A stretch of 42,031 nucleotides of DNA, from the NCBI GenBank assembly GCA_030605565.1, contig JAUWIB010000043.1:1-42031 (forward strand), given 5' to 3'. How positions within the stretch are numbered: the stretch's first letter is position 1; the number at the start of each line of letters is the position of its first letter. The position numbers and the translations under genes are program-made. The stretch is from a bacterium (GTDB taxonomy: Bacteria > Zixibacteria > MSB-5A5 > GN15 > FEB-12). This document shows, one piece after another, positions 1 to 42,031 of the stretch. Below the pieces are notes generated by a model that worked only from the letters and a program-made list of their open reading frames with translations, did no database searches and was not told where the DNA came from.

Positions 1-139
1 GCCTCCTGTTCCGCCTCGGGATCATCCCTGGAAAAGGACAGGCACCTTAAAGTCAATTGAACAAAACAAGATAACTCACTTAACCAAATAGGACATTTCT
101 ATCTTGCTAAAAACCGGACATTTCTATTTTGCCTTGACA
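1..139 (+). mobile_element. Right end of a truncated insertion sequence
   Basis: The first 139 bases look like one end of an IS element that continues beyond the left edge. A reading frame open to the edge ends at a stop at 89-91. Immediately after it lie two direct repeats of GGACATTTCTAT[C/T]TTGC, at 91-107 and 116-132, spaced 25 bp apart. The presumed terminus ends in TTGACA at 134-139. Repeated subterminal motifs with a terminal CA are typical of elements with rve (DDE integrase) transposases such as IS21 or IS481 relatives. The family assignment is inference because the transposase body and the other end are not visible. Confidence 0.5.
2..91 (+). CDS. Transposase C-terminal tail (partial, cut by window edge)
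   Basis: A 29-codon frame, open at the left edge, ends in TAG at 89-91. It contains PPRDHPWKR, and an HPW[RK]-type basic tail is common at the C-terminus of integrase-core (rve) transposases. The repeats that begin at the stop codon, read as IS-end repeats, support this. No catalytic residue lies inside the window, so the call rests on the tail motif and the context. Confidence 0.4.
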   Translation, partial: PPVPPRDHPWKRTGTLKSIEQNKITHLTK

Positions 140-155
140 CAGCCAAACATAGTCG

Positions 156-183
156 TTGACACCGATCCCTCGGCACGTATCTT
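156..183 (+). promoter_or_regulatory. Predicted sigma-70-type promoter for the MBL-fold gene
   Basis: TTGACA at 156-161, a 16-bp spacer and TATCTT at 178-183. Initiation would fall near 190, only a few bases before the ATG at 194, where there is no clear Shine-Dalgarno sequence. The mRNA would be nearly leaderless. The promoter begins 17 bp after the presumed IS terminus. Confidence 0.45.
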
Positions 184-193
184 CCGAGTCATT

Positions 194-835
194 ATGAAAC
201 TGGAAACCCTTGTTGTCGGTCCCTACGAGGTAAACTGCTTCCTCTACTACGATGAGCAGAACGGTGATGGTGTCATTATCGACCCCGGCGCCGATGACGC
301 ACGTATTACTCAAGCAGTCGCTAAGGCCGAATTCAAACCGAGCGCGATTCTGCTGACACACGGACATGGCGATCACATCGCCGCCGTTGAGGCCATCAAG
401 AACCAATACGACCTGCCGCTGTATGTGGGTGCTGGTGAAGAAGAGCTTTTGAGGAACCCGTCGGCCAATGTATCGGCCATGGTCGGCCACCCGATTGTCG
501 CCCCGGATCCGGACGTTGTTCTCAATGATGAGCAACTGATCACGATCGGTTCGATAACCCTCAAGGTGTTGGCTACACCGGGACACTCCCCCGGCGGCGT
601 ATGTTATCTTGATGAACGGCACAACCGGATCTTCTGCGGTGATACGCTGTTTTGGGGATCGATCGGTCGTACTGACCTGCCCGGCGGCTCGCTGGAAGTT
701 TTGCTGGAGTCGATTAGGTCGAAAATCCTGACGCTGCCGGACGCTATTGTCTGCCTGCCCGGTCACGGCCCCCAGACGACGGTTGGCGCCGAACGTGTCA
801 GCAACCCGTTCCTGAGTGAAGATTTCCTTGCCTGA
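194..835 (+). CDS. MBL-fold metallo-hydrolase, glyoxalase II-like
   Basis: A cytosolic metallo-beta-lactamase-fold hydrolase of 213 residues. It shows the dinuclear metal motif THGHGDH (H56, H58, D60, H61), ATPGHSPGG (H131), CGDTLF (D150) and LPGHGP (H191), in the order seen in the short glyoxalase II / YcbL group. Such proteins hydrolyse thioesters such as S-lactoylglutathione or related substrates; the real substrate cannot be read from sequence, and the long C-terminal domain of classical GloB is absent. The ATG at 194 is preferred because the family starts at MKLETLVVGP; an upstream in-frame start at 104 would lie inside the IS end. The glycosylase gene follows after 12 bp, probably in one operon. 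Confidence 0.9.
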   Translation: MKLETLVVGPYEVNCFLYYDEQNGDGVIIDPGADDARITQAVAKAEFKPSAILLTHGHGDHIAAVEAIKNQYDLPLYVGAGEEELLRNPSANVSAMVGHPIVAPDPDVVLNDEQLITIGSITLKVLATPGHSPGGVCYLDERHNRIFCGDTLFWGSIGRTDLPGGSLEVLLESIRSKILTLPDAIVCLPGHGPQTTVGAERVSNPFLSEDFLA

Positions 836-847
836 GACCACTGTTTC

Positions 848-1441
848 ATGCCCGAACAAAAAACCAACAAACTCCCGCAATCATTTTACCAACGACCTAC
901 GCTCGAGGTCGCGCCGGACATCCTGGGGAAGTTCATCGTGTACAAGGCGCCGTCGGGGCGTTTGTCGGCACGGATTGTCGAGGTCGAGGCGTACATCGGT
1001 CACAACGACCCGGCCTGCCATGCAGCCCGCGGTATGACCAAACGCAATCGACCGATGTTCGGTCCAGCCGGATTCACCTACATATACTTCATCTATGGTA
1101 TGTACCACTGCCTTAATTTCGTGACCGAACCTGAGGGCAGCCCGGCGGCAATCCTGTTGCGCGCCGCCGAACCGGACGAAGGACTGGAGATAATGCTGCG
1201 AAATTCCGGCAAGGACTCCCCACGGAACCTTCTGAACGGTCCCGGCAAGTTCTGTCGCGCCTTCGGTCTCACCGCCGAGCAGAACGACCTTGATCTGACC
1301 GATGACGTGATCTATATCGAAGACCGTCAGGAAATGATCAGGAATGTTCAACGGTCCCAGCGCATCGGCATCAAAGTCGGCCAGGATCGCCGGTGGCGAT
1401 TCTACGATGGTGATTCAACGGCAGTGTCCAAGGGCCGCTGA
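848..1441 (+). CDS. 3-methyladenine DNA glycosylase (AAG/Mpg family)
   Basis: A monofunctional DNA glycosylase of 197 residues that excises alkylated purines such as 3-methyladenine and hypoxanthine, starting base-excision repair. The whole AAG fold is recognisable. RIVEVEAYIG near residues 42-51 holds the likely catalytic Glu47 and the Tyr49 equivalent of the human enzyme. It is followed by ACHAARGMTKRN and the core FGPAGFTYIYFIYGMYHCLN. The length is normal for bacterial members. The start lies 12 bp after the MBL-fold stop without an evident Shine-Dalgarno sequence, suggesting translational coupling. It converges on the phosphofructokinase gene across a palindrome-rich gap. Confidence 0.93.
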   Translation: MPEQKTNKLPQSFYQRPTLEVAPDILGKFIVYKAPSGRLSARIVEVEAYIGHNDPACHAARGMTKRNRPMFGPAGFTYIYFIYGMYHCLNFVTEPEGSPAAILLRAAEPDEGLEIMLRNSGKDSPRNLLNGPGKFCRAFGLTAEQNDLDLTDDVIYIEDRQEMIRNVQRSQRIGIKVGQDRRWRFYDGDSTAVSKGR

Positions 1442-1500
1442 CAAAGAACCCTGACAAAGGAAATGAACCAACGGCGCCAGGTGCTTGCTGAAAAAGGCTG

Positions 1501-1537
1501 GGTGGCCCGCAGCTTGCTGTGGAAGTGGCAAGCCACC
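1501..1537. repeat. Imperfect palindrome with GGTGGC/GCCACC arms
   Basis: GGTGGC at 1501-1506 pairs with GCCACC at 1532-1537 around a GC-rich interior. It lies in the convergent gap between the glycosylase and phosphofructokinase genes, just upstream of a second and third repeat module. Its function is unknown. Confidence 0.4.
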
Positions 1538-1562
1538 TCTTCGCGCTACGCGCGCTCCTCAT

Positions 1563-1588
1563 GTCATGCTGAGCGGAGTCGAAGCATG
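1563..1588. repeat. 26-nt dispersed repeat, copy 1
   Basis: A 26-nt sequence beginning GTCATGCTGAGCGGAGTCG and ending AAGCATG, with CATGCT/AGCATG ends forming an imperfect palindrome. The identical 26 nt recur at 41658-41683. Weaker relatives with the core CTGAGCG[C/G]AGTCGAAG lie at about 22565 (+) and about 9238 (reverse orientation). Confidence 0.7.
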
Positions 1589-1599
1589 AGCGCAGTCTT

Positions 1600-1628
1600 G
1601 TAGGTCAGGTTCCTTAGAACCTGACGCC
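1600..1628. repeat. GTAGG-type stem-loop element abutting the PFK stop codon
   Basis: A 29-bp element in which GTCAGGTTC pairs with GAACCTGAC around a short loop (CTTA). It is nearly identical to 15222-15250 (one base differs). Its last base is the final base of the minus-strand phosphofructokinase stop codon, so it could form a 3' hairpin on transcripts arriving from either side. There is no T-tract, so calling it a terminator would be inference. Confidence 0.7.
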
Positions 1629-2830
1629 TATTCACTCGTCATGATAAACTGCGGCTGCATCTCAAAGCTCTTGTAATGAGGGCGCAGGCGGCCAATGTTG
1701 TAATACTTATCAACGTTGACGAACTTCTTCGTGCTGGTGACCACGTCAATAGGCATATCGTCGTACCGACCGTTCTTAAGTACGACCAGCCGTCCGTGGA
1801 TACCCTTCAGGATCAGATCGAGAGCCAGATTGCCGTATGCCATCGGCACAATCGAATCGACGGCGTCCGGATCGCCGCCGCGGACGAGATATCCTAACTT
1901 CTGATTGATGACATCGATCGGTTTGCCGTCGTTGTACTTGGTGGACAGTTCCTTCAGTTGGGCCGACACCATTTCACCTATCCCGCCAAGTTTGGCATGG
2001 CCGTAGGCATCTTTCTCCGCGTCCTGATACACCATCTCCCCACCTTCGAACATGGCGCCCTCCGACACCAACACCACCGAGTATCGACTGGGATTAGCCT
2101 GGCGATCGTGGGTGAGAAGCTCAGTCAGTCGGTCTATGTCGAACTTGTGCTCCGGGATGACGCAGCGGTTGGCCGCACCCGCCATCGTCGGCAGCATAGC
2201 CGTGAACCCGGCATAGCGACCGAACACCTCCAGCACCAGGAACCGCTCGTGCGATCCGGCTGACGTGCGCAGGCTGTTGGTCATATGTATGGTCCGTGTG
2301 ACGCAAGTGCTGAACCCGATGCAATAGTCGGTGCCGGGGACGTCGTTGTCCATCGTCTTGGGCATAGCAACAACTTTCATACCTTCCTGATACAGGCGAA
2401 CGCCATAACTCAGAGTGTCGTCGCCGCCGATCGGTATCAAGTAGTCGATCCCGAGGAAATCCAGATTCTTGAGCACCTCCTCCGTGAGATCGTTCATCGG
2501 CTGATGGTATTCGCCCTGCAGATGCGCCGGCACGTTGGCTTTCGGCACATGGCCGGGATGGGTGCGGGAAGTGTGCAGAAAAGTGCCGCCGGTGCGTCCG
2601 GCCTTGTTTACGATCTCCTCGGTCAGGAGCAGATAGTGGTCTGAGTTGTCCGCCTCACTGTCCCGAACGAGTTCAACGGCGCCGCCCCAGCCGTGACGAA
2701 GACCGATGACCTGATAACCTTCGCGACGGGCTCGTATAGTGATAGCTCTGATAGCCGGGTTCAGCCCCGGCACGTCACCGCCGCCGGTGAGAATACCGAT
2801 TACACCTTTTTTCTTTCTTATGTGTGCCAT
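1628..2830 (-). CDS. 6-phosphofructokinase, probably pyrophosphate-dependent
   Basis: A 400-residue group A phosphofructokinase, the committed step of glycolysis (fructose 6-phosphate to fructose 1,6-bisphosphate). The phosphate-binding start GILTGGGDVPGLN (residues 12-24), GGDDT (135-139), the catalytic loop PKTMDND (157-163) and VFGRYAGFTA are all present. In this family Gly versus Asp in GGD[G/D] and Gly versus Lys in P[G/K]TxDND separate ATP from PPi users. Asp138 and Lys158 are both the PPi-type residues, so a reversible pyrophosphate-dependent enzyme is expected. That inference is strong but untested. GGAGG precedes the ATG by 7 bases. Confidence 0.92.
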   Translation of the reverse strand: MAHIRKKKGVIGILTGGGDVPGLNPAIRAITIRARREGYQVIGLRHGWGGAVELVRDSEADNSDHYLLLTEEIVNKAGRTGGTFLHTSRTHPGHVPKANVPAHLQGEYHQPMNDLTEEVLKNLDFLGIDYLIPIGGDDTLSYGVRLYQEGMKVVAMPKTMDNDVPGTDYCIGFSTCVTRTIHMTNSLRTSAGSHERFLVLEVFGRYAGFTAMLPTMAGAANRCVIPEHKFDIDRLTELLTHDRQANPSRYSVVLVSEGAMFEGGEMVYQDAEKDAYGHAKLGGIGEMVSAQLKELSTKYNDGKPIDVINQKLGYLVRGGDPDAVDSIVPMAYGNLALDLILKGIHGRLVVLKNGRYDDMPIDVVTSTKKFVNVDKYYNIGRLRPHYKSFEMQPQFIMTSE

Positions 2831-2884
2831 ATCCGAACCTCCATATTCATATTGGGCCCCAATTCAGCCGGGCCGTCAGGCTCC

Positions 2885-2913
2885 TATTTAACATATATCG
2901 AACGATTTGGCAA
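2885..2913 (-). promoter_or_regulatory. Candidate promoter of the phosphofructokinase gene
   Basis: On the minus strand TTGCCA (2913-2908), a 17-bp spacer and TAAATA (2890-2885) precede the phosphofructokinase ATG at 2830. The -10 matches only half of the consensus. The untranslated leader would be about 48 nt and includes the GGAGG ribosome-binding site at 2842-2838. Confidence 0.35.
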
Positions 2914-3259
2914 ATGCTGGAGTAGAAGATCAGCCCCTCCACCCACTGACCGGAATCGACCACCAATTGCCCCTGTCCTCCGGGCATTGTTCTGAGCATG
3001 GCAAGTATCGAGGCTTATTGCCCCAAGGATTTAGGTGGACTTCCGATCCCCGGACCGGAGGGCATGAGACCTTTACCTTCACTCCCATTCAGGGCTGCGC
3101 TTATACTGGAGCCGCCATTACAAGTGACGAAACACTCCGTGAGTTCTTGTTGCGCCGAAAGGGAGTTCCTGATAGAATACGTTCCAAGATGAATAAGGCT
3201 CGGTCACCAATGAATTCAAGCGAGCACGAATACTCAAACCAAACGGATATACCCCGGCA
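2914..3259. other. Gap between divergent PFK and R-M genes; only a small leader ORF visible
   Basis: About 346 bp upstream of the restriction-modification gene. A frame running from 2907, with a more compact version from ATG 3189 (24 codons), ends at 3263 and overlaps the R-M start by an ATGA tetranucleotide at 3260-3263. It has no recognisable domain and no helix-turn-helix, so it does not resemble a controller protein. It may be a leader that couples translation to the R-M gene, which lacks a clear Shine-Dalgarno sequence. No RNA gene or strong promoter is seen. Confidence 0.3.
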
Positions 3260-6200
3260 ATGAGTACGAATCTCGAAAGCCTGATTAACGACCACGCCAC
3301 AATGATGGCCGGCCAGATGGTCGAAGTTGCCAAGTGGGCGAAATCCGAGGAGGACGTTCGCCACGAGTGCAACAAACTCATCGACGAGTTCATCGAGAAA
3401 GCCGGGCTGTCTGTCAAAGGGCGACATGAGTATGGTCTGGCCGGTGGGCGCATCGACTCGAAGTACGGCGGCGTGGTCATTGAGTACAAAGACCCGAAGG
3501 GCGCGGGCAAGATCACGGAAGACAAGAACGCGCCGGGCGTCAAGGCTGTCGTCAAGCAGATCAAGAAACGCTTTCACGACTTCCAAGCTGAAGAACACGT
3601 CGGCATGGAACGCATCTTCGGTGTGGGCTGCGACGGCGACACCTTTGTTTTTGTCCGCCATCGTGGGAGAACAATAGAGGTTGAGGACCCGCAGCCCGTC
3701 ACGCCGCACACTGTCGAGCGCCTTCTCCGCGCCCTGGTTTCCCTGGGAGCGAAGGGACACTCTTTTACCCCGGACAATCTCTGCGATCACTTCGGTGGTC
3801 AGGGACCAATCGCGCTGGCTGGAATCGCGCGCATCTATGAAGCCATCTCCACCACAAGCAGTGCCAAAGCGCAGATATTCTTCCAACAGTGGCAGATTCT
3901 CTTCGGCGAGGTGTGCGGCTATGATGTGCGCGGCCAAAGCGCCAAAATAAAGAAACTCGGCGAGCACTACTGCATCCCAACGGCCAGGCCCGCCGAATTG
4001 CTCTTCTCGGTCCACACGTATTACGGCATTCTCATCAAGCTCCTCGCTGCCGAGATTGTCTCCTCTTTCTCGCCGCTGGGGACCTCGACGCTCAAGAAAC
4101 TCGTCGCCGCTCCCACCTCGGCCAAACTGCGCTCCGAGCTTGAAGCCCTGGAGCAGGGCGGAATCTGGTCGCAACTGGGCATCCGTAACTTCCTCGAAGG
4201 CGACCTGTTCTCCTGGTATCTCGACGCATGGGATGAGCGACTCGACCAAGCCGTGCGCGGCATGGTCACGACTCTCGACCGATTCGATCCCACCACTCTT
4301 AGTGTCGAACCGGCAGAATCGCGCGACCTTCTCAAAAAACTCTATCAACATCTCTTTCCGAAATCCGTTCGCCACGACTTGGGTGAATACTACACGCCCG
4401 ATTGGCTTGCAGAGTTGACCCTTAATGAGTTGGGCTACGACGGCGACCCGGACAAACGGCTCCTCGATCCCGCCTGCGGGTCGGGCACCTTTCTGGTCAT
4501 GACTATCAACCGGATCAGGGCATGGTTCGCCGAGCACCGCCACGAATGCGGTTTCGGCGAAGACGAACTCCTCAATAAGATTCTCAGCAACGTCATCGGT
4601 TTCGATCTCAACCCCTTGGCCGTGATGGCCGCGCGAACCAACTATCTTCTCGCTATCCGTGACCTCTTGCGTCACGGCGGCGATATCCAACTGCCGATCT
4701 ACCTGTGCGATTCAATCATGACCCCCTCGGAGTACGGCGATCTCTTCACAGGAGGCCTTGGAAAAACCAGTAGGCTGAAGACAAGCGCCGGTGAGTTTTT
4801 CATCCCCACTGAGGTGGCCGGCAATCGCGAGGCGATCGGCAAGTATGCGGACACGCTCGAATTCTGTATCCGCGACGGCTATTCTCCTGAAGAATTCGTC
4901 AAACGCTGCGAGGCGGAAGCCATCCCCGCGACAGAAGCCGGACTCCACAAGGAACTTTTCCGGAAGCTTCAGACCCTCGATGGAAACAACCAGAACGGCA
5001 TTTGGGCGCGCATCATCAAGAACGCCTTCGCTCCACTGTTCATCGGAACTGTCGATTATGTTGTGGGCAATCCGCCGTGGGTCAACTGGGAGAACCTGCC
5101 GGAAGAGTATCGCGACAACATGAAACCCCTGTGGCACGAGTACGGTCTTTTTACGCTCTCGGGACACGCAGCACGGCTGGGTGGAGGCAAGAAAGACCTC
5201 TCCATGTTGTTCGTGTATACGGCCGTGGACAATTATCTCGATAAAGGGGGTCGCCTTGGATTCGTCATTACGCAAAGCGTGTTCAAGACTCAGGGCGCGG
5301 GCGACGGTTTCCGACAGCTCCGGTACGAGCGGGACGGGACTACGTGGCGTCTGAAACCCCTTGCCGTCCACGACATGAGCGCCTTACAGGTCTTTGAGGG
5401 CGCTACCAATCGTACCGCTGTCTTTGTGTGCCAAAAGACGAAACGCCCCTTCAAGTACCCCGTGAAGTACGCAACTTGGTCCGGACCTTCGCGCATTGCT
5501 CAGGACGAATCCCTTGCGAGCGTCCTGGGTGCTACCCGTCGGAGAAAGATGGGAGCGGTGCCTGTCGCCGTTGACAAAGAATCGTCGCCCTGGCTGACCG
5601 CCCCGACCAAAGCACTATCGGCTATTCAGAAAGTGATCGGCCAGAGCGACTACAAGGCCTACGAAGGTGTCAACACGGGTGGTCTGAATGGATGTTATTG
5701 GATTCGGGTTCTGGAGAACCTCCCCAACGGGGAACTACTGATCGAAAACCTGCACGATGTCGGCAAGATCAAGGTTCCGCATGTGGAGACGGTCATTGAG
5801 CCGGACCTGGTCTATCCGCTGCTACGGGGCCGTGACGTCCAGCGCTGGCACGCCGAGCCATCGGCGCACATCATTCTGGCCCAGAACCCGCAGACAAGAA
5901 AGGGTATTCCCGAATCCGAAATGAAGCGCCGCTGGCCCAAGACCTACGCTTACCTGAAGCAATTCGAGGGCGACCCCAAGAACCCGGTGCGCGGTACTCT
6001 GCGCGGCCGTTCCGGCTACCGCCAATACTTCAAGCCCACCGACCCCTTCTACTCCATGTACAACGTCGGGCCGTACACAATGGCGGAATGGAAGGTGGTG
6101 TGGCGATACATTTCAACGGACTTGCGAACATCAGTTGTAGGCCCCGCCGAGGGTACGATTCACATTCCGGATCATAGGCTCATGCTCATTTGCCTGGAAT

Positions 6201-6514
6201 CGAGTTCCGATGCTCACTACGTTTCAGGGTTATTGAATTGCTCCGCGTGTGATCTTCTGGTGAGGAGCTACGTGATAGGCACTCAAATATCTACCCACGT
6301 CCTGAGCAACGTGGCCGTTTCCAAGTTCAACAAAACAAACATCAACCACGCACGGTTGGCCGAGCTCTCGCGACAGTGCCACGCCGCTGCAGACGAGAAC
6401 AAGGGGGATGAGATTGCGCGTCTCGAATCTGAGATTGATGAAGTGGCGGCGGGAACCTGGGGCATCTCGGACGCCGAGTTGAAAGCAATCCAGAAGGCTC
6501 TGGCCGACATCTAG
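3260..6514 (+). CDS. Single-chain restriction-modification enzyme (Type IIG / Eco57I-like N6-adenine methyltransferase with nuclease)
   Basis: A 1,084-residue fusion predicted to bind, methylate and cut DNA. The N-terminus has a PD-(D/E)XK nuclease signature in GRIDSKYGGVVIEYK (D66, E75, K77). A helical linker leads to a gamma-class N6-adenine methyltransferase: GEYYTPDWLAEL, SAM motif I DPACGSGTF near residue 403, FDLNPLAVMAAR, and catalytic NPPW near residue 604. The C-terminal third, with YPLLRGRDVQRW, resembles Eco57I-type target-recognition domains. There is no separate methylase, specificity or helicase gene. The start is an ATGA overlap with a short upstream frame and lacks an obvious ribosome-binding site. 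BREX PglX is an alternative family, but the N-terminal nuclease and the absence of other BREX genes argue against it. The recognition sequence cannot be predicted. Confidence 0.88.
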   Translation: MSTNLESLINDHATMMAGQMVEVAKWAKSEEDVRHECNKLIDEFIEKAGLSVKGRHEYGLAGGRIDSKYGGVVIEYKDPKGAGKITEDKNAPGVKAVVKQIKKRFHDFQAEEHVGMERIFGVGCDGDTFVFVRHRGRTIEVEDPQPVTPHTVERLLRALVSLGAKGHSFTPDNLCDHFGGQGPIALAGIARIYEAISTTSSAKAQIFFQQWQILFGEVCGYDVRGQSAKIKKLGEHYCIPTARPAELLFSVHTYYGILIKLLAAEIVSSFSPLGTSTLKKLVAAPTSAKLRSELEALEQGGIWSQLGIRNFLEGDLFSWYLDAWDERLDQAVRGMVTTLDRFDPTTLSVEPAESRDLLKKLYQHLFPKSVRHDLGEYYTPDWLAELTLNELGYDGDPDKRLLDPACGSGTFLVMTINRIRAWFAEHRHECGFGEDELLNKILSNVIGFDLNPLAVMAARTNYLLAIRDLLRHGGDIQLPIYLCDSIMTPSEYGDLFTGGLGKTSRLKTSAGEFFIPTEVAGNREAIGKYADTLEFCIRDGYSPEEFVKRCEAEAIPATEAGLHKELFRKLQTLDGNNQNGIWARIIKNAFAPLFIGTVDYVVGNPPWVNWENLPEEYRDNMKPLWHEYGLFTLSGHAARLGGGKKDLSMLFVYTAVDNYLDKGGRLGFVITQSVFKTQGAGDGFRQLRYERDGTTWRLKPLAVHDMSALQVFEGATNRTAVFVCQKTKRPFKYPVKYATWSGPSRIAQDESLASVLGATRRRKMGAVPVAVDKESSPWLTAPTKALSAIQKVIGQSDYKAYEGVNTGGLNGCYWIRVLENLPNGELLIENLHDVGKIKVPHVETVIEPDLVYPLLRGRDVQRWHAEPSAHIILAQNPQTRKGIPESEMKRRWPKTYAYLKQFEGDPKNPVRGTLRGRSGYRQYFKPTDPFYSMYNVGPYTMAEWKVVWRYISTDLRTSVVGPAEGTIHIPDHRLMLICLESSSDAHYVSGLLNCSACDLLVRSYVIGTQISTHVLSNVAVSKFNKTNINHARLAELSRQCHAAADENKGDEIARLESEIDEVAAGTWGISDAELKAIQKALADI

Positions 6515-6532
6515 GGCACAACCCTTTGTCCC

Positions 6533-6568
6533 ACATACAACAAACCCTTCAACTTGATCGCTGAAGGG
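6533..6568 (-). terminator. Probable intrinsic terminator of the tRNA-Gln transcript
   Basis: Read on the minus strand 19 nt beyond the tRNA 3' end, a stem CCCTTCA / TGAAGGG (6568-6562 with 6551-6545) with a 10-nt loop is followed by a T-rich run beginning TTTGTTGT. This fits factor-independent termination of tRNA transcription just before the convergent R-M gene. Confidence 0.55.
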
Positions 6569-6586
6569 GGCGCAGGAAACTAAAAG

Positions 6587-6657
6587 CTGGGACACAGGGA
6601 TTCGAACCCCGATTCCGCGGTCCAGAGCCGCGTGCCCTACCATTGGACTATGTCCCA
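6587..6657 (-). tRNA. tRNA-Gln (anticodon CTG)
   Basis: The minus strand folds into a complete cloverleaf. The acceptor arms are TGGGACA and TGTCCCA. The anticodon stem CGCGG/CCGCG encloses the loop CTCTGGA with anticodon CTG, reading CAG codons. The T-arm contains GGTTCGAATCC. The U1-A72 start is usual for tRNA-Gln. The discriminator is G and the 3' CCA is not encoded. A consensus promoter lies about 63 bp upstream and a hairpin plus T-run lies downstream, so it appears to be its own transcription unit. Confidence 0.95.
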
Positions 6658-6719
6658 GTTCAATTCAGTTGTCGGCAGCTTTCAGGCTTTCCAAACGACC
6701 GCCCGGTAGCATCGGCCCG

Positions 6720-6747
6720 AATATACTTACTCAGTCCCGTTTGTCAA
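6720..6747 (-). promoter_or_regulatory. Strong sigma-70-type promoter for tRNA-Gln
   Basis: On the minus strand TTGACA (6747-6742), a 16-bp spacer and TATATT (6725-6720). The same hexamers and spacing precede the DUF5678 gene at 11413-11440. Initiation near 6713 gives a 5' leader of about 55 nt before the tRNA. It lies just downstream of the thiamine pyrophosphokinase stop. Confidence 0.65.
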
Positions 6748-6760
6748 TATGTAAGCCGGC

Positions 6761-7417
6761 CTATTTTGGGCGCGAGAGACGATGCACCACCAGCGCCTTA
6801 CCTTCGATTCCGACCGAGGCTCGTTGTGCGGTTATTTGATTTCTCAGGCCACGAGAATGACCTTGTGCGATGCGAATCCGGTCAGCCGTGAACTCCGTGC
6901 CGCGACAAGTGAGTCTGATCGTGGCCGACATCGGAATCACGGAAAGTCTGTCGCCGACGCAATCACTGAACGACCGACGACTATCATGGACCCACAAAAT
7001 CTCGTAATCCGCGCTGACAATTCTGATTTTCGGTTTCGTTGAGACCCCGGACAGCTTGTCAAACAGACCGAGCAGCATGACATTTCCCAGAAAGTGATCC
7101 ACCTCACCGACACCAGGCGAAACTATATCCACCGCGCGCGATTTCTCCGACACACAGTACTCCAGTGCCAACTGCAAATCGGTTTTGTTCTTGTCTCGGG
7201 GGTAGATAAGGAGTTGCGACTTCTCATGGAATTGAGAGGGGATCGATGAAACCGAATCGATATCTCCGATTATCACATCCGGTGTCATACCGACAGCCCT
7301 GAAGAACCGGCAGCCGCCGTCAACCGCCACCAATCGCGCCTTACGACATAGCCCCCGATAGAATTCGAGGTGCGCTCGGCGGTAAGTCCCCGGCAGGAAG
7401 ATCACGAACCGTTTCAT
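6761..7417 (-). CDS. Thiamine pyrophosphokinase
   Basis: A 218-residue enzyme that transfers pyrophosphate from ATP to thiamine to give the cofactor thiamine diphosphate. Family landmarks in order are VAVDGGCRFF, TPDVIIGDIDS (metal-binding aspartates), PRDKNKTDLQLALEY and a VDHFLGN segment, followed by the C-terminal thiamine-binding beta domain. Two usual positions differ: the acidic residue after TD in KDxTDxE is Gln here, and the GGRxDH motif reads GVGEVDH. These changes may only reflect distance. Four bases separate it from the upstream kinase gene, so the two are surely co-transcribed. Confidence 0.82.
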   Translation of the reverse strand: MKRFVIFLPGTYRRAHLEFYRGLCRKARLVAVDGGCRFFRAVGMTPDVIIGDIDSVSSIPSQFHEKSQLLIYPRDKNKTDLQLALEYCVSEKSRAVDIVSPGVGEVDHFLGNVMLLGLFDKLSGVSTKPKIRIVSADYEILWVHDSRRSFSDCVGDRLSVIPMSATIRLTCRGTEFTADRIRIAQGHSRGLRNQITAQRASVGIEGKALVVHRLSRPK

Positions 7418-7421
7418 GGCG

Positions 7422-8384
7422 TCACAGTCTCAGGGCGGTCGAGGCCGCTCCCAACAGAGCAGTGTTGTCGTCGAGAATCACACCCACCGGAATATCGGAG
7501 AGCAACGACCCCATCTTGCCCTTCTTGACAAACCGCTGCATAAACCGCCCCTGGTCCAGGATCGTTATAATCTGTCGGGCAATAAGCCCCGCCATGTAGA
7601 TGCCGCCGATAGTCATCCCATTGAGGGCGAGATTACCGGCTTCGGCAGCGTAGCAGTCAACCAGCATATCAACTGTCTTCACCGCGATCTCATCGGCGCC
7701 GGAGAGTGCTTTCTCGATTATCGCCGCCGGCTTGTCACGTGCTTTCTTGAACCAGTCGCTGACCACGGCCCGTTCATGTTCAATCAGGAACCGGTAGACC
7801 GTCTCCACACCGGGCAGGCTAACCACATCCTCCACCTCGACATACCCCTGCAGAGCGTAGATATATTCCCACAGTCCGATCTCCAACTGGTTGCCGGGCG
7901 CAAAGTCGACATGACCACCCTCGGAAGCGTGCGGAGTGTACTTGTGACCGTCGTAGGATACCAACGCCTCACCAAGACCGGCGCCGGCCGCTACCAGACC
8001 GATATTCCCCCGTCGTTTTCTTTTGCCTTCATTAATAGTGTAGAAACTGTCGTCCTTTAAGAGAAACAGCCCATGGGCGGTTGCCTCCAGGTCATTGATC
8101 AACTGCACGCGCTTGAAACTGAACTCGCTCGCGATTTCATCGGCATCGAGCCGCCAGGGGATATTGGTGGCGGTCACGGCGCTATTGATGACCGGCCCGG
8201 CCACGCCGAAACAAGCGGCTGTATCGGCGGCTTCCACCCGCTTGAGATATAGTTTCAGAATCGAACAAAAATCAGAGAAATCCCGGTTGACGAACGTCAT
8301 CTGGTCAAACAACTGGAGTTCACCGTTGCGTTGTTTCACTCTGGCCAGGTTGACTTGTGTCGCTGTAATGTGTCCTGCAATCAT
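7422..8384 (-). CDS. Glucokinase-family (Glk) sugar kinase with an altered phosphate-1 loop
   Basis: A 320-residue protein that aligns along its length with E. coli-type glucokinase (ATP:glucose 6-phosphotransferase). It has the catalytic-Asp segment QLINDLEATAHG, LVAAGAGLGEALV, ASEGGHVDFAP, and a C-terminal NLALNGMTIGGIYMAGLI. The N-terminal ATP-phosphate motif, normally GD[IV]GGTN, reads GHITATQ: the invariant Asp is His and both glycines are lost. The bases at the gene start were re-read and give this directly. Activity may be reduced, lost or redirected. Transcribed with thiamine pyrophosphokinase (4-bp gap). The glucose assignment is tentative. Confidence 0.8.
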   Translation of the reverse strand: MIAGHITATQVNLARVKQRNGELQLFDQMTFVNRDFSDFCSILKLYLKRVEAADTAACFGVAGPVINSAVTATNIPWRLDADEIASEFSFKRVQLINDLEATAHGLFLLKDDSFYTINEGKRKRRGNIGLVAAGAGLGEALVSYDGHKYTPHASEGGHVDFAPGNQLEIGLWEYIYALQGYVEVEDVVSLPGVETVYRFLIEHERAVVSDWFKKARDKPAAIIEKALSGADEIAVKTVDMLVDCYAAEAGNLALNGMTIGGIYMAGLIARQIITILDQGRFMQRFVKKGKMGSLLSDIPVGVILDDNTALLGAASTALRL

Positions 8385-8494
8385 GGTGTGCTATCTATAC
8401 GAGTTAGCTCATCCGATAGTAGCATAGTCTGTAGCTACGGATACCGCAAGAGAAATTACCATACACTTGGAAGCGTTAATCCGCTGTGCCTTCC

Positions 8495-9142
8495 TCACAT
8501 CCTATGCACCCGTTCAACTAGAGCCGCGCGGTTCTCGGCCTTGAAGAAGGCCGTGCCCATCACCAGAATGTCCGCGCCAGCCTTAACCACCGACGTCGCG
8601 TTGGTGCTGTCGACGCCGCCGTCCACCATGATCTGTGTCTTGAGACCATGTGCATCAATATGCTCGCGTGCCGCTTTGATCGTGTCCAGAGCGGACGAGA
8701 TGAAACTCTGCCCGCCGAAACCCGGAAAGACCGACATCACCAGCAAATACTCAAAATGCTCCAGGTGCGGCAGCACCGTGTCAACCGGCGTGTCCGGATT
8801 GAGCGAGATACCTGCCTGCAACCCGAGGGCGTGGATCTGCCTGGCGTACGGCGCCGGATTACTGTGTACCTCAATGTGGAAGGTTATGGCGTCGCCCCCC
8901 GCCTTGGCAAACGGTTCGAAGTATTTCTCCGGCTCGGACAACATCAGATGAACGTCGAGGAACAGGTCGGTTTGGCGACCGATTGTCTTGACGATACCGG
9001 GACCGAAAGAAATGTTCGGCACGAAATGCCCGTCCATGATATCGAGATGGAGCATGTCGACACCGGCGCGTTCGGTTGATTTGATCTCTTCGCCGAGCTG
9101 CGCGAAGTCGGCAGCCAGCACTGACGGGGCGAGTTTTGCCAT
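8495..9142 (-). CDS. rpe: Ribulose-phosphate 3-epimerase
   Basis: A 215-residue TIM-barrel enzyme interconverting ribulose 5-phosphate and xylulose 5-phosphate in the pentose phosphate and Calvin pathways. Metal-site and catalytic segments are intact: KLAPSVLAADFAQLG, MLHLDIMDGHFVPNISFGP, DVHLMLSEPEKY, VMSVFPGFGGQSF and IMVDGGVDSTNA. The start is placed at ATG 9142, since homologues begin just before APSxLAADF. An in-frame ATG at 9199 would add 19 residues with no family match, and neither has a strong ribosome-binding site. The glucokinase-like gene follows 110 bp downstream on the same strand. Confidence 0.94.
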   Translation of the reverse strand: MAKLAPSVLAADFAQLGEEIKSTERAGVDMLHLDIMDGHFVPNISFGPGIVKTIGRQTDLFLDVHLMLSEPEKYFEPFAKAGGDAITFHIEVHSNPAPYARQIHALGLQAGISLNPDTPVDTVLPHLEHFEYLLVMSVFPGFGGQSFISSALDTIKAAREHIDAHGLKTQIMVDGGVDSTNATSVVKAGADILVMGTAFFKAENRAALVERVHRM

Positions 9143-9276
9143 GGCGCCAAGGTCGCGAATTGGGTTTAACTTGGCAATGAAAAACCGCAGGGTCGGCATT
9201 ACAAGCTCAGGAATCTCGACGCTGACACGACGTTTATCCTTCGACTCCGTTCAGGATGACGTCCGTAGTTGCGGCG

Positions 9277-9372
9277 GGTCTTGTCCCGCTGGAAGCGGGA
9301 TGTGACCTGCCGCTCTTGTCAGGCACGTGATTATGTGTCAGGTCACAATCCCGTTGACACGGGATCAAGACC
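9277..9372. repeat. 96-bp nested palindrome
   Basis: The outer arms GGTCTTG-TCCCG and CGGGATCAAGACC pair with one indel, and the inner arms CGGGATGTGACCTG and CAGGTCACAATCCCG pair with one indel. Each arm can also fold on its own, as CCCGC/GCGGG on the left and TCCCG/CGGGA on the right. The element can therefore form either one long hairpin or two short ones. It sits between the queG stop and the rpe start on the minus strand. A 23-bp relative of the AGTCGAAGG-type repeat lies just upstream (about 9238-9262). Confidence 0.6.
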
Positions 9373-9450
9373 AGACACAACGATCCGCGAGGTTTATCAG
9401 CAAGCCCGAACGTCCGGGCCACACTTGTAACCGTAGGCGACGACGAGGTG

Positions 9451-10431
9451 TCAGGACGCCTGACCCTCATTCTCCAGCACGATCCGCGCGTTGCGCTGAA
9501 GGCCGTCGAGTTTGGGGCGAGTAAGGGCAGTACCGGCGGTGAGCGTGAGAAACTGCTCTCTCGATCCGAGGTTGAGCAGTTCATGACAGTCCAGAGATTC
9601 ACCCACACCCTTGCCGGGCAAAAGATCGCGGTGGACTGTGAGTGTAGCGCGCTCATGATTCAACGGACAAACCTCCTGGCATATATCGCACCCAAAAAGA
9701 TTGTCGCCGATTTTTGCGGCCAGTTCGGCTGGGATGTCCGAACGATGCTCGATAGTCAGATACGAGATGCAGCGGCGGGCATCGATCACACCATCCTCGA
9801 CAATCGCACCGGTCGGGCAGGCATCGATACACAGGCGACATTTTCCGCAACGACCGTGGTCTTTCGGGTCGGCCTGATCGAATTCCAGCGGCAACGATGT
9901 TACAATCTCAGCCAGGAAGATCCACGAGCCGAAAGAGCGGTTAATCAACATGCCGTTCTTCCCGATAAACCCCAACCCGGCCCGCTCGGCATAGGCACGC
10001 TCCAGGAACGGTCCGTAGTCGACCCACCATTTGAAGTGGCGAGCCATGTCCGGCATGACGACGGCGTCACGGTTTATCGTCGTCTCGATCTTTCGCAACA
10101 AGGTCTTGATCATTCGGCCGATGACTTTATGGTAGTCTCGTCCCCGGGCATAACGCGACACGCGACCATGGCCGACCGGCATCGACTCGGCGTTCGGCGA
10201 GTAGTAATTCAACCCCAACATGATGACCGAGCGCACTCCCTCCATCAGACTCGACGGATCGCTCCGGCGCTCTTGCGACGCCGCCATCCAGGCCATATCG
10301 GCGTGGTAACCGTGCTGCAACCAATGCCGGTAGCGCTCAGCCGCAGCCGGGATAATCTCCGGCGAGGTGACACCACAAAGATCGAAGCCGGTGTCACGGG
10401 CCAGTTGTTTGATTTGGTCGGATGTTATCAT
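9451..10431 (-). CDS. queG: Epoxyqueuosine reductase
   Basis: A 326-residue cobalamin- and iron-sulfur-dependent enzyme that reduces epoxyqueuosine to queuosine in the anticodon of tRNAs reading NAY codons. Two [4Fe-4S] clusters are visible: CGKCRLCIDACP (C195, C198, C201, C205) and CDICQEVCP (C248, C251, C255), with an extra C221. The likely catalytic Asp is D138 in WWVDYGPFLERA. The full N-terminal cobalamin-binding fold is present. The length is between the short (about 310) and HEAT-extended (about 380) types. It stands alone on the minus strand, separated from rpe by repeat-rich DNA. Confidence 0.95.
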   Translation of the reverse strand: MITSDQIKQLARDTGFDLCGVTSPEIIPAAAERYRHWLQHGYHADMAWMAASQERRSDPSSLMEGVRSVIMLGLNYYSPNAESMPVGHGRVSRYARGRDYHKVIGRMIKTLLRKIETTINRDAVVMPDMARHFKWWVDYGPFLERAYAERAGLGFIGKNGMLINRSFGSWIFLAEIVTSLPLEFDQADPKDHGRCGKCRLCIDACPTGAIVEDGVIDARRCISYLTIEHRSDIPAELAAKIGDNLFGCDICQEVCPLNHERATLTVHRDLLPGKGVGESLDCHELLNLGSREQFLTLTAGTALTRPKLDGLQRNARIVLENEGQAS

Positions 10432-10497
10432 ACTGATCGGAACTCTTCCGCTGTAGCTATTGCAGACATGATAGATGGCGGTGGATGCGGAGTCAAA

Positions 10498-10584
10498 CTA
10501 ATAGTCGCGAGTGTCGGTGTGACCAATCACCTATGGGAAATCGAAGACATTGTGAAGCTGTTAGAAAACAAGGAATCAAATTGA
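10498..10584 (+). pseudogene. IS1-like transposase C-terminal remnant
   Basis: The last 28 codons of a plus-strand frame ending at TGA 10582-10584 read ASVGVTNHLWEIEDIVKLLE. This strongly recalls the conserved C-terminus of IS1-type transposases (PAMAAG[VL]TDH[VL]W-[ST]xEE[IL]V). No upstream transposase body exists: the same frame runs backward only as antisense of queG. It is therefore a decayed fragment lying between queG and the retropepsin gene. Confidence 0.45.
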
Positions 10585-10593
10585 TCCCCGCTG

Positions 10594-11142
10594 CTACTTA
10601 CCACAACACCACTTGTATTTTTTCCCGCTTCCACACGGGCAGGGGGCATTGCGACCAATCTTGCGATTCGGGGGTTTGTCCGATTGCTTTGCTTCTTCTA
10701 CGAAATCCGCTTTAGCTATGGACGGAGTTCGATAAGTGAAGGTGGTCTTGCCTTGAAAATTCGAAACAGAAAAATCACCCACTCCAATCAGATCCATACC
10801 GATTAACATATCTCCCCCGGCAAGCACTCCCTCTGCTACTCTTACAGCCGGGAAACCAACCTTATTTGGCAACATGATACTAACAAGATATGTATTACAG
10901 ATCATTTGGCCGTTTGCAGTCTGTACCCTGGTCTGTCCAGTGGGCTGTAATGAGCACTTTTTAACAACGCTTTTGGAAATCATGGACGCGGAAGCGCCAG
11001 TATCCCATATTGCGTCGAATTCAACGAGTGCGGGGGGGGAAGATTTAGCGGGGTCAAAGCCCACTCCCACAGAAACCTTTGACAACAATACTCTGGAGAA
11101 TCCGTTATACTCTAATGTGAAGGTTGAAACCTTTTCAGCCAA
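10594..11142 (-). CDS. Retropepsin-like aspartic protease with C-terminal SEC-C zinc motif
   Basis: A 182-residue protein. Its retroviral-type aspartyl protease fold has the active-site triad WDTGA (D47-T48-G49) after strand VEFDAI, and the later AGGDMLIGMDLI matching the hydrophobic-hydrophobic-Gly psi-loop of dimeric retropepsins. One DTG per chain implies a homodimer. The last 19 residues, RNAPCPCGSGKKYKWCCGK (C168, C170, C179, C180), form a textbook SEC-C zinc motif, known from the SecA C-terminus. No signal peptide is present, so a cytosolic role is likely. The start codon is TTG, two codons after the DUF5678 stop in the same frame, so translation is coupled. Substrate unknown. Confidence 0.82.
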   Translation of the reverse strand: MAEKVSTFTLEYNGFSRVLLSKVSVGVGFDPAKSSPPALVEFDAIWDTGASASMISKSVVKKCSLQPTGQTRVQTANGQMICNTYLVSIMLPNKVGFPAVRVAEGVLAGGDMLIGMDLIGVGDFSVSNFQGKTTFTYRTPSIAKADFVEEAKQSDKPPNRKIGRNAPCPCGSGKKYKWCCGK

Positions 11143-11148
11143 AGCAGA

Positions 11149-11385
11149 TCAACCTGATGACACGCGGGAGTGAAAGGTCTGGGTAAAGCTCGCGTCTCCA
11201 TGTTCGCATTTCTGGACCAGAAACGTCCCGAGTTCTTCTTCCTTAGAAGTCTTTGTAACCGCCTCAATCTCTGAATCATAAACACCAAGTATCTTCTGAT
11301 TCTTGATTACAATGAACTTGCCTTCATACTTGTCTGCAAGTTCCTTCTGATGTTCTAAGAAATACTCAAACTCTTTTTTCAACAT
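11149..11385 (-). CDS. DUF5678-domain small protein
   Basis: A 78-residue soluble protein matching the DUF5678 pattern: EFEYFLEHQKELADKYEGKF, then KILGVYDSEIEAV, GTFLVQKCEHG and the ending TQTFHSRV. Function is unknown for the whole family. It is the first gene of a two-gene unit with the retropepsin-SEC-C protein, which starts six bases after its stop. Such pairing with single-domain aspartyl proteases is, to my knowledge, common and suggests a joint role. A strong promoter lies at 11413-11440 and GAGG precedes the ATG. Confidence 0.82.
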   Translation of the reverse strand: MLKKEFEYFLEHQKELADKYEGKFIVIKNQKILGVYDSEIEAVTKTSKEEELGTFLVQKCEHGDASFTQTFHSRVSSG

Positions 11386-11412
11386 ATCCTCAATCCCCTT
11401 AACGCCTTATTC

Positions 11413-11440
11413 AATATATCGGCTTTACTCTACTTGTCAA
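11413..11440 (-). promoter_or_regulatory. Sigma-70-type promoter of the DUF5678-retropepsin operon
   Basis: On the minus strand TTGACA (11440-11435), a 16-bp spacer and TATATT (11418-11413). Initiation near 11406 gives a leader of about 20 nt before the ATG at 11385. The hexamers and spacing are the same as those of the tRNA-Gln promoter. Confidence 0.65.
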
Positions 11441-11445
11441 TAGTC

Positions 11446-11467
11446 CGAGGCCAATATAACGGCCTCG
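11446..11467. promoter_or_regulatory. Inverted repeat upstream of the DUF5678 promoter, possible operator
   Basis: A perfect 7-bp inverted repeat, CGAGGCC and GGCCTCG, separated by AATATAAC. It starts five bases upstream of the -35 box of the DUF5678 promoter, in the gap shared with the divergent TPR gene. It could be a repressor or activator site. No cognate regulator is visible in the window. Confidence 0.35.
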
Positions 11468-11585
11468 TCATGCTATTATAAAACGACACAAAAGGCACAA
11501 ATGTTCACTCCCTTTTCGAACTGACCCGCTACCTACTCCACTGGCCGCTTGCTTTTTTCGCAGTGGCGTCGTTTCTTACGAGCCT

Positions 11586-12221
11586 ATGTTCAAACCGGTG
11601 GATCATCCAGCCGACCAGGCGGTTCGGCAACTTGCTTCGAGCGGCTATTGGCCGGCCCGTGCCGCCGTCTGCCTGGCCGAGAGTAAATACTCGCGGGTGG
11701 TGGAGATATGTAACTCTCACTTGCCGAAGGACCCGGACCTGGTGTCGGGACGTTTGATTTTGGCCCGTGCCCTCTACCTCGCCGGACAGCTCGAATCGGG
11801 CGGGCGGCAGTTTCTGCAAGTGCTCGCGCGCGACCCGGACAATCTGGTAGCCCTGAAGTATCTTGGCGATATCGCCCATGATGAAGGGGATGAGGCTGGT
11901 GCTATGGCTCTCTATGGGAGAATCCTGGAGGTCGATCCTCATTGTCGCGGCCTTTGCAGCCCCTTGACAAAAGCCAGGAAAGAAACCACCCGCACTATCA
12001 CCTTCAAAGGCACGGCTGAACGGGCGAAACCCGGGAAACGGTCGTCCAAACTGCGTCAGATTCCGTTTTTTACTGAAACTATCGGTGATTTGTACATGGC
12101 TCAGGGATATCCCCGACTGGCGGCTGAAGTGTTCCGGACCTTAGGTGAGCGGAACCAAAATCCGCGCCTGGCTGAAAAACTGACCAAAGCTGAACAGAGC
12201 ATCACAGATAAGGACAAGTAG
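11586..12221 (+). CDS. Tetratricopeptide-repeat protein
   Basis: A 211-residue soluble protein with at least three TPR-like helical hairpins: AVCLAESKYSRVVEICNSHLP, ILARALYLAGQLESGGRQFL and LKYLGDIAHDEGDEAGAMAL, plus a C-terminal unit LYMAQGYPRLAAEVFRTLG. A basic, low-complexity linker lies near residues 125-150. TPRs mediate protein contacts, but no partner is indicated. It is first in a plus-strand run with the M24 aminopeptidase gene one base downstream, so translation is tightly coupled. Confidence 0.8.
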   Translation: MFKPVDHPADQAVRQLASSGYWPARAAVCLAESKYSRVVEICNSHLPKDPDLVSGRLILARALYLAGQLESGGRQFLQVLARDPDNLVALKYLGDIAHDEGDEAGAMALYGRILEVDPHCRGLCSPLTKARKETTRTITFKGTAERAKPGKRSSKLRQIPFFTETIGDLYMAQGYPRLAAEVFRTLGERNQNPRLAEKLTKAEQSITDKDK

Positions 12222-12222
12222 C

Positions 12223-13308
12223 ATGTCACAGAAGCGCATCGCATTCTTAAGAAAGCAATTCCAGAAAGAAAACCTCGACTGCATGGTAATAGCCCGAGCG
12301 GATCGGATCTTTTATCTATGTGGGTACACCGGCTCTAACGGGTTGCTGGTCGTCACCGACAAGACGGCCCTGTTCCTCACGGATTTCCGATATACCGACC
12401 AGGCCAAAAAAGAAGTGCGCGGCGCTCGTGTGCATGTCATGACCAAGGGCGACCTGCTGGCCTGTCTGGCCGAGTTCCCGCAGTTGAACAAGAAGAATCT
12501 CAGACTGGGTTTCAGCGCCGAATACTTCTCTCTGGTCGAGCGGGACAGGCTGAAAGAAGCGTTGCCGAACATTTTGCCTATTCCGGCTGACAACGTCGTG
12601 GCCGAGTTGGGTTGGGTCAAGGACGCTCAGGAGATCAAGCATATTGCTCGGGCCGCCGAGATCGGCGACATCGCCTTTGAACGGATACTCAATCTGCTGA
12701 AGCCTGGCGTGCGGGAACGTGAAGTCGCAGCCGAGTTGGAGTATCAGATGAAAATGCTCGGCTCGGAGAAACCGGCTTTCGACAGTATCGTAGCCTCGGG
12801 ATATCGATCGGCCATGCCGCATGGCGAGGCTTCGGACAAGAAACTCGCGAAGGGGGATTTCGTCACCTTCGATTTCGGCGCAGTAGTGAACCGCTACGTT
12901 TCGGACATGACGCGCACGGTCGTTATTGGCCGCGCTACGCAACGGCAGAAGAAAATCTACAACCTGGTGCTCAAAGCGCAAAAAGCCGGGGTGGCGAAAG
13001 TACGTGCCGGGATTGAGGCCAAGGCGGTCGATGACACCTGTCGACGTATCATCACCCGAGCCGGTTACGGCAAGAATTTCGGGCACGGCACCGGTCATGG
13101 TATCGGTGTGTATTTTGATCCGATCCATTCAGGACCCCGCCTGTCTACGATTTCCAATGATACGTTGAAGGTAAACAATGTGATAACGGTCGAGCCCGGC
13201 ATATACATTTCAGGCTGGGGCGGCGTGCGGATTGAAGATGACGTAGTCGTAACCAAAACCGGCCATCGAGTGCTGAACCAGGCCCGAAAAAATTTGTTGG
13301 AACTGTAG
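12223..13308 (+). CDS. Xaa-Pro aminopeptidase (M24B metallopeptidase)
   Basis: A 361-residue cytosolic peptidase releasing an N-terminal residue next to proline. An N-terminal creatinase-like domain (to about residue 125) precedes the pita-bread catalytic domain. All five metal ligands are seen: D217 in FDFGA, D228 in SDMTR, H288 in FGHGTGHGIG, E324 in EPGIY and E338 in IEDD. The length fits the PepP/PepQ-like group called proline dipeptidase or Xaa-Pro aminopeptidase; which of these cannot be decided. It sits between the TPR gene and accB, a frequent neighbourhood (peptidase next to accB) in bacteria. Confidence 0.93.
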   Translation: MSQKRIAFLRKQFQKENLDCMVIARADRIFYLCGYTGSNGLLVVTDKTALFLTDFRYTDQAKKEVRGARVHVMTKGDLLACLAEFPQLNKKNLRLGFSAEYFSLVERDRLKEALPNILPIPADNVVAELGWVKDAQEIKHIARAAEIGDIAFERILNLLKPGVREREVAAELEYQMKMLGSEKPAFDSIVASGYRSAMPHGEASDKKLAKGDFVTFDFGAVVNRYVSDMTRTVVIGRATQRQKKIYNLVLKAQKAGVAKVRAGIEAKAVDDTCRRIITRAGYGKNFGHGTGHGIGVYFDPIHSGPRLSTISNDTLKVNNVITVEPGIYISGWGGVRIEDDVVVTKTGHRVLNQARKNLLEL

Positions 13309-13400
13309 AAGCCCTGGCTTATACTTTTTTGATTGGATGAAATCAATAGAATTGCGGCCACGATAGTGCCTTCGGGAAAGCATGGTCGCTGAGGAATTGG

Positions 13401-13901
13401 ATGAACACAAGTTATATCAAAAAGCTAATCAAGTTAGTCGAGGATTCGGAGATAGAATCGCTCGAGGTTTCCAGTTGGGGCCGTCGGATAAGGATCGTGC
13501 AGAAGTTGAACCCATCGAACAACGGTCACAGTGGCCAGACAGCGGTCCTCAGCGCAGCGGCTCCGGCCGCCGCACCCCCGCCGGTCGCAACCGCACCGGC
13601 AGTGGCGCCGACCGCCCCGCCACCCCCAACTCAAGCCACCCCGGTGGAAGACACAGGCAAGTATGTCGAAATCACCTCCCCGATGGTGGGCACCTTCTAC
13701 GCCGCGCCGGCCCCTGACGCTTCGTCCTATGTTTCCATAAACGAAAAGATCAGCGTCGGACAGGTGGTCTGTATTGTCGAGGCCATGAAACTGATGAACG
13801 AAATCGAATCCGAGGTCTCCGGACGTGTTGTAAAGATACTGGTCGAGAACGCTCAACCGGTCGAGTTCGGGCAGGCGGTATTCTTGATCGACCCCGATTG
13901 A
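13401..13901 (+). CDS. accB: Biotin carboxyl carrier protein of acetyl-CoA carboxylase
   Basis: A 166-residue carrier that shuttles carboxybiotin between biotin carboxylase and carboxyltransferase in the first step of fatty-acid synthesis. The biotinyl domain ends the protein, with the biotin site EAMKLMNE (Lys130). The flexible Ala/Pro linker (about residues 50-80) and the short helical N-terminus, MNTSYIKKLIKLVEDSEIESLEV, fit AccB. The biotin carboxylase gene accC, which normally follows, is absent: pilT comes next after 29 bp. The carboxylase partner must be encoded elsewhere. Confidence 0.94.
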   Translation: MNTSYIKKLIKLVEDSEIESLEVSSWGRRIRIVQKLNPSNNGHSGQTAVLSAAAPAAAPPPVATAPAVAPTAPPPPTQATPVEDTGKYVEITSPMVGTFYAAPAPDASSYVSINEKISVGQVVCIVEAMKLMNEIESEVSGRVVKILVENAQPVEFGQAVFLIDPD

Positions 13902-13930
13902 ACCGGGCTCCAAGTTGGAAGGGACTCCAG

Positions 13931-15085
13931 ATGAATCTCAAGCAAATGCTCGTCGAGATGCTCAACCGCAATGCGTCCGACCTTCACATTCGAGTCGGTA
14001 ACCGACCGCACATCCGGGTCAACGGTCAACTGGAACAGATTGCCACCGATCCGGTAACGATCGATTTGATGGATCAGATCGTAGCACAGGTTCTGAACGA
14101 GAAGCAACTGGAGCGTTTCAACCGCAAGCGGGAAATGGACTTGGCGCTATCGGTGTCCAAACTCGGCCGTTTTCGTATCAATTTATTCCGGCAGCGCGGT
14201 ACTTCGGGCGTGGCTATCCGAGCCGTCAACACCCAAGTGCCGGGATTCGAGGAACTCAATCTGCCACCCGTAATCAAGAAACTGGCAGGAGACAATCGTG
14301 GTCTGATCGTCATCACGGGCACTACCGGCTCCGGCAAATCAACTACCCTGGCGGCGATGATCGAAGAGATGAACTCCACTCGCGGTTGCAGCATCCTGAC
14401 CGTAGAAGACCCGATTGAGTACATCTACCGCGACAAGAAGTCGATCATTGCCCAGCGTGAAGTGGGCGGGGACACCGACACCTTTGCTTCGGCTTTGAGG
14501 CATGCTTTCCGACAGGACCCGGACGTAATCCTGATCGGTGAGGTGCGAGACCTGGAAACAATGTCGATCGCCCTGACAGCCGCCGACACCGGTCATCTGG
14601 TATTGACGACCTTGCATACCCTGAACGTAATCGAGACGATCTCGCGGATCATCTCATTCTTCCCGCCGCACCAGCAGCAGCAGATCAGGCTGCTTCTTGG
14701 CGGCACCCTGAAGGCCATCGTCTGCCAGCGTCTGTTGTCTCGTTCCGACATGCCGGGCCGTGTGCCGGCTCTGGAAATCCTGATCAACTCAGGCGCTATC
14801 CGGGAGTGCATTATGGACCCGGAGAAAACTGTCGATATTTCGGAGTTGATAGAACAGGGGGGCGTGCAATACGGAATGCAGACCTTCGACCAGGCCATTA
14901 TGAAGCTCTACAAGCAGGGGTTGATATCCTTTGAGGAGGCTATGGGCCAGGCGACCAACCCGGATGACTTTGATCTGAGAGTCAGGGGTATCACTGGTAC
15001 CGCCGATCGTTGGGGCGATGGTGAAAACGGTGAAGGCGAAGCCTCAACATCGACCGAGACCGACAGCGGTTTGACCAAGTATTGA
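13931..15085 (+). CDS. pilT: Type IV pilus retraction ATPase PilT
   Basis: A 384-residue secretion-type ATPase that powers pilus depolymerisation, and with it twitching motility and DNA uptake. The PilT N-terminal segment ASDLHIRVGNRPHIRVNG is followed by Walker A GTTGSGKST (130-138), the Asp box VEDPIEY, Walker B VILIGEVRD and the His box TGHLVLTTLHT. The late AIRECI element matches the retraction-specific AIRNLIRE region of PilT. The ATG at 13931 is chosen since GGAAGGG lies 7 bases upstream; an upstream TTG at 13898 would add 11 unmatched residues. An acidic Ser/Thr-rich tail ends the protein. Other pilus genes are not in the window. Confidence 0.93.
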   Translation: MNLKQMLVEMLNRNASDLHIRVGNRPHIRVNGQLEQIATDPVTIDLMDQIVAQVLNEKQLERFNRKREMDLALSVSKLGRFRINLFRQRGTSGVAIRAVNTQVPGFEELNLPPVIKKLAGDNRGLIVITGTTGSGKSTTLAAMIEEMNSTRGCSILTVEDPIEYIYRDKKSIIAQREVGGDTDTFASALRHAFRQDPDVILIGEVRDLETMSIALTAADTGHLVLTTLHTLNVIETISRIISFFPPHQQQQIRLLLGGTLKAIVCQRLLSRSDMPGRVPALEILINSGAIRECIMDPEKTVDISELIEQGGVQYGMQTFDQAIMKLYKQGLISFEEAMGQATNPDDFDLRVRGITGTADRWGDGENGEGEASTSTETDSGLTKY

Positions 15086-15092
15086 CAGGGTC

Positions 15093-15118
15093 AAGCCCTG
15101 TTTCTCGCGCTTCGCGCG
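15093..15118. repeat. Dispersed repeat with CGCGC-TTC-GCGCG hairpin, copy 1
   Basis: Eight bases after the pilT stop, a segment with TTTCTCGCGCTTCGCGCG recurs almost unchanged at 40434-40459 (over 20 shared bases). The core CGCGC TTC GCGCG is a perfect tiny hairpin. Related CGCGCTACGCGCG-type palindromes lie at about 1545 and, in reverse, at about 41732. Confidence 0.6.
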
Positions 15119-15221
15119 GCGGCAGCATCTCAGGAAGCTGCCCTGCCAGAGCAAGCTTGTAGCGGTCGAATCTTCAGATTCGGCCACGTCTTTTGCTGAA
15201 TTTCCGTGGCATATCAGTATT

Positions 15222-15250
15222 GTAGGTCAGGTTCCTTGGAACCTGACGCC
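15222..15250. repeat. GTAGG-type stem-loop element between convergent pilT and CPBP genes
   Basis: A 29-bp element differing by one base from 1600-1628. The stem GTCAGGTTCC / GGAACCTGAC has a minimal loop (TT). It ends six bases from the CPBP protease stop codon. A preceding segment with CCGTGGCATATCAGTATT is shared with the copy near 41810-41826, so the repeat unit is longer than the stem. Confidence 0.7.
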
Positions 15251-15255
15251 GAACG

Positions 15256-16182
15256 TCAGGCGGAATCGGCTGTGAACACGGATCGCTGTTGCTGTCGACG
15301 CCAGATCGGTGGAACCAGTTGACCTCCCTTTACCGCCCTGCTCAAGAACAGCAGACCGACCGCCAGGCACAGGCCGACAGCCGGCCAGGATGCTTCGACA
15401 CCGAAAGCGCCACCGGTCAGCCACTCCGGACCGCTGACAATCGGTGTGATGATGCCGTGCGAAGTGGTTCCGGATACGGAGAGACCGAAAACGGCTGACT
15501 GTACGAAATTCCACGCCAAGTGCAGACCGAAGATCAGCCAGACGCGCCGAGTTACCATAAACGCGGCGGCCAGCAGCACACCGGCTTCCACCATGATGGC
15601 AACCGAGCTGAAAACCGAAGCATTGGGGTTGCCAAAGTGCAACACGCCAAATACAACCGCCTGTACGACCAGCGCAACCCAACTGCCGAGCGCTTCCTCA
15701 GTCAGTTTGAAAATGATGAGGCGGAACACCAGTTCCTCCATGAAGGCGCCGAAGCCGAGGCGAAGGAAGGCGGCCACCAGTAGCGACAAGTCGAAGTTGT
15801 ACTCATCGATTCGGTAGCAACCGGCTATTGTCAGTGCAGCGACGATCACAATCATCAGGCCGGCGCCGATCGCAAGGCCTTTGCCGAACTCAGCAGGGCT
15901 GCCCTTGAGCGTCATTTCAAGCGCCTTACGTTTCTCGATCAAGCGGGCATAAAGACAGTAAGCGAGATACATGAGAACGCCGGCGCATGCTGCAACCAGC
16001 GACCTCATCAGAGGAGTTGAAGTCTCAAGACTGGGATTGAGCGCCATCACGGCCAGGTTCACCGGCGTAAGAAAAGCCAAGACAAGGACAAACCTCGTCA
16101 GGGGAAACTGAATGATATGCCCGAGGGCGGTCCGCGGGTGCACGTTGGTGAAGAGTTGTTCGGTCGCTATGGTCATGGGCAA
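15256..16182 (-). CDS. CPBP-family intramembrane metalloprotease
   Basis: A 308-residue multi-pass membrane protein with about eight hydrophobic segments. The three Abi/CAAX-protease motifs are intact: EExxxR at E149, E150, R154 (AFMEELVFR), FxxxH at F178-H182 (FGVLH) and HxxxN at H221-N225 (GLHLAWNFV). Bacterial CPBP proteins cleave membrane or prenylated substrates, and some protect against self bacteriocins; the substrate here is unknown. It stands alone between convergent pilT and a divergent lipoprotein gene. A start at the third codon (ATG) is equally possible. Confidence 0.88.
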   Translation of the reverse strand: MPMTIATEQLFTNVHPRTALGHIIQFPLTRFVLVLAFLTPVNLAVMALNPSLETSTPLMRSLVAACAGVLMYLAYCLYARLIEKRKALEMTLKGSPAEFGKGLAIGAGLMIVIVAALTIAGCYRIDEYNFDLSLLVAAFLRLGFGAFMEELVFRLIIFKLTEEALGSWVALVVQAVVFGVLHFGNPNASVFSSVAIMVEAGVLLAAAFMVTRRVWLIFGLHLAWNFVQSAVFGLSVSGTTSHGIITPIVSGPEWLTGGAFGVEASWPAVGLCLAVGLLFLSRAVKGGQLVPPIWRRQQQRSVFTADSA

Positions 16183-16485
16183 GGCTGTCTCGCTATTTTG
16201 TCAGTCTGCGTTATTCCATCGGACCGACCAAGGAACGAAATGTTGCCGAACTAAGCAAGCCGACTATCTTCAGGCAATGGTGATTCAGGCTGTTTGTACC
16301 TCCGCGTTCAATCGCTATGCGATGTACCATTGCGTACACCATAAGCGCTGCACGCAGAGGCCGACCCGAACCCCAACTGACCATGGCACAACGAGTTGGC
16401 CGCAGGCAACAATGTTGGCACGGTTTCTGTTAGAATATCGACCAGAACAGAAGACATGAATCAGACAGAGAAAGGAGAAACAGAC
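16183..16485. other. Gap between divergent CPBP and GxW-lipoprotein genes
   Basis: About 300 bp without a convincing gene. Short frames here lack domains and ribosome-binding sites. The only suggestive signal is the possible -24/-12 promoter near 16415-16430. No RNA gene or long repeat is seen. Confidence 0.4.
16415..16430 (+). promoter_or_regulatory. Possible sigma-54-type promoter of the GxW lipoprotein gene
   Basis: TTGGCACGGTTTCTGT has the GG dinucleotide and TGGCACG of a -24 element, with GT ten bases further where GC is usual at -12. It lies about 55 bp before the GTG start. The imperfect -12 makes this a weak call; no sigma-54 activator gene is near. Confidence 0.22.
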
Positions 16486-17562
16486 GTGGTACGGAGATTG
16501 TTTTCAATCACAATGTTGGCGGCCCTGTTGCTTTGGGCGGTAGGCTGCTCGGAGAACTCGACGGGGTCGGATGATCTCACTGAGAATCCGAATCTTAACG
16601 ACCCGACCGGCGGCTACCTTCCGACTTCTGAATCGCCCGGATTCGGCGATCCCGACCTGTTGGCCGAGGCCAACGATAACGATGAGTACAATGACCCGAT
16701 GCTAAGCGCTCTCGGCGCCGACACTCTGGACGACAGCCTTGATGGTCGCTACCATTTCAGGGTCGTCTGGGGCCAGTTGCGCTATGATTCCACCGTTATT
16801 GACGTTACCGACTGGACCGGCTCGCTGACAGTCTCGCGCGGCGCTATGGCTATCCGGCGGGTGATCAAATTCGAACCGGGGCAGGATGCTATCGTTCCCC
16901 GCACCGACCGTACTCTGGTCGAGTGGGAGTCGTTCACTACCGTACATCACGACGGCCTTGCCGTTGATATTTTTATCCCGCCCGACACGGCGATAAGTTC
17001 TGAGGCTGTGACCGTTGCCTTTGAGACCGGACCTTACAGTCGCACCTTTGACCTGTCCGAATTGGCCGCCCTGGATACCGTTGTTTACCTGGACGACGCC
17101 GATTCCAACGCCGTCGCCTTCCACGCCTTCCGTCTCGATCGCGTCCCCTGCCCACGCGGCTTTCTGACCGGGCACTGGGGTTACGACGAGGACGGCGAGG
17201 GTGTCTTCCGTGGCGTTTGGATGACTCGTCACGGATGGATCTCCGGCTTCCTGCGCGGCCATTGGGGCGTCAATGATAACGGCCAGAGAGTGTTCTTCGG
17301 CAAATGGATCTCCGCCAACGGCCGGTTCGAGGGTTTCTTGCGCGGTCTTTGGAACCGGAATCCCAGCCATAACGCCAGCCCGGTCGCAATCAAGCATGCC
17401 GGCGGTTGGTTTGCAGGTGAGATACTCAACGCCGACGAACTGGTGATCGGCACTCTGAAGGGTAAGTATAAGTCCCACCCGGCATTCAAGAAGGGTTTCT
17501 TCCAGGGCCGATGGAAGTTGGCTTGCAACGATGTAGAGCCCCCTCGGGACGACGGACTGTAG
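16486..17562 (+). CDS. Lipoprotein with C-terminal GxW-type repeats, function unknown
   Basis: A 358-residue predicted lipoprotein. The GTG at 16486 is preferred since AAAGGAG sits 8 bases upstream and it gives a compact signal peptide with lipobox AVGC (C21). An in-frame ATG at 16456 would add ten polar residues. The acidic, Asn/Asp-rich linker (to about residue 65) is followed by a beta-rich domain. The C-terminal part, from about residue 225, carries repeated G-aromatic/Leu-x-G-x-W units: GFLTGHWG, GVFRGVW, GFLRGHWG, VFFGKW, GFLRGLW, GTLKGKY and GFFQGRW. I know no named family for this pattern; it suggests stacked beta strands on the cell surface. Confidence 0.7.
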   Translation: MVRRLFSITMLAALLLWAVGCSENSTGSDDLTENPNLNDPTGGYLPTSESPGFGDPDLLAEANDNDEYNDPMLSALGADTLDDSLDGRYHFRVVWGQLRYDSTVIDVTDWTGSLTVSRGAMAIRRVIKFEPGQDAIVPRTDRTLVEWESFTTVHHDGLAVDIFIPPDTAISSEAVTVAFETGPYSRTFDLSELAALDTVVYLDDADSNAVAFHAFRLDRVPCPRGFLTGHWGYDEDGEGVFRGVWMTRHGWISGFLRGHWGVNDNGQRVFFGKWISANGRFEGFLRGLWNRNPSHNASPVAIKHAGGWFAGEILNADELVIGTLKGKYKSHPAFKKGFFQGRWKLACNDVEPPRDDGL

Positions 17563-17648
17563 AGAGAACCCGCAATGGATTGCGACGTGGTGTCACATGA
17601 ATGTCATCGATATGCACCGAAGAGATCGGTCGCCGACAGGCGGCCGAT

Positions 17649-17672
17649 CCTCGTCGCAAACCTGCGACGAGG
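17649..17672. repeat. Perfect 10-bp stem hairpin
   Basis: CCTCGTCGCA pairs with TGCGACGAGG around the loop AACC. It is located 87 bp after the GxW lipoprotein stop and has no T-run on either side. It may stabilise the mRNA 3' end. Confidence 0.5.
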
Positions 17673-17759
17673 AGACTCCAAAACGCAACTATTGCGACAC
17701 TTTTTTATGGAACTATCCGAACAAAATGGTATGGTTATACGTTAAATAAGCAGAGCAAG

Positions 17760-17789
17760 AAAAACCCCCTCTGTCTCTCCTAGAGACAG
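17760..17789 (-). terminator. Probable terminator for the minus-strand TPR lipoprotein transcript
   Basis: On the minus strand the perfect stem CTGTCTCT / AGAGACAG with loop AGG (17789-17771) is followed by AGGGGGTTTTTCTT. This is a standard hairpin plus T-run. It lies about 195 bp beyond the TPR lipoprotein stop. Confidence 0.55.
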
Positions 17790-17798
17790 CCCTGCGTT

Positions 17799-17833
17799 GG
17801 GCAGGATTAGCAATAATCCTGCCCTCCTCTTTT
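17799..17833 (+). terminator. Probable terminator for the plus-strand GxW lipoprotein transcript
   Basis: GGGCAGGATT (17799-17808) pairs perfectly with AATCCTGCCC (17815-17824) around AGCAAT, and TCCTCTTTT follows. The stem sequence resembles the GTAGG-element family member at 41625-41654 (GGGCAGGAT / ATCCTGCC). A dispersed repeat may therefore be serving as terminator here. Confidence 0.55.
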
Positions 17834-17983
17834 ATGGACCCATTTTGATCTCAAATGACTCCGGGTACCCGTCAACTGTCCTACTTTTGTGGACGGCGTA
17901 TGTCCACATGCGCCGCAAAGAGACCCGGCTTGACCGGACATCTGCCGCACACAGACGATCACCGTGGACATCTGCGGCCCGTG

Positions 17984-18832
17984 TCAGTCGCTCGATTTTC
18001 CGAACTCCGCCTCAAGAACTTGAATCGTGGAGTCTACCAGTCTATGAGCGCCGAGAGTAGCGCGTACTTCTCTGAAGAGCTTGAGTGCTTCCTGTCGTTT
18101 AGCTCGCTTGTCCTGCTCGGCCAGCACTGAGGCCAGGTTGAGTTGATAGGCTACTGCGGCAGTGTCGTCGGCGAGCAGCGAGCGAAAAATCCGCTCTGCT
18201 TCTGAGTATTTGCGCTGAGCGGCGAGATAAGCACCCTTATTGGCCAGGAATGACTCGTTCGGTCCAAACTTCTCAATGGCGCTGTCGACAATCTCGATGG
18301 CGACGCTGAGCGAGCCGAGGTCAGCGGCGGTGTTGCCCACCTGAACATACCGATTGGGATTGTCCGGCTCACGTTCGAGTAGCTGTCGATAATAGTAATG
18401 CGCAAACGAAATGTCCTTGATCTCCAGGCTGAGTTTGGCCAATGTCTCCAGGTGATTATCTATCGGGTCCCCGGCGGCGATCAGCGCCCGCAACGCCTTG
18501 CGAGCCGTCTCGAAATCCTCGCAGTTGAGGGCTGCCTCGTACAAGGCCACGTTGATTTCACGATCGGCAGGGTAGAGGATGTCGGCGCGGCCAAGATAGA
18601 ACGCCGCCGAATCGTACATCGATTCGCGTGAATAAGTGAGACCGAGAAGATATAACACCTGGCGATCCGAGGGTTTCTGTTTGAGAGCCCCGGACAGATA
18701 CCCACGCGCTTTGAAATAGTCGCCGCTGATAAAGGAGCGTTCCCCAGCCTTAACCAATTCATCAAAAGTCTCCGGTTCACCGGCGCAGGAAATCATCATC
18801 GTTACTGTCAGCACAAAGAGAAGTTTTCTCAT
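17984..18832 (-). CDS. TPR-repeat lipoprotein
   Basis: A 282-residue predicted lipoprotein with signal peptide MRKLLFVLTVTMMIS and acceptor Cys16. It is followed by about six consecutive TPR units, for example SFISGDYFKARGYLSGALKQ, VLYLLGLTYSRESMYDSAAF, ALYEAALNCEDFETARKALR and YVQVGNTAADLGSLSVAIEI. Such periplasm-facing TPR lipoproteins scaffold envelope complexes; no partner is shown here. GAGG precedes the ATG and a good promoter lies 33 bp upstream. Monocistronic. Confidence 0.85.
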   Translation of the reverse strand: MRKLLFVLTVTMMISCAGEPETFDELVKAGERSFISGDYFKARGYLSGALKQKPSDRQVLYLLGLTYSRESMYDSAAFYLGRADILYPADREINVALYEAALNCEDFETARKALRALIAAGDPIDNHLETLAKLSLEIKDISFAHYYYRQLLEREPDNPNRYVQVGNTAADLGSLSVAIEIVDSAIEKFGPNESFLANKGAYLAAQRKYSEAERIFRSLLADDTAAVAYQLNLASVLAEQDKRAKRQEALKLFREVRATLGAHRLVDSTIQVLEAEFGKSSD

Positions 18833-18864
18833 TCCATCCTCATGAGTTGTGTTGTCGTTGTCGC

Positions 18865-18893
18865 ATAATAAGCGATTTCGACCTGCAATTCAA
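18865..18893 (-). promoter_or_regulatory. Sigma-70-type promoter of the TPR lipoprotein gene
   Basis: On the minus strand TTGAAT (18893-18888), a 17-bp spacer and TATTAT (18870-18865). Predicted initiation near 18858 gives a leader of about 26 nt containing the GAGG ribosome-binding site. Confidence 0.55.
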
Positions 18894-18964
18894 GTCCGGC
18901 CACCGCATTTGATGAATCACCCATTACATGTTGACAAACACGCATCGGGTGGAGAAATTGCGCC

Positions 18965-19870
18965 ATGACCGAAGACCAACAATATGACAGCAGTCTGATC
19001 CTGCTGGCTCTGACGAAATTCGCCGATATCGGGCCGCGACTGATGAACGCCTTGCTGCAGCACTATGGTGATCCGGGGAACATCCTGCGGGCGGATCCAA
19101 CGTCGTTGTCGGCGATTAAAGGCATGACCACCGAACTGGTTGAGCGCATCACTGGCAGCGACGCCTTTCTTGAGGATGCCGCCCGGTACCGGGCTGATTT
19201 GAAACAGCGTGATATCGCTATACACACTCGCCTGGACGATGACTTTCCACCCCTACTGTTCGAACTCAACGACCCGCCGCCGCTGCTGTACGTACGGGGG
19301 CGTCTGCCCGATCTCAAGAAAAAAACGGTGGCGATTGTCGGCGCCGAAGAGGCGACCAACCAGGGGATCGAGTTGACCGTCACGATGGCTCGTTGTTCCG
19401 CCGAGGCCGGTGTGGAGGTGGTATCATCACTGCGGCGCGGCATTGATGCCGCCGCTCACGTCGGCGCAAAGGCCGGTAAAGGCGCCTCGTTTGCAGTTCT
19501 CAGCGGCGGCTTCAATCACATCGACCTGACCGAACAGATGCCGTTGGCTATCGATATCGCTCGGACCGGCGGTGTCCTCAGCGAATACTCACCGGACACT
19601 GAGCCGGATGCGGAAACCTATCGCACCTGCAACCGGATACTGGTTGGTCTAGCGCAGGCGGTAGTAGTCACCGAGGTGTACAAAGATTCGCTGACAACCA
19701 TGGATCTGCTGTCGTTTTGCAACGAAACCGGGAAGTTGACGTTTATTCTGATTGATCCCGGGAACGGCGCCCTGGCGGACAAGGACAGTTTGTCGGAGGC
19801 GGCGAGATGTGGCGCCATACCGATGGTTGGCCTGGACAAAATCAATGATATCCTTGATGCCCTCGTTTGA
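18965..19870 (+). CDS. Divergent DprA/Smf-family protein
   Basis: A 301-residue protein with the DprA layout. An N-terminal HhH/SAM-like helical part (IGPRLMNALLQHYGDPGNIL) is followed by a Rossmann-like domain: FPPLLFELNDPPPLLYVRG, VAIVGAEEATNQG, VEVVSSLRRGIDAAAHVGA, GVLSEYSPDTEPDAETYRTCNRILVGLAQAVVVTE. DprA loads RecA on incoming single-stranded DNA. Hallmark positions differ: GSRxxS is GAEEAT, the SGxARGID loop reads SSLRRGID, RNRIxxGLS reads CNRILVGLA, and the GTGxDxxYP loop is unrecognisable. It may be a DprA paralogue with another role. First gene of a five-gene operon. Confidence 0.75.
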   Translation: MTEDQQYDSSLILLALTKFADIGPRLMNALLQHYGDPGNILRADPTSLSAIKGMTTELVERITGSDAFLEDAARYRADLKQRDIAIHTRLDDDFPPLLFELNDPPPLLYVRGRLPDLKKKTVAIVGAEEATNQGIELTVTMARCSAEAGVEVVSSLRRGIDAAAHVGAKAGKGASFAVLSGGFNHIDLTEQMPLAIDIARTGGVLSEYSPDTEPDAETYRTCNRILVGLAQAVVVTEVYKDSLTTMDLLSFCNETGKLTFILIDPGNGALADKDSLSEAARCGAIPMVGLDKINDILDALV

Positions 19871-19879
19871 TATCTGGTG

Positions 19880-20491
19880 ATGGACGACGCCTACTACACG
19901 ATAGAACGAGCGGCTCAGGCGGAGATCAAGCGCAAAGGCTCGAGGTTCATCGCCGAGGCGATGGTGACGTCATCCGTAGATAAGGCTATGACACAACTTG
20001 AGGCAATCCGCAAACGCGAACATGCCGCCACTCACCATTGCTATGCCTATCGTGTGGGAACAGGGCTCGAGGTCACCTTTAAGTACTCCGACGACGGCGA
20101 GCCGAACGGCAGCGCCGGACGTCCGATTTTCGATATCGTGTGCGGCCGAGAACTGACCAACGTTTTGGTGGTGGTGACGCGCTATTATGGCGGCGCCAAG
20201 CTCGGTACCGGCGGGCTGGTGCGGGCGTATGGTGATGTCGCCGCGGCAGCCCTTGATTCAGCCGGACGCAAGCAGAACTTCATTACCGTTCGACTCAGGA
20301 TCGTTATTCCCTTTGCCATGTATGATCCGCTGATGAAAGTTGTCAGCAGACACCAGGCCCATCAACGTCAAGCCGATTTTGCCGATCGTGTCACCCTGGA
20401 GTTGGAAGTGCGGCGATCATTGGCCCAGGCGCTGACCAACGACATCGTGCAACTGAGTTCGGGGAAGGCTATAGTTGAAACCCTCACCTAA
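19880..20491 (+). CDS. IMPACT/YigZ-family protein
   Basis: A 203-residue member of the IMPACT family (YigZ/YvyE), linked to translation control and nucleic-acid binding in studied cases but with no agreed enzymatic role. The signature block is clear: KGSRFIAEA, ATHHCYAYRVG, YSDDGEPNGSAGRPI and VVVTRYYGGAKLGTGGLVRAYGD, followed by a C-terminal EF-G-IV-like DUF1949 part. GTG 19877 is immediately followed by ATG 19880, which is used here. It starts nine bases after the DprA-like stop. Confidence 0.9.
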   Translation: MDDAYYTIERAAQAEIKRKGSRFIAEAMVTSSVDKAMTQLEAIRKREHAATHHCYAYRVGTGLEVTFKYSDDGEPNGSAGRPIFDIVCGRELTNVLVVVTRYYGGAKLGTGGLVRAYGDVAAAALDSAGRKQNFITVRLRIVIPFAMYDPLMKVVSRHQAHQRQADFADRVTLELEVRRSLAQALTNDIVQLSSGKAIVETLT

Positions 20492-21401
20492 GCAGCGACA
20501 GTTGGACTGTCTTGGGATGGGTATCATCCCGATGGATTTCCTCTATACCGTGGAGCGGTTGCCCCGGGCCGGTGAGAAAATCAACGCCGTCGACTGTTGC
20601 GTGCAGGGCGGCGGCCCGGTACCCAACGCCATGGTGGGTCTGTCACGACTGGGGATGAAGACAGCTATTATCGCGGTGGTGGGGAGTGATTACCTCGGTC
20701 GCATGGCTGTCGAGGAACTGACCGGAGAAAAAATCGGCTGTCACCTGATACTCCGCAAGAAGCAACCCTCGGCTGTAGCTGTCGGCTTGATCGAAAAAGG
20801 TACCGGGCGGCGTACAATTACGCTCTATCGTCGGATTCACATTAGACCGAACGATCTGAAAACATCAAGCCTTCCCATCCCGCGCCTGGTGCATCTGGAT
20901 GGGCGGGACCTTGAGGCCGCGCTCAAGCTGGCGCGCTGGGCGCGGCGGCACAAGGTGACGGTCTCGTTCGATATCGGTTCCGTGCGCAACGATGTTACGT
21001 CGCTGCTGCCCCTGGTGGATCATCTGGTGGTGGCCGACGCTTTCGCTTTTCCCTTCACTCGTACCAGATCAGCTAAGGGGGCCATCAAGAGGCTGTCTGA
21101 GGTCTGCGCCGGCAGCATTGTCGTCACCGAGGGTATCAAAGGCGCCACCGGATGCGAACAGGGGCGCATCTTTTGCCAGCCGGCCTTTCGTGTCGAGGCG
21201 GTTGACACCACCGGGGCCGGCGACAGTTTTCACGCCGGCTACCTGTATGGATTGTTGAACGGTTTCGACATGGCCGAGCGCTTGAGATTCGGCGCAGCGG
21301 CAGCGGCGCTCAAATGCACCCGGCCCGGCGCCCGCACCGGCGCTCCCACCCGAAGACTATTCACCCGTTTTCTGAAAGGGAACCCCGAGACTTATGCTTG
21401 A
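20475..21401 (+). CDS. PfkB-family carbohydrate kinase
   Basis: A 308-residue ribokinase-fold kinase. The N-terminal GGGPVPNAMVGLSRLGMKTAIIAVVGSDYLGR and the C-terminal anion-hole/catalytic VDTTGAGDSFHAGYLYGLL (about residues 243-262) are textbook. The substrate (sugar or nucleoside) is undetermined. The TTG start overlaps the YigZ end by 17 bp and GGGGAAGG lies 6 bases upstream; an internal ATG at 20517 is a weaker alternative. It overlaps the following PAP2 gene by 8 bp. Confidence 0.88.
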   Translation: MKPSPKQRQLDCLGMGIIPMDFLYTVERLPRAGEKINAVDCCVQGGGPVPNAMVGLSRLGMKTAIIAVVGSDYLGRMAVEELTGEKIGCHLILRKKQPSAVAVGLIEKGTGRRTITLYRRIHIRPNDLKTSSLPIPRLVHLDGRDLEAALKLARWARRHKVTVSFDIGSVRNDVTSLLPLVDHLVVADAFAFPFTRTRSAKGAIKRLSEVCAGSIVVTEGIKGATGCEQGRIFCQPAFRVEAVDTTGAGDSFHAGYLYGLLNGFDMAERLRFGAAAAALKCTRPGARTGAPTRRLFTRFLKGNPETYA

Positions 21402-21966
21402 AATGCTAAGCTCTATTGATCGTGGCTTGTTCCTGTTCATGAACACGCAGTTGGTCAATCCGGTCACCGATTTCATCATGCCGATTATCACCTCCGACCA
21501 GCTACTGCGTGTCTCCTACGGCGCGGCCATGGCTATCCTGCTTTGGCGCGGTAATGCCCGGTTGCGCTGGCTGGTTCTCTTCTCGGCTCTTGTGTTATTG
21601 TTGACCGATCAACTGGCAGCCAACGTACTGAAAGGACTGATCGAACGCCCCCGACCCTGTCATCTCATGGAGCAGGTTCATCTTCTGGTCGGGTGTGGCG
21701 GCGGCTATTCGATGCCGTCGGCTCACGCCGCCAATGCTTTTGGGCAAGCCTTGCTGTTTGCTTTGACGGTGCCGGCAACACGCTATTACCTGATCATCAC
21801 AGCCTCGTTGATAGCCCTGAGCCGAGTCTTTGTGGGAGTTCACTATCCCGGCGATATTCTCGTGGGCGCCGTTCTCGGTGGCCTGGTTGGCTGGGTGGTG
21901 GCAAGAACCTTCGAGTGGTTTGAAAAGAGGTTTCTCAACAGATCCGAGGTGCCCAATGTCGTTTGA
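21394..21966 (+). CDS. PAP2-family membrane phosphatase
   Basis: A 190-residue integral membrane phosphatase with about five or six hydrophobic segments. All three acid-phosphatase motifs are present: Kx6RP (K80, R87, P88), PSAH (108-111) and SRx5Hx3D (R144, H150, D154). Members dephosphorylate lipid phosphates such as undecaprenyl pyrophosphate or phosphatidylglycerophosphate; which one cannot be told. The gene overlaps the kinase gene upstream (8 bp) and the macrodomain gene downstream (11 bp), so all are translated from one message. Confidence 0.9.
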   Translation: MLEMLSSIDRGLFLFMNTQLVNPVTDFIMPIITSDQLLRVSYGAAMAILLWRGNARLRWLVLFSALVLLLTDQLAANVLKGLIERPRPCHLMEQVHLLVGCGGGYSMPSAHAANAFGQALLFALTVPATRYYLIITASLIALSRVFVGVHYPGDILVGAVLGGLVGWVVARTFEWFEKRFLNRSEVPNVV

Positions 21967-22465
21967 AATCGAGGTCGTCAAGGGGGACATCACCGCCATC
22001 GACGTTGATGCGATTGTCAATGCCGCCAATAATGAACTCTGGATGGGGGCCGGTGTGGCCGGCGCCATCAAACGTGCCGGCGGCAGCGTAATCGAAGAGG
22101 AAGCGATGAACAAGGGGCCCATTATGCCCGGCGAGGCGGTCAGCACCGGAGCGGGGCGGCTTCCCGTCAAGGCGGTCATCCACGCCGCCGTTATGGGGCA
22201 GGATCTTCGCACCTCCGACAAACTGATCCGACAAGCGACCATCGCCTCATTGAATATCGCCGAGAAGTTGCAGCTTTCATCAATCGCCTTTCCCGCCTTC
22301 GGCACCGGTGTGGGTGGTTTTCCGATGACGGCGTGTGCGTACGTCATGACCAAAGTGGTGACGGGTTACCAGCCGCTGTCAAAACATCTGAGACGGGTTC
22401 TGTTCTGCCTGTATGATGATCTGGGTTACCAGACGTTCAGCGACGCGCTGAAGAAGGACCGGTAG
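21956..22465 (+). CDS. Macrodomain protein (ADP-ribose/O-acetyl-ADP-ribose binding)
   Basis: A 169-residue single macrodomain. Ligand loops are visible: VKGDITAIDVDAIVNAANN (D11 and the NAANN at 22-26), GAGVAGAIKRAGG (31-43) and AFPAFGTGVGGFP. Such proteins bind or hydrolyse ADP-ribose adducts and O-acetyl-ADP-ribose. The ATG at 21956 is preceded by GAGG and gives an N-terminus typical of the family; longer in-frame starts lie inside the PAP2 gene. It is the last gene of the dprA-like operon, followed by a palindromic repeat. Confidence 0.92.
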   Translation: MSFEIEVVKGDITAIDVDAIVNAANNELWMGAGVAGAIKRAGGSVIEEEAMNKGPIMPGEAVSTGAGRLPVKAVIHAAVMGQDLRTSDKLIRQATIASLNIAEKLQLSSIAFPAFGTGVGGFPMTACAYVMTKVVTGYQPLSKHLRRVLFCLYDDLGYQTFSDALKKDR

Positions 22466-22531
22466 GGCCGGCAGCGTGGCGCCTGACGCTATAGCGATTG
22501 TCATAAATATGTTCCGTTTCAGCGACACCAA

Positions 22532-22594
22532 GTAGGTCGAAACCCCTGCCCCGAAGGGGTCGTCCTGAGCGCAGTCGAAGGGCGAGGTTTCGAC
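22532..22594. repeat. GTAGG-type composite stem-loop between convergent genes
   Basis: A 63-bp element. The outer arms GTCGAAACC and GGTTTCGAC enclose the inner hairpin CCCC-GAA-GGGG and a relative of the CTGAGCGCAGTCGAAGG repeat. A shorter version with the same outer arms is at 41759-41806. It lies between the 3' ends of the macrodomain gene (+) and a lipoprotein gene (-). Confidence 0.65.
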
Positions 22595-22604
22595 ATTTCC
22601 AGAT

Positions 22605-23162
22605 CTAACGGTTGCGATCAACTTTGATCCGCCCGTCGAATTCGATTTGGTCTCCGGTCTTATTGGTAAAGGCGCCATTGATCGTGAAAAAGATCGAGCG
22701 GTCAGTGACTGAATCGATGATATAGTAACCCTCGCGGGGCAGAAACACTCTTTCTTCGATGGGCAATTCATATCGACCCAGGATGTGAACCAACGATCGG
22801 TCGACCAGAACCGAGGAGTCAGGTTTGGGCCAGGGCTGTACTTGCAGGTAAACCTGACAACGGAAGTACTCATCGAAACCGAGAGCCTCCCATTGACGGC
22901 CCTCCACCCGCATTCCCCGAGTGCCGATAGTGACTACCGCGACATTGCCCGGACCAACCTCCACTTTGTCGTCGGCGTACGGATTACCGATAACCGCATC
23001 CATCACATACTGTGTCGATTCGACGCCAATGCGTTGGCGACTCTCCGCCAGCGTGAGATACAAATCGAGGCGGTAACGACTGGCGCAGGCCGCACTCAAC
23101 AGTGCTACGGCCAGCAACACCGCCGTGGGGATAAGCACGGCTTTACCGGTTGATTTTGTCAT
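22605..23162 (-). CDS. Lipoprotein of unknown function
   Basis: A 185-residue predicted lipoprotein with a hydrophobic signal and lipobox LSAAC (C26). The mature part is beta-rich with no family I recognise: segments such as GVESTQYVMDAVIGNPYADD, VAVVTIGTRGMRVEGRQWEA and FTINGAFTNKTGDQIEFDGR. A near-consensus promoter ends only six bases before the ATG, so the transcript may be leaderless. It stands alone on the minus strand between the macrodomain operon and another lipoprotein gene. Confidence 0.75.
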   Translation of the reverse strand: MTKSTGKAVLIPTAVLLAVALLSAACASRYRLDLYLTLAESRQRIGVESTQYVMDAVIGNPYADDKVEVGPGNVAVVTIGTRGMRVEGRQWEALGFDEYFRCQVYLQVQPWPKPDSSVLVDRSLVHILGRYELPIEERVFLPREGYYIIDSVTDRSIFFTINGAFTNKTGDQIEFDGRIKVDRNR

Positions 23163-23167
23163 GCCAC

Positions 23168-23196
23168 AGTATACGAATTCAAGTTCCGACGGTCAA
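23168..23196 (-). promoter_or_regulatory. Promoter giving a probably leaderless lipoprotein mRNA
   Basis: On the minus strand TTGACC (23196-23191), a 17-bp spacer and TATACT (23173-23168), then GTGGC and the ATG of the lipoprotein gene. Normal initiation 6-7 bases past the -10 would fall on the start codon itself. No Shine-Dalgarno sequence is possible on such a message. Confidence 0.55.
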
Positions 23197-23334
23197 CTAT
23201 GGTTCTCAGTGAGCGGAAGACCTTCCGGTCTGCTCTTCCTCCAAGGCGCGAAGCACGTTTTGCTTTGTCACGACGCAGACGAGGGGACGCTGTCCCACAG
23301 GACAAATGCCACCGGCCGGGGCTGGTCGATAGGG

Positions 23335-24720
23335 CTAAAAACGATACGTTACGATTACCACCGGTCGTTGGTTTTCCACACCAGCCTCGCTCGACCAGAA
23401 AGACAGGCGATGTGGCGGGTCGGCCTCGCCCAGTTCTTCTTTCTGCAACAGGAGACCGGGCGGTTCATCGCTGGTATCGTAGAGCGGCATTACTTCGACT
23501 TCCAGTTGTTGGCCGGGTTGGATCAGTGTCGCTGCATACGGCAAGGCGGAATACTCCGGTCCGTCGGACCAGGTTACGCTGTTCTCCGTCCAGTCAGGAC
23601 CGTCTTGCCTAACCATCCTGACTGTTACGTACTCCGTGCGCGTCTGTTCGCAGGCGGGATAAAGAACCAGCTTTACGCCTGACATATTCTCATAGCCGGC
23701 GTTTTCCGGCAGAGGTGGCAAACCTATCAGAAATCGGGTTCTGGCGTCATAGGTGACTCGAGGTGGACCGATTTCGGATCGGAGGAAGTATTCCAACTTC
23801 AACAGTTCAGAATCGCCGAAATTATCGTCGGCATTTCCCCAGGCCGGGCAATCAAGGCAGCCGTCCAGATCGGAATCGCAGATCGATGCATCCTCAACCA
23901 CCGGCAGCGTGTCATTTACCAGTCGGGTCAGAATCGGGTCGAGCCGGTTCCCTGTGGCTACGACCGTAAACTGACGTGTCAGCGAATCGTAATCGGGATG
24001 GGTAATCACTACCGTGTGCGTCCCTTGCGGCGCTGCCGGGAGCCGATAAGATCCGTCGCCGGAAGAATACGTTACTGCTTCCGCAACTTCTATGCGCACA
24101 TCAACTACCGCGCCGTCCATTCGATGGGTCACGACCCCGCTCATGGGAGCGCTGGCAATAAAAACGTCGATGGTCGTGTCACTCTCAAGCGTGATGCGCG
24201 ATTCATGGGAAACATAGTGATTCTTGAAAACAAAGAACCCGTGAGTATCGACCAGAACATTCGGAAGGTGAAAACTGCCGTCGGTGGCGGTTGTATCATA
24301 GACACTGCCGCACACTACTGCCGCGTCGGGGACCGGTATGCTGCTGTTGTCAAGGTAGACGTGTCCGGAAATGTCGCGGTATTCGACCAGCTTGGTCATA
24401 TAGACGTTATGAACAGTGTTGTCAAGAACATGGATCAGAGAGGTATACTCGTGAAACCCGCTCTTTTCCACCGTCAGCATGTGGTACCCCTCAGGAATCT
24501 CCTTGAATATATAAATACCGGATCGGGAGACATTATAGGTTTGTCCGGAGCAGACTACAGTCGCTCCCGGTATCGCCTTGTGGGAGCCACTGGTCCTGAT
24601 GTACCCGGAAATGTCACCGTACTGCTGTATAGGATCTACCGGCCCGGGAGTACATCCCGACAACATGGCGACTAACAGCATCAGCACCGCCCAGGAAGCA
24701 CCATGCTTGAATAACGGCAT
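23335..24720 (-). CDS. Lipoprotein with carboxypeptidase-regulatory-like domains and a DNRLRE-type module
   Basis: A 461-residue predicted lipoprotein (lipobox LSGC, C23). Three successive transthyretin-like (CarboxypepD_reg) units follow, starting at about residues 38, 115 and 190: YGDISGYIRTSGSHKAIPGA, YRDISGHVYLDNSSIPVPDA and a shorter third ending GTHTVVITHPDYDSLTRQF. After a Cys/Asp-rich link (SICDSDLDGCLDCP) the C-terminal part shows RFLIGLPPLPENA and WTENSVTWSDGP, the pattern of DNRLRE/CBM-like beta-sandwiches. Probably a surface binding or structural protein; ligand unknown. Monocistronic on the minus strand. Confidence 0.8.
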   Translation of the reverse strand: MPLFKHGASWAVLMLLVAMLSGCTPGPVDPIQQYGDISGYIRTSGSHKAIPGATVVCSGQTYNVSRSGIYIFKEIPEGYHMLTVEKSGFHEYTSLIHVLDNTVHNVYMTKLVEYRDISGHVYLDNSSIPVPDAAVVCGSVYDTTATDGSFHLPNVLVDTHGFFVFKNHYVSHESRITLESDTTIDVFIASAPMSGVVTHRMDGAVVDVRIEVAEAVTYSSGDGSYRLPAAPQGTHTVVITHPDYDSLTRQFTVVATGNRLDPILTRLVNDTLPVVEDASICDSDLDGCLDCPAWGNADDNFGDSELLKLEYFLRSEIGPPRVTYDARTRFLIGLPPLPENAGYENMSGVKLVLYPACEQTRTEYVTVRMVRQDGPDWTENSVTWSDGPEYSALPYAATLIQPGQQLEVEVMPLYDTSDEPPGLLLQKEELGEADPPHRLSFWSSEAGVENQRPVVIVTYRF

Positions 24721-24847
24721 AATCCACCTTCCGTCCCAACAGGTTCCCGCACAATGCTAAACGTATGAACCGACCGTTTTGTTCAACAGGGAAATCAGCG
24801 ATAGCTCCCGGCCATCGCCGGCCCAAACAAGCCCCGTTGCCACGGGA

Positions 24848-24918
24848 AAAGAGGAAGCGACTTGTCGCCTTGCCACTGGATGCCGGATCAAGTCCACCAT
24901 GACAAGTCGTAGCGACGG
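24848..24918. repeat. Imperfect palindrome upstream of the CarboxypepD-like lipoprotein
   Basis: GCGACTTGTC and GACAAGTCGTAGCGAC form arms around a segment containing TGGATGCCGGATCAAGTCC. It resembles the nested palindrome at 9277-9372 in style. It lies between the amidohydrolase stop and the lipoprotein start, both on the minus strand. Confidence 0.4.
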
Positions 24919-24924
24919 GTGCGA

Positions 24925-26508
24925 TCAGATATCCAATCCGCCGACACAGTGCTTGACCCTGCCGTCGATTATCGTGGCCAACACTTCGATCCGGGCGATA
25001 GCCGAGGCCGCAACCCGTGTCACGTCATCAGAGAGCACCACCAAATCGGCCGGATATCCCGGTAGGATGTAGCCCCCGCAATGTTCCTGTCCCGTTGCGA
25101 AGGCCGGTCCGACGGTAAATCGATTCAGCGCCTGAGCCGCTGTGATACGTTGCTCCGGATAGAAGAGGTCCCGTCGCCCCGGTCGTGACCGCAGAACGGC
25201 GGCCGCCATGCCAGCCAGGGGATTCAACGGCTCAATGGGTGCATCGGAACCGAAGGCCAGGTTTATTCCACGGTCGATGAGGGTCTTGAAAACGTAAGCG
25301 TTGCGACCCCTGGTTCCCCAATACTTCCGTACCAGATCGATGTCGGCCGGACAGTGTGAGGGCTGCATTGAGGCCACAATCCCAAACCGCTTCAGCCGTG
25401 GTATATCTTTGCGTCGGATCATCTGCAGGTGTTCGATACGATGGTGACCACCCGTTTTCAGAGGCGGTGATGACTCGAAAGCGTCAATCACATTGGCAAC
25501 AGCACGGTCGCCGATGGCATGGACAGCGCAAGGCAGGCCCAACCGAGTGGCCGATTTGATCAAGCGCCGCAACTCCGAGGGCGACGTGGTCTCAATTCCG
25601 CGATTGTCGCCACCCGGATACTTGTTGAAACAAAGCGCAGTTTGACTGCCCAGAGAACCATCGGCGAAAATCTTGACGCCCGCAATGCGCAGAAACTCAT
25701 CACCGGCTCCATAGCGCACTCCCACTCGATGCATTTTGGGAAGCATCTGCGCTCCGGGGTAATGATTGATCCGCAGCCCGAGGCGACCCTTTTCGGCCTT
25801 TTCCGTAAAGAAGGCCAGCGCCTCGGGTCCGTCGAACGAATGAACACCGGTCACGCCGCGCTGGTATGCGATCTTAAGTGCGCGGCGGTAGAATCGATCT
25901 GTCTGGTCCGCCGTCGGTGATCCAATCAGATCGTGAACCGGTAGATAGGCCGTTCCTTCGAGGAGAATGCCGGTCGGCTCACCTGCTGCATCACGAACGA
26001 TCTCGCCGCCTACCGGCTGACGAGTCTTGCGCGTAATCCCCGCCAGCTTCAACGCGCGGCTGTTGACCCATGCCGTGTGCTGATCCTTGGAAAAGAAAAA
26101 GGCCGGACGACCACCCGTAACGTTGTCGAGCATCAGGCGGTTTGGTTCAACGCGCCGCTTGAATCGGTCCAACTCGAACCCTTCGCCGACCACCCACTCG
26201 TGCTTCTTGAGTTTAGCGGCGAACTTGCGGATAGTCTCCAGACAAGCCTCGATCGAATCCAATCCCAGTAGCGAAACCCGACCGTAGGCAAGCGCCATGT
26301 AATAGAAATGAGTATGCGCGTCAACGAATCCGGGCGTCACGGTCAGTCCCTTGAGGTCGATCTTTCGATAGCTCCTGAAGTCCGGATCGTGTTCCAGACT
26401 TCGTCCAACGGCGACAATGTGGCCCTTGTTCAGGGCCATGGAATCAACCACTAATCCGTCCGCCTGGGTCAGGATGCGGGCGTTGTAGATCAACCTCTTA
26501 GCTGTCAT
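24925..26508 (-). CDS. YtcJ-like amidohydrolase (amidohydrolase 3 family)
   Basis: A 527-residue metal-dependent hydrolase. Metal-site motifs: PGFVDAHTHFYY (HxH near residues 65-67), VKIFADGSLGSQTA, HAIGDRA, HHRIEHLQ and FGSDAPIEPLNP (catalytic Asp). Members of the YtcJ/N-substituted formamide deformylase group act on exocyclic amides; the substrate is unknown. AAAGGAG lies 6 bases before the ATG, within the end of selB: the genes overlap by 11 bp. It is the last gene of the sprA/QC/selA/selB chain. Confidence 0.88.
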   Translation of the reverse strand: MTAKRLIYNARILTQADGLVVDSMALNKGHIVAVGRSLEHDPDFRSYRKIDLKGLTVTPGFVDAHTHFYYMALAYGRVSLLGLDSIEACLETIRKFAAKLKKHEWVVGEGFELDRFKRRVEPNRLMLDNVTGGRPAFFFSKDQHTAWVNSRALKLAGITRKTRQPVGGEIVRDAAGEPTGILLEGTAYLPVHDLIGSPTADQTDRFYRRALKIAYQRGVTGVHSFDGPEALAFFTEKAEKGRLGLRINHYPGAQMLPKMHRVGVRYGAGDEFLRIAGVKIFADGSLGSQTALCFNKYPGGDNRGIETTSPSELRRLIKSATRLGLPCAVHAIGDRAVANVIDAFESSPPLKTGGHHRIEHLQMIRRKDIPRLKRFGIVASMQPSHCPADIDLVRKYWGTRGRNAYVFKTLIDRGINLAFGSDAPIEPLNPLAGMAAAVLRSRPGRRDLFYPEQRITAAQALNRFTVGPAFATGQEHCGGYILPGYPADLVVLSDDVTRVAASAIARIEVLATIIDGRVKHCVGGLDI

Positions 26509-28384
26509 AACGATCTCCTTTGATGCGAACGTCGCCGTCGCGGGTGGTCAGCCTCAACCGATCGGTTTCCTCAAGAATAGGGATAGCAAATTTGCGCGAG
26601 ACGCCGAATCGATCCTTGAGATCACTCACGGCCAGTTTGCCGGTGGCGTTGAGTTGCTCTTTGATGAACGTGACGATCTCCTCCCAGGCAGCCGTGAAAA
26701 ACAGAAACTCCGAGCCGCATTTGTACCCCTCACCCGACTCGATGATAAACTTGATAGCATCGCGATGATCTTTGCCGCCCTGTGCCAAAGAAGCCAGGCG
26801 TGGCGGCGTATGCGGTTGTTCTTTCAGTTGGGTGATTATCTTGTCGTGAGCAACCTTGATGCCACCCTTCAGACTCATACCGCGCCCGACCAGGTTGTAG
26901 CGATCGCCCAGCTTTACCAACTTGCCGCTGTGAATCAACCAGTCCAGCAGATCAGTGACCGCTTCTGTGTTCGTCGAAGAAAACTGTCCTACCTGCTCGC
27001 GAGTCAATCCTTTCAGATGCGGCTTGCTCTTGAGATAAACCGAGGCCTGTTCCTCGAAGGCGGATGTTATGCCCTCGAGGTGTGTTTGGTGAAACAGTTT
27101 GTCGTTGAATCGATCAACGAGGCCGTCTTTTATCAGTTGTTTGACAGCCGAGGATACCTGGCTATGTGACAGCGTAGAGTGTTCCAGGAGCGTACTTGAT
27201 GGTATCATGATCGCACACGACAACTCGCTGAGTACCAGATCGATGTCAGATCCGGTTATCCTTGACTTAAGGTACTCGTAACGGTGTGCTTCGCGACGGT
27301 AGGGAAAGCGAGGCAGGTGGTCAAGGACGCGTCCGCCGCCAAGGGTAACCATCGGCGTGGGCAGCCGGGCGATATAATGATCGCCGGTCAGAGTATAGAC
27401 CGGTTGGTCGGGTCGGAAAAAGATGATCGAAGATTGCGACGGCTTGACAATTTTTTGATCATACATCCTGATCTCGCCTTCGACCTCGCTGGTGCCGGTG
27501 ATGAACAGGATGCGTCGTCGGTCGCTCAGGGAAACCGGAGCCTCGGGCAGCAACTCCATCGACAGCGCCAGCACCGGACGATCTTCAAAATATGTCTGGT
27601 CCCGTCGGTCGGTAATGACGCCGCCGCGCACCAGATTCTCCTTGTCGACACCGGTCAGGGTTAAGGCCGTGCGGTGTCCCGGTTCCGCCCTGGTAACTTC
27701 GCGATTGTTGGCGCGCAACGAGCGCACTTTGCCGGAGGTGCCGGAAGGCCACACGGAGACCGTCTGCCCGACCGACAATGCTCCGCCGCGCAAGGTGCCG
27801 GTCACCACGCCACCGATCCCGGTGAGCACAAACGACCGATCGATGTACAAGCGCGCCTTGCCGATGTCGCGCTGCGCCGAAATCCGGGTGGGAAGGGTAT
27901 CGAGATAGCGCTCCAACTCCTCGAAGCCATCGCCGGTCTGCGCCGAGACATGAAAAATCGGAGCCTCAGCCAGGAAAGTCCCGGCAACCTTCTCGCGAAT
28001 ATCCTCGGTCAGCAACTCCAGCCAGTCTTGTTCGGCCAGATCGGTTTTGTTGATGACAATAAGGCCGTGATTGATACCCAGGAGGCGAACGATCTGGAAA
28101 TGTTCCTGACTCTGCGGCATCCAGCCGTCGTCGGCACCAATCACTAACATCACAGCGTCGATTCCGCCCACGCCGGCGATCATGTTCTTGACGAATCGTT
28201 CATGGCCGGGAACATCCACGAACGCGATAGCACCTTCAACATCACCGCGAAAGGCAAAACCGAGATCTATGGTCATGCCGCGCAATTTCTCCTCGGGCAG
28301 GCGGTCGGGATCGGTCCCGGTCAGGCGCTTGACGATGGCCGATTTGCCGTGGTCGATATGCCCAGCCGTTCCGATTACTAACAT
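26498..28384 (-). CDS. selB: Selenocysteine-specific translation elongation factor
   Basis: A 628-residue GTPase that delivers Sec-tRNA to in-frame UGA codons next to a SECIS hairpin. G1 is GHIDHGKS (8-15), the G3 segment is VDVPGHERFVKNM and G4 is NKTD. EF-Tu-like domains II and III (VLTGIGGVVTGTLRGG) precede a SelB-specific domain, and the C-terminal half has four winged-helix repeats that bind SECIS RNA. The length matches bacterial SelB. It starts 13 bp after selA and overlaps the amidohydrolase. No tRNA-Sec gene was recognised in the window. Confidence 0.96.
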   Translation of the reverse strand: MLVIGTAGHIDHGKSAIVKRLTGTDPDRLPEEKLRGMTIDLGFAFRGDVEGAIAFVDVPGHERFVKNMIAGVGGIDAVMLVIGADDGWMPQSQEHFQIVRLLGINHGLIVINKTDLAEQDWLELLTEDIREKVAGTFLAEAPIFHVSAQTGDGFEELERYLDTLPTRISAQRDIGKARLYIDRSFVLTGIGGVVTGTLRGGALSVGQTVSVWPSGTSGKVRSLRANNREVTRAEPGHRTALTLTGVDKENLVRGGVITDRRDQTYFEDRPVLALSMELLPEAPVSLSDRRRILFITGTSEVEGEIRMYDQKIVKPSQSSIIFFRPDQPVYTLTGDHYIARLPTPMVTLGGGRVLDHLPRFPYRREAHRYEYLKSRITGSDIDLVLSELSCAIMIPSSTLLEHSTLSHSQVSSAVKQLIKDGLVDRFNDKLFHQTHLEGITSAFEEQASVYLKSKPHLKGLTREQVGQFSSTNTEAVTDLLDWLIHSGKLVKLGDRYNLVGRGMSLKGGIKVAHDKIITQLKEQPHTPPRLASLAQGGKDHRDAIKFIIESGEGYKCGSEFLFFTAAWEEIVTFIKEQLNATGKLAVSDLKDRFGVSRKFAIPILEETDRLRLTTRDGDVRIKGDRYDS

Positions 28385-28397
28385 GGTTGAATTCGCC

Positions 28398-29774
28398 TCA
28401 CTTCAGCGCCCGGCGAATTGCATCGCGCAGCGGTCCCAACTCATTCTCGGCGACCGCCTTGAGATCGAGGATATACTGTTCATTCTCGATGCGACCGATC
28501 ACCGGTGGGTCCATCTCGCGAAAAGTGCGCATCATCACAGTCGGGCGATACTTGCGGTCGAAGACGATGCCGATGGAAGGCAGGTGAGTTTCCGGCAGCG
28601 CGCCTCCCCCGACGTACGCCCGGGTCGCAGTGACCGTCAGTCCGTCCGGCTGGTCGAGTTCCTCGAGAATCCAGCGACCACGTTTGTATAGTTCCGATTC
28701 CGGAATGGAAAGAAGCAGCCAGAGGCTGACCTTATCGAACTGGTCACCGTCGAGATAGGTCGACAGCAGGCGCTCCAGGAACGCGAACATGATTTTGTCC
28801 AATCGCATGGTGCGAAAGAGCGGGTTGCGCTTCAGCTTCCTGACCAGGATGTCGCTGCCGACAATCAGACCCGCCTGCACGCCGCCAAGCATCTTGTCAC
28901 CGGAGAAACAAGTCAGGTCGGCGCCGCTTTTAACTGATTGCTGTACTGTCGGCTCGGTCTGCCCAAGGATCTTTCTGGTGGCGATGAACACGCCACTGCC
29001 AAGGTCGTTCACGACCGGGACCTGATGTCGGCGACCCAACTCAACCAAGGGTCCAATGTCAACCTCATCGGTAAACCCGGCTTGCATGAAGTTGCTCTTG
29101 TGAACTTTCAGAATCAGCCCGGTGCGTGGGGAAAGGTTGTCCTCGTAGTCGGACAGCGTGGTGATGTTGGTAGTGCCGACTTCACGAAGGCGTGCGCCTG
29201 ATTTCTTCATGATATCCGGAATCCGAAAACCACCGCCGATCTGCACCAACTCGCCGCGGGATATCAGGACTTCCTTGCGATTGGCCAGACTATTCAAAAT
29301 CAACAAGAGCGCGGCCGCATTGTTGTTGACGACGGTGCTGCTCTCCGAGCCGGCCAGCAACGAAAGATATTCCTCGCAGGCCGCCCCGCGACCTCCCCGC
29401 TTGCCGCCGCTCAGATCGTATTCGACGTTGCCGTAGTTGGTGACGACCTGTTTGATCTCATCGAACAACTCCGGCGACAGCGGCGCCCGGCCCAGATTGG
29501 TGTGCACAACTACGCCGGTGGCATTGATCACGCGGGTCATCTCGCGTCTTTTGGAGGCCATAATCGTTGTCGTGATCTCTCGTTCAAGATCGGCTTCGGT
29601 GATGCGAGCCTTCTTGCTTTTAAGACGGGCTTTATTATCGGCGATGATTCGTTTGACAACCGTCACCGCATACGGTCGCGGCACTGTTGCGATGGTTGCG
29701 GCCAGCGACGGGCGCTGAAGCAACTCCTCGACAGCGGGAAAATCACGCGGTTTGAGAATCAGTTTTTCGGCCAT
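28398..29774 (-). CDS. selA: L-seryl-tRNA(Sec) selenium transferase
   Basis: A 458-residue PLP enzyme that converts Ser-tRNA(Sec) to Sec-tRNA(Sec) with selenophosphate. Diagnostic segments: INATGVVVHTNLGRAPL, YDLSGGKRGGRG, VVNNNAAALLLIL, VNDLGSGVF and the PLP-lysine loop CFSGDKMLGGVQAGLIVG (Lys near residue 294). The N-terminal tRNA-binding helical domain is present, so a decameric bacterial SelA is expected. It overlaps the end of the QC-like gene by 16 bp and is followed by selB. Confidence 0.96.
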   Translation of the reverse strand: MAEKLILKPRDFPAVEELLQRPSLAATIATVPRPYAVTVVKRIIADNKARLKSKKARITEADLEREITTTIMASKRREMTRVINATGVVVHTNLGRAPLSPELFDEIKQVVTNYGNVEYDLSGGKRGGRGAACEEYLSLLAGSESSTVVNNNAAALLLILNSLANRKEVLISRGELVQIGGGFRIPDIMKKSGARLREVGTTNITTLSDYEDNLSPRTGLILKVHKSNFMQAGFTDEVDIGPLVELGRRHQVPVVNDLGSGVFIATRKILGQTEPTVQQSVKSGADLTCFSGDKMLGGVQAGLIVGSDILVRKLKRNPLFRTMRLDKIMFAFLERLLSTYLDGDQFDKVSLWLLLSIPESELYKRGRWILEELDQPDGLTVTATRAYVGGGALPETHLPSIGIVFDRKYRPTVMMRTFREMDPPVIGRIENEQYILDLKAVAENELGPLRDAIRRALK

Positions 29775-30694
29775 AGCGACGGATCATAGATAAGATGAAC
29801 CATTAGTGTGCCAACGTTCTCAAGCGCCTCCGGCGAACACTTGTCAGGGGTATCTCTCTCGGTGTGCCAGTGAGGGTAATCGAAGTCGATCAAGTCAATC
29901 GCAGGCAGACCTCCGCTGTTGAGTGAAAGATGATCATCATGTATGTAGTACTTGACCGAATCGTGAAAGGTGGTGAGGCCCAGCCTGGACGCGGCGGCAA
30001 AAACCATGTCGTTGAGCGATGGATTATACTGCTGGGAGTAGCCCTCACGATATATCTGCTGATCCTTGTCACCTATCATGTCCAGCACGATAGCGAAGCG
30101 ATATTTGCCGCGGACACTTCGACGGGCGAACTCACGCGACCCGAGCATGTAATACTCCAGATCGCCCGGCTCACCCCAATCCTCGCCGTCGAACAATACT
30201 AACTGCACGCCCAGGGGAGGTGGCTGCTCGGCCAGTAACACCGCGAGTTCCATGAGAACCGCGACACCCGATGCGCCGTCATTGGCGCCGTCAAGCGGCT
30301 TCGCAGCAAGCGAAGGGTCGCTGGCGAGTTCGCAGCGGGGACGACAATCCCAGTGGGCCGCCAGCAAAATGCCCGGCTGATCGGTGCTTCGTCCGGCAAC
30401 TGATACCATCAAGTTCACCAGAGGCAAAGTCGCGCCAGAATATGGATCGACAAAGTCGAATACCTGGGAGTCGACCTTCAGGCCGAGACTGTCAAAAAAC
30501 GAGGTGTACCAGGCCCGGCAATTCGTCCAGGCCTCGCTGCCGGGAACACGCGGACCGAACGCTACTTGTCGCTCGAGATAGCTGAAGGCGCGAGGACCGT
30601 CGAAGGTCGGTGGGACCGATGAATCCTGGCTGCATGACAGTCCCAGGGCGGCAAATAGCAATGCCGCGAGGCAGAGTTGGTTGAGGCGGTACAT
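29759..30694 (-). CDS. M28-family lipoprotein resembling glutaminyl-peptide cyclotransferase
   Basis: A 311-residue predicted lipoprotein or exported protein (hydrophobic signal then LSC, Cys21; the lipobox is not ideal). Zinc-site segments: LAAHWDCRP, GANDGASGVAVL (Asp), LFDGEDWG (Glu), LDMIGDKDQ and FDYPHWHTERDTPDKCS (His). The HDDHLSLNSGGLPAIDLID block and YMLGSREFARR are those of bacterial glutaminyl cyclases, which turn N-terminal Gln of exported proteins into pyroglutamate; an aminopeptidase is the alternative. It begins 46 bp after the sprA stop and overlaps selA by 16 bp. No Shine-Dalgarno is visible. Confidence 0.85.
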   Translation of the reverse strand: MYRLNQLCLAALLFAALGLSCSQDSSVPPTFDGPRAFSYLERQVAFGPRVPGSEAWTNCRAWYTSFFDSLGLKVDSQVFDFVDPYSGATLPLVNLMVSVAGRSTDQPGILLAAHWDCRPRCELASDPSLAAKPLDGANDGASGVAVLMELAVLLAEQPPPLGVQLVLFDGEDWGEPGDLEYYMLGSREFARRSVRGKYRFAIVLDMIGDKDQQIYREGYSQQYNPSLNDMVFAAASRLGLTTFHDSVKYYIHDDHLSLNSGGLPAIDLIDFDYPHWHTERDTPDKCSPEALENVGTLMVHLIYDPSLWPKN

Positions 30695-30740
30695 TTAGTC
30701 AATGTCATTGAAACAGTCAGGCATGTCAACGGAAAAGCCG

Positions 30741-33700
30741 TTAGAAGCGGATCTCTGTCCAGATCGAGATTTCACGCAGATGGCTGCGCCGATTGCGGTA
30801 GTTGTCGTTGGAATCCTGCCAGCGGGTGGACAGGCCGCCCTTGATCTGCCGACTGAAGGAGTAAGTCAGCACAGCATTCCAGGTGAAGTCGGATTTGTCG
30901 GCAGAGGCCACATACGGTTTGCCGCGGCTGGAGGTTTCCGTTTTACTGGCGTTCTTCTTGACACCGAGCGTGATTGAGACATTGGAGCGAAACTTCAGCT
31001 TCCCAAAGATCGGGATACCGATGCCTCCCGGAGCACTGAATGAGTATTTGGTGTCAAAGGCCAGCGATTGCTGCGAGCTTCTGGTGCAGGACTGCGGGCT
31101 GCCGTCCGAAGGATTGAACTTCTCGCTTTCATCTTTCGATCTGGTGGCTGTACCGGAGAGACTGAGAGCTTTGAACAGTTTGAAGCTGATAGCCAGGAGC
31201 GGGCTGTACCTGATCGAGACGCTTTTCTGAGTGGAGAAACCTCCATCCAGATCGACCGTTTCCTTGGTTGACCGCGAATAGCCGGTACGGGGGGCAAAGA
31301 CATCTATTATTCGGTTGACGATCGGCTTCAGAAGCGGCAAAGTCGTAAATTTCTGGATTCTAATGGACAGATCGGGCCAGGAGGTAGAGATAGACTCGTG
31401 TCGCGAACCCTGCTTGATAACGTCGCGTGTTATCGACCGCCTGAATTTCACATCGCAACTTATTCCGCCCAGGAAGCTGAAACCACTGGAGGCGTCGTAC
31501 TTGATGCCTTCACCGGCTACAGGTGGTCGGCTTTGGGTGGTGGTCGGTACATCGGTAGTGCGCTCAAGGCCAAAACGATACCGCCAAAAAGGCCGCTGAA
31601 GCAAACCGGGAACAGCGGAGTTGTATGACTGTCCATAACTGTAACTGGGCGGCTTCATCCATCCCGTCAGGAAACGCAGCACGGCCAACGGTGGGTCGTA
31701 GAAAGGTCGGCCGTCATCCTTTTTCTCCTCACCGCCTGCTCGCACATTCCTGCGACGCCCACTGAAGCGGCGTTCACCGCCTGACGATTTACCGCCGAGC
31801 AAGGCCATGTGATCGAAACGGCCTTTCACATTCCAGGAGCGGGACATCTTGGAGTGCCGAGATTCAGAGGACCGGTCCCAACTATCACTGTAGGAGGACT
31901 GGTACGAAAACGCTGTGCCGAAAAAACTCAACAGCTTGGGGTCATAGCTGCCGGTGAAAGACTGTGAAAAATTCGTCTCCAGACCGAGGCGGAAATCGCT
32001 GAAAGACAGGTTAACAAGATTGGCATCAGACAGATCCCGCCTGGTCGATAATTTGAATGAGGTCGACAGGTTGTCGAACAGTTTATAGCCAAGATCCATT
32101 CGACCATTGAAATCACGTTTGTAAGTGTGGCGGCGATTGAAGTTGGGGTCATCCGACACGCTGATGTTGCGGCTGAAGCTACCGGACAATTTCCAACTGT
32201 CCGGGTAGAGTCCAAGCGTGGCGCCGGACACCCGTCGGACGATCGGGATCGGTTTGGTCCAGAAAAGTATCGGCGGTCGTGGGATACCCTTGATGGCCAG
32301 GTCGAAATTGGACGTAACCTTGAGGTTCTCATTGAGGCTGTACGGAGTCGGTACGGAACGCGATAGTGTCCGACCGTATGTAAGGCCGCTGTTGAACCGG
32401 TTCAGCAGAACATCGAACAGGATGTTCTTCCCCTTGTACTTGAACGATTCGGAGATGGTCACGCTGCGGGTTTCCCGAACACTCTGCTCCAGTTCTCGCA
32501 CTTTTTCGGGCAGCACGATATCCGAGGAGGTGCGCAGCAGAGGCGTCGTAGTACTCTTGGTGTACGAGTAGGTGATGGGGATCCTGGCGCCCCATGATGG
32601 CGGCAGCAACTTATGGAACTGCAGCGACAAATTGTACCGGTATGACATCGATGACGAGCCGCTGCCAAGATTGCCACTGCCACCGCCGCGGGTGGCCGAA
32701 GAGATCCCGCGGAAGTACGGATCGCGAGAGTCGAAACCGAAACTATAGGTGACCAGGTCGGCCAGGGATCCATTGATGGCCAGTCGCCCGGCCGTGCCGA
32801 CGTCTTTTCGGACATCGGTCACGCGCAATTCATCCAACCAGACGTACCCATCCAGACGCTCAAGCGTATCGGTGGACGTGTTTACGAGGCCGGCTACGAA
32901 GTAGCGTATTTCGTTGAGGTTGGGTCGTCCCTTTACCCGGTAGGTGGAAGTGCTGTCATCGATCAGGTTCTGCTGACCTTTGGGCGCCGCCCGCATCAGC
33001 GAATCCTTGAAGCCGGTGATCTCATTGAAATCAATCTTGACGAAGTTGCGCTTATCCCAGCCGGGGTACAGGAAAGTTCGGTACTCGTAGTAATTCTCAC
33101 CGTCAACACCGATACGGAAGAAGAACCGAATTTTCGGATCCTGTCCTACCGGCGGCTCATCGATCCCCGCACCACCATAGACATACATCTCCATGTTGCG
33201 GTAGCCGGAGTAATTGTCAACGGCAATGAGTTCTTTGATGGCCAGACAGGTGTCGACATTGTTCAGACTTTCGAACTGCAGCAACAAACCGCGCTGAGCC
33301 TCGGTTACTCCGGTAGTACGATCCTCGTAGGCTTCAACGCCCGTCGGTGGGTCGAAAGTGCCGTCCTCCTCACTCACCGCCGCCACCACAAACCTCGTTT
33401 GCGGCATCGCCTCGGGTGTAACGACCGAGTCCTGCCAGGTGGACTGGACAAAGTACCAGGCCGCGACCTCCACCGTATCCCACTTGTCGTCGTCGACAGA
33501 ATCGTCTTCAAACCAGACGCGAATGTGGCTTATCTGATTCCAGTCCGGCGCCCCGCCGTCATCCACGATTTCAGCCAAAGCGGTGGAGTCTCGAATAGGG
33601 ATTCGGTAAGTCCACCATCGTCTTTCGACTCCGACATCTCGCGGCCAGTCCGATGAATCTACCCGAAACGAATCCGCCTCGAAATCGATCACATAGGAGA

Positions 33701-36700
33701 AGTAGGAATCTAACTGGTTGAATCCGAACGACGAAAGGGCTTCCTCGTCCGGCCTGCCCTGGACGGAAGGATCGTTGATGTTACCCTCGGTGCCGTTTAG
33801 CCATTCGTACCGAATCGACTCGTCATCCCAGTCGATATTACTACACTGCCCGGTCGGCAGAGGACATATGCCGTCGTCGAGGAAGTACCAGTTGTCACCC
33901 GCCGGATCAGCCGTGATGTCCTGAATGTAATCCCAGTACTCGGACTCTTCATGGTCGGCCTTCCCATCCAGCCCAACATCTTCTTCATCGTCGACCATGC
34001 CGTTCCGCGCCCCGTCGGTGGCAATCCCATCCTCGGAATTGGCGCTTTTGTCGCCGTTGACGTCTTCATTGATTTTTCCGAAGTCAAAGTGCAACTTGCC
34101 GCTTTTGGCACGAGCTCGAACTTCAAGTAACTGCGCCCGCTTGGGATCGACGCCCCCGGGCAGGTAGCGCATGATTCCGGCCCAGGATTTACGGTCGTTG
34201 GCCGTGGTATCGATCACCAATTGTTCGGCGACGACTGTGGTATCAGTCTCAAAATGCCGTGGGCGAAAGATCATGCGAAAAGTTCTTATCGTTCCCTGGC
34301 CCTGAGCGGCCTCGCGGTCCCAAACGTCATCCACCCTGACCAGGTCGCGCGGAGTGTGCCAGAGCAACTGGCCCCGAACGTAGTCGTCGCCGAGCGTAAA
34401 CGGTTTGGACGACCTTTTCCAGGCTGTGCGGTTGGTGCGTAGTGACAGATGATCGAGGGCCGACTCGAAATCATCCACATAAGCAACCCCCTCAACGTTG
34501 GGATTGGGGTGCGACTGAGCGATCTCACCCGAAATGCTGAAATTCGAAGGCGCTTCCGTTTCCACAAGGGGCAAAGCGTCGACTAACTTGGTAAGGAAAT
34601 TAGGTCGGAATGTCAGGCTACCGTCAAGGTCGTACACCAGGCTCTTGGCTGTTTCCTGGCCCACCCTCGGCTTGCGGTCCTGGGCTTTGTCGGATTTGTA
34701 CAGGACGGTGGCGCCGAATTTGAGATTTTTGCTGTATTCGTATTCGGTCCGCAGACCCAACAGGGTCTTTTTCTGGATAGCCAGAAACGGCGCGTATTCA
34801 AAATCGACTGCTAACTCTGAGTTCGGGTCGAGAGCCTCTTCGGAGATAAGGTTGATCTGGCCGAAATTATAATCAATAGTGTAGTCGGAACCCTTCTTGA
34901 GCGCCTTGCCGTTGACGGTGACTCGCTCCGAGCCTTCAATGATGTTGGCGCGGTTCAGACGGATGATTGAGCCACGAGTCTTGGTTGAAATACGCAGGAA
35001 ATAAAGGCTGGCATCCTGTTGCGGGCTACCTGTGAATCGGTATATGCCCGGCACGGAATCCATCAGGGCCATGGTTTCGTTACCACTCGAATCCATGAAC
35101 GTTCTGGTGGAGGCGAACGGCTCCCGCTCCGGGAAGATAATCAGACCCCAGTCCGGTCGGTAAATCTCTAATCGGTCATCGACCCGACCATCAGGGAATC
35201 TCTGATCGGCCGAGTTGTACTGGTCCAGCCCGAGGATCTCCAGATAGCTCTGGGTCAGTCCACCGACTTCCTGGTAGTCAAACACGTTGGTAGTGAGTTC
35301 GCTGCCGACACGCCCCTTGAGCACCTTGAGGTTAAGATCTTCAAGTTCCACTCCGCGAGTTACACTGTAGCAGTTGCGCCACATCAAGTGCCAGGAATTG
35401 TGAGATGAGTCCGGATTGTTGTGACGAAGAAGCCGCAGAGCCAAAGAGTCTCCGAACACTGTCCGGCTGAGATCACCGATAAGGATCGTATCCTGTTGTT
35501 CGAAGCGCTTGACTTTTAACCACGCGCCGAGAGCCTTGTAGCGTCCCTTTTCCGAGTTGAAAACGACATAGTGCAGATTGCGTTCACTATCGTTGTACCA
35601 TTGGTAGGCGGACCTGTCCACCTGCTTGACGTCAATTCCGCTGATCCGTTCGCTTCTGCCTATTAGAGTGTCTCTCGGATCAACCATCATAATGGCTAAC
35701 TCTGCCTCGGAGACGTCCTGACTACTTCTCTCTGTTTCGTAGATGATCAGATCAATTACTGAGTCTTTCGGGGCGAACTCCTCTGCGTAAAACAGATCAA
35801 ATATGCGGCCCGGTGCGAATTCGTAATCGCGGATAACAGTTGCGTTTTCCTCACCACCGGCGGTAAAAGTGAGTTGATCGGCCGACCCCTTCTCCTGTGA
35901 TGCAATCACCGTCATCTTGAGACTGCCCAGTTGCGCCGCCATTTTGATACCGAACAGACCCTTTACCTGGGCGGAGTAACCGACCAGGGCGGTGGGAGGG
36001 AGGTTGAGGGTGGTGTTGCCGGCCTCAATAGTCTTAAGGATATCGTCTTCGTCACCCTTGTAACGAATCTGGATACGGTTGGACAGCGGGATTTCGGTCC
36101 GGCTGTTCTGCGACACTTTGACCGTTATCTTGGATCCGATAGTGCCGGTAATATCGAACTGCGATATCTGCTCCATGTTCAGCGAGGGGAACTTGCTCTG
36201 TCGGTAGGTATCGGAGTTGGATGCGTCGGTCCAGTTGGAACGTCCCGAGAACGTGATCTTGCGAAAACCAGACACTTTCAAACCGGCGCCCCCTTCGCCG
36301 AAGACGCGATCAAGGCGCTTGGGTAGTGCAACCCTGATGCCCAGTCCTCCTTCGCCTTTCTTCCGCTCGGGGTCGGAGATAGCCTTGGATGTCAGCTCAT
36401 GAAATTTCTCTTTGGTTCCTTTGGCGATACGGAAAGTCAGGTACTCTCCCGCATCGGCGGACACCGGAACCAGCGACTGACTCTGGCCGCGGCGTTTGTA
36501 GAACTCGGTATTGAATGTCAGTGATGAGGTCTCGGCACTCGACCTGATCACCTTGGCCTGGTGTTTCATTCTCTGAGAGATCAGAGGGAAAGTCAGAGGG
36601 GAAAGGGCCGCCGAGAAATCGTAATTCGTTTCGCTGTATGAAGAGACCTGGCTTGGTGGGCTGTAAAGTTGGGCGACGAAACGGCCGGCCGACATCGCCG

Positions 36701-36773
36701 GGCACACCAAAACCACGACGATGATCGTCGTGACCAGAGACCAAATGACGTATTTCCGAACTGTTTTTTTCAC
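30741..36773 (-). CDS. sprA: SprA-family outer-membrane type IX secretion translocon protein
   Basis: A 2,010-residue giant predicted to form the outer-membrane conduit of type IX secretion (SprA/Sov). A signal peptide ending near AMSA (residue 29) is followed by the SprA N-terminal region (GYSAQVKGLFGIKMAAQLG, FAPGRIFDLFYAEEFAP), then AYVDDFESA near residue 770. An acidic Asp/Asn repeat follows at about 895-950 (DVNGDKSANSEDG, DVGLDGKAD), resembling calcium-binding type 3 repeats. VWLDELRVTDVRKDVG is also typical. The last 650 residues alternate as barrel strands and end in Phe. The start is GTG without a clear ribosome-binding site. Somewhat shorter than Flavobacterium SprA (about 2,400). 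Other T9SS genes are not in the window. Confidence 0.92.
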   Translation of the reverse strand: MKKTVRKYVIWSLVTTIIVVVLVCPAMSAGRFVAQLYSPPSQVSSYSETNYDFSAALSPLTFPLISQRMKHQAKVIRSSAETSSLTFNTEFYKRRGQSQSLVPVSADAGEYLTFRIAKGTKEKFHELTSKAISDPERKKGEGGLGIRVALPKRLDRVFGEGGAGLKVSGFRKITFSGRSNWTDASNSDTYRQSKFPSLNMEQISQFDITGTIGSKITVKVSQNSRTEIPLSNRIQIRYKGDEDDILKTIEAGNTTLNLPPTALVGYSAQVKGLFGIKMAAQLGSLKMTVIASQEKGSADQLTFTAGGEENATVIRDYEFAPGRIFDLFYAEEFAPKDSVIDLIIYETERSSQDVSEAELAIMMVDPRDTLIGRSERISGIDVKQVDRSAYQWYNDSERNLHYVVFNSEKGRYKALGAWLKVKRFEQQDTILIGDLSRTVFGDSLALRLLRHNNPDSSHNSWHLMWRNCYSVTRGVELEDLNLKVLKGRVGSELTTNVFDYQEVGGLTQSYLEILGLDQYNSADQRFPDGRVDDRLEIYRPDWGLIIFPEREPFASTRTFMDSSGNETMALMDSVPGIYRFTGSPQQDASLYFLRISTKTRGSIIRLNRANIIEGSERVTVNGKALKKGSDYTIDYNFGQINLISEEALDPNSELAVDFEYAPFLAIQKKTLLGLRTEYEYSKNLKFGATVLYKSDKAQDRKPRVGQETAKSLVYDLDGSLTFRPNFLTKLVDALPLVETEAPSNFSISGEIAQSHPNPNVEGVAYVDDFESALDHLSLRTNRTAWKRSSKPFTLGDDYVRGQLLWHTPRDLVRVDDVWDREAAQGQGTIRTFRMIFRPRHFETDTTVVAEQLVIDTTANDRKSWAGIMRYLPGGVDPKRAQLLEVRARAKSGKLHFDFGKINEDVNGDKSANSEDGIATDGARNGMVDDEEDVGLDGKADHEESEYWDYIQDITADPAGDNWYFLDDGICPLPTGQCSNIDWDDESIRYEWLNGTEGNINDPSVQGRPDEEALSSFGFNQLDSYFSYVIDFEADSFRVDSSDWPRDVGVERRWWTYRIPIRDSTALAEIVDDGGAPDWNQISHIRVWFEDDSVDDDKWDTVEVAAWYFVQSTWQDSVVTPEAMPQTRFVVAAVSEEDGTFDPPTGVEAYEDRTTGVTEAQRGLLLQFESLNNVDTCLAIKELIAVDNYSGYRNMEMYVYGGAGIDEPPVGQDPKIRFFFRIGVDGENYYEYRTFLYPGWDKRNFVKIDFNEITGFKDSLMRAAPKGQQNLIDDSTSTYRVKGRPNLNEIRYFVAGLVNTSTDTLERLDGYVWLDELRVTDVRKDVGTAGRLAINGSLADLVTYSFGFDSRDPYFRGISSATRGGGSGNLGSGSSSMSYRYNLSLQFHKLLPPSWGARIPITYSYTKSTTTPLLRTSSDIVLPEKVRELEQSVRETRSVTISESFKYKGKNILFDVLLNRFNSGLTYGRTLSRSVPTPYSLNENLKVTSNFDLAIKGIPRPPILFWTKPIPIVRRVSGATLGLYPDSWKLSGSFSRNISVSDDPNFNRRHTYKRDFNGRMDLGYKLFDNLSTSFKLSTRRDLSDANLVNLSFSDFRLGLETNFSQSFTGSYDPKLLSFFGTAFSYQSSYSDSWDRSSESRHSKMSRSWNVKGRFDHMALLGGKSSGGERRFSGRRRNVRAGGEEKKDDGRPFYDPPLAVLRFLTGWMKPPSYSYGQSYNSAVPGLLQRPFWRYRFGLERTTDVPTTTQSRPPVAGEGIKYDASSGFSFLGGISCDVKFRRSITRDVIKQGSRHESISTSWPDLSIRIQKFTTLPLLKPIVNRIIDVFAPRTGYSRSTKETVDLDGGFSTQKSVSIRYSPLLAISFKLFKALSLSGTATRSKDESEKFNPSDGSPQSCTRSSQQSLAFDTKYSFSAPGGIGIPIFGKLKFRSNVSITLGVKKNASKTETSSRGKPYVASADKSDFTWNAVLTYSFSRQIKGGLSTRWQDSNDNYRNRRSHLREISIWTEIRF

Positions 36774-36838
36774 TCTCGGCAGGAGTAACAGCGTTCAATT
36801 CAATCCGTTAGAAATAGTCCGATAGGTCTCCTTTGAGT

Positions 36839-37786
36839 TTAGAACTCGCCGATCTGAATAACTTCTTCCTGCAACATTATACCAAATTGCTCGAACACTT
36901 TCTCTTTTAATTTATCGGCCAACCGCCTGATATCCTTTGAGGATGCGCTGCCGGCGTTGACGATGACGTTGGCGTGGTGCTCACTCACCCGGGCATCGCC
37001 GACCGATATCTGTTTAGCCCCAATTTCCTCCAACAAACGACCGGCCGGGAGCTTGCCATGCTTCTGGCTGGAGTCTTCGATATTCTTGAAGAAACATCCG
37101 GCACACTTAGCCGAGCGAGGGAATTTGGCCTCACGTTCCTTCAATATGCCGTTAATCTTATCACGGATCAACCGCGAATCGCCTTTTTCGAGTTGGAAAC
37201 GAGCTTCGACGAGGATTTCGCGGGTGCTTTTCAAGTACGAATCACGATACCCGAACCGGAAATACTCGGGCTTAACCGTCTTAAGTTGTCCGTCCCGGCC
37301 GATCAGAACCGCCCGACTCAGTCGCCGTCCTATCTCACCACCATACGCGCCGGCGTTGCCGTAGACGGCGCCGCCAACCGTGCCCCCGATACCGGCAGCG
37401 AACTCCAGCCCTGACAGCGAATTATCGGCTGCAAAAGTCACCAGCGCCATCAACTCCTCCCCGGCCCCGCAGACGATTTCAGTTTCGTTCTCCAGACTCA
37501 GACCGCGTGTCCGGATTCTGATAATCAGGCCGGCGTAACCTGTATCCGATACCAACAGATTCGAACCGCCGCCAATCACGAAAAACTCAAGGCCAATCTC
37601 ATTGGCGGCACGGACTGCTTTGGCCACGTCGTCGACACTGTTTGCATCGAGGAAGTAGCCGGCCGCTCCGCCCGTCTTGAAAGTTGTAAACGGCGCCAAT
37701 GACTTATTCAGTTCCAGACGTTCTCCCAACTTTGAGCGCAACGCTTCCGAACGAATCTGTGCATCAGACTCTGGCTTGGACTCCAT
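36839..37786 (-). CDS. murB: UDP-N-acetylenolpyruvoylglucosamine reductase
   Basis: A 315-residue FAD enzyme reducing UDP-GlcNAc-enolpyruvate to UDP-MurNAc in peptidoglycan synthesis. FAD-binding segments FTTFKTGG, FFVIGGGSNLLV and GIGGTVGGAVYGNAGAYGGEIG are clear, followed by the substrate domain with RFGYRDSYLK and HANVIVN. It is a type II MurB. The proton-donor position, usually Ser in AGSxFKN, is Cys here (CAGCFFKN), a variant also known in other bacteria. The ATG at 37786 is chosen because AAGGG lies 8 bases upstream; a GTG at 37795 would overlap that site. Confidence 0.95.
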   Translation of the reverse strand: MESKPESDAQIRSEALRSKLGERLELNKSLAPFTTFKTGGAAGYFLDANSVDDVAKAVRAANEIGLEFFVIGGGSNLLVSDTGYAGLIIRIRTRGLSLENETEIVCGAGEELMALVTFAADNSLSGLEFAAGIGGTVGGAVYGNAGAYGGEIGRRLSRAVLIGRDGQLKTVKPEYFRFGYRDSYLKSTREILVEARFQLEKGDSRLIRDKINGILKEREAKFPRSAKCAGCFFKNIEDSSQKHGKLPAGRLLEEIGAKQISVGDARVSEHHANVIVNAGSASSKDIRRLADKLKEKVFEQFGIMLQEEVIQIGEF

Positions 37787-37914
37787 TTCGATCACCCTTC
37801 AATATACCGAAATGCGATCTCAAGACAAGCCAAAACCCCTCCAGCACAGACTCCGGACGCTGCCTCTGTCCATCTGATCAGTTCTGTGTCGGCGTTCGAT
37901 ATTCGGACCGAAGC

Positions 37915-38295
37915 TCAATCAGACTTACCCTGGTTTGGATCATCTGCCTGAGGGGACGCCTCCTGCGGGGCTGGTTGATCGCTGGATGAGGCGCTATCTT
38001 CGGCCTCCTTTTCGCTTGGCTCGGCATCCCCTTTCTTGAGTTCATCGACGTAGTTCATGCGCAGTTCGTAGAGGATGTGATCGAGCAGCTTCTTCTCCTC
38101 GTCGGTGAGGTTGCCCTCGGTCTTGTTCTTGAGCATGCCCAACAGGTCTATGGAACTCTTGGCCATATCAAGATCACGCTCCACCTTGCCGGTCAAGGGG
38201 GACGCGATTTTGCCCATCTGGTGCATGGCCCCCCCTTGCAGGGACACCACCAACTGGAAGAAAAGTGGATCCAATGTTACATCGGTCTGATTCAT
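37915..38295 (-). CDS. DUF1844-domain protein
   Basis: A 126-residue small soluble protein. The DUF1844 core covers residues 8-85: DPLFFQLVVSLQGGAMHQMG, then ERDLDMAKSSIDLLGMLKNK and GNLTDEEKKLLDHILYELRM. An acidic, Ser/Pro/Gln-rich tail ends it. Function unknown across the family. It lies between recG and murB on the same strand, with gaps of 47 and 128 bp. Confidence 0.85.
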   Translation of the reverse strand: MNQTDVTLDPLFFQLVVSLQGGAMHQMGKIASPLTGKVERDLDMAKSSIDLLGMLKNKTEGNLTDEEKKLLDHILYELRMNYVDELKKGDAEPSEKEAEDSASSSDQPAPQEASPQADDPNQGKSD

Positions 38296-38342
38296 GAGTA
38301 TACCTCGCTGTTGAAATCGGGTCGCTTCACAGCCGCCATGTA

Positions 38343-40430
38343 TTAGCCACCGCCAAGCTCCGTCTTTCGACCAAATGCCGAATTCTCCAGAAATGAATAC
38401 AGCTTGACGTGCTCGCTGTCAAGTTCGGTCTCTTTAGCGAACAGCGTTGACAGAAGATTTCGTGCTGTTTCGATGAGATCGCGATCGGCCGACAGCCGAG
38501 CTATCCGGAGTTCAGGCAGGCCGGACTGCTTGAACCCGAACATCTCGCCCGGTCCGCGCAGTTCCAGATCGGCTTCGGCAATAGCGAAACCATCGGACGT
38601 ACCGGTGAAGTACTGCAACCGCTTCTGTGCTATCTCCGACAGCGGTGGATGGGCCAGCGCCACCAGCGTCGCCTGTTTGTCGGAACGGCCGATTCTTCCG
38701 CGCAACTGATGCAACTGGGCCAAACCGAATCGTTCAGCATGTTCGATCACCATCACGGTGGCGTTAGGATTGTCGATACCGACCTCAATCACAGTAGTGG
38801 CCAGCAGAACATCCAACTCGCCGGACCGAAAACGCAGAAGAGTCTCGTCCCGTTCCTGCGGCTTAACTCGCCCGTGAACCATGCCCACGCTCAGATCACG
38901 AAAAACGGACGAAGACAGTTCCTGGTAGGCGTCCTCGACGTTTTCGAGTTCCATCTGATCCGACTTCTCAACCAACGGATAGATAATATATGCCTGTCCG
39001 CCCTTGCCGATCTCATCGACGACAAACTTGTACACCTTGTCGCGAGCGTCGTGGGTACGCCAGACGGTTCGCGTTATTTTTCGTCCCGGTGGCAGCGTAT
39101 CGATTGTCGAAATGTCCAGATCGCCGTACATCGTCAACGCCAGAGTGCGCGGGATGGGTGTCGCCGTCATTATCAACAGATCGGGGTTGTCACCCTTGGC
39201 GTGCAGCTTGCTTCGTTGCTCGACACCGAAACGATGCTGCTCATCGATAATCACCAGTCCAAGATTGTCGAAGGTGACATAATCATAGATCAGAGCGTGC
39301 GTCCCAAAGAGAACGTGAATACTTCCCTGGGCGCATTCGCTGGCCACCTTTTTCTTGACCGATGGTTTCAGACTCGACGTCAGCAGGGCGCATCGGAAAC
39401 CGAGCTTCTCAAGGGCCGGACCCCAGGTACGGAAATGCTGCTCGGCCAGAATCTCGGTCGGCGCCATAAAGGCTGTCTGCAACCCATTCTCGGCGACATA
39501 CAGAGTCGACGCGATGGCCACGACAGTCTTGCCGCAACCGACATCGCCTTGCAACATGCGCGCCATGGGATGCTTCGACTGAAGATCGATAAATATCTCC
39601 CGGATCACTTTTTTCTGTCCCGTCGTCAACTCAAACGGCAGTTCATTCTTGAACTTCGTGAGCGTCTCCCCGGGTGGCTGGTAGCGATGGTCCTTAACGG
39701 CTCTTTCCTTTTGTGCCTTACGGCGAAATACCATAAAGAGAAAGCCCAGCAGTTCATCGAAAGCCAAACGGCGTCGGCATGTTTCCAACTGCTCGCGATC
39801 ATCGGGATAATGGACCTTCTGAATCGCGGTGTGCAAGTCCACCAGTTGCGATTGGCCGCGAACAGTGGACGGCAGGTGATCGGGAATCGGCTCTGTCAGG
39901 TGATCGAAAACAAACGAGGTAATCCGTCGCAGGCTCTTGCTGGCGAGGCCCGCTTTCGACAACTCTGCGGTCTGCGGGTAGACCGGAATGATGCGTCCGG
40001 CGTGAACCATCTGCGATGAATCGTCATCGAGACGTTCCAGATCGGGATGGATCATCTGGTAACCCATGAAATACGAAACGGTGCCGGTCGCGGCGAACAT
40101 CTGTCCTTTCTTGAACAGGCGCTCCCAATACTTGACACCCGCAAACCACATCAGCGATATGGCGCCGCTGTCGTCCTCCAGGATCACCTCGTAGCGCCGC
40201 CGCCGCCCGTGCAGAATGCCGTGGGCTTTGACCATGCCGATGATCGTCACCGGCTGGTCAACCTGCACCCTGGCGATGGGTACGACATTGGTGCGATCGA
40301 GATATTGCCGTGGGAAATACGACAGCAGATCGCGCACCGTGTGCAGGTTGTGGTTAGCCAGGACTTCGGCTTTCCGGGGGCCGACACCCTTGACGTACTG
40401 CAGCGGTGAATCCAGTTTTAGTTCAGCCAC
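38343..40430 (-). CDS. recG: ATP-dependent DNA helicase RecG
   Basis: A 695-residue branched-DNA translocase that remodels stalled replication forks and Holliday junctions. The wedge/OB domain (VDQPVTIIGMVKAHGIL) precedes SF2 motifs: Walker A LQGDVGCGKTVVA near residue 295, TEILAEQHF, the DEQH box IIDEQHRFGVEQR, TATPIPRTLAL, then ATTVIEVGIDNPNATVMVIE and QLRGRIGRS. The C-terminal hook is present. GTG at 40430, with AGG 7 bases upstream, is preferred. A TTG at 40436 would begin inside a dispersed repeat. It heads the minus-strand run toward murB. Confidence 0.96.
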   Translation of the reverse strand: MAELKLDSPLQYVKGVGPRKAEVLANHNLHTVRDLLSYFPRQYLDRTNVVPIARVQVDQPVTIIGMVKAHGILHGRRRRYEVILEDDSGAISLMWFAGVKYWERLFKKGQMFAATGTVSYFMGYQMIHPDLERLDDDSSQMVHAGRIIPVYPQTAELSKAGLASKSLRRITSFVFDHLTEPIPDHLPSTVRGQSQLVDLHTAIQKVHYPDDREQLETCRRRLAFDELLGFLFMVFRRKAQKERAVKDHRYQPPGETLTKFKNELPFELTTGQKKVIREIFIDLQSKHPMARMLQGDVGCGKTVVAIASTLYVAENGLQTAFMAPTEILAEQHFRTWGPALEKLGFRCALLTSSLKPSVKKKVASECAQGSIHVLFGTHALIYDYVTFDNLGLVIIDEQHRFGVEQRSKLHAKGDNPDLLIMTATPIPRTLALTMYGDLDISTIDTLPPGRKITRTVWRTHDARDKVYKFVVDEIGKGGQAYIIYPLVEKSDQMELENVEDAYQELSSSVFRDLSVGMVHGRVKPQERDETLLRFRSGELDVLLATTVIEVGIDNPNATVMVIEHAERFGLAQLHQLRGRIGRSDKQATLVALAHPPLSEIAQKRLQYFTGTSDGFAIAEADLELRGPGEMFGFKQSGLPELRIARLSADRDLIETARNLLSTLFAKETELDSEHVKLYSFLENSAFGRKTELGGG

Positions 40431-40433
40431 AGG

Positions 40434-40459
40434 CAAGCCTGTTTCTCGCGCTTCGCGCG
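40434..40459. repeat. Dispersed repeat with CGCGC-TTC-GCGCG hairpin, copy 2
   Basis: Nearly identical to 15093-15118, including TTTCTCGCGCTTCGCGCG. It begins just upstream of the recG start and so would form part of the recG 5' leader, in the divergent gap with the nuclease gene. Confidence 0.6.
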
Positions 40460-40580
40460 TCTTCTACCAAGCCAATATCCTTATCGACCGAAACCTCTGT
40501 GGCTTCGACGACCTATGCTATTGTGTCTCATTGGGAGCCTGTAGTCAAGGGGAAATGGGGGTGGCCACTAAGGTTTCTGG

Positions 40581-40609
40581 TTGCAATTATCGATACTACG
40601 AGGTATTTT
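40581..40609 (+). promoter_or_regulatory. Candidate promoter of the DUF5655 nuclease gene
   Basis: TTGCAA (40581-40586), a 17-bp spacer and TATTTT (40604-40609). The leader would be about 77 nt before the ATG at 40693. Each hexamer departs from consensus in one or two bases. Confidence 0.4.
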
Positions 40610-40692
40610 GGACGCATAAGATGCTCATGTAAGAAGCTTGCTGAACACGCTCAATGCCTTGGGGGTGCTCAGCACGAATTGGAAGGGTACCA

Positions 40693-41559
40693 ATGCAAGT
40701 AGTTAAGCTCGAACGTATAGATATGAAAGGCCATCCTCAATTGAACGAGAAGTGGGTTCAGGACATTATTGCGGAGGATCCCGCGATCCTGGGACTAGGC
40801 GATCTGGTACTCAAGGACCGGGAACGGATTCAACCTCGAGCCGGGAGAATCGATCTGCTGTTACAGGATTCGGAATTACCCAGGCGTTATGAAGTAGAAA
40901 TCCAACTTGGTCGTACCGACGAGAGTCATATCATACGCACCATAGAGTACTGGGACATAGAACGTAGACGTTATCCACAGTATGACCACTGTGCTGTTAT
41001 CGTGGCTGAGGACATTACCAGTCGATTCTTGAACGTGATAGGCCTGTTCAACGGGTTCATCCCTTTGATAGCCGTACAGATGAAAGCCCTCAAGATAGGA
41101 GATCAGGTAGCGCTCGATTTCACGACAGTATTGGATCAGCTTACTCTTGGGCCTCTGGATGACGAAGGTGAAAACGAGGCAACCGACAGACAGTATTGGG
41201 TAACCAAGAAAGGTACGGAGCAGACTGTAGCCCTGGCGGACAAACTACTGAATTTGATACATACATTCGAATCGGGCCTCTCACTCAAATACAATAAGTT
41301 CTATATTGGACTGGCTAAGAACGGTCAACCAAGAAACTTCGTGGTTTTCAGGGCAAAAAAGGCATTCTTGCAGCTCGGAATGAAACTCAAAGAGTCGAAC
41401 GAAATCCAGACAATGTTAGATGACTCGGATCTTGATGTCATGGACTACGACAAACGTTGGGGAATGTATCGCATCAGGGTGGCTCTCAAAGATATCAACC
41501 AAAATCAGGAGGTCTTGATAAAGTTGATGCGCATGGCGGCTGACAACTATGGCACCTGA
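40693..41559 (+). CDS. PD-(D/E)XK nuclease-like protein with DUF5655 domain
   Basis: A 288-residue protein in two parts. The N-terminal segment shows a restriction-type nuclease core: LNEKWVQDIIAEDPAIL, RAGRIDLLL (Asp54), YEVEIQLG (Glu67, Glu69, with Gln71 where Lys is usual) and HIIRTIEYWDIERRRYPQYD. The C-terminal 110 residues match DUF5655: LADKLLNLIHTFESGLSLKYNKFYIGL and WGMYRIRVALKD. Such proteins occur singly and are annotated as putative DNA or transport-associated nucleases; the role is unknown. The ATG at 40693 has GGAAGGG 5 bases upstream. Base composition is visibly more A+T-rich than that of recG next door, consistent with transfer. No partner gene. Confidence 0.78.
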   Translation: MQVVKLERIDMKGHPQLNEKWVQDIIAEDPAILGLGDLVLKDRERIQPRAGRIDLLLQDSELPRRYEVEIQLGRTDESHIIRTIEYWDIERRRYPQYDHCAVIVAEDITSRFLNVIGLFNGFIPLIAVQMKALKIGDQVALDFTTVLDQLTLGPLDDEGENEATDRQYWVTKKGTEQTVALADKLLNLIHTFESGLSLKYNKFYIGLAKNGQPRNFVVFRAKKAFLQLGMKLKESNEIQTMLDDSDLDVMDYDKRWGMYRIRVALKDINQNQEVLIKLMRMAADNYGT

Positions 41560-41624
41560 GACACGCCGTGCACCTCGTCTTTCTTAGTGGACGCCATTCC
41601 AGCGATTTGGTGCTCCAAAGTCTC

Positions 41625-41654
41625 GTAGGGCAGGATCCCTGCGATCCTGCCGTC
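41625..41654. repeat. GTAGG-type stem-loop element
   Basis: GGCAGGATC pairs with GATCCTGCC around the loop CCTGC. It starts with GTAGG and ends with CCGTC, like the GTAGG...CGCC copies at 1600 and 15222, but with a different stem sequence. Confidence 0.65.
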
Positions 41655-41657
41655 AAC

Positions 41658-41683
41658 GTCATGCTGAGCGGAGTCGAAGCATG
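41658..41683. repeat. 26-nt dispersed repeat, copy 2
   Basis: Identical over 26 nt to 1563-1588, 40 kb away. It immediately follows a GTAGG-type stem-loop, whereas copy 1 precedes one by 11 bp. Confidence 0.7.
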
Positions 41684-41758
41684 GCGTTCACTGATCTGCC
41701 TGCTCCGCCCTCCGCTCAGGGTGAGGTACAGCGCGCGTAGCGCGAAGCACATAGTCTT

Positions 41759-41806
41759 GTAGGTCGAAACCCCTGGTCCGAAGGACCGCCGGAGGCGGGT
41801 TTCGAC
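41759..41806. repeat. GTAGG-type composite stem-loop
   Basis: The outer arms GTCGAAACC / GGTTTCGAC match those at 22532-22594. The inner part GGTCC-GAA-GGACC is another perfect hairpin. It is followed by CCGTGGCAGATCAGTCTT, shared with the flank of 15222-15250. Confidence 0.65.
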
Positions 41807-41826
41807 ATCCGTGGCAGATCAGTCTT

Positions 41827-41859
41827 GTAGGCATCAGGAGCACAGGGCTCCTGACCTAC
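41827..41859. repeat. GTAGG-type stem-loop element
   Basis: A 33-bp inverted repeat: the ends GTAGG and CCTAC pair, and the inner arms TCAGGAGC and GCTCCTGA flank a short ACAG loop-forming segment. It is the third such element within 250 bp. Confidence 0.65.
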
Positions 41860-42009
41860 TACATCGTACGAAGGGGCAGACGAGGACGTCTGCCGCCCAC
41901 GAGAGTGAAGGGCCGGTGCCCCACAGCTTGGAGGCTGTCTCAAAACTCTGTAGTTGATTTAGGGTGATTATGTTTTTAGTCTGTTGGTAGTATCAGACTG
42001 AGGAGTATC

Positions 42010-42031
42010 ATGACCAGAGAGATTCGCGCCG
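42010..42031 (+). CDS. Start of a gene cut by the right edge
   Basis: ATG at 42010 with GAGGAG four bases upstream opens a frame reading MTREIRA to the window end. The strong ribosome-binding site is the only support; no product can be named. Confidence 0.35.

Follow-up and report, generated by a model that had tools for sequence, protein, structure and literature searches.

Palindromes between converging genes of a Zixibacteriota genome: REP-like repeats and a candidate small RNA gene

The palindromes that lie between converging protein-coding genes in the genome of an uncultured Zixibacteriota bacterium are a mixture, in which most are dispersed repeats of REP type (164 of 249 sampled hairpins), some look like ordinary terminators, and one gap holds a conserved RNA candidate. 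Our window, the stretch of 42,031 nucleotides analyzed here, is the entire contig C137 of a 3.39-Mb genome assembled in 152 contigs. An initial annotation had named four convergent gaps in it, at 1442-1627, 15086-15255, 17563-17983, and 22466-22604 (gaps 1 to 4 below), as all carrying strong palindromes. Taken jointly, it is highly probable that gaps 1, 2, and 4 carry REPs, most likely moved by REP-associated tyrosine transposases (RAYTs), and that gap 3 carries a candidate small RNA gene (Table 1). The orientation bias of the palindromes is real, its cause belonging to a known class (mobile REPs plus ordinary terminators), and finding REPs alongside RAYTs in Zixibacteriota extends this system to a candidate phylum. 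The by-product weighs more, as the gap that does not fit REPs appears to contain a candidate new RNA family that is conserved, structured, syntenic, and without an Rfam family.

Table 1. Features of the convergent gaps, in window positions.
Feature	Position	Strand	Remarks
Other dispersed repeat in gap 1 (CATGCTGAGCGGAGTCGAAGCATG type)	1563..1588	+	Identical copy at 41658-41683
GTAG-type REP-like hairpin, gap 1	1604..1625	+	Unpaired GTAG at 1600-1603; 17 further copies in the sample
Convergent gap 2	15086..15255		Between a cpaF-like secretion ATPase (+) and a CAAX-protease-like protein (-)
Short dispersed palindromic repeat TTTCTCGCGCTTCGCGCG	15097..15118		Second copy at 40438-40459; similar k-mer families reach up to 17 gaps
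GTAG-type REP-like hairpin, gap 2	15226..15247	+	Unpaired GTAG at 15222-15225; 28 further copies in the sample
Hairpin of gap 3	17648..17673		11-bp arms; single copy in the sample; no T-run
Conserved GAACAAA ... GTTAAAT pair, possible promoter	17719..17747	+	Upstream of the RNA; GAAC invariant in 13 of 13 aligned rows
Candidate small RNA gene	17754..17834	+	About 80 nt; model match 17760-17834, 5' end predicted
Degenerate dispersed repeats	17886..17980		Further copies of 17886-17937 in this genome and in others of the genus
Insertion in gap 4	22490..22602		113 bp; 98% identical copy at G000:C120:117534-117646 (same genome)
Composite REP-like element inside the gap 4 insertion	22532..22595	+	64 bp; GTAG tag; GTCGAAACC/GGTTTCGAC outer arms

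Palindromes and gene orientation

The cpaF-like protein of the window has its closest relatives in L105 and L106 (97%), followed by Candidatus Zixiibacteriota MAGs. Two of the genomes used for comparison, G005 and G006, appear to represent the organisms behind L105 and L106, judging by sequence agreement in the compared parts. A relative with 47% identity to the window protein sits on a contig titled Klebsiella pneumoniae MAG (L184), a label that may be wrong. Genes were called with a codon-based caller, which reproduces the four named gaps to the base, and the gaps were analyzed using a palindrome finder with dinucleotide-shuffle controls. A standard repeat search at default settings returned no inverted repeats in these four gaps.

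The gapless perfect-arm palindromes of gaps 1, 2, and 3 have arms of 9, 10, and 11 bp, respectively, matched by none of 20 shuffles of each gap. That of gap 4 has an arm of 6, as good as in 8 of 20 shuffles, and this gap contains a composite fold at 22536-22594 with 9-bp outer arms (z -3.65, equaled in 0 of 200 shuffles). The window has a fifth gap between converging protein genes, at 6515-6760, which contains a tRNA-Gln gene and whose best palindrome, with an arm of 7, is not a strong one (equaled in 4 of 20 shuffles). That every convergent gap has a strong palindrome thus holds for gaps 1 to 3 and, as a nested fold, for gap 4, and is valid only if gap 6515-6760 is set aside. The gene that converges on this tRNA-Gln gene (6586-6657) occupies 3260-6514 and encodes a 1084-aa protein with N6-methylase/Eco57I/MmeI-type matches; tRNA genes are a usual place for islands. 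At the contig start, two direct GGACATTTCTATYTTGC copies 25 bases apart (86-132) overlap the start of the first gene and may be the end of a mobile element. The proximity of palindromes to stop codons, also claimed initially, holds for copies in the window (2, 8, and 10 bp) and fails as a general rule, with only 7 of 120 distances between repeat hairpins and stops in convergent gaps being 10 bp or less.

Among the 20 window gaps of at least 30 bp, hairpins scoring at least 9 occur in three of five convergent, none of five divergent, and none of 10 tandem gaps. Four gaps are too few to prove a bias, so the test rests on 60 other stretches of the same genome (1,033,418 bp, window excluded), in which the gaps of 30-600 bp comprise 65 convergent, 297 tandem, and 74 divergent ones. 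In this sample, hairpins scoring at least 9 reach a density of 3.87/kb in convergent, 1.35/kb in tandem, and 0.64/kb in divergent gaps, as compared with 0.02-0.08/kb in shuffles and 0.05/kb in coding DNA. At a score of at least 8, hairpins are found in 47/65 convergent, 89/297 tandem, and 24/74 divergent gaps. When length is controlled for, repeat hairpins (defined below) are 3.62-fold more frequent in convergent than in divergent gaps (Poisson rate ratio, quasi z 4.8; 478 gaps), and a length-binned permutation gives p = 2e-4. Small subsamples are noisy: in one of two of 0.2 Mb, divergent gaps (n = 9) had 3.00/kb vs 2.37/kb in tandem gaps. The bias seen across the 60 stretches is therefore not confined to the window, densities per kb fall from convergent to tandem to divergent gaps instead of being equal, and the initial observation was largely right. 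It had listed a divergent recG/nuclease gap as an exception, which possibly refers to the dispersed palindrome at 40438-40459; this one lies in a divergent gap, 7 bp ahead of where gene 38343-40430 is called to start.

Dispersed repeats, terminator-like hairpins, and RAYTs

The hairpins of the sample fall into two classes. Repeat hairpins, which have at least three further copies in the sample, make up 164 of the 249, and the remaining 85 are unique. Repeat hairpins do not look like intrinsic terminators because T-runs accompany only 10 of 164, against a background of 8.1% at random gap positions (532/6587). A GC-rich hairpin followed at once by a T-run, as in rho-independent terminators, is present at 17799-17824 in gap 3; T-runs follow 33 of the 85 unique hairpins, these 33 being ordinary terminators by their look, and most repeat hairpins lack one. 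Unique T-run hairpins occur in 13/65 convergent, 20/297 tandem, and 0/74 divergent gaps, and in G002, a genome of the same genus with no detected RAYT, six of 13 lie in convergent gaps (five in tandem, two in divergent). These distributions would suit the suggestion that selection has put every one of the palindromes between converging genes as a bidirectional terminator. Background-level T-runs, the presence of repeat hairpins in 14/74 divergent gaps, and their absence from the same gap in relatives (below) argue against it, and as an account of all palindromes it is very unlikely. Intrinsic termination remains a fair reading of the unique-sequence T-run hairpins and finds no support for the repeated elements.

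The elements of gaps 1, 2, and 4 look like REPs, judging by their sequence and predicted folds. An unpaired GTAG next to a hairpin recurs in the DNA folds of all three, and across the sample GTAG stands directly outside the foot in 72 of 690 cases, 32 times the expectation. A GTAG (or GTGG) tag with a hairpin is the signature of RAYT-linked REPs in the accessible text of PMC2817692 and PMC3733652, and many dispersed extragenic copies are found here, as in a REP system. The gap 1 hairpin ends 2 bp before the converging stop codon of gene 1628-2830 (-), and a pattern over 1600-1628 has nine exact matches in the genome, two of them in the window; its neighbor at 1563-1588, on its own, folds no better than shuffles (z -0.62). 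The gap 2 hairpin lies 8 bp from the converging stop, and the composite element of gap 4 has a CGTCCTGAGCGCAGTCGAAGG unit inside.

Consistent with REPs, the genome has five Y1_Tnp matches, the fifth with an internal stop. All four stop-free frames pass the NCBIfam REP_Tyr_transpos cut-off, although two are partial (L030 is truncated where its contig stops, and the L032 match covers only a portion of the model). The L034 RAYT is surrounded by four hairpins of one family, two per side, and so is that of L031; their feet read GTGG or GTGC, not GTAG, and seed k-mers of the L031 and L034 families occur in 11 and 25 gaps, respectively. The L030 RAYT has, on its single assembled side, one GTCGRAACC-type hairpin similar to the one in gap 4. 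The L032 and L033 RAYTs showed no such flanking pair, the GTCAGGTTCC hairpin that occurs in gaps 1 and 2 was not seen beside any RAYT, and no RAYT link was found for the CCTGAGCGNAGTCGAAG family (122 copies). We hold our explanation slightly less firmly because the gap 1 and 2 family was found without a RAYT of its own. Moreover, GTAG at or near the foot marks only 57 of the 249 hairpins; the feet of the remaining repeats differ, so that proof of being a RAYT substrate does not extend to all of them. The GTAG-footed hairpins show the orientation bias by themselves (16/65 convergent, 20/297 tandem, and 6/74 divergent gaps).

Comparison with relatives reveals presence/absence polymorphism at orthologous sites for gaps 2 and 4. 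The 113-bp insertion of gap 4 is absent from G005 and G003, both of which read across the site. The gene pair around gap 2 is kept in L106 with a shorter gap without the hairpin, and in L105 the hairpin is degenerate. Gap 1 offered no clean empty site, G005 having a different, longer sequence there. In G002, two of 27 hairpins are repeats and none of 27 is GTAG-footed, vs 12/50 and 10/48 GTAG-footed hairpins in like-sized samples of this genome; in G001, which has five RAYTs, 33 of 56 hairpins are repeats (13 convergent, 18 tandem, two divergent) and only five of 56 are GTAG-footed, the G002/G001 comparison being one contrast among related genomes rather than an independent series. RAYT-rich and RAYT-poor genomes within one genus make the dependence of REPs on RAYTs testable.

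These data also bear on the initial proposal that the repeats are gyrase or nucleoid-protein sites absorbing supercoils between converging genes. Repeat hairpins do prefer convergent gaps, being found in 31/65 of these vs 51/297 tandem gaps. Moreover, in the accessible text of the respective papers, BIME-2 elements of E. coli bind gyrase (PMC2817692), supercoiling at the ends of convergent genes holding REPs is discussed, and convergent REP placement is already tied to it (PMC1525189). Yet G002, poor in repeats, keeps the gap 3 gene pair (L242; its gene order was compared for gap 3 only), so the genus can do without them. We consider such a role highly improbable.

We favor REPs: small DNA hairpins that do not move by themselves, carry an unpaired GTAG, and would most likely be disseminated in single-stranded form by RAYTs. 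They would accumulate between converging genes, probably because insertion there hits neither promoter nor operon. Against a simple rule of promoter avoidance counts the finding that tandem and divergent gaps hold repeat hairpins alike (51/297 vs 14/74, Fisher p 0.73), the regression giving tandem gaps a 1.62-fold higher rate (quasi z 1.9) and the density per kb also being somewhat higher.

What can be consulted of PMC3733652 already places REPs mainly between unidirectional and convergent ORFs. Our elements resemble the GTAG REP/RAYT systems in the accessible parts of PMC3733652 and PMC2817692 in their unpaired GTAG/GTGG tag and short hairpin, the scatter of extragenic copies, the presence of more than one family in a genome, RAYT genes with their own hairpins on both sides (L031 and L034), and preference for unidirectional/convergent gaps. 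Unlike the GTAG REPs described in those parts, they reside in Zixibacteriota, prefer convergent gaps with tandem and divergent ones alike per gap, and include the 64-bp composite of gap 4, in which a CGTC-type unit lies inside a GTAG-type hairpin. This unit (22559-22584) starts with CGTC, with no transposase linked, and is likened by description, not by consensus, to the CGTC-tagged REPs in the accessible text of PMC3733652. No paper combining Zixibacteria and RAYT was found in the literature searched.

A candidate small RNA gene in gap 3

Gap 3 has a strong hairpin at 17648-17673, not seen in the flanks compared in relatives, and repeats at 17886-17980, whose GGACATCTGCCGC half-palindromes are similar to the hairpins on either side of the L034 transposase gene. 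When the gap was used as a query, matches outside the genus were confined to one stretch (54-90 bases, 83-97% identity). A 71-nt core is identical in L206, L207, and L106 (L106 and L207 are probably the same organism), and 69 nt of it in L208. Against L242 (G002) and L252 (G004), two 30-nt core bins are 93-100% identical and the 5'-edge bin 70-80%, vs 23-60% for most remaining bins of the gap.

The RNA candidate consists, in order, of an A/C-rich (C-rich) 5' segment, hairpin 1 (17771-17789), a CCCUGCGUUG linker, the terminator hairpin (17799-17824), and a T-run. Aligned copies share a core composed of a C-rich 5' segment, a CTGTCTC/GAGACAG hairpin, a CCCTGCGTTG linker, a GGGCAGGATT/AATCCTGCCC hairpin, and a T-run. 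In the terminator helix, 96.7% of 300 cells are paired, and sliding the partner by one base drops the pairing to 50-55%. Both sides have changed in 18 cells (none of 500 shuffles has as many), and five pairs show a double change (13 of 500 shuffles have as many), the shuffles ignoring the relatedness of the sequences. Covariation says little for hairpin 1 because it hardly varies in close forms and is re-paired in distant ones. All eight single sequences folded gave z-scores between -4.6 and -6.5, and in the minimum-energy fold of the window RNA the linker base-pairs with four nucleotides of the 5' segment. Read on the + strand, the gene would produce an RNA of ~80 nt with a C-rich 5' segment, a hairpin, and an intrinsic terminator. 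A sigma-70 scan upstream returned no promoter match, and the GAAC...GTTA pair there fits no sigma-70 consensus.

Another possibility is that 17754-17834 is no more than a terminator or 3' UTR belonging to the upstream gene, with no separate RNA. In most loci with both called, the conserved stretch does follow that gene on the same strand at a distance of ~120-260 bp, and it ends in a terminator. Against this, the C-rich 5' segment and the linker are conserved like the stems among closer forms, the GAAC...GTTA pair upstream is conserved, and full-length second copies exist without the upstream gene beside them (L274, L276, and L277). We regard this possibility as unlikely and prefer a separate small RNA.

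Membership in a known Rfam family was rejected, no covariance model having matched. Across the window, only a tRNA reached the gathering score; region 17400-18100 gave no match at E<=1 and seven divergent loci none at E<=0.5. Four stretches of the RNA sequence were not found in the literature searched, which held no paper on Zixibacteria with sRNA or Zixiibacteriota with small RNA; Zixibacteria with small RNA returned only a mouse gut study.

Distribution and possible action of the RNA candidate

Two covariance models, R1 built from 13 copies and then R2 from 30, were searched in 132 genomes of the phylum using Infernal's stricter filters, which lose weak matches. At E<=1e-4, R2 finds the RNA in 39 of 54 genomes of the window's own family (54 as counted from a kinship-ordered list) and in none of the 78 others. 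In one of the searches, 30 of 72 matches were partial, running antisense through the terminator palindrome, and were dropped, which left a 42-row alignment view. Weak R1 matches in five genomes outside the family (~25-27 bits) were treated as noise, none having an R2 match at E<=1e-4. G005, a family genome, has no match, and a search with the region gave only short repeat-like matches there, so the RNA site may not be assembled in it.

In the window, the RNA candidate lies between two converging genes, one of no Pfam family (16513-17562) and one encoding a TPR protein (17984-18832). Counting the window itself, 31 of 41 loci have both neighbors in this convergent arrangement; six others have one neighbor and four neither, several of these being on short contigs. 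Flanking-protein identities range from 100%, the value for the window itself, to 34-63%, where most loci lie. Copies in G063 and G014, which were outside both models, have the same gene order, with proteins 48-49% and 34-35% identical.

The upstream gene does not adjoin the full-length second copies of L274, L276, and L277. Those at L276:2030-2106 (G018) and L277:2049-2125 (G059) each lie ~1 kb from a phage-integrase-family gene, and the two loci share 84% identity over 668 bp. Each has a 55-aa ORF of no Pfam family, and that of L276 also has a DNA methylase gene. A mobile element probably carries these two extra copies. The extra copy of L274 (G060) has a VWA-domain frame nearby and no integrase seen there.

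As for how the RNA might work, its C-rich segment is mostly unpaired in centroid folds, with part of it pairing in the minimum-energy folds of the window and L268, and most distant forms contain CCTCCTGTC, which suggests pairing with purine-rich ribosome sites. A general anti-Shine-Dalgarno role found no support, as the segment forms weaker duplexes with 717 gene starts than 30 shuffles do (mean -8.1 vs -9.2 kcal/mol). Such weak pairing points to few specific targets or to a protein ligand. We envisage that the RNA could act in trans, base-pairing via its C-rich segment with a limited set of targets. Xanthomonas sX13 is reportedly a trans-acting sRNA with C-rich motifs. Like such sRNAs, the candidate is short, with a terminator and a C-rich segment; unlike them, it has no Rfam match, belongs, among the genomes searched, to one Zixibacteriota family only, and shows no excess pairing with gene starts. 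We tentatively propose, while considering it somewhat short of an even chance, that gap 17563-17983 encodes an undescribed small regulatory RNA of this family, kept between the same converging genes while these diverged, and that full-length extra copies travel on integrase-bearing mobile elements (in G018 and G059), perhaps as a means of influencing host regulation.

G060 has three copies of the RNA candidate on three contigs (L257, L274, and L275), the most among the 132 genomes, and at L272 (G052) two copies stand in tandem in one gap, at 1951-2032 and 2161-2237.
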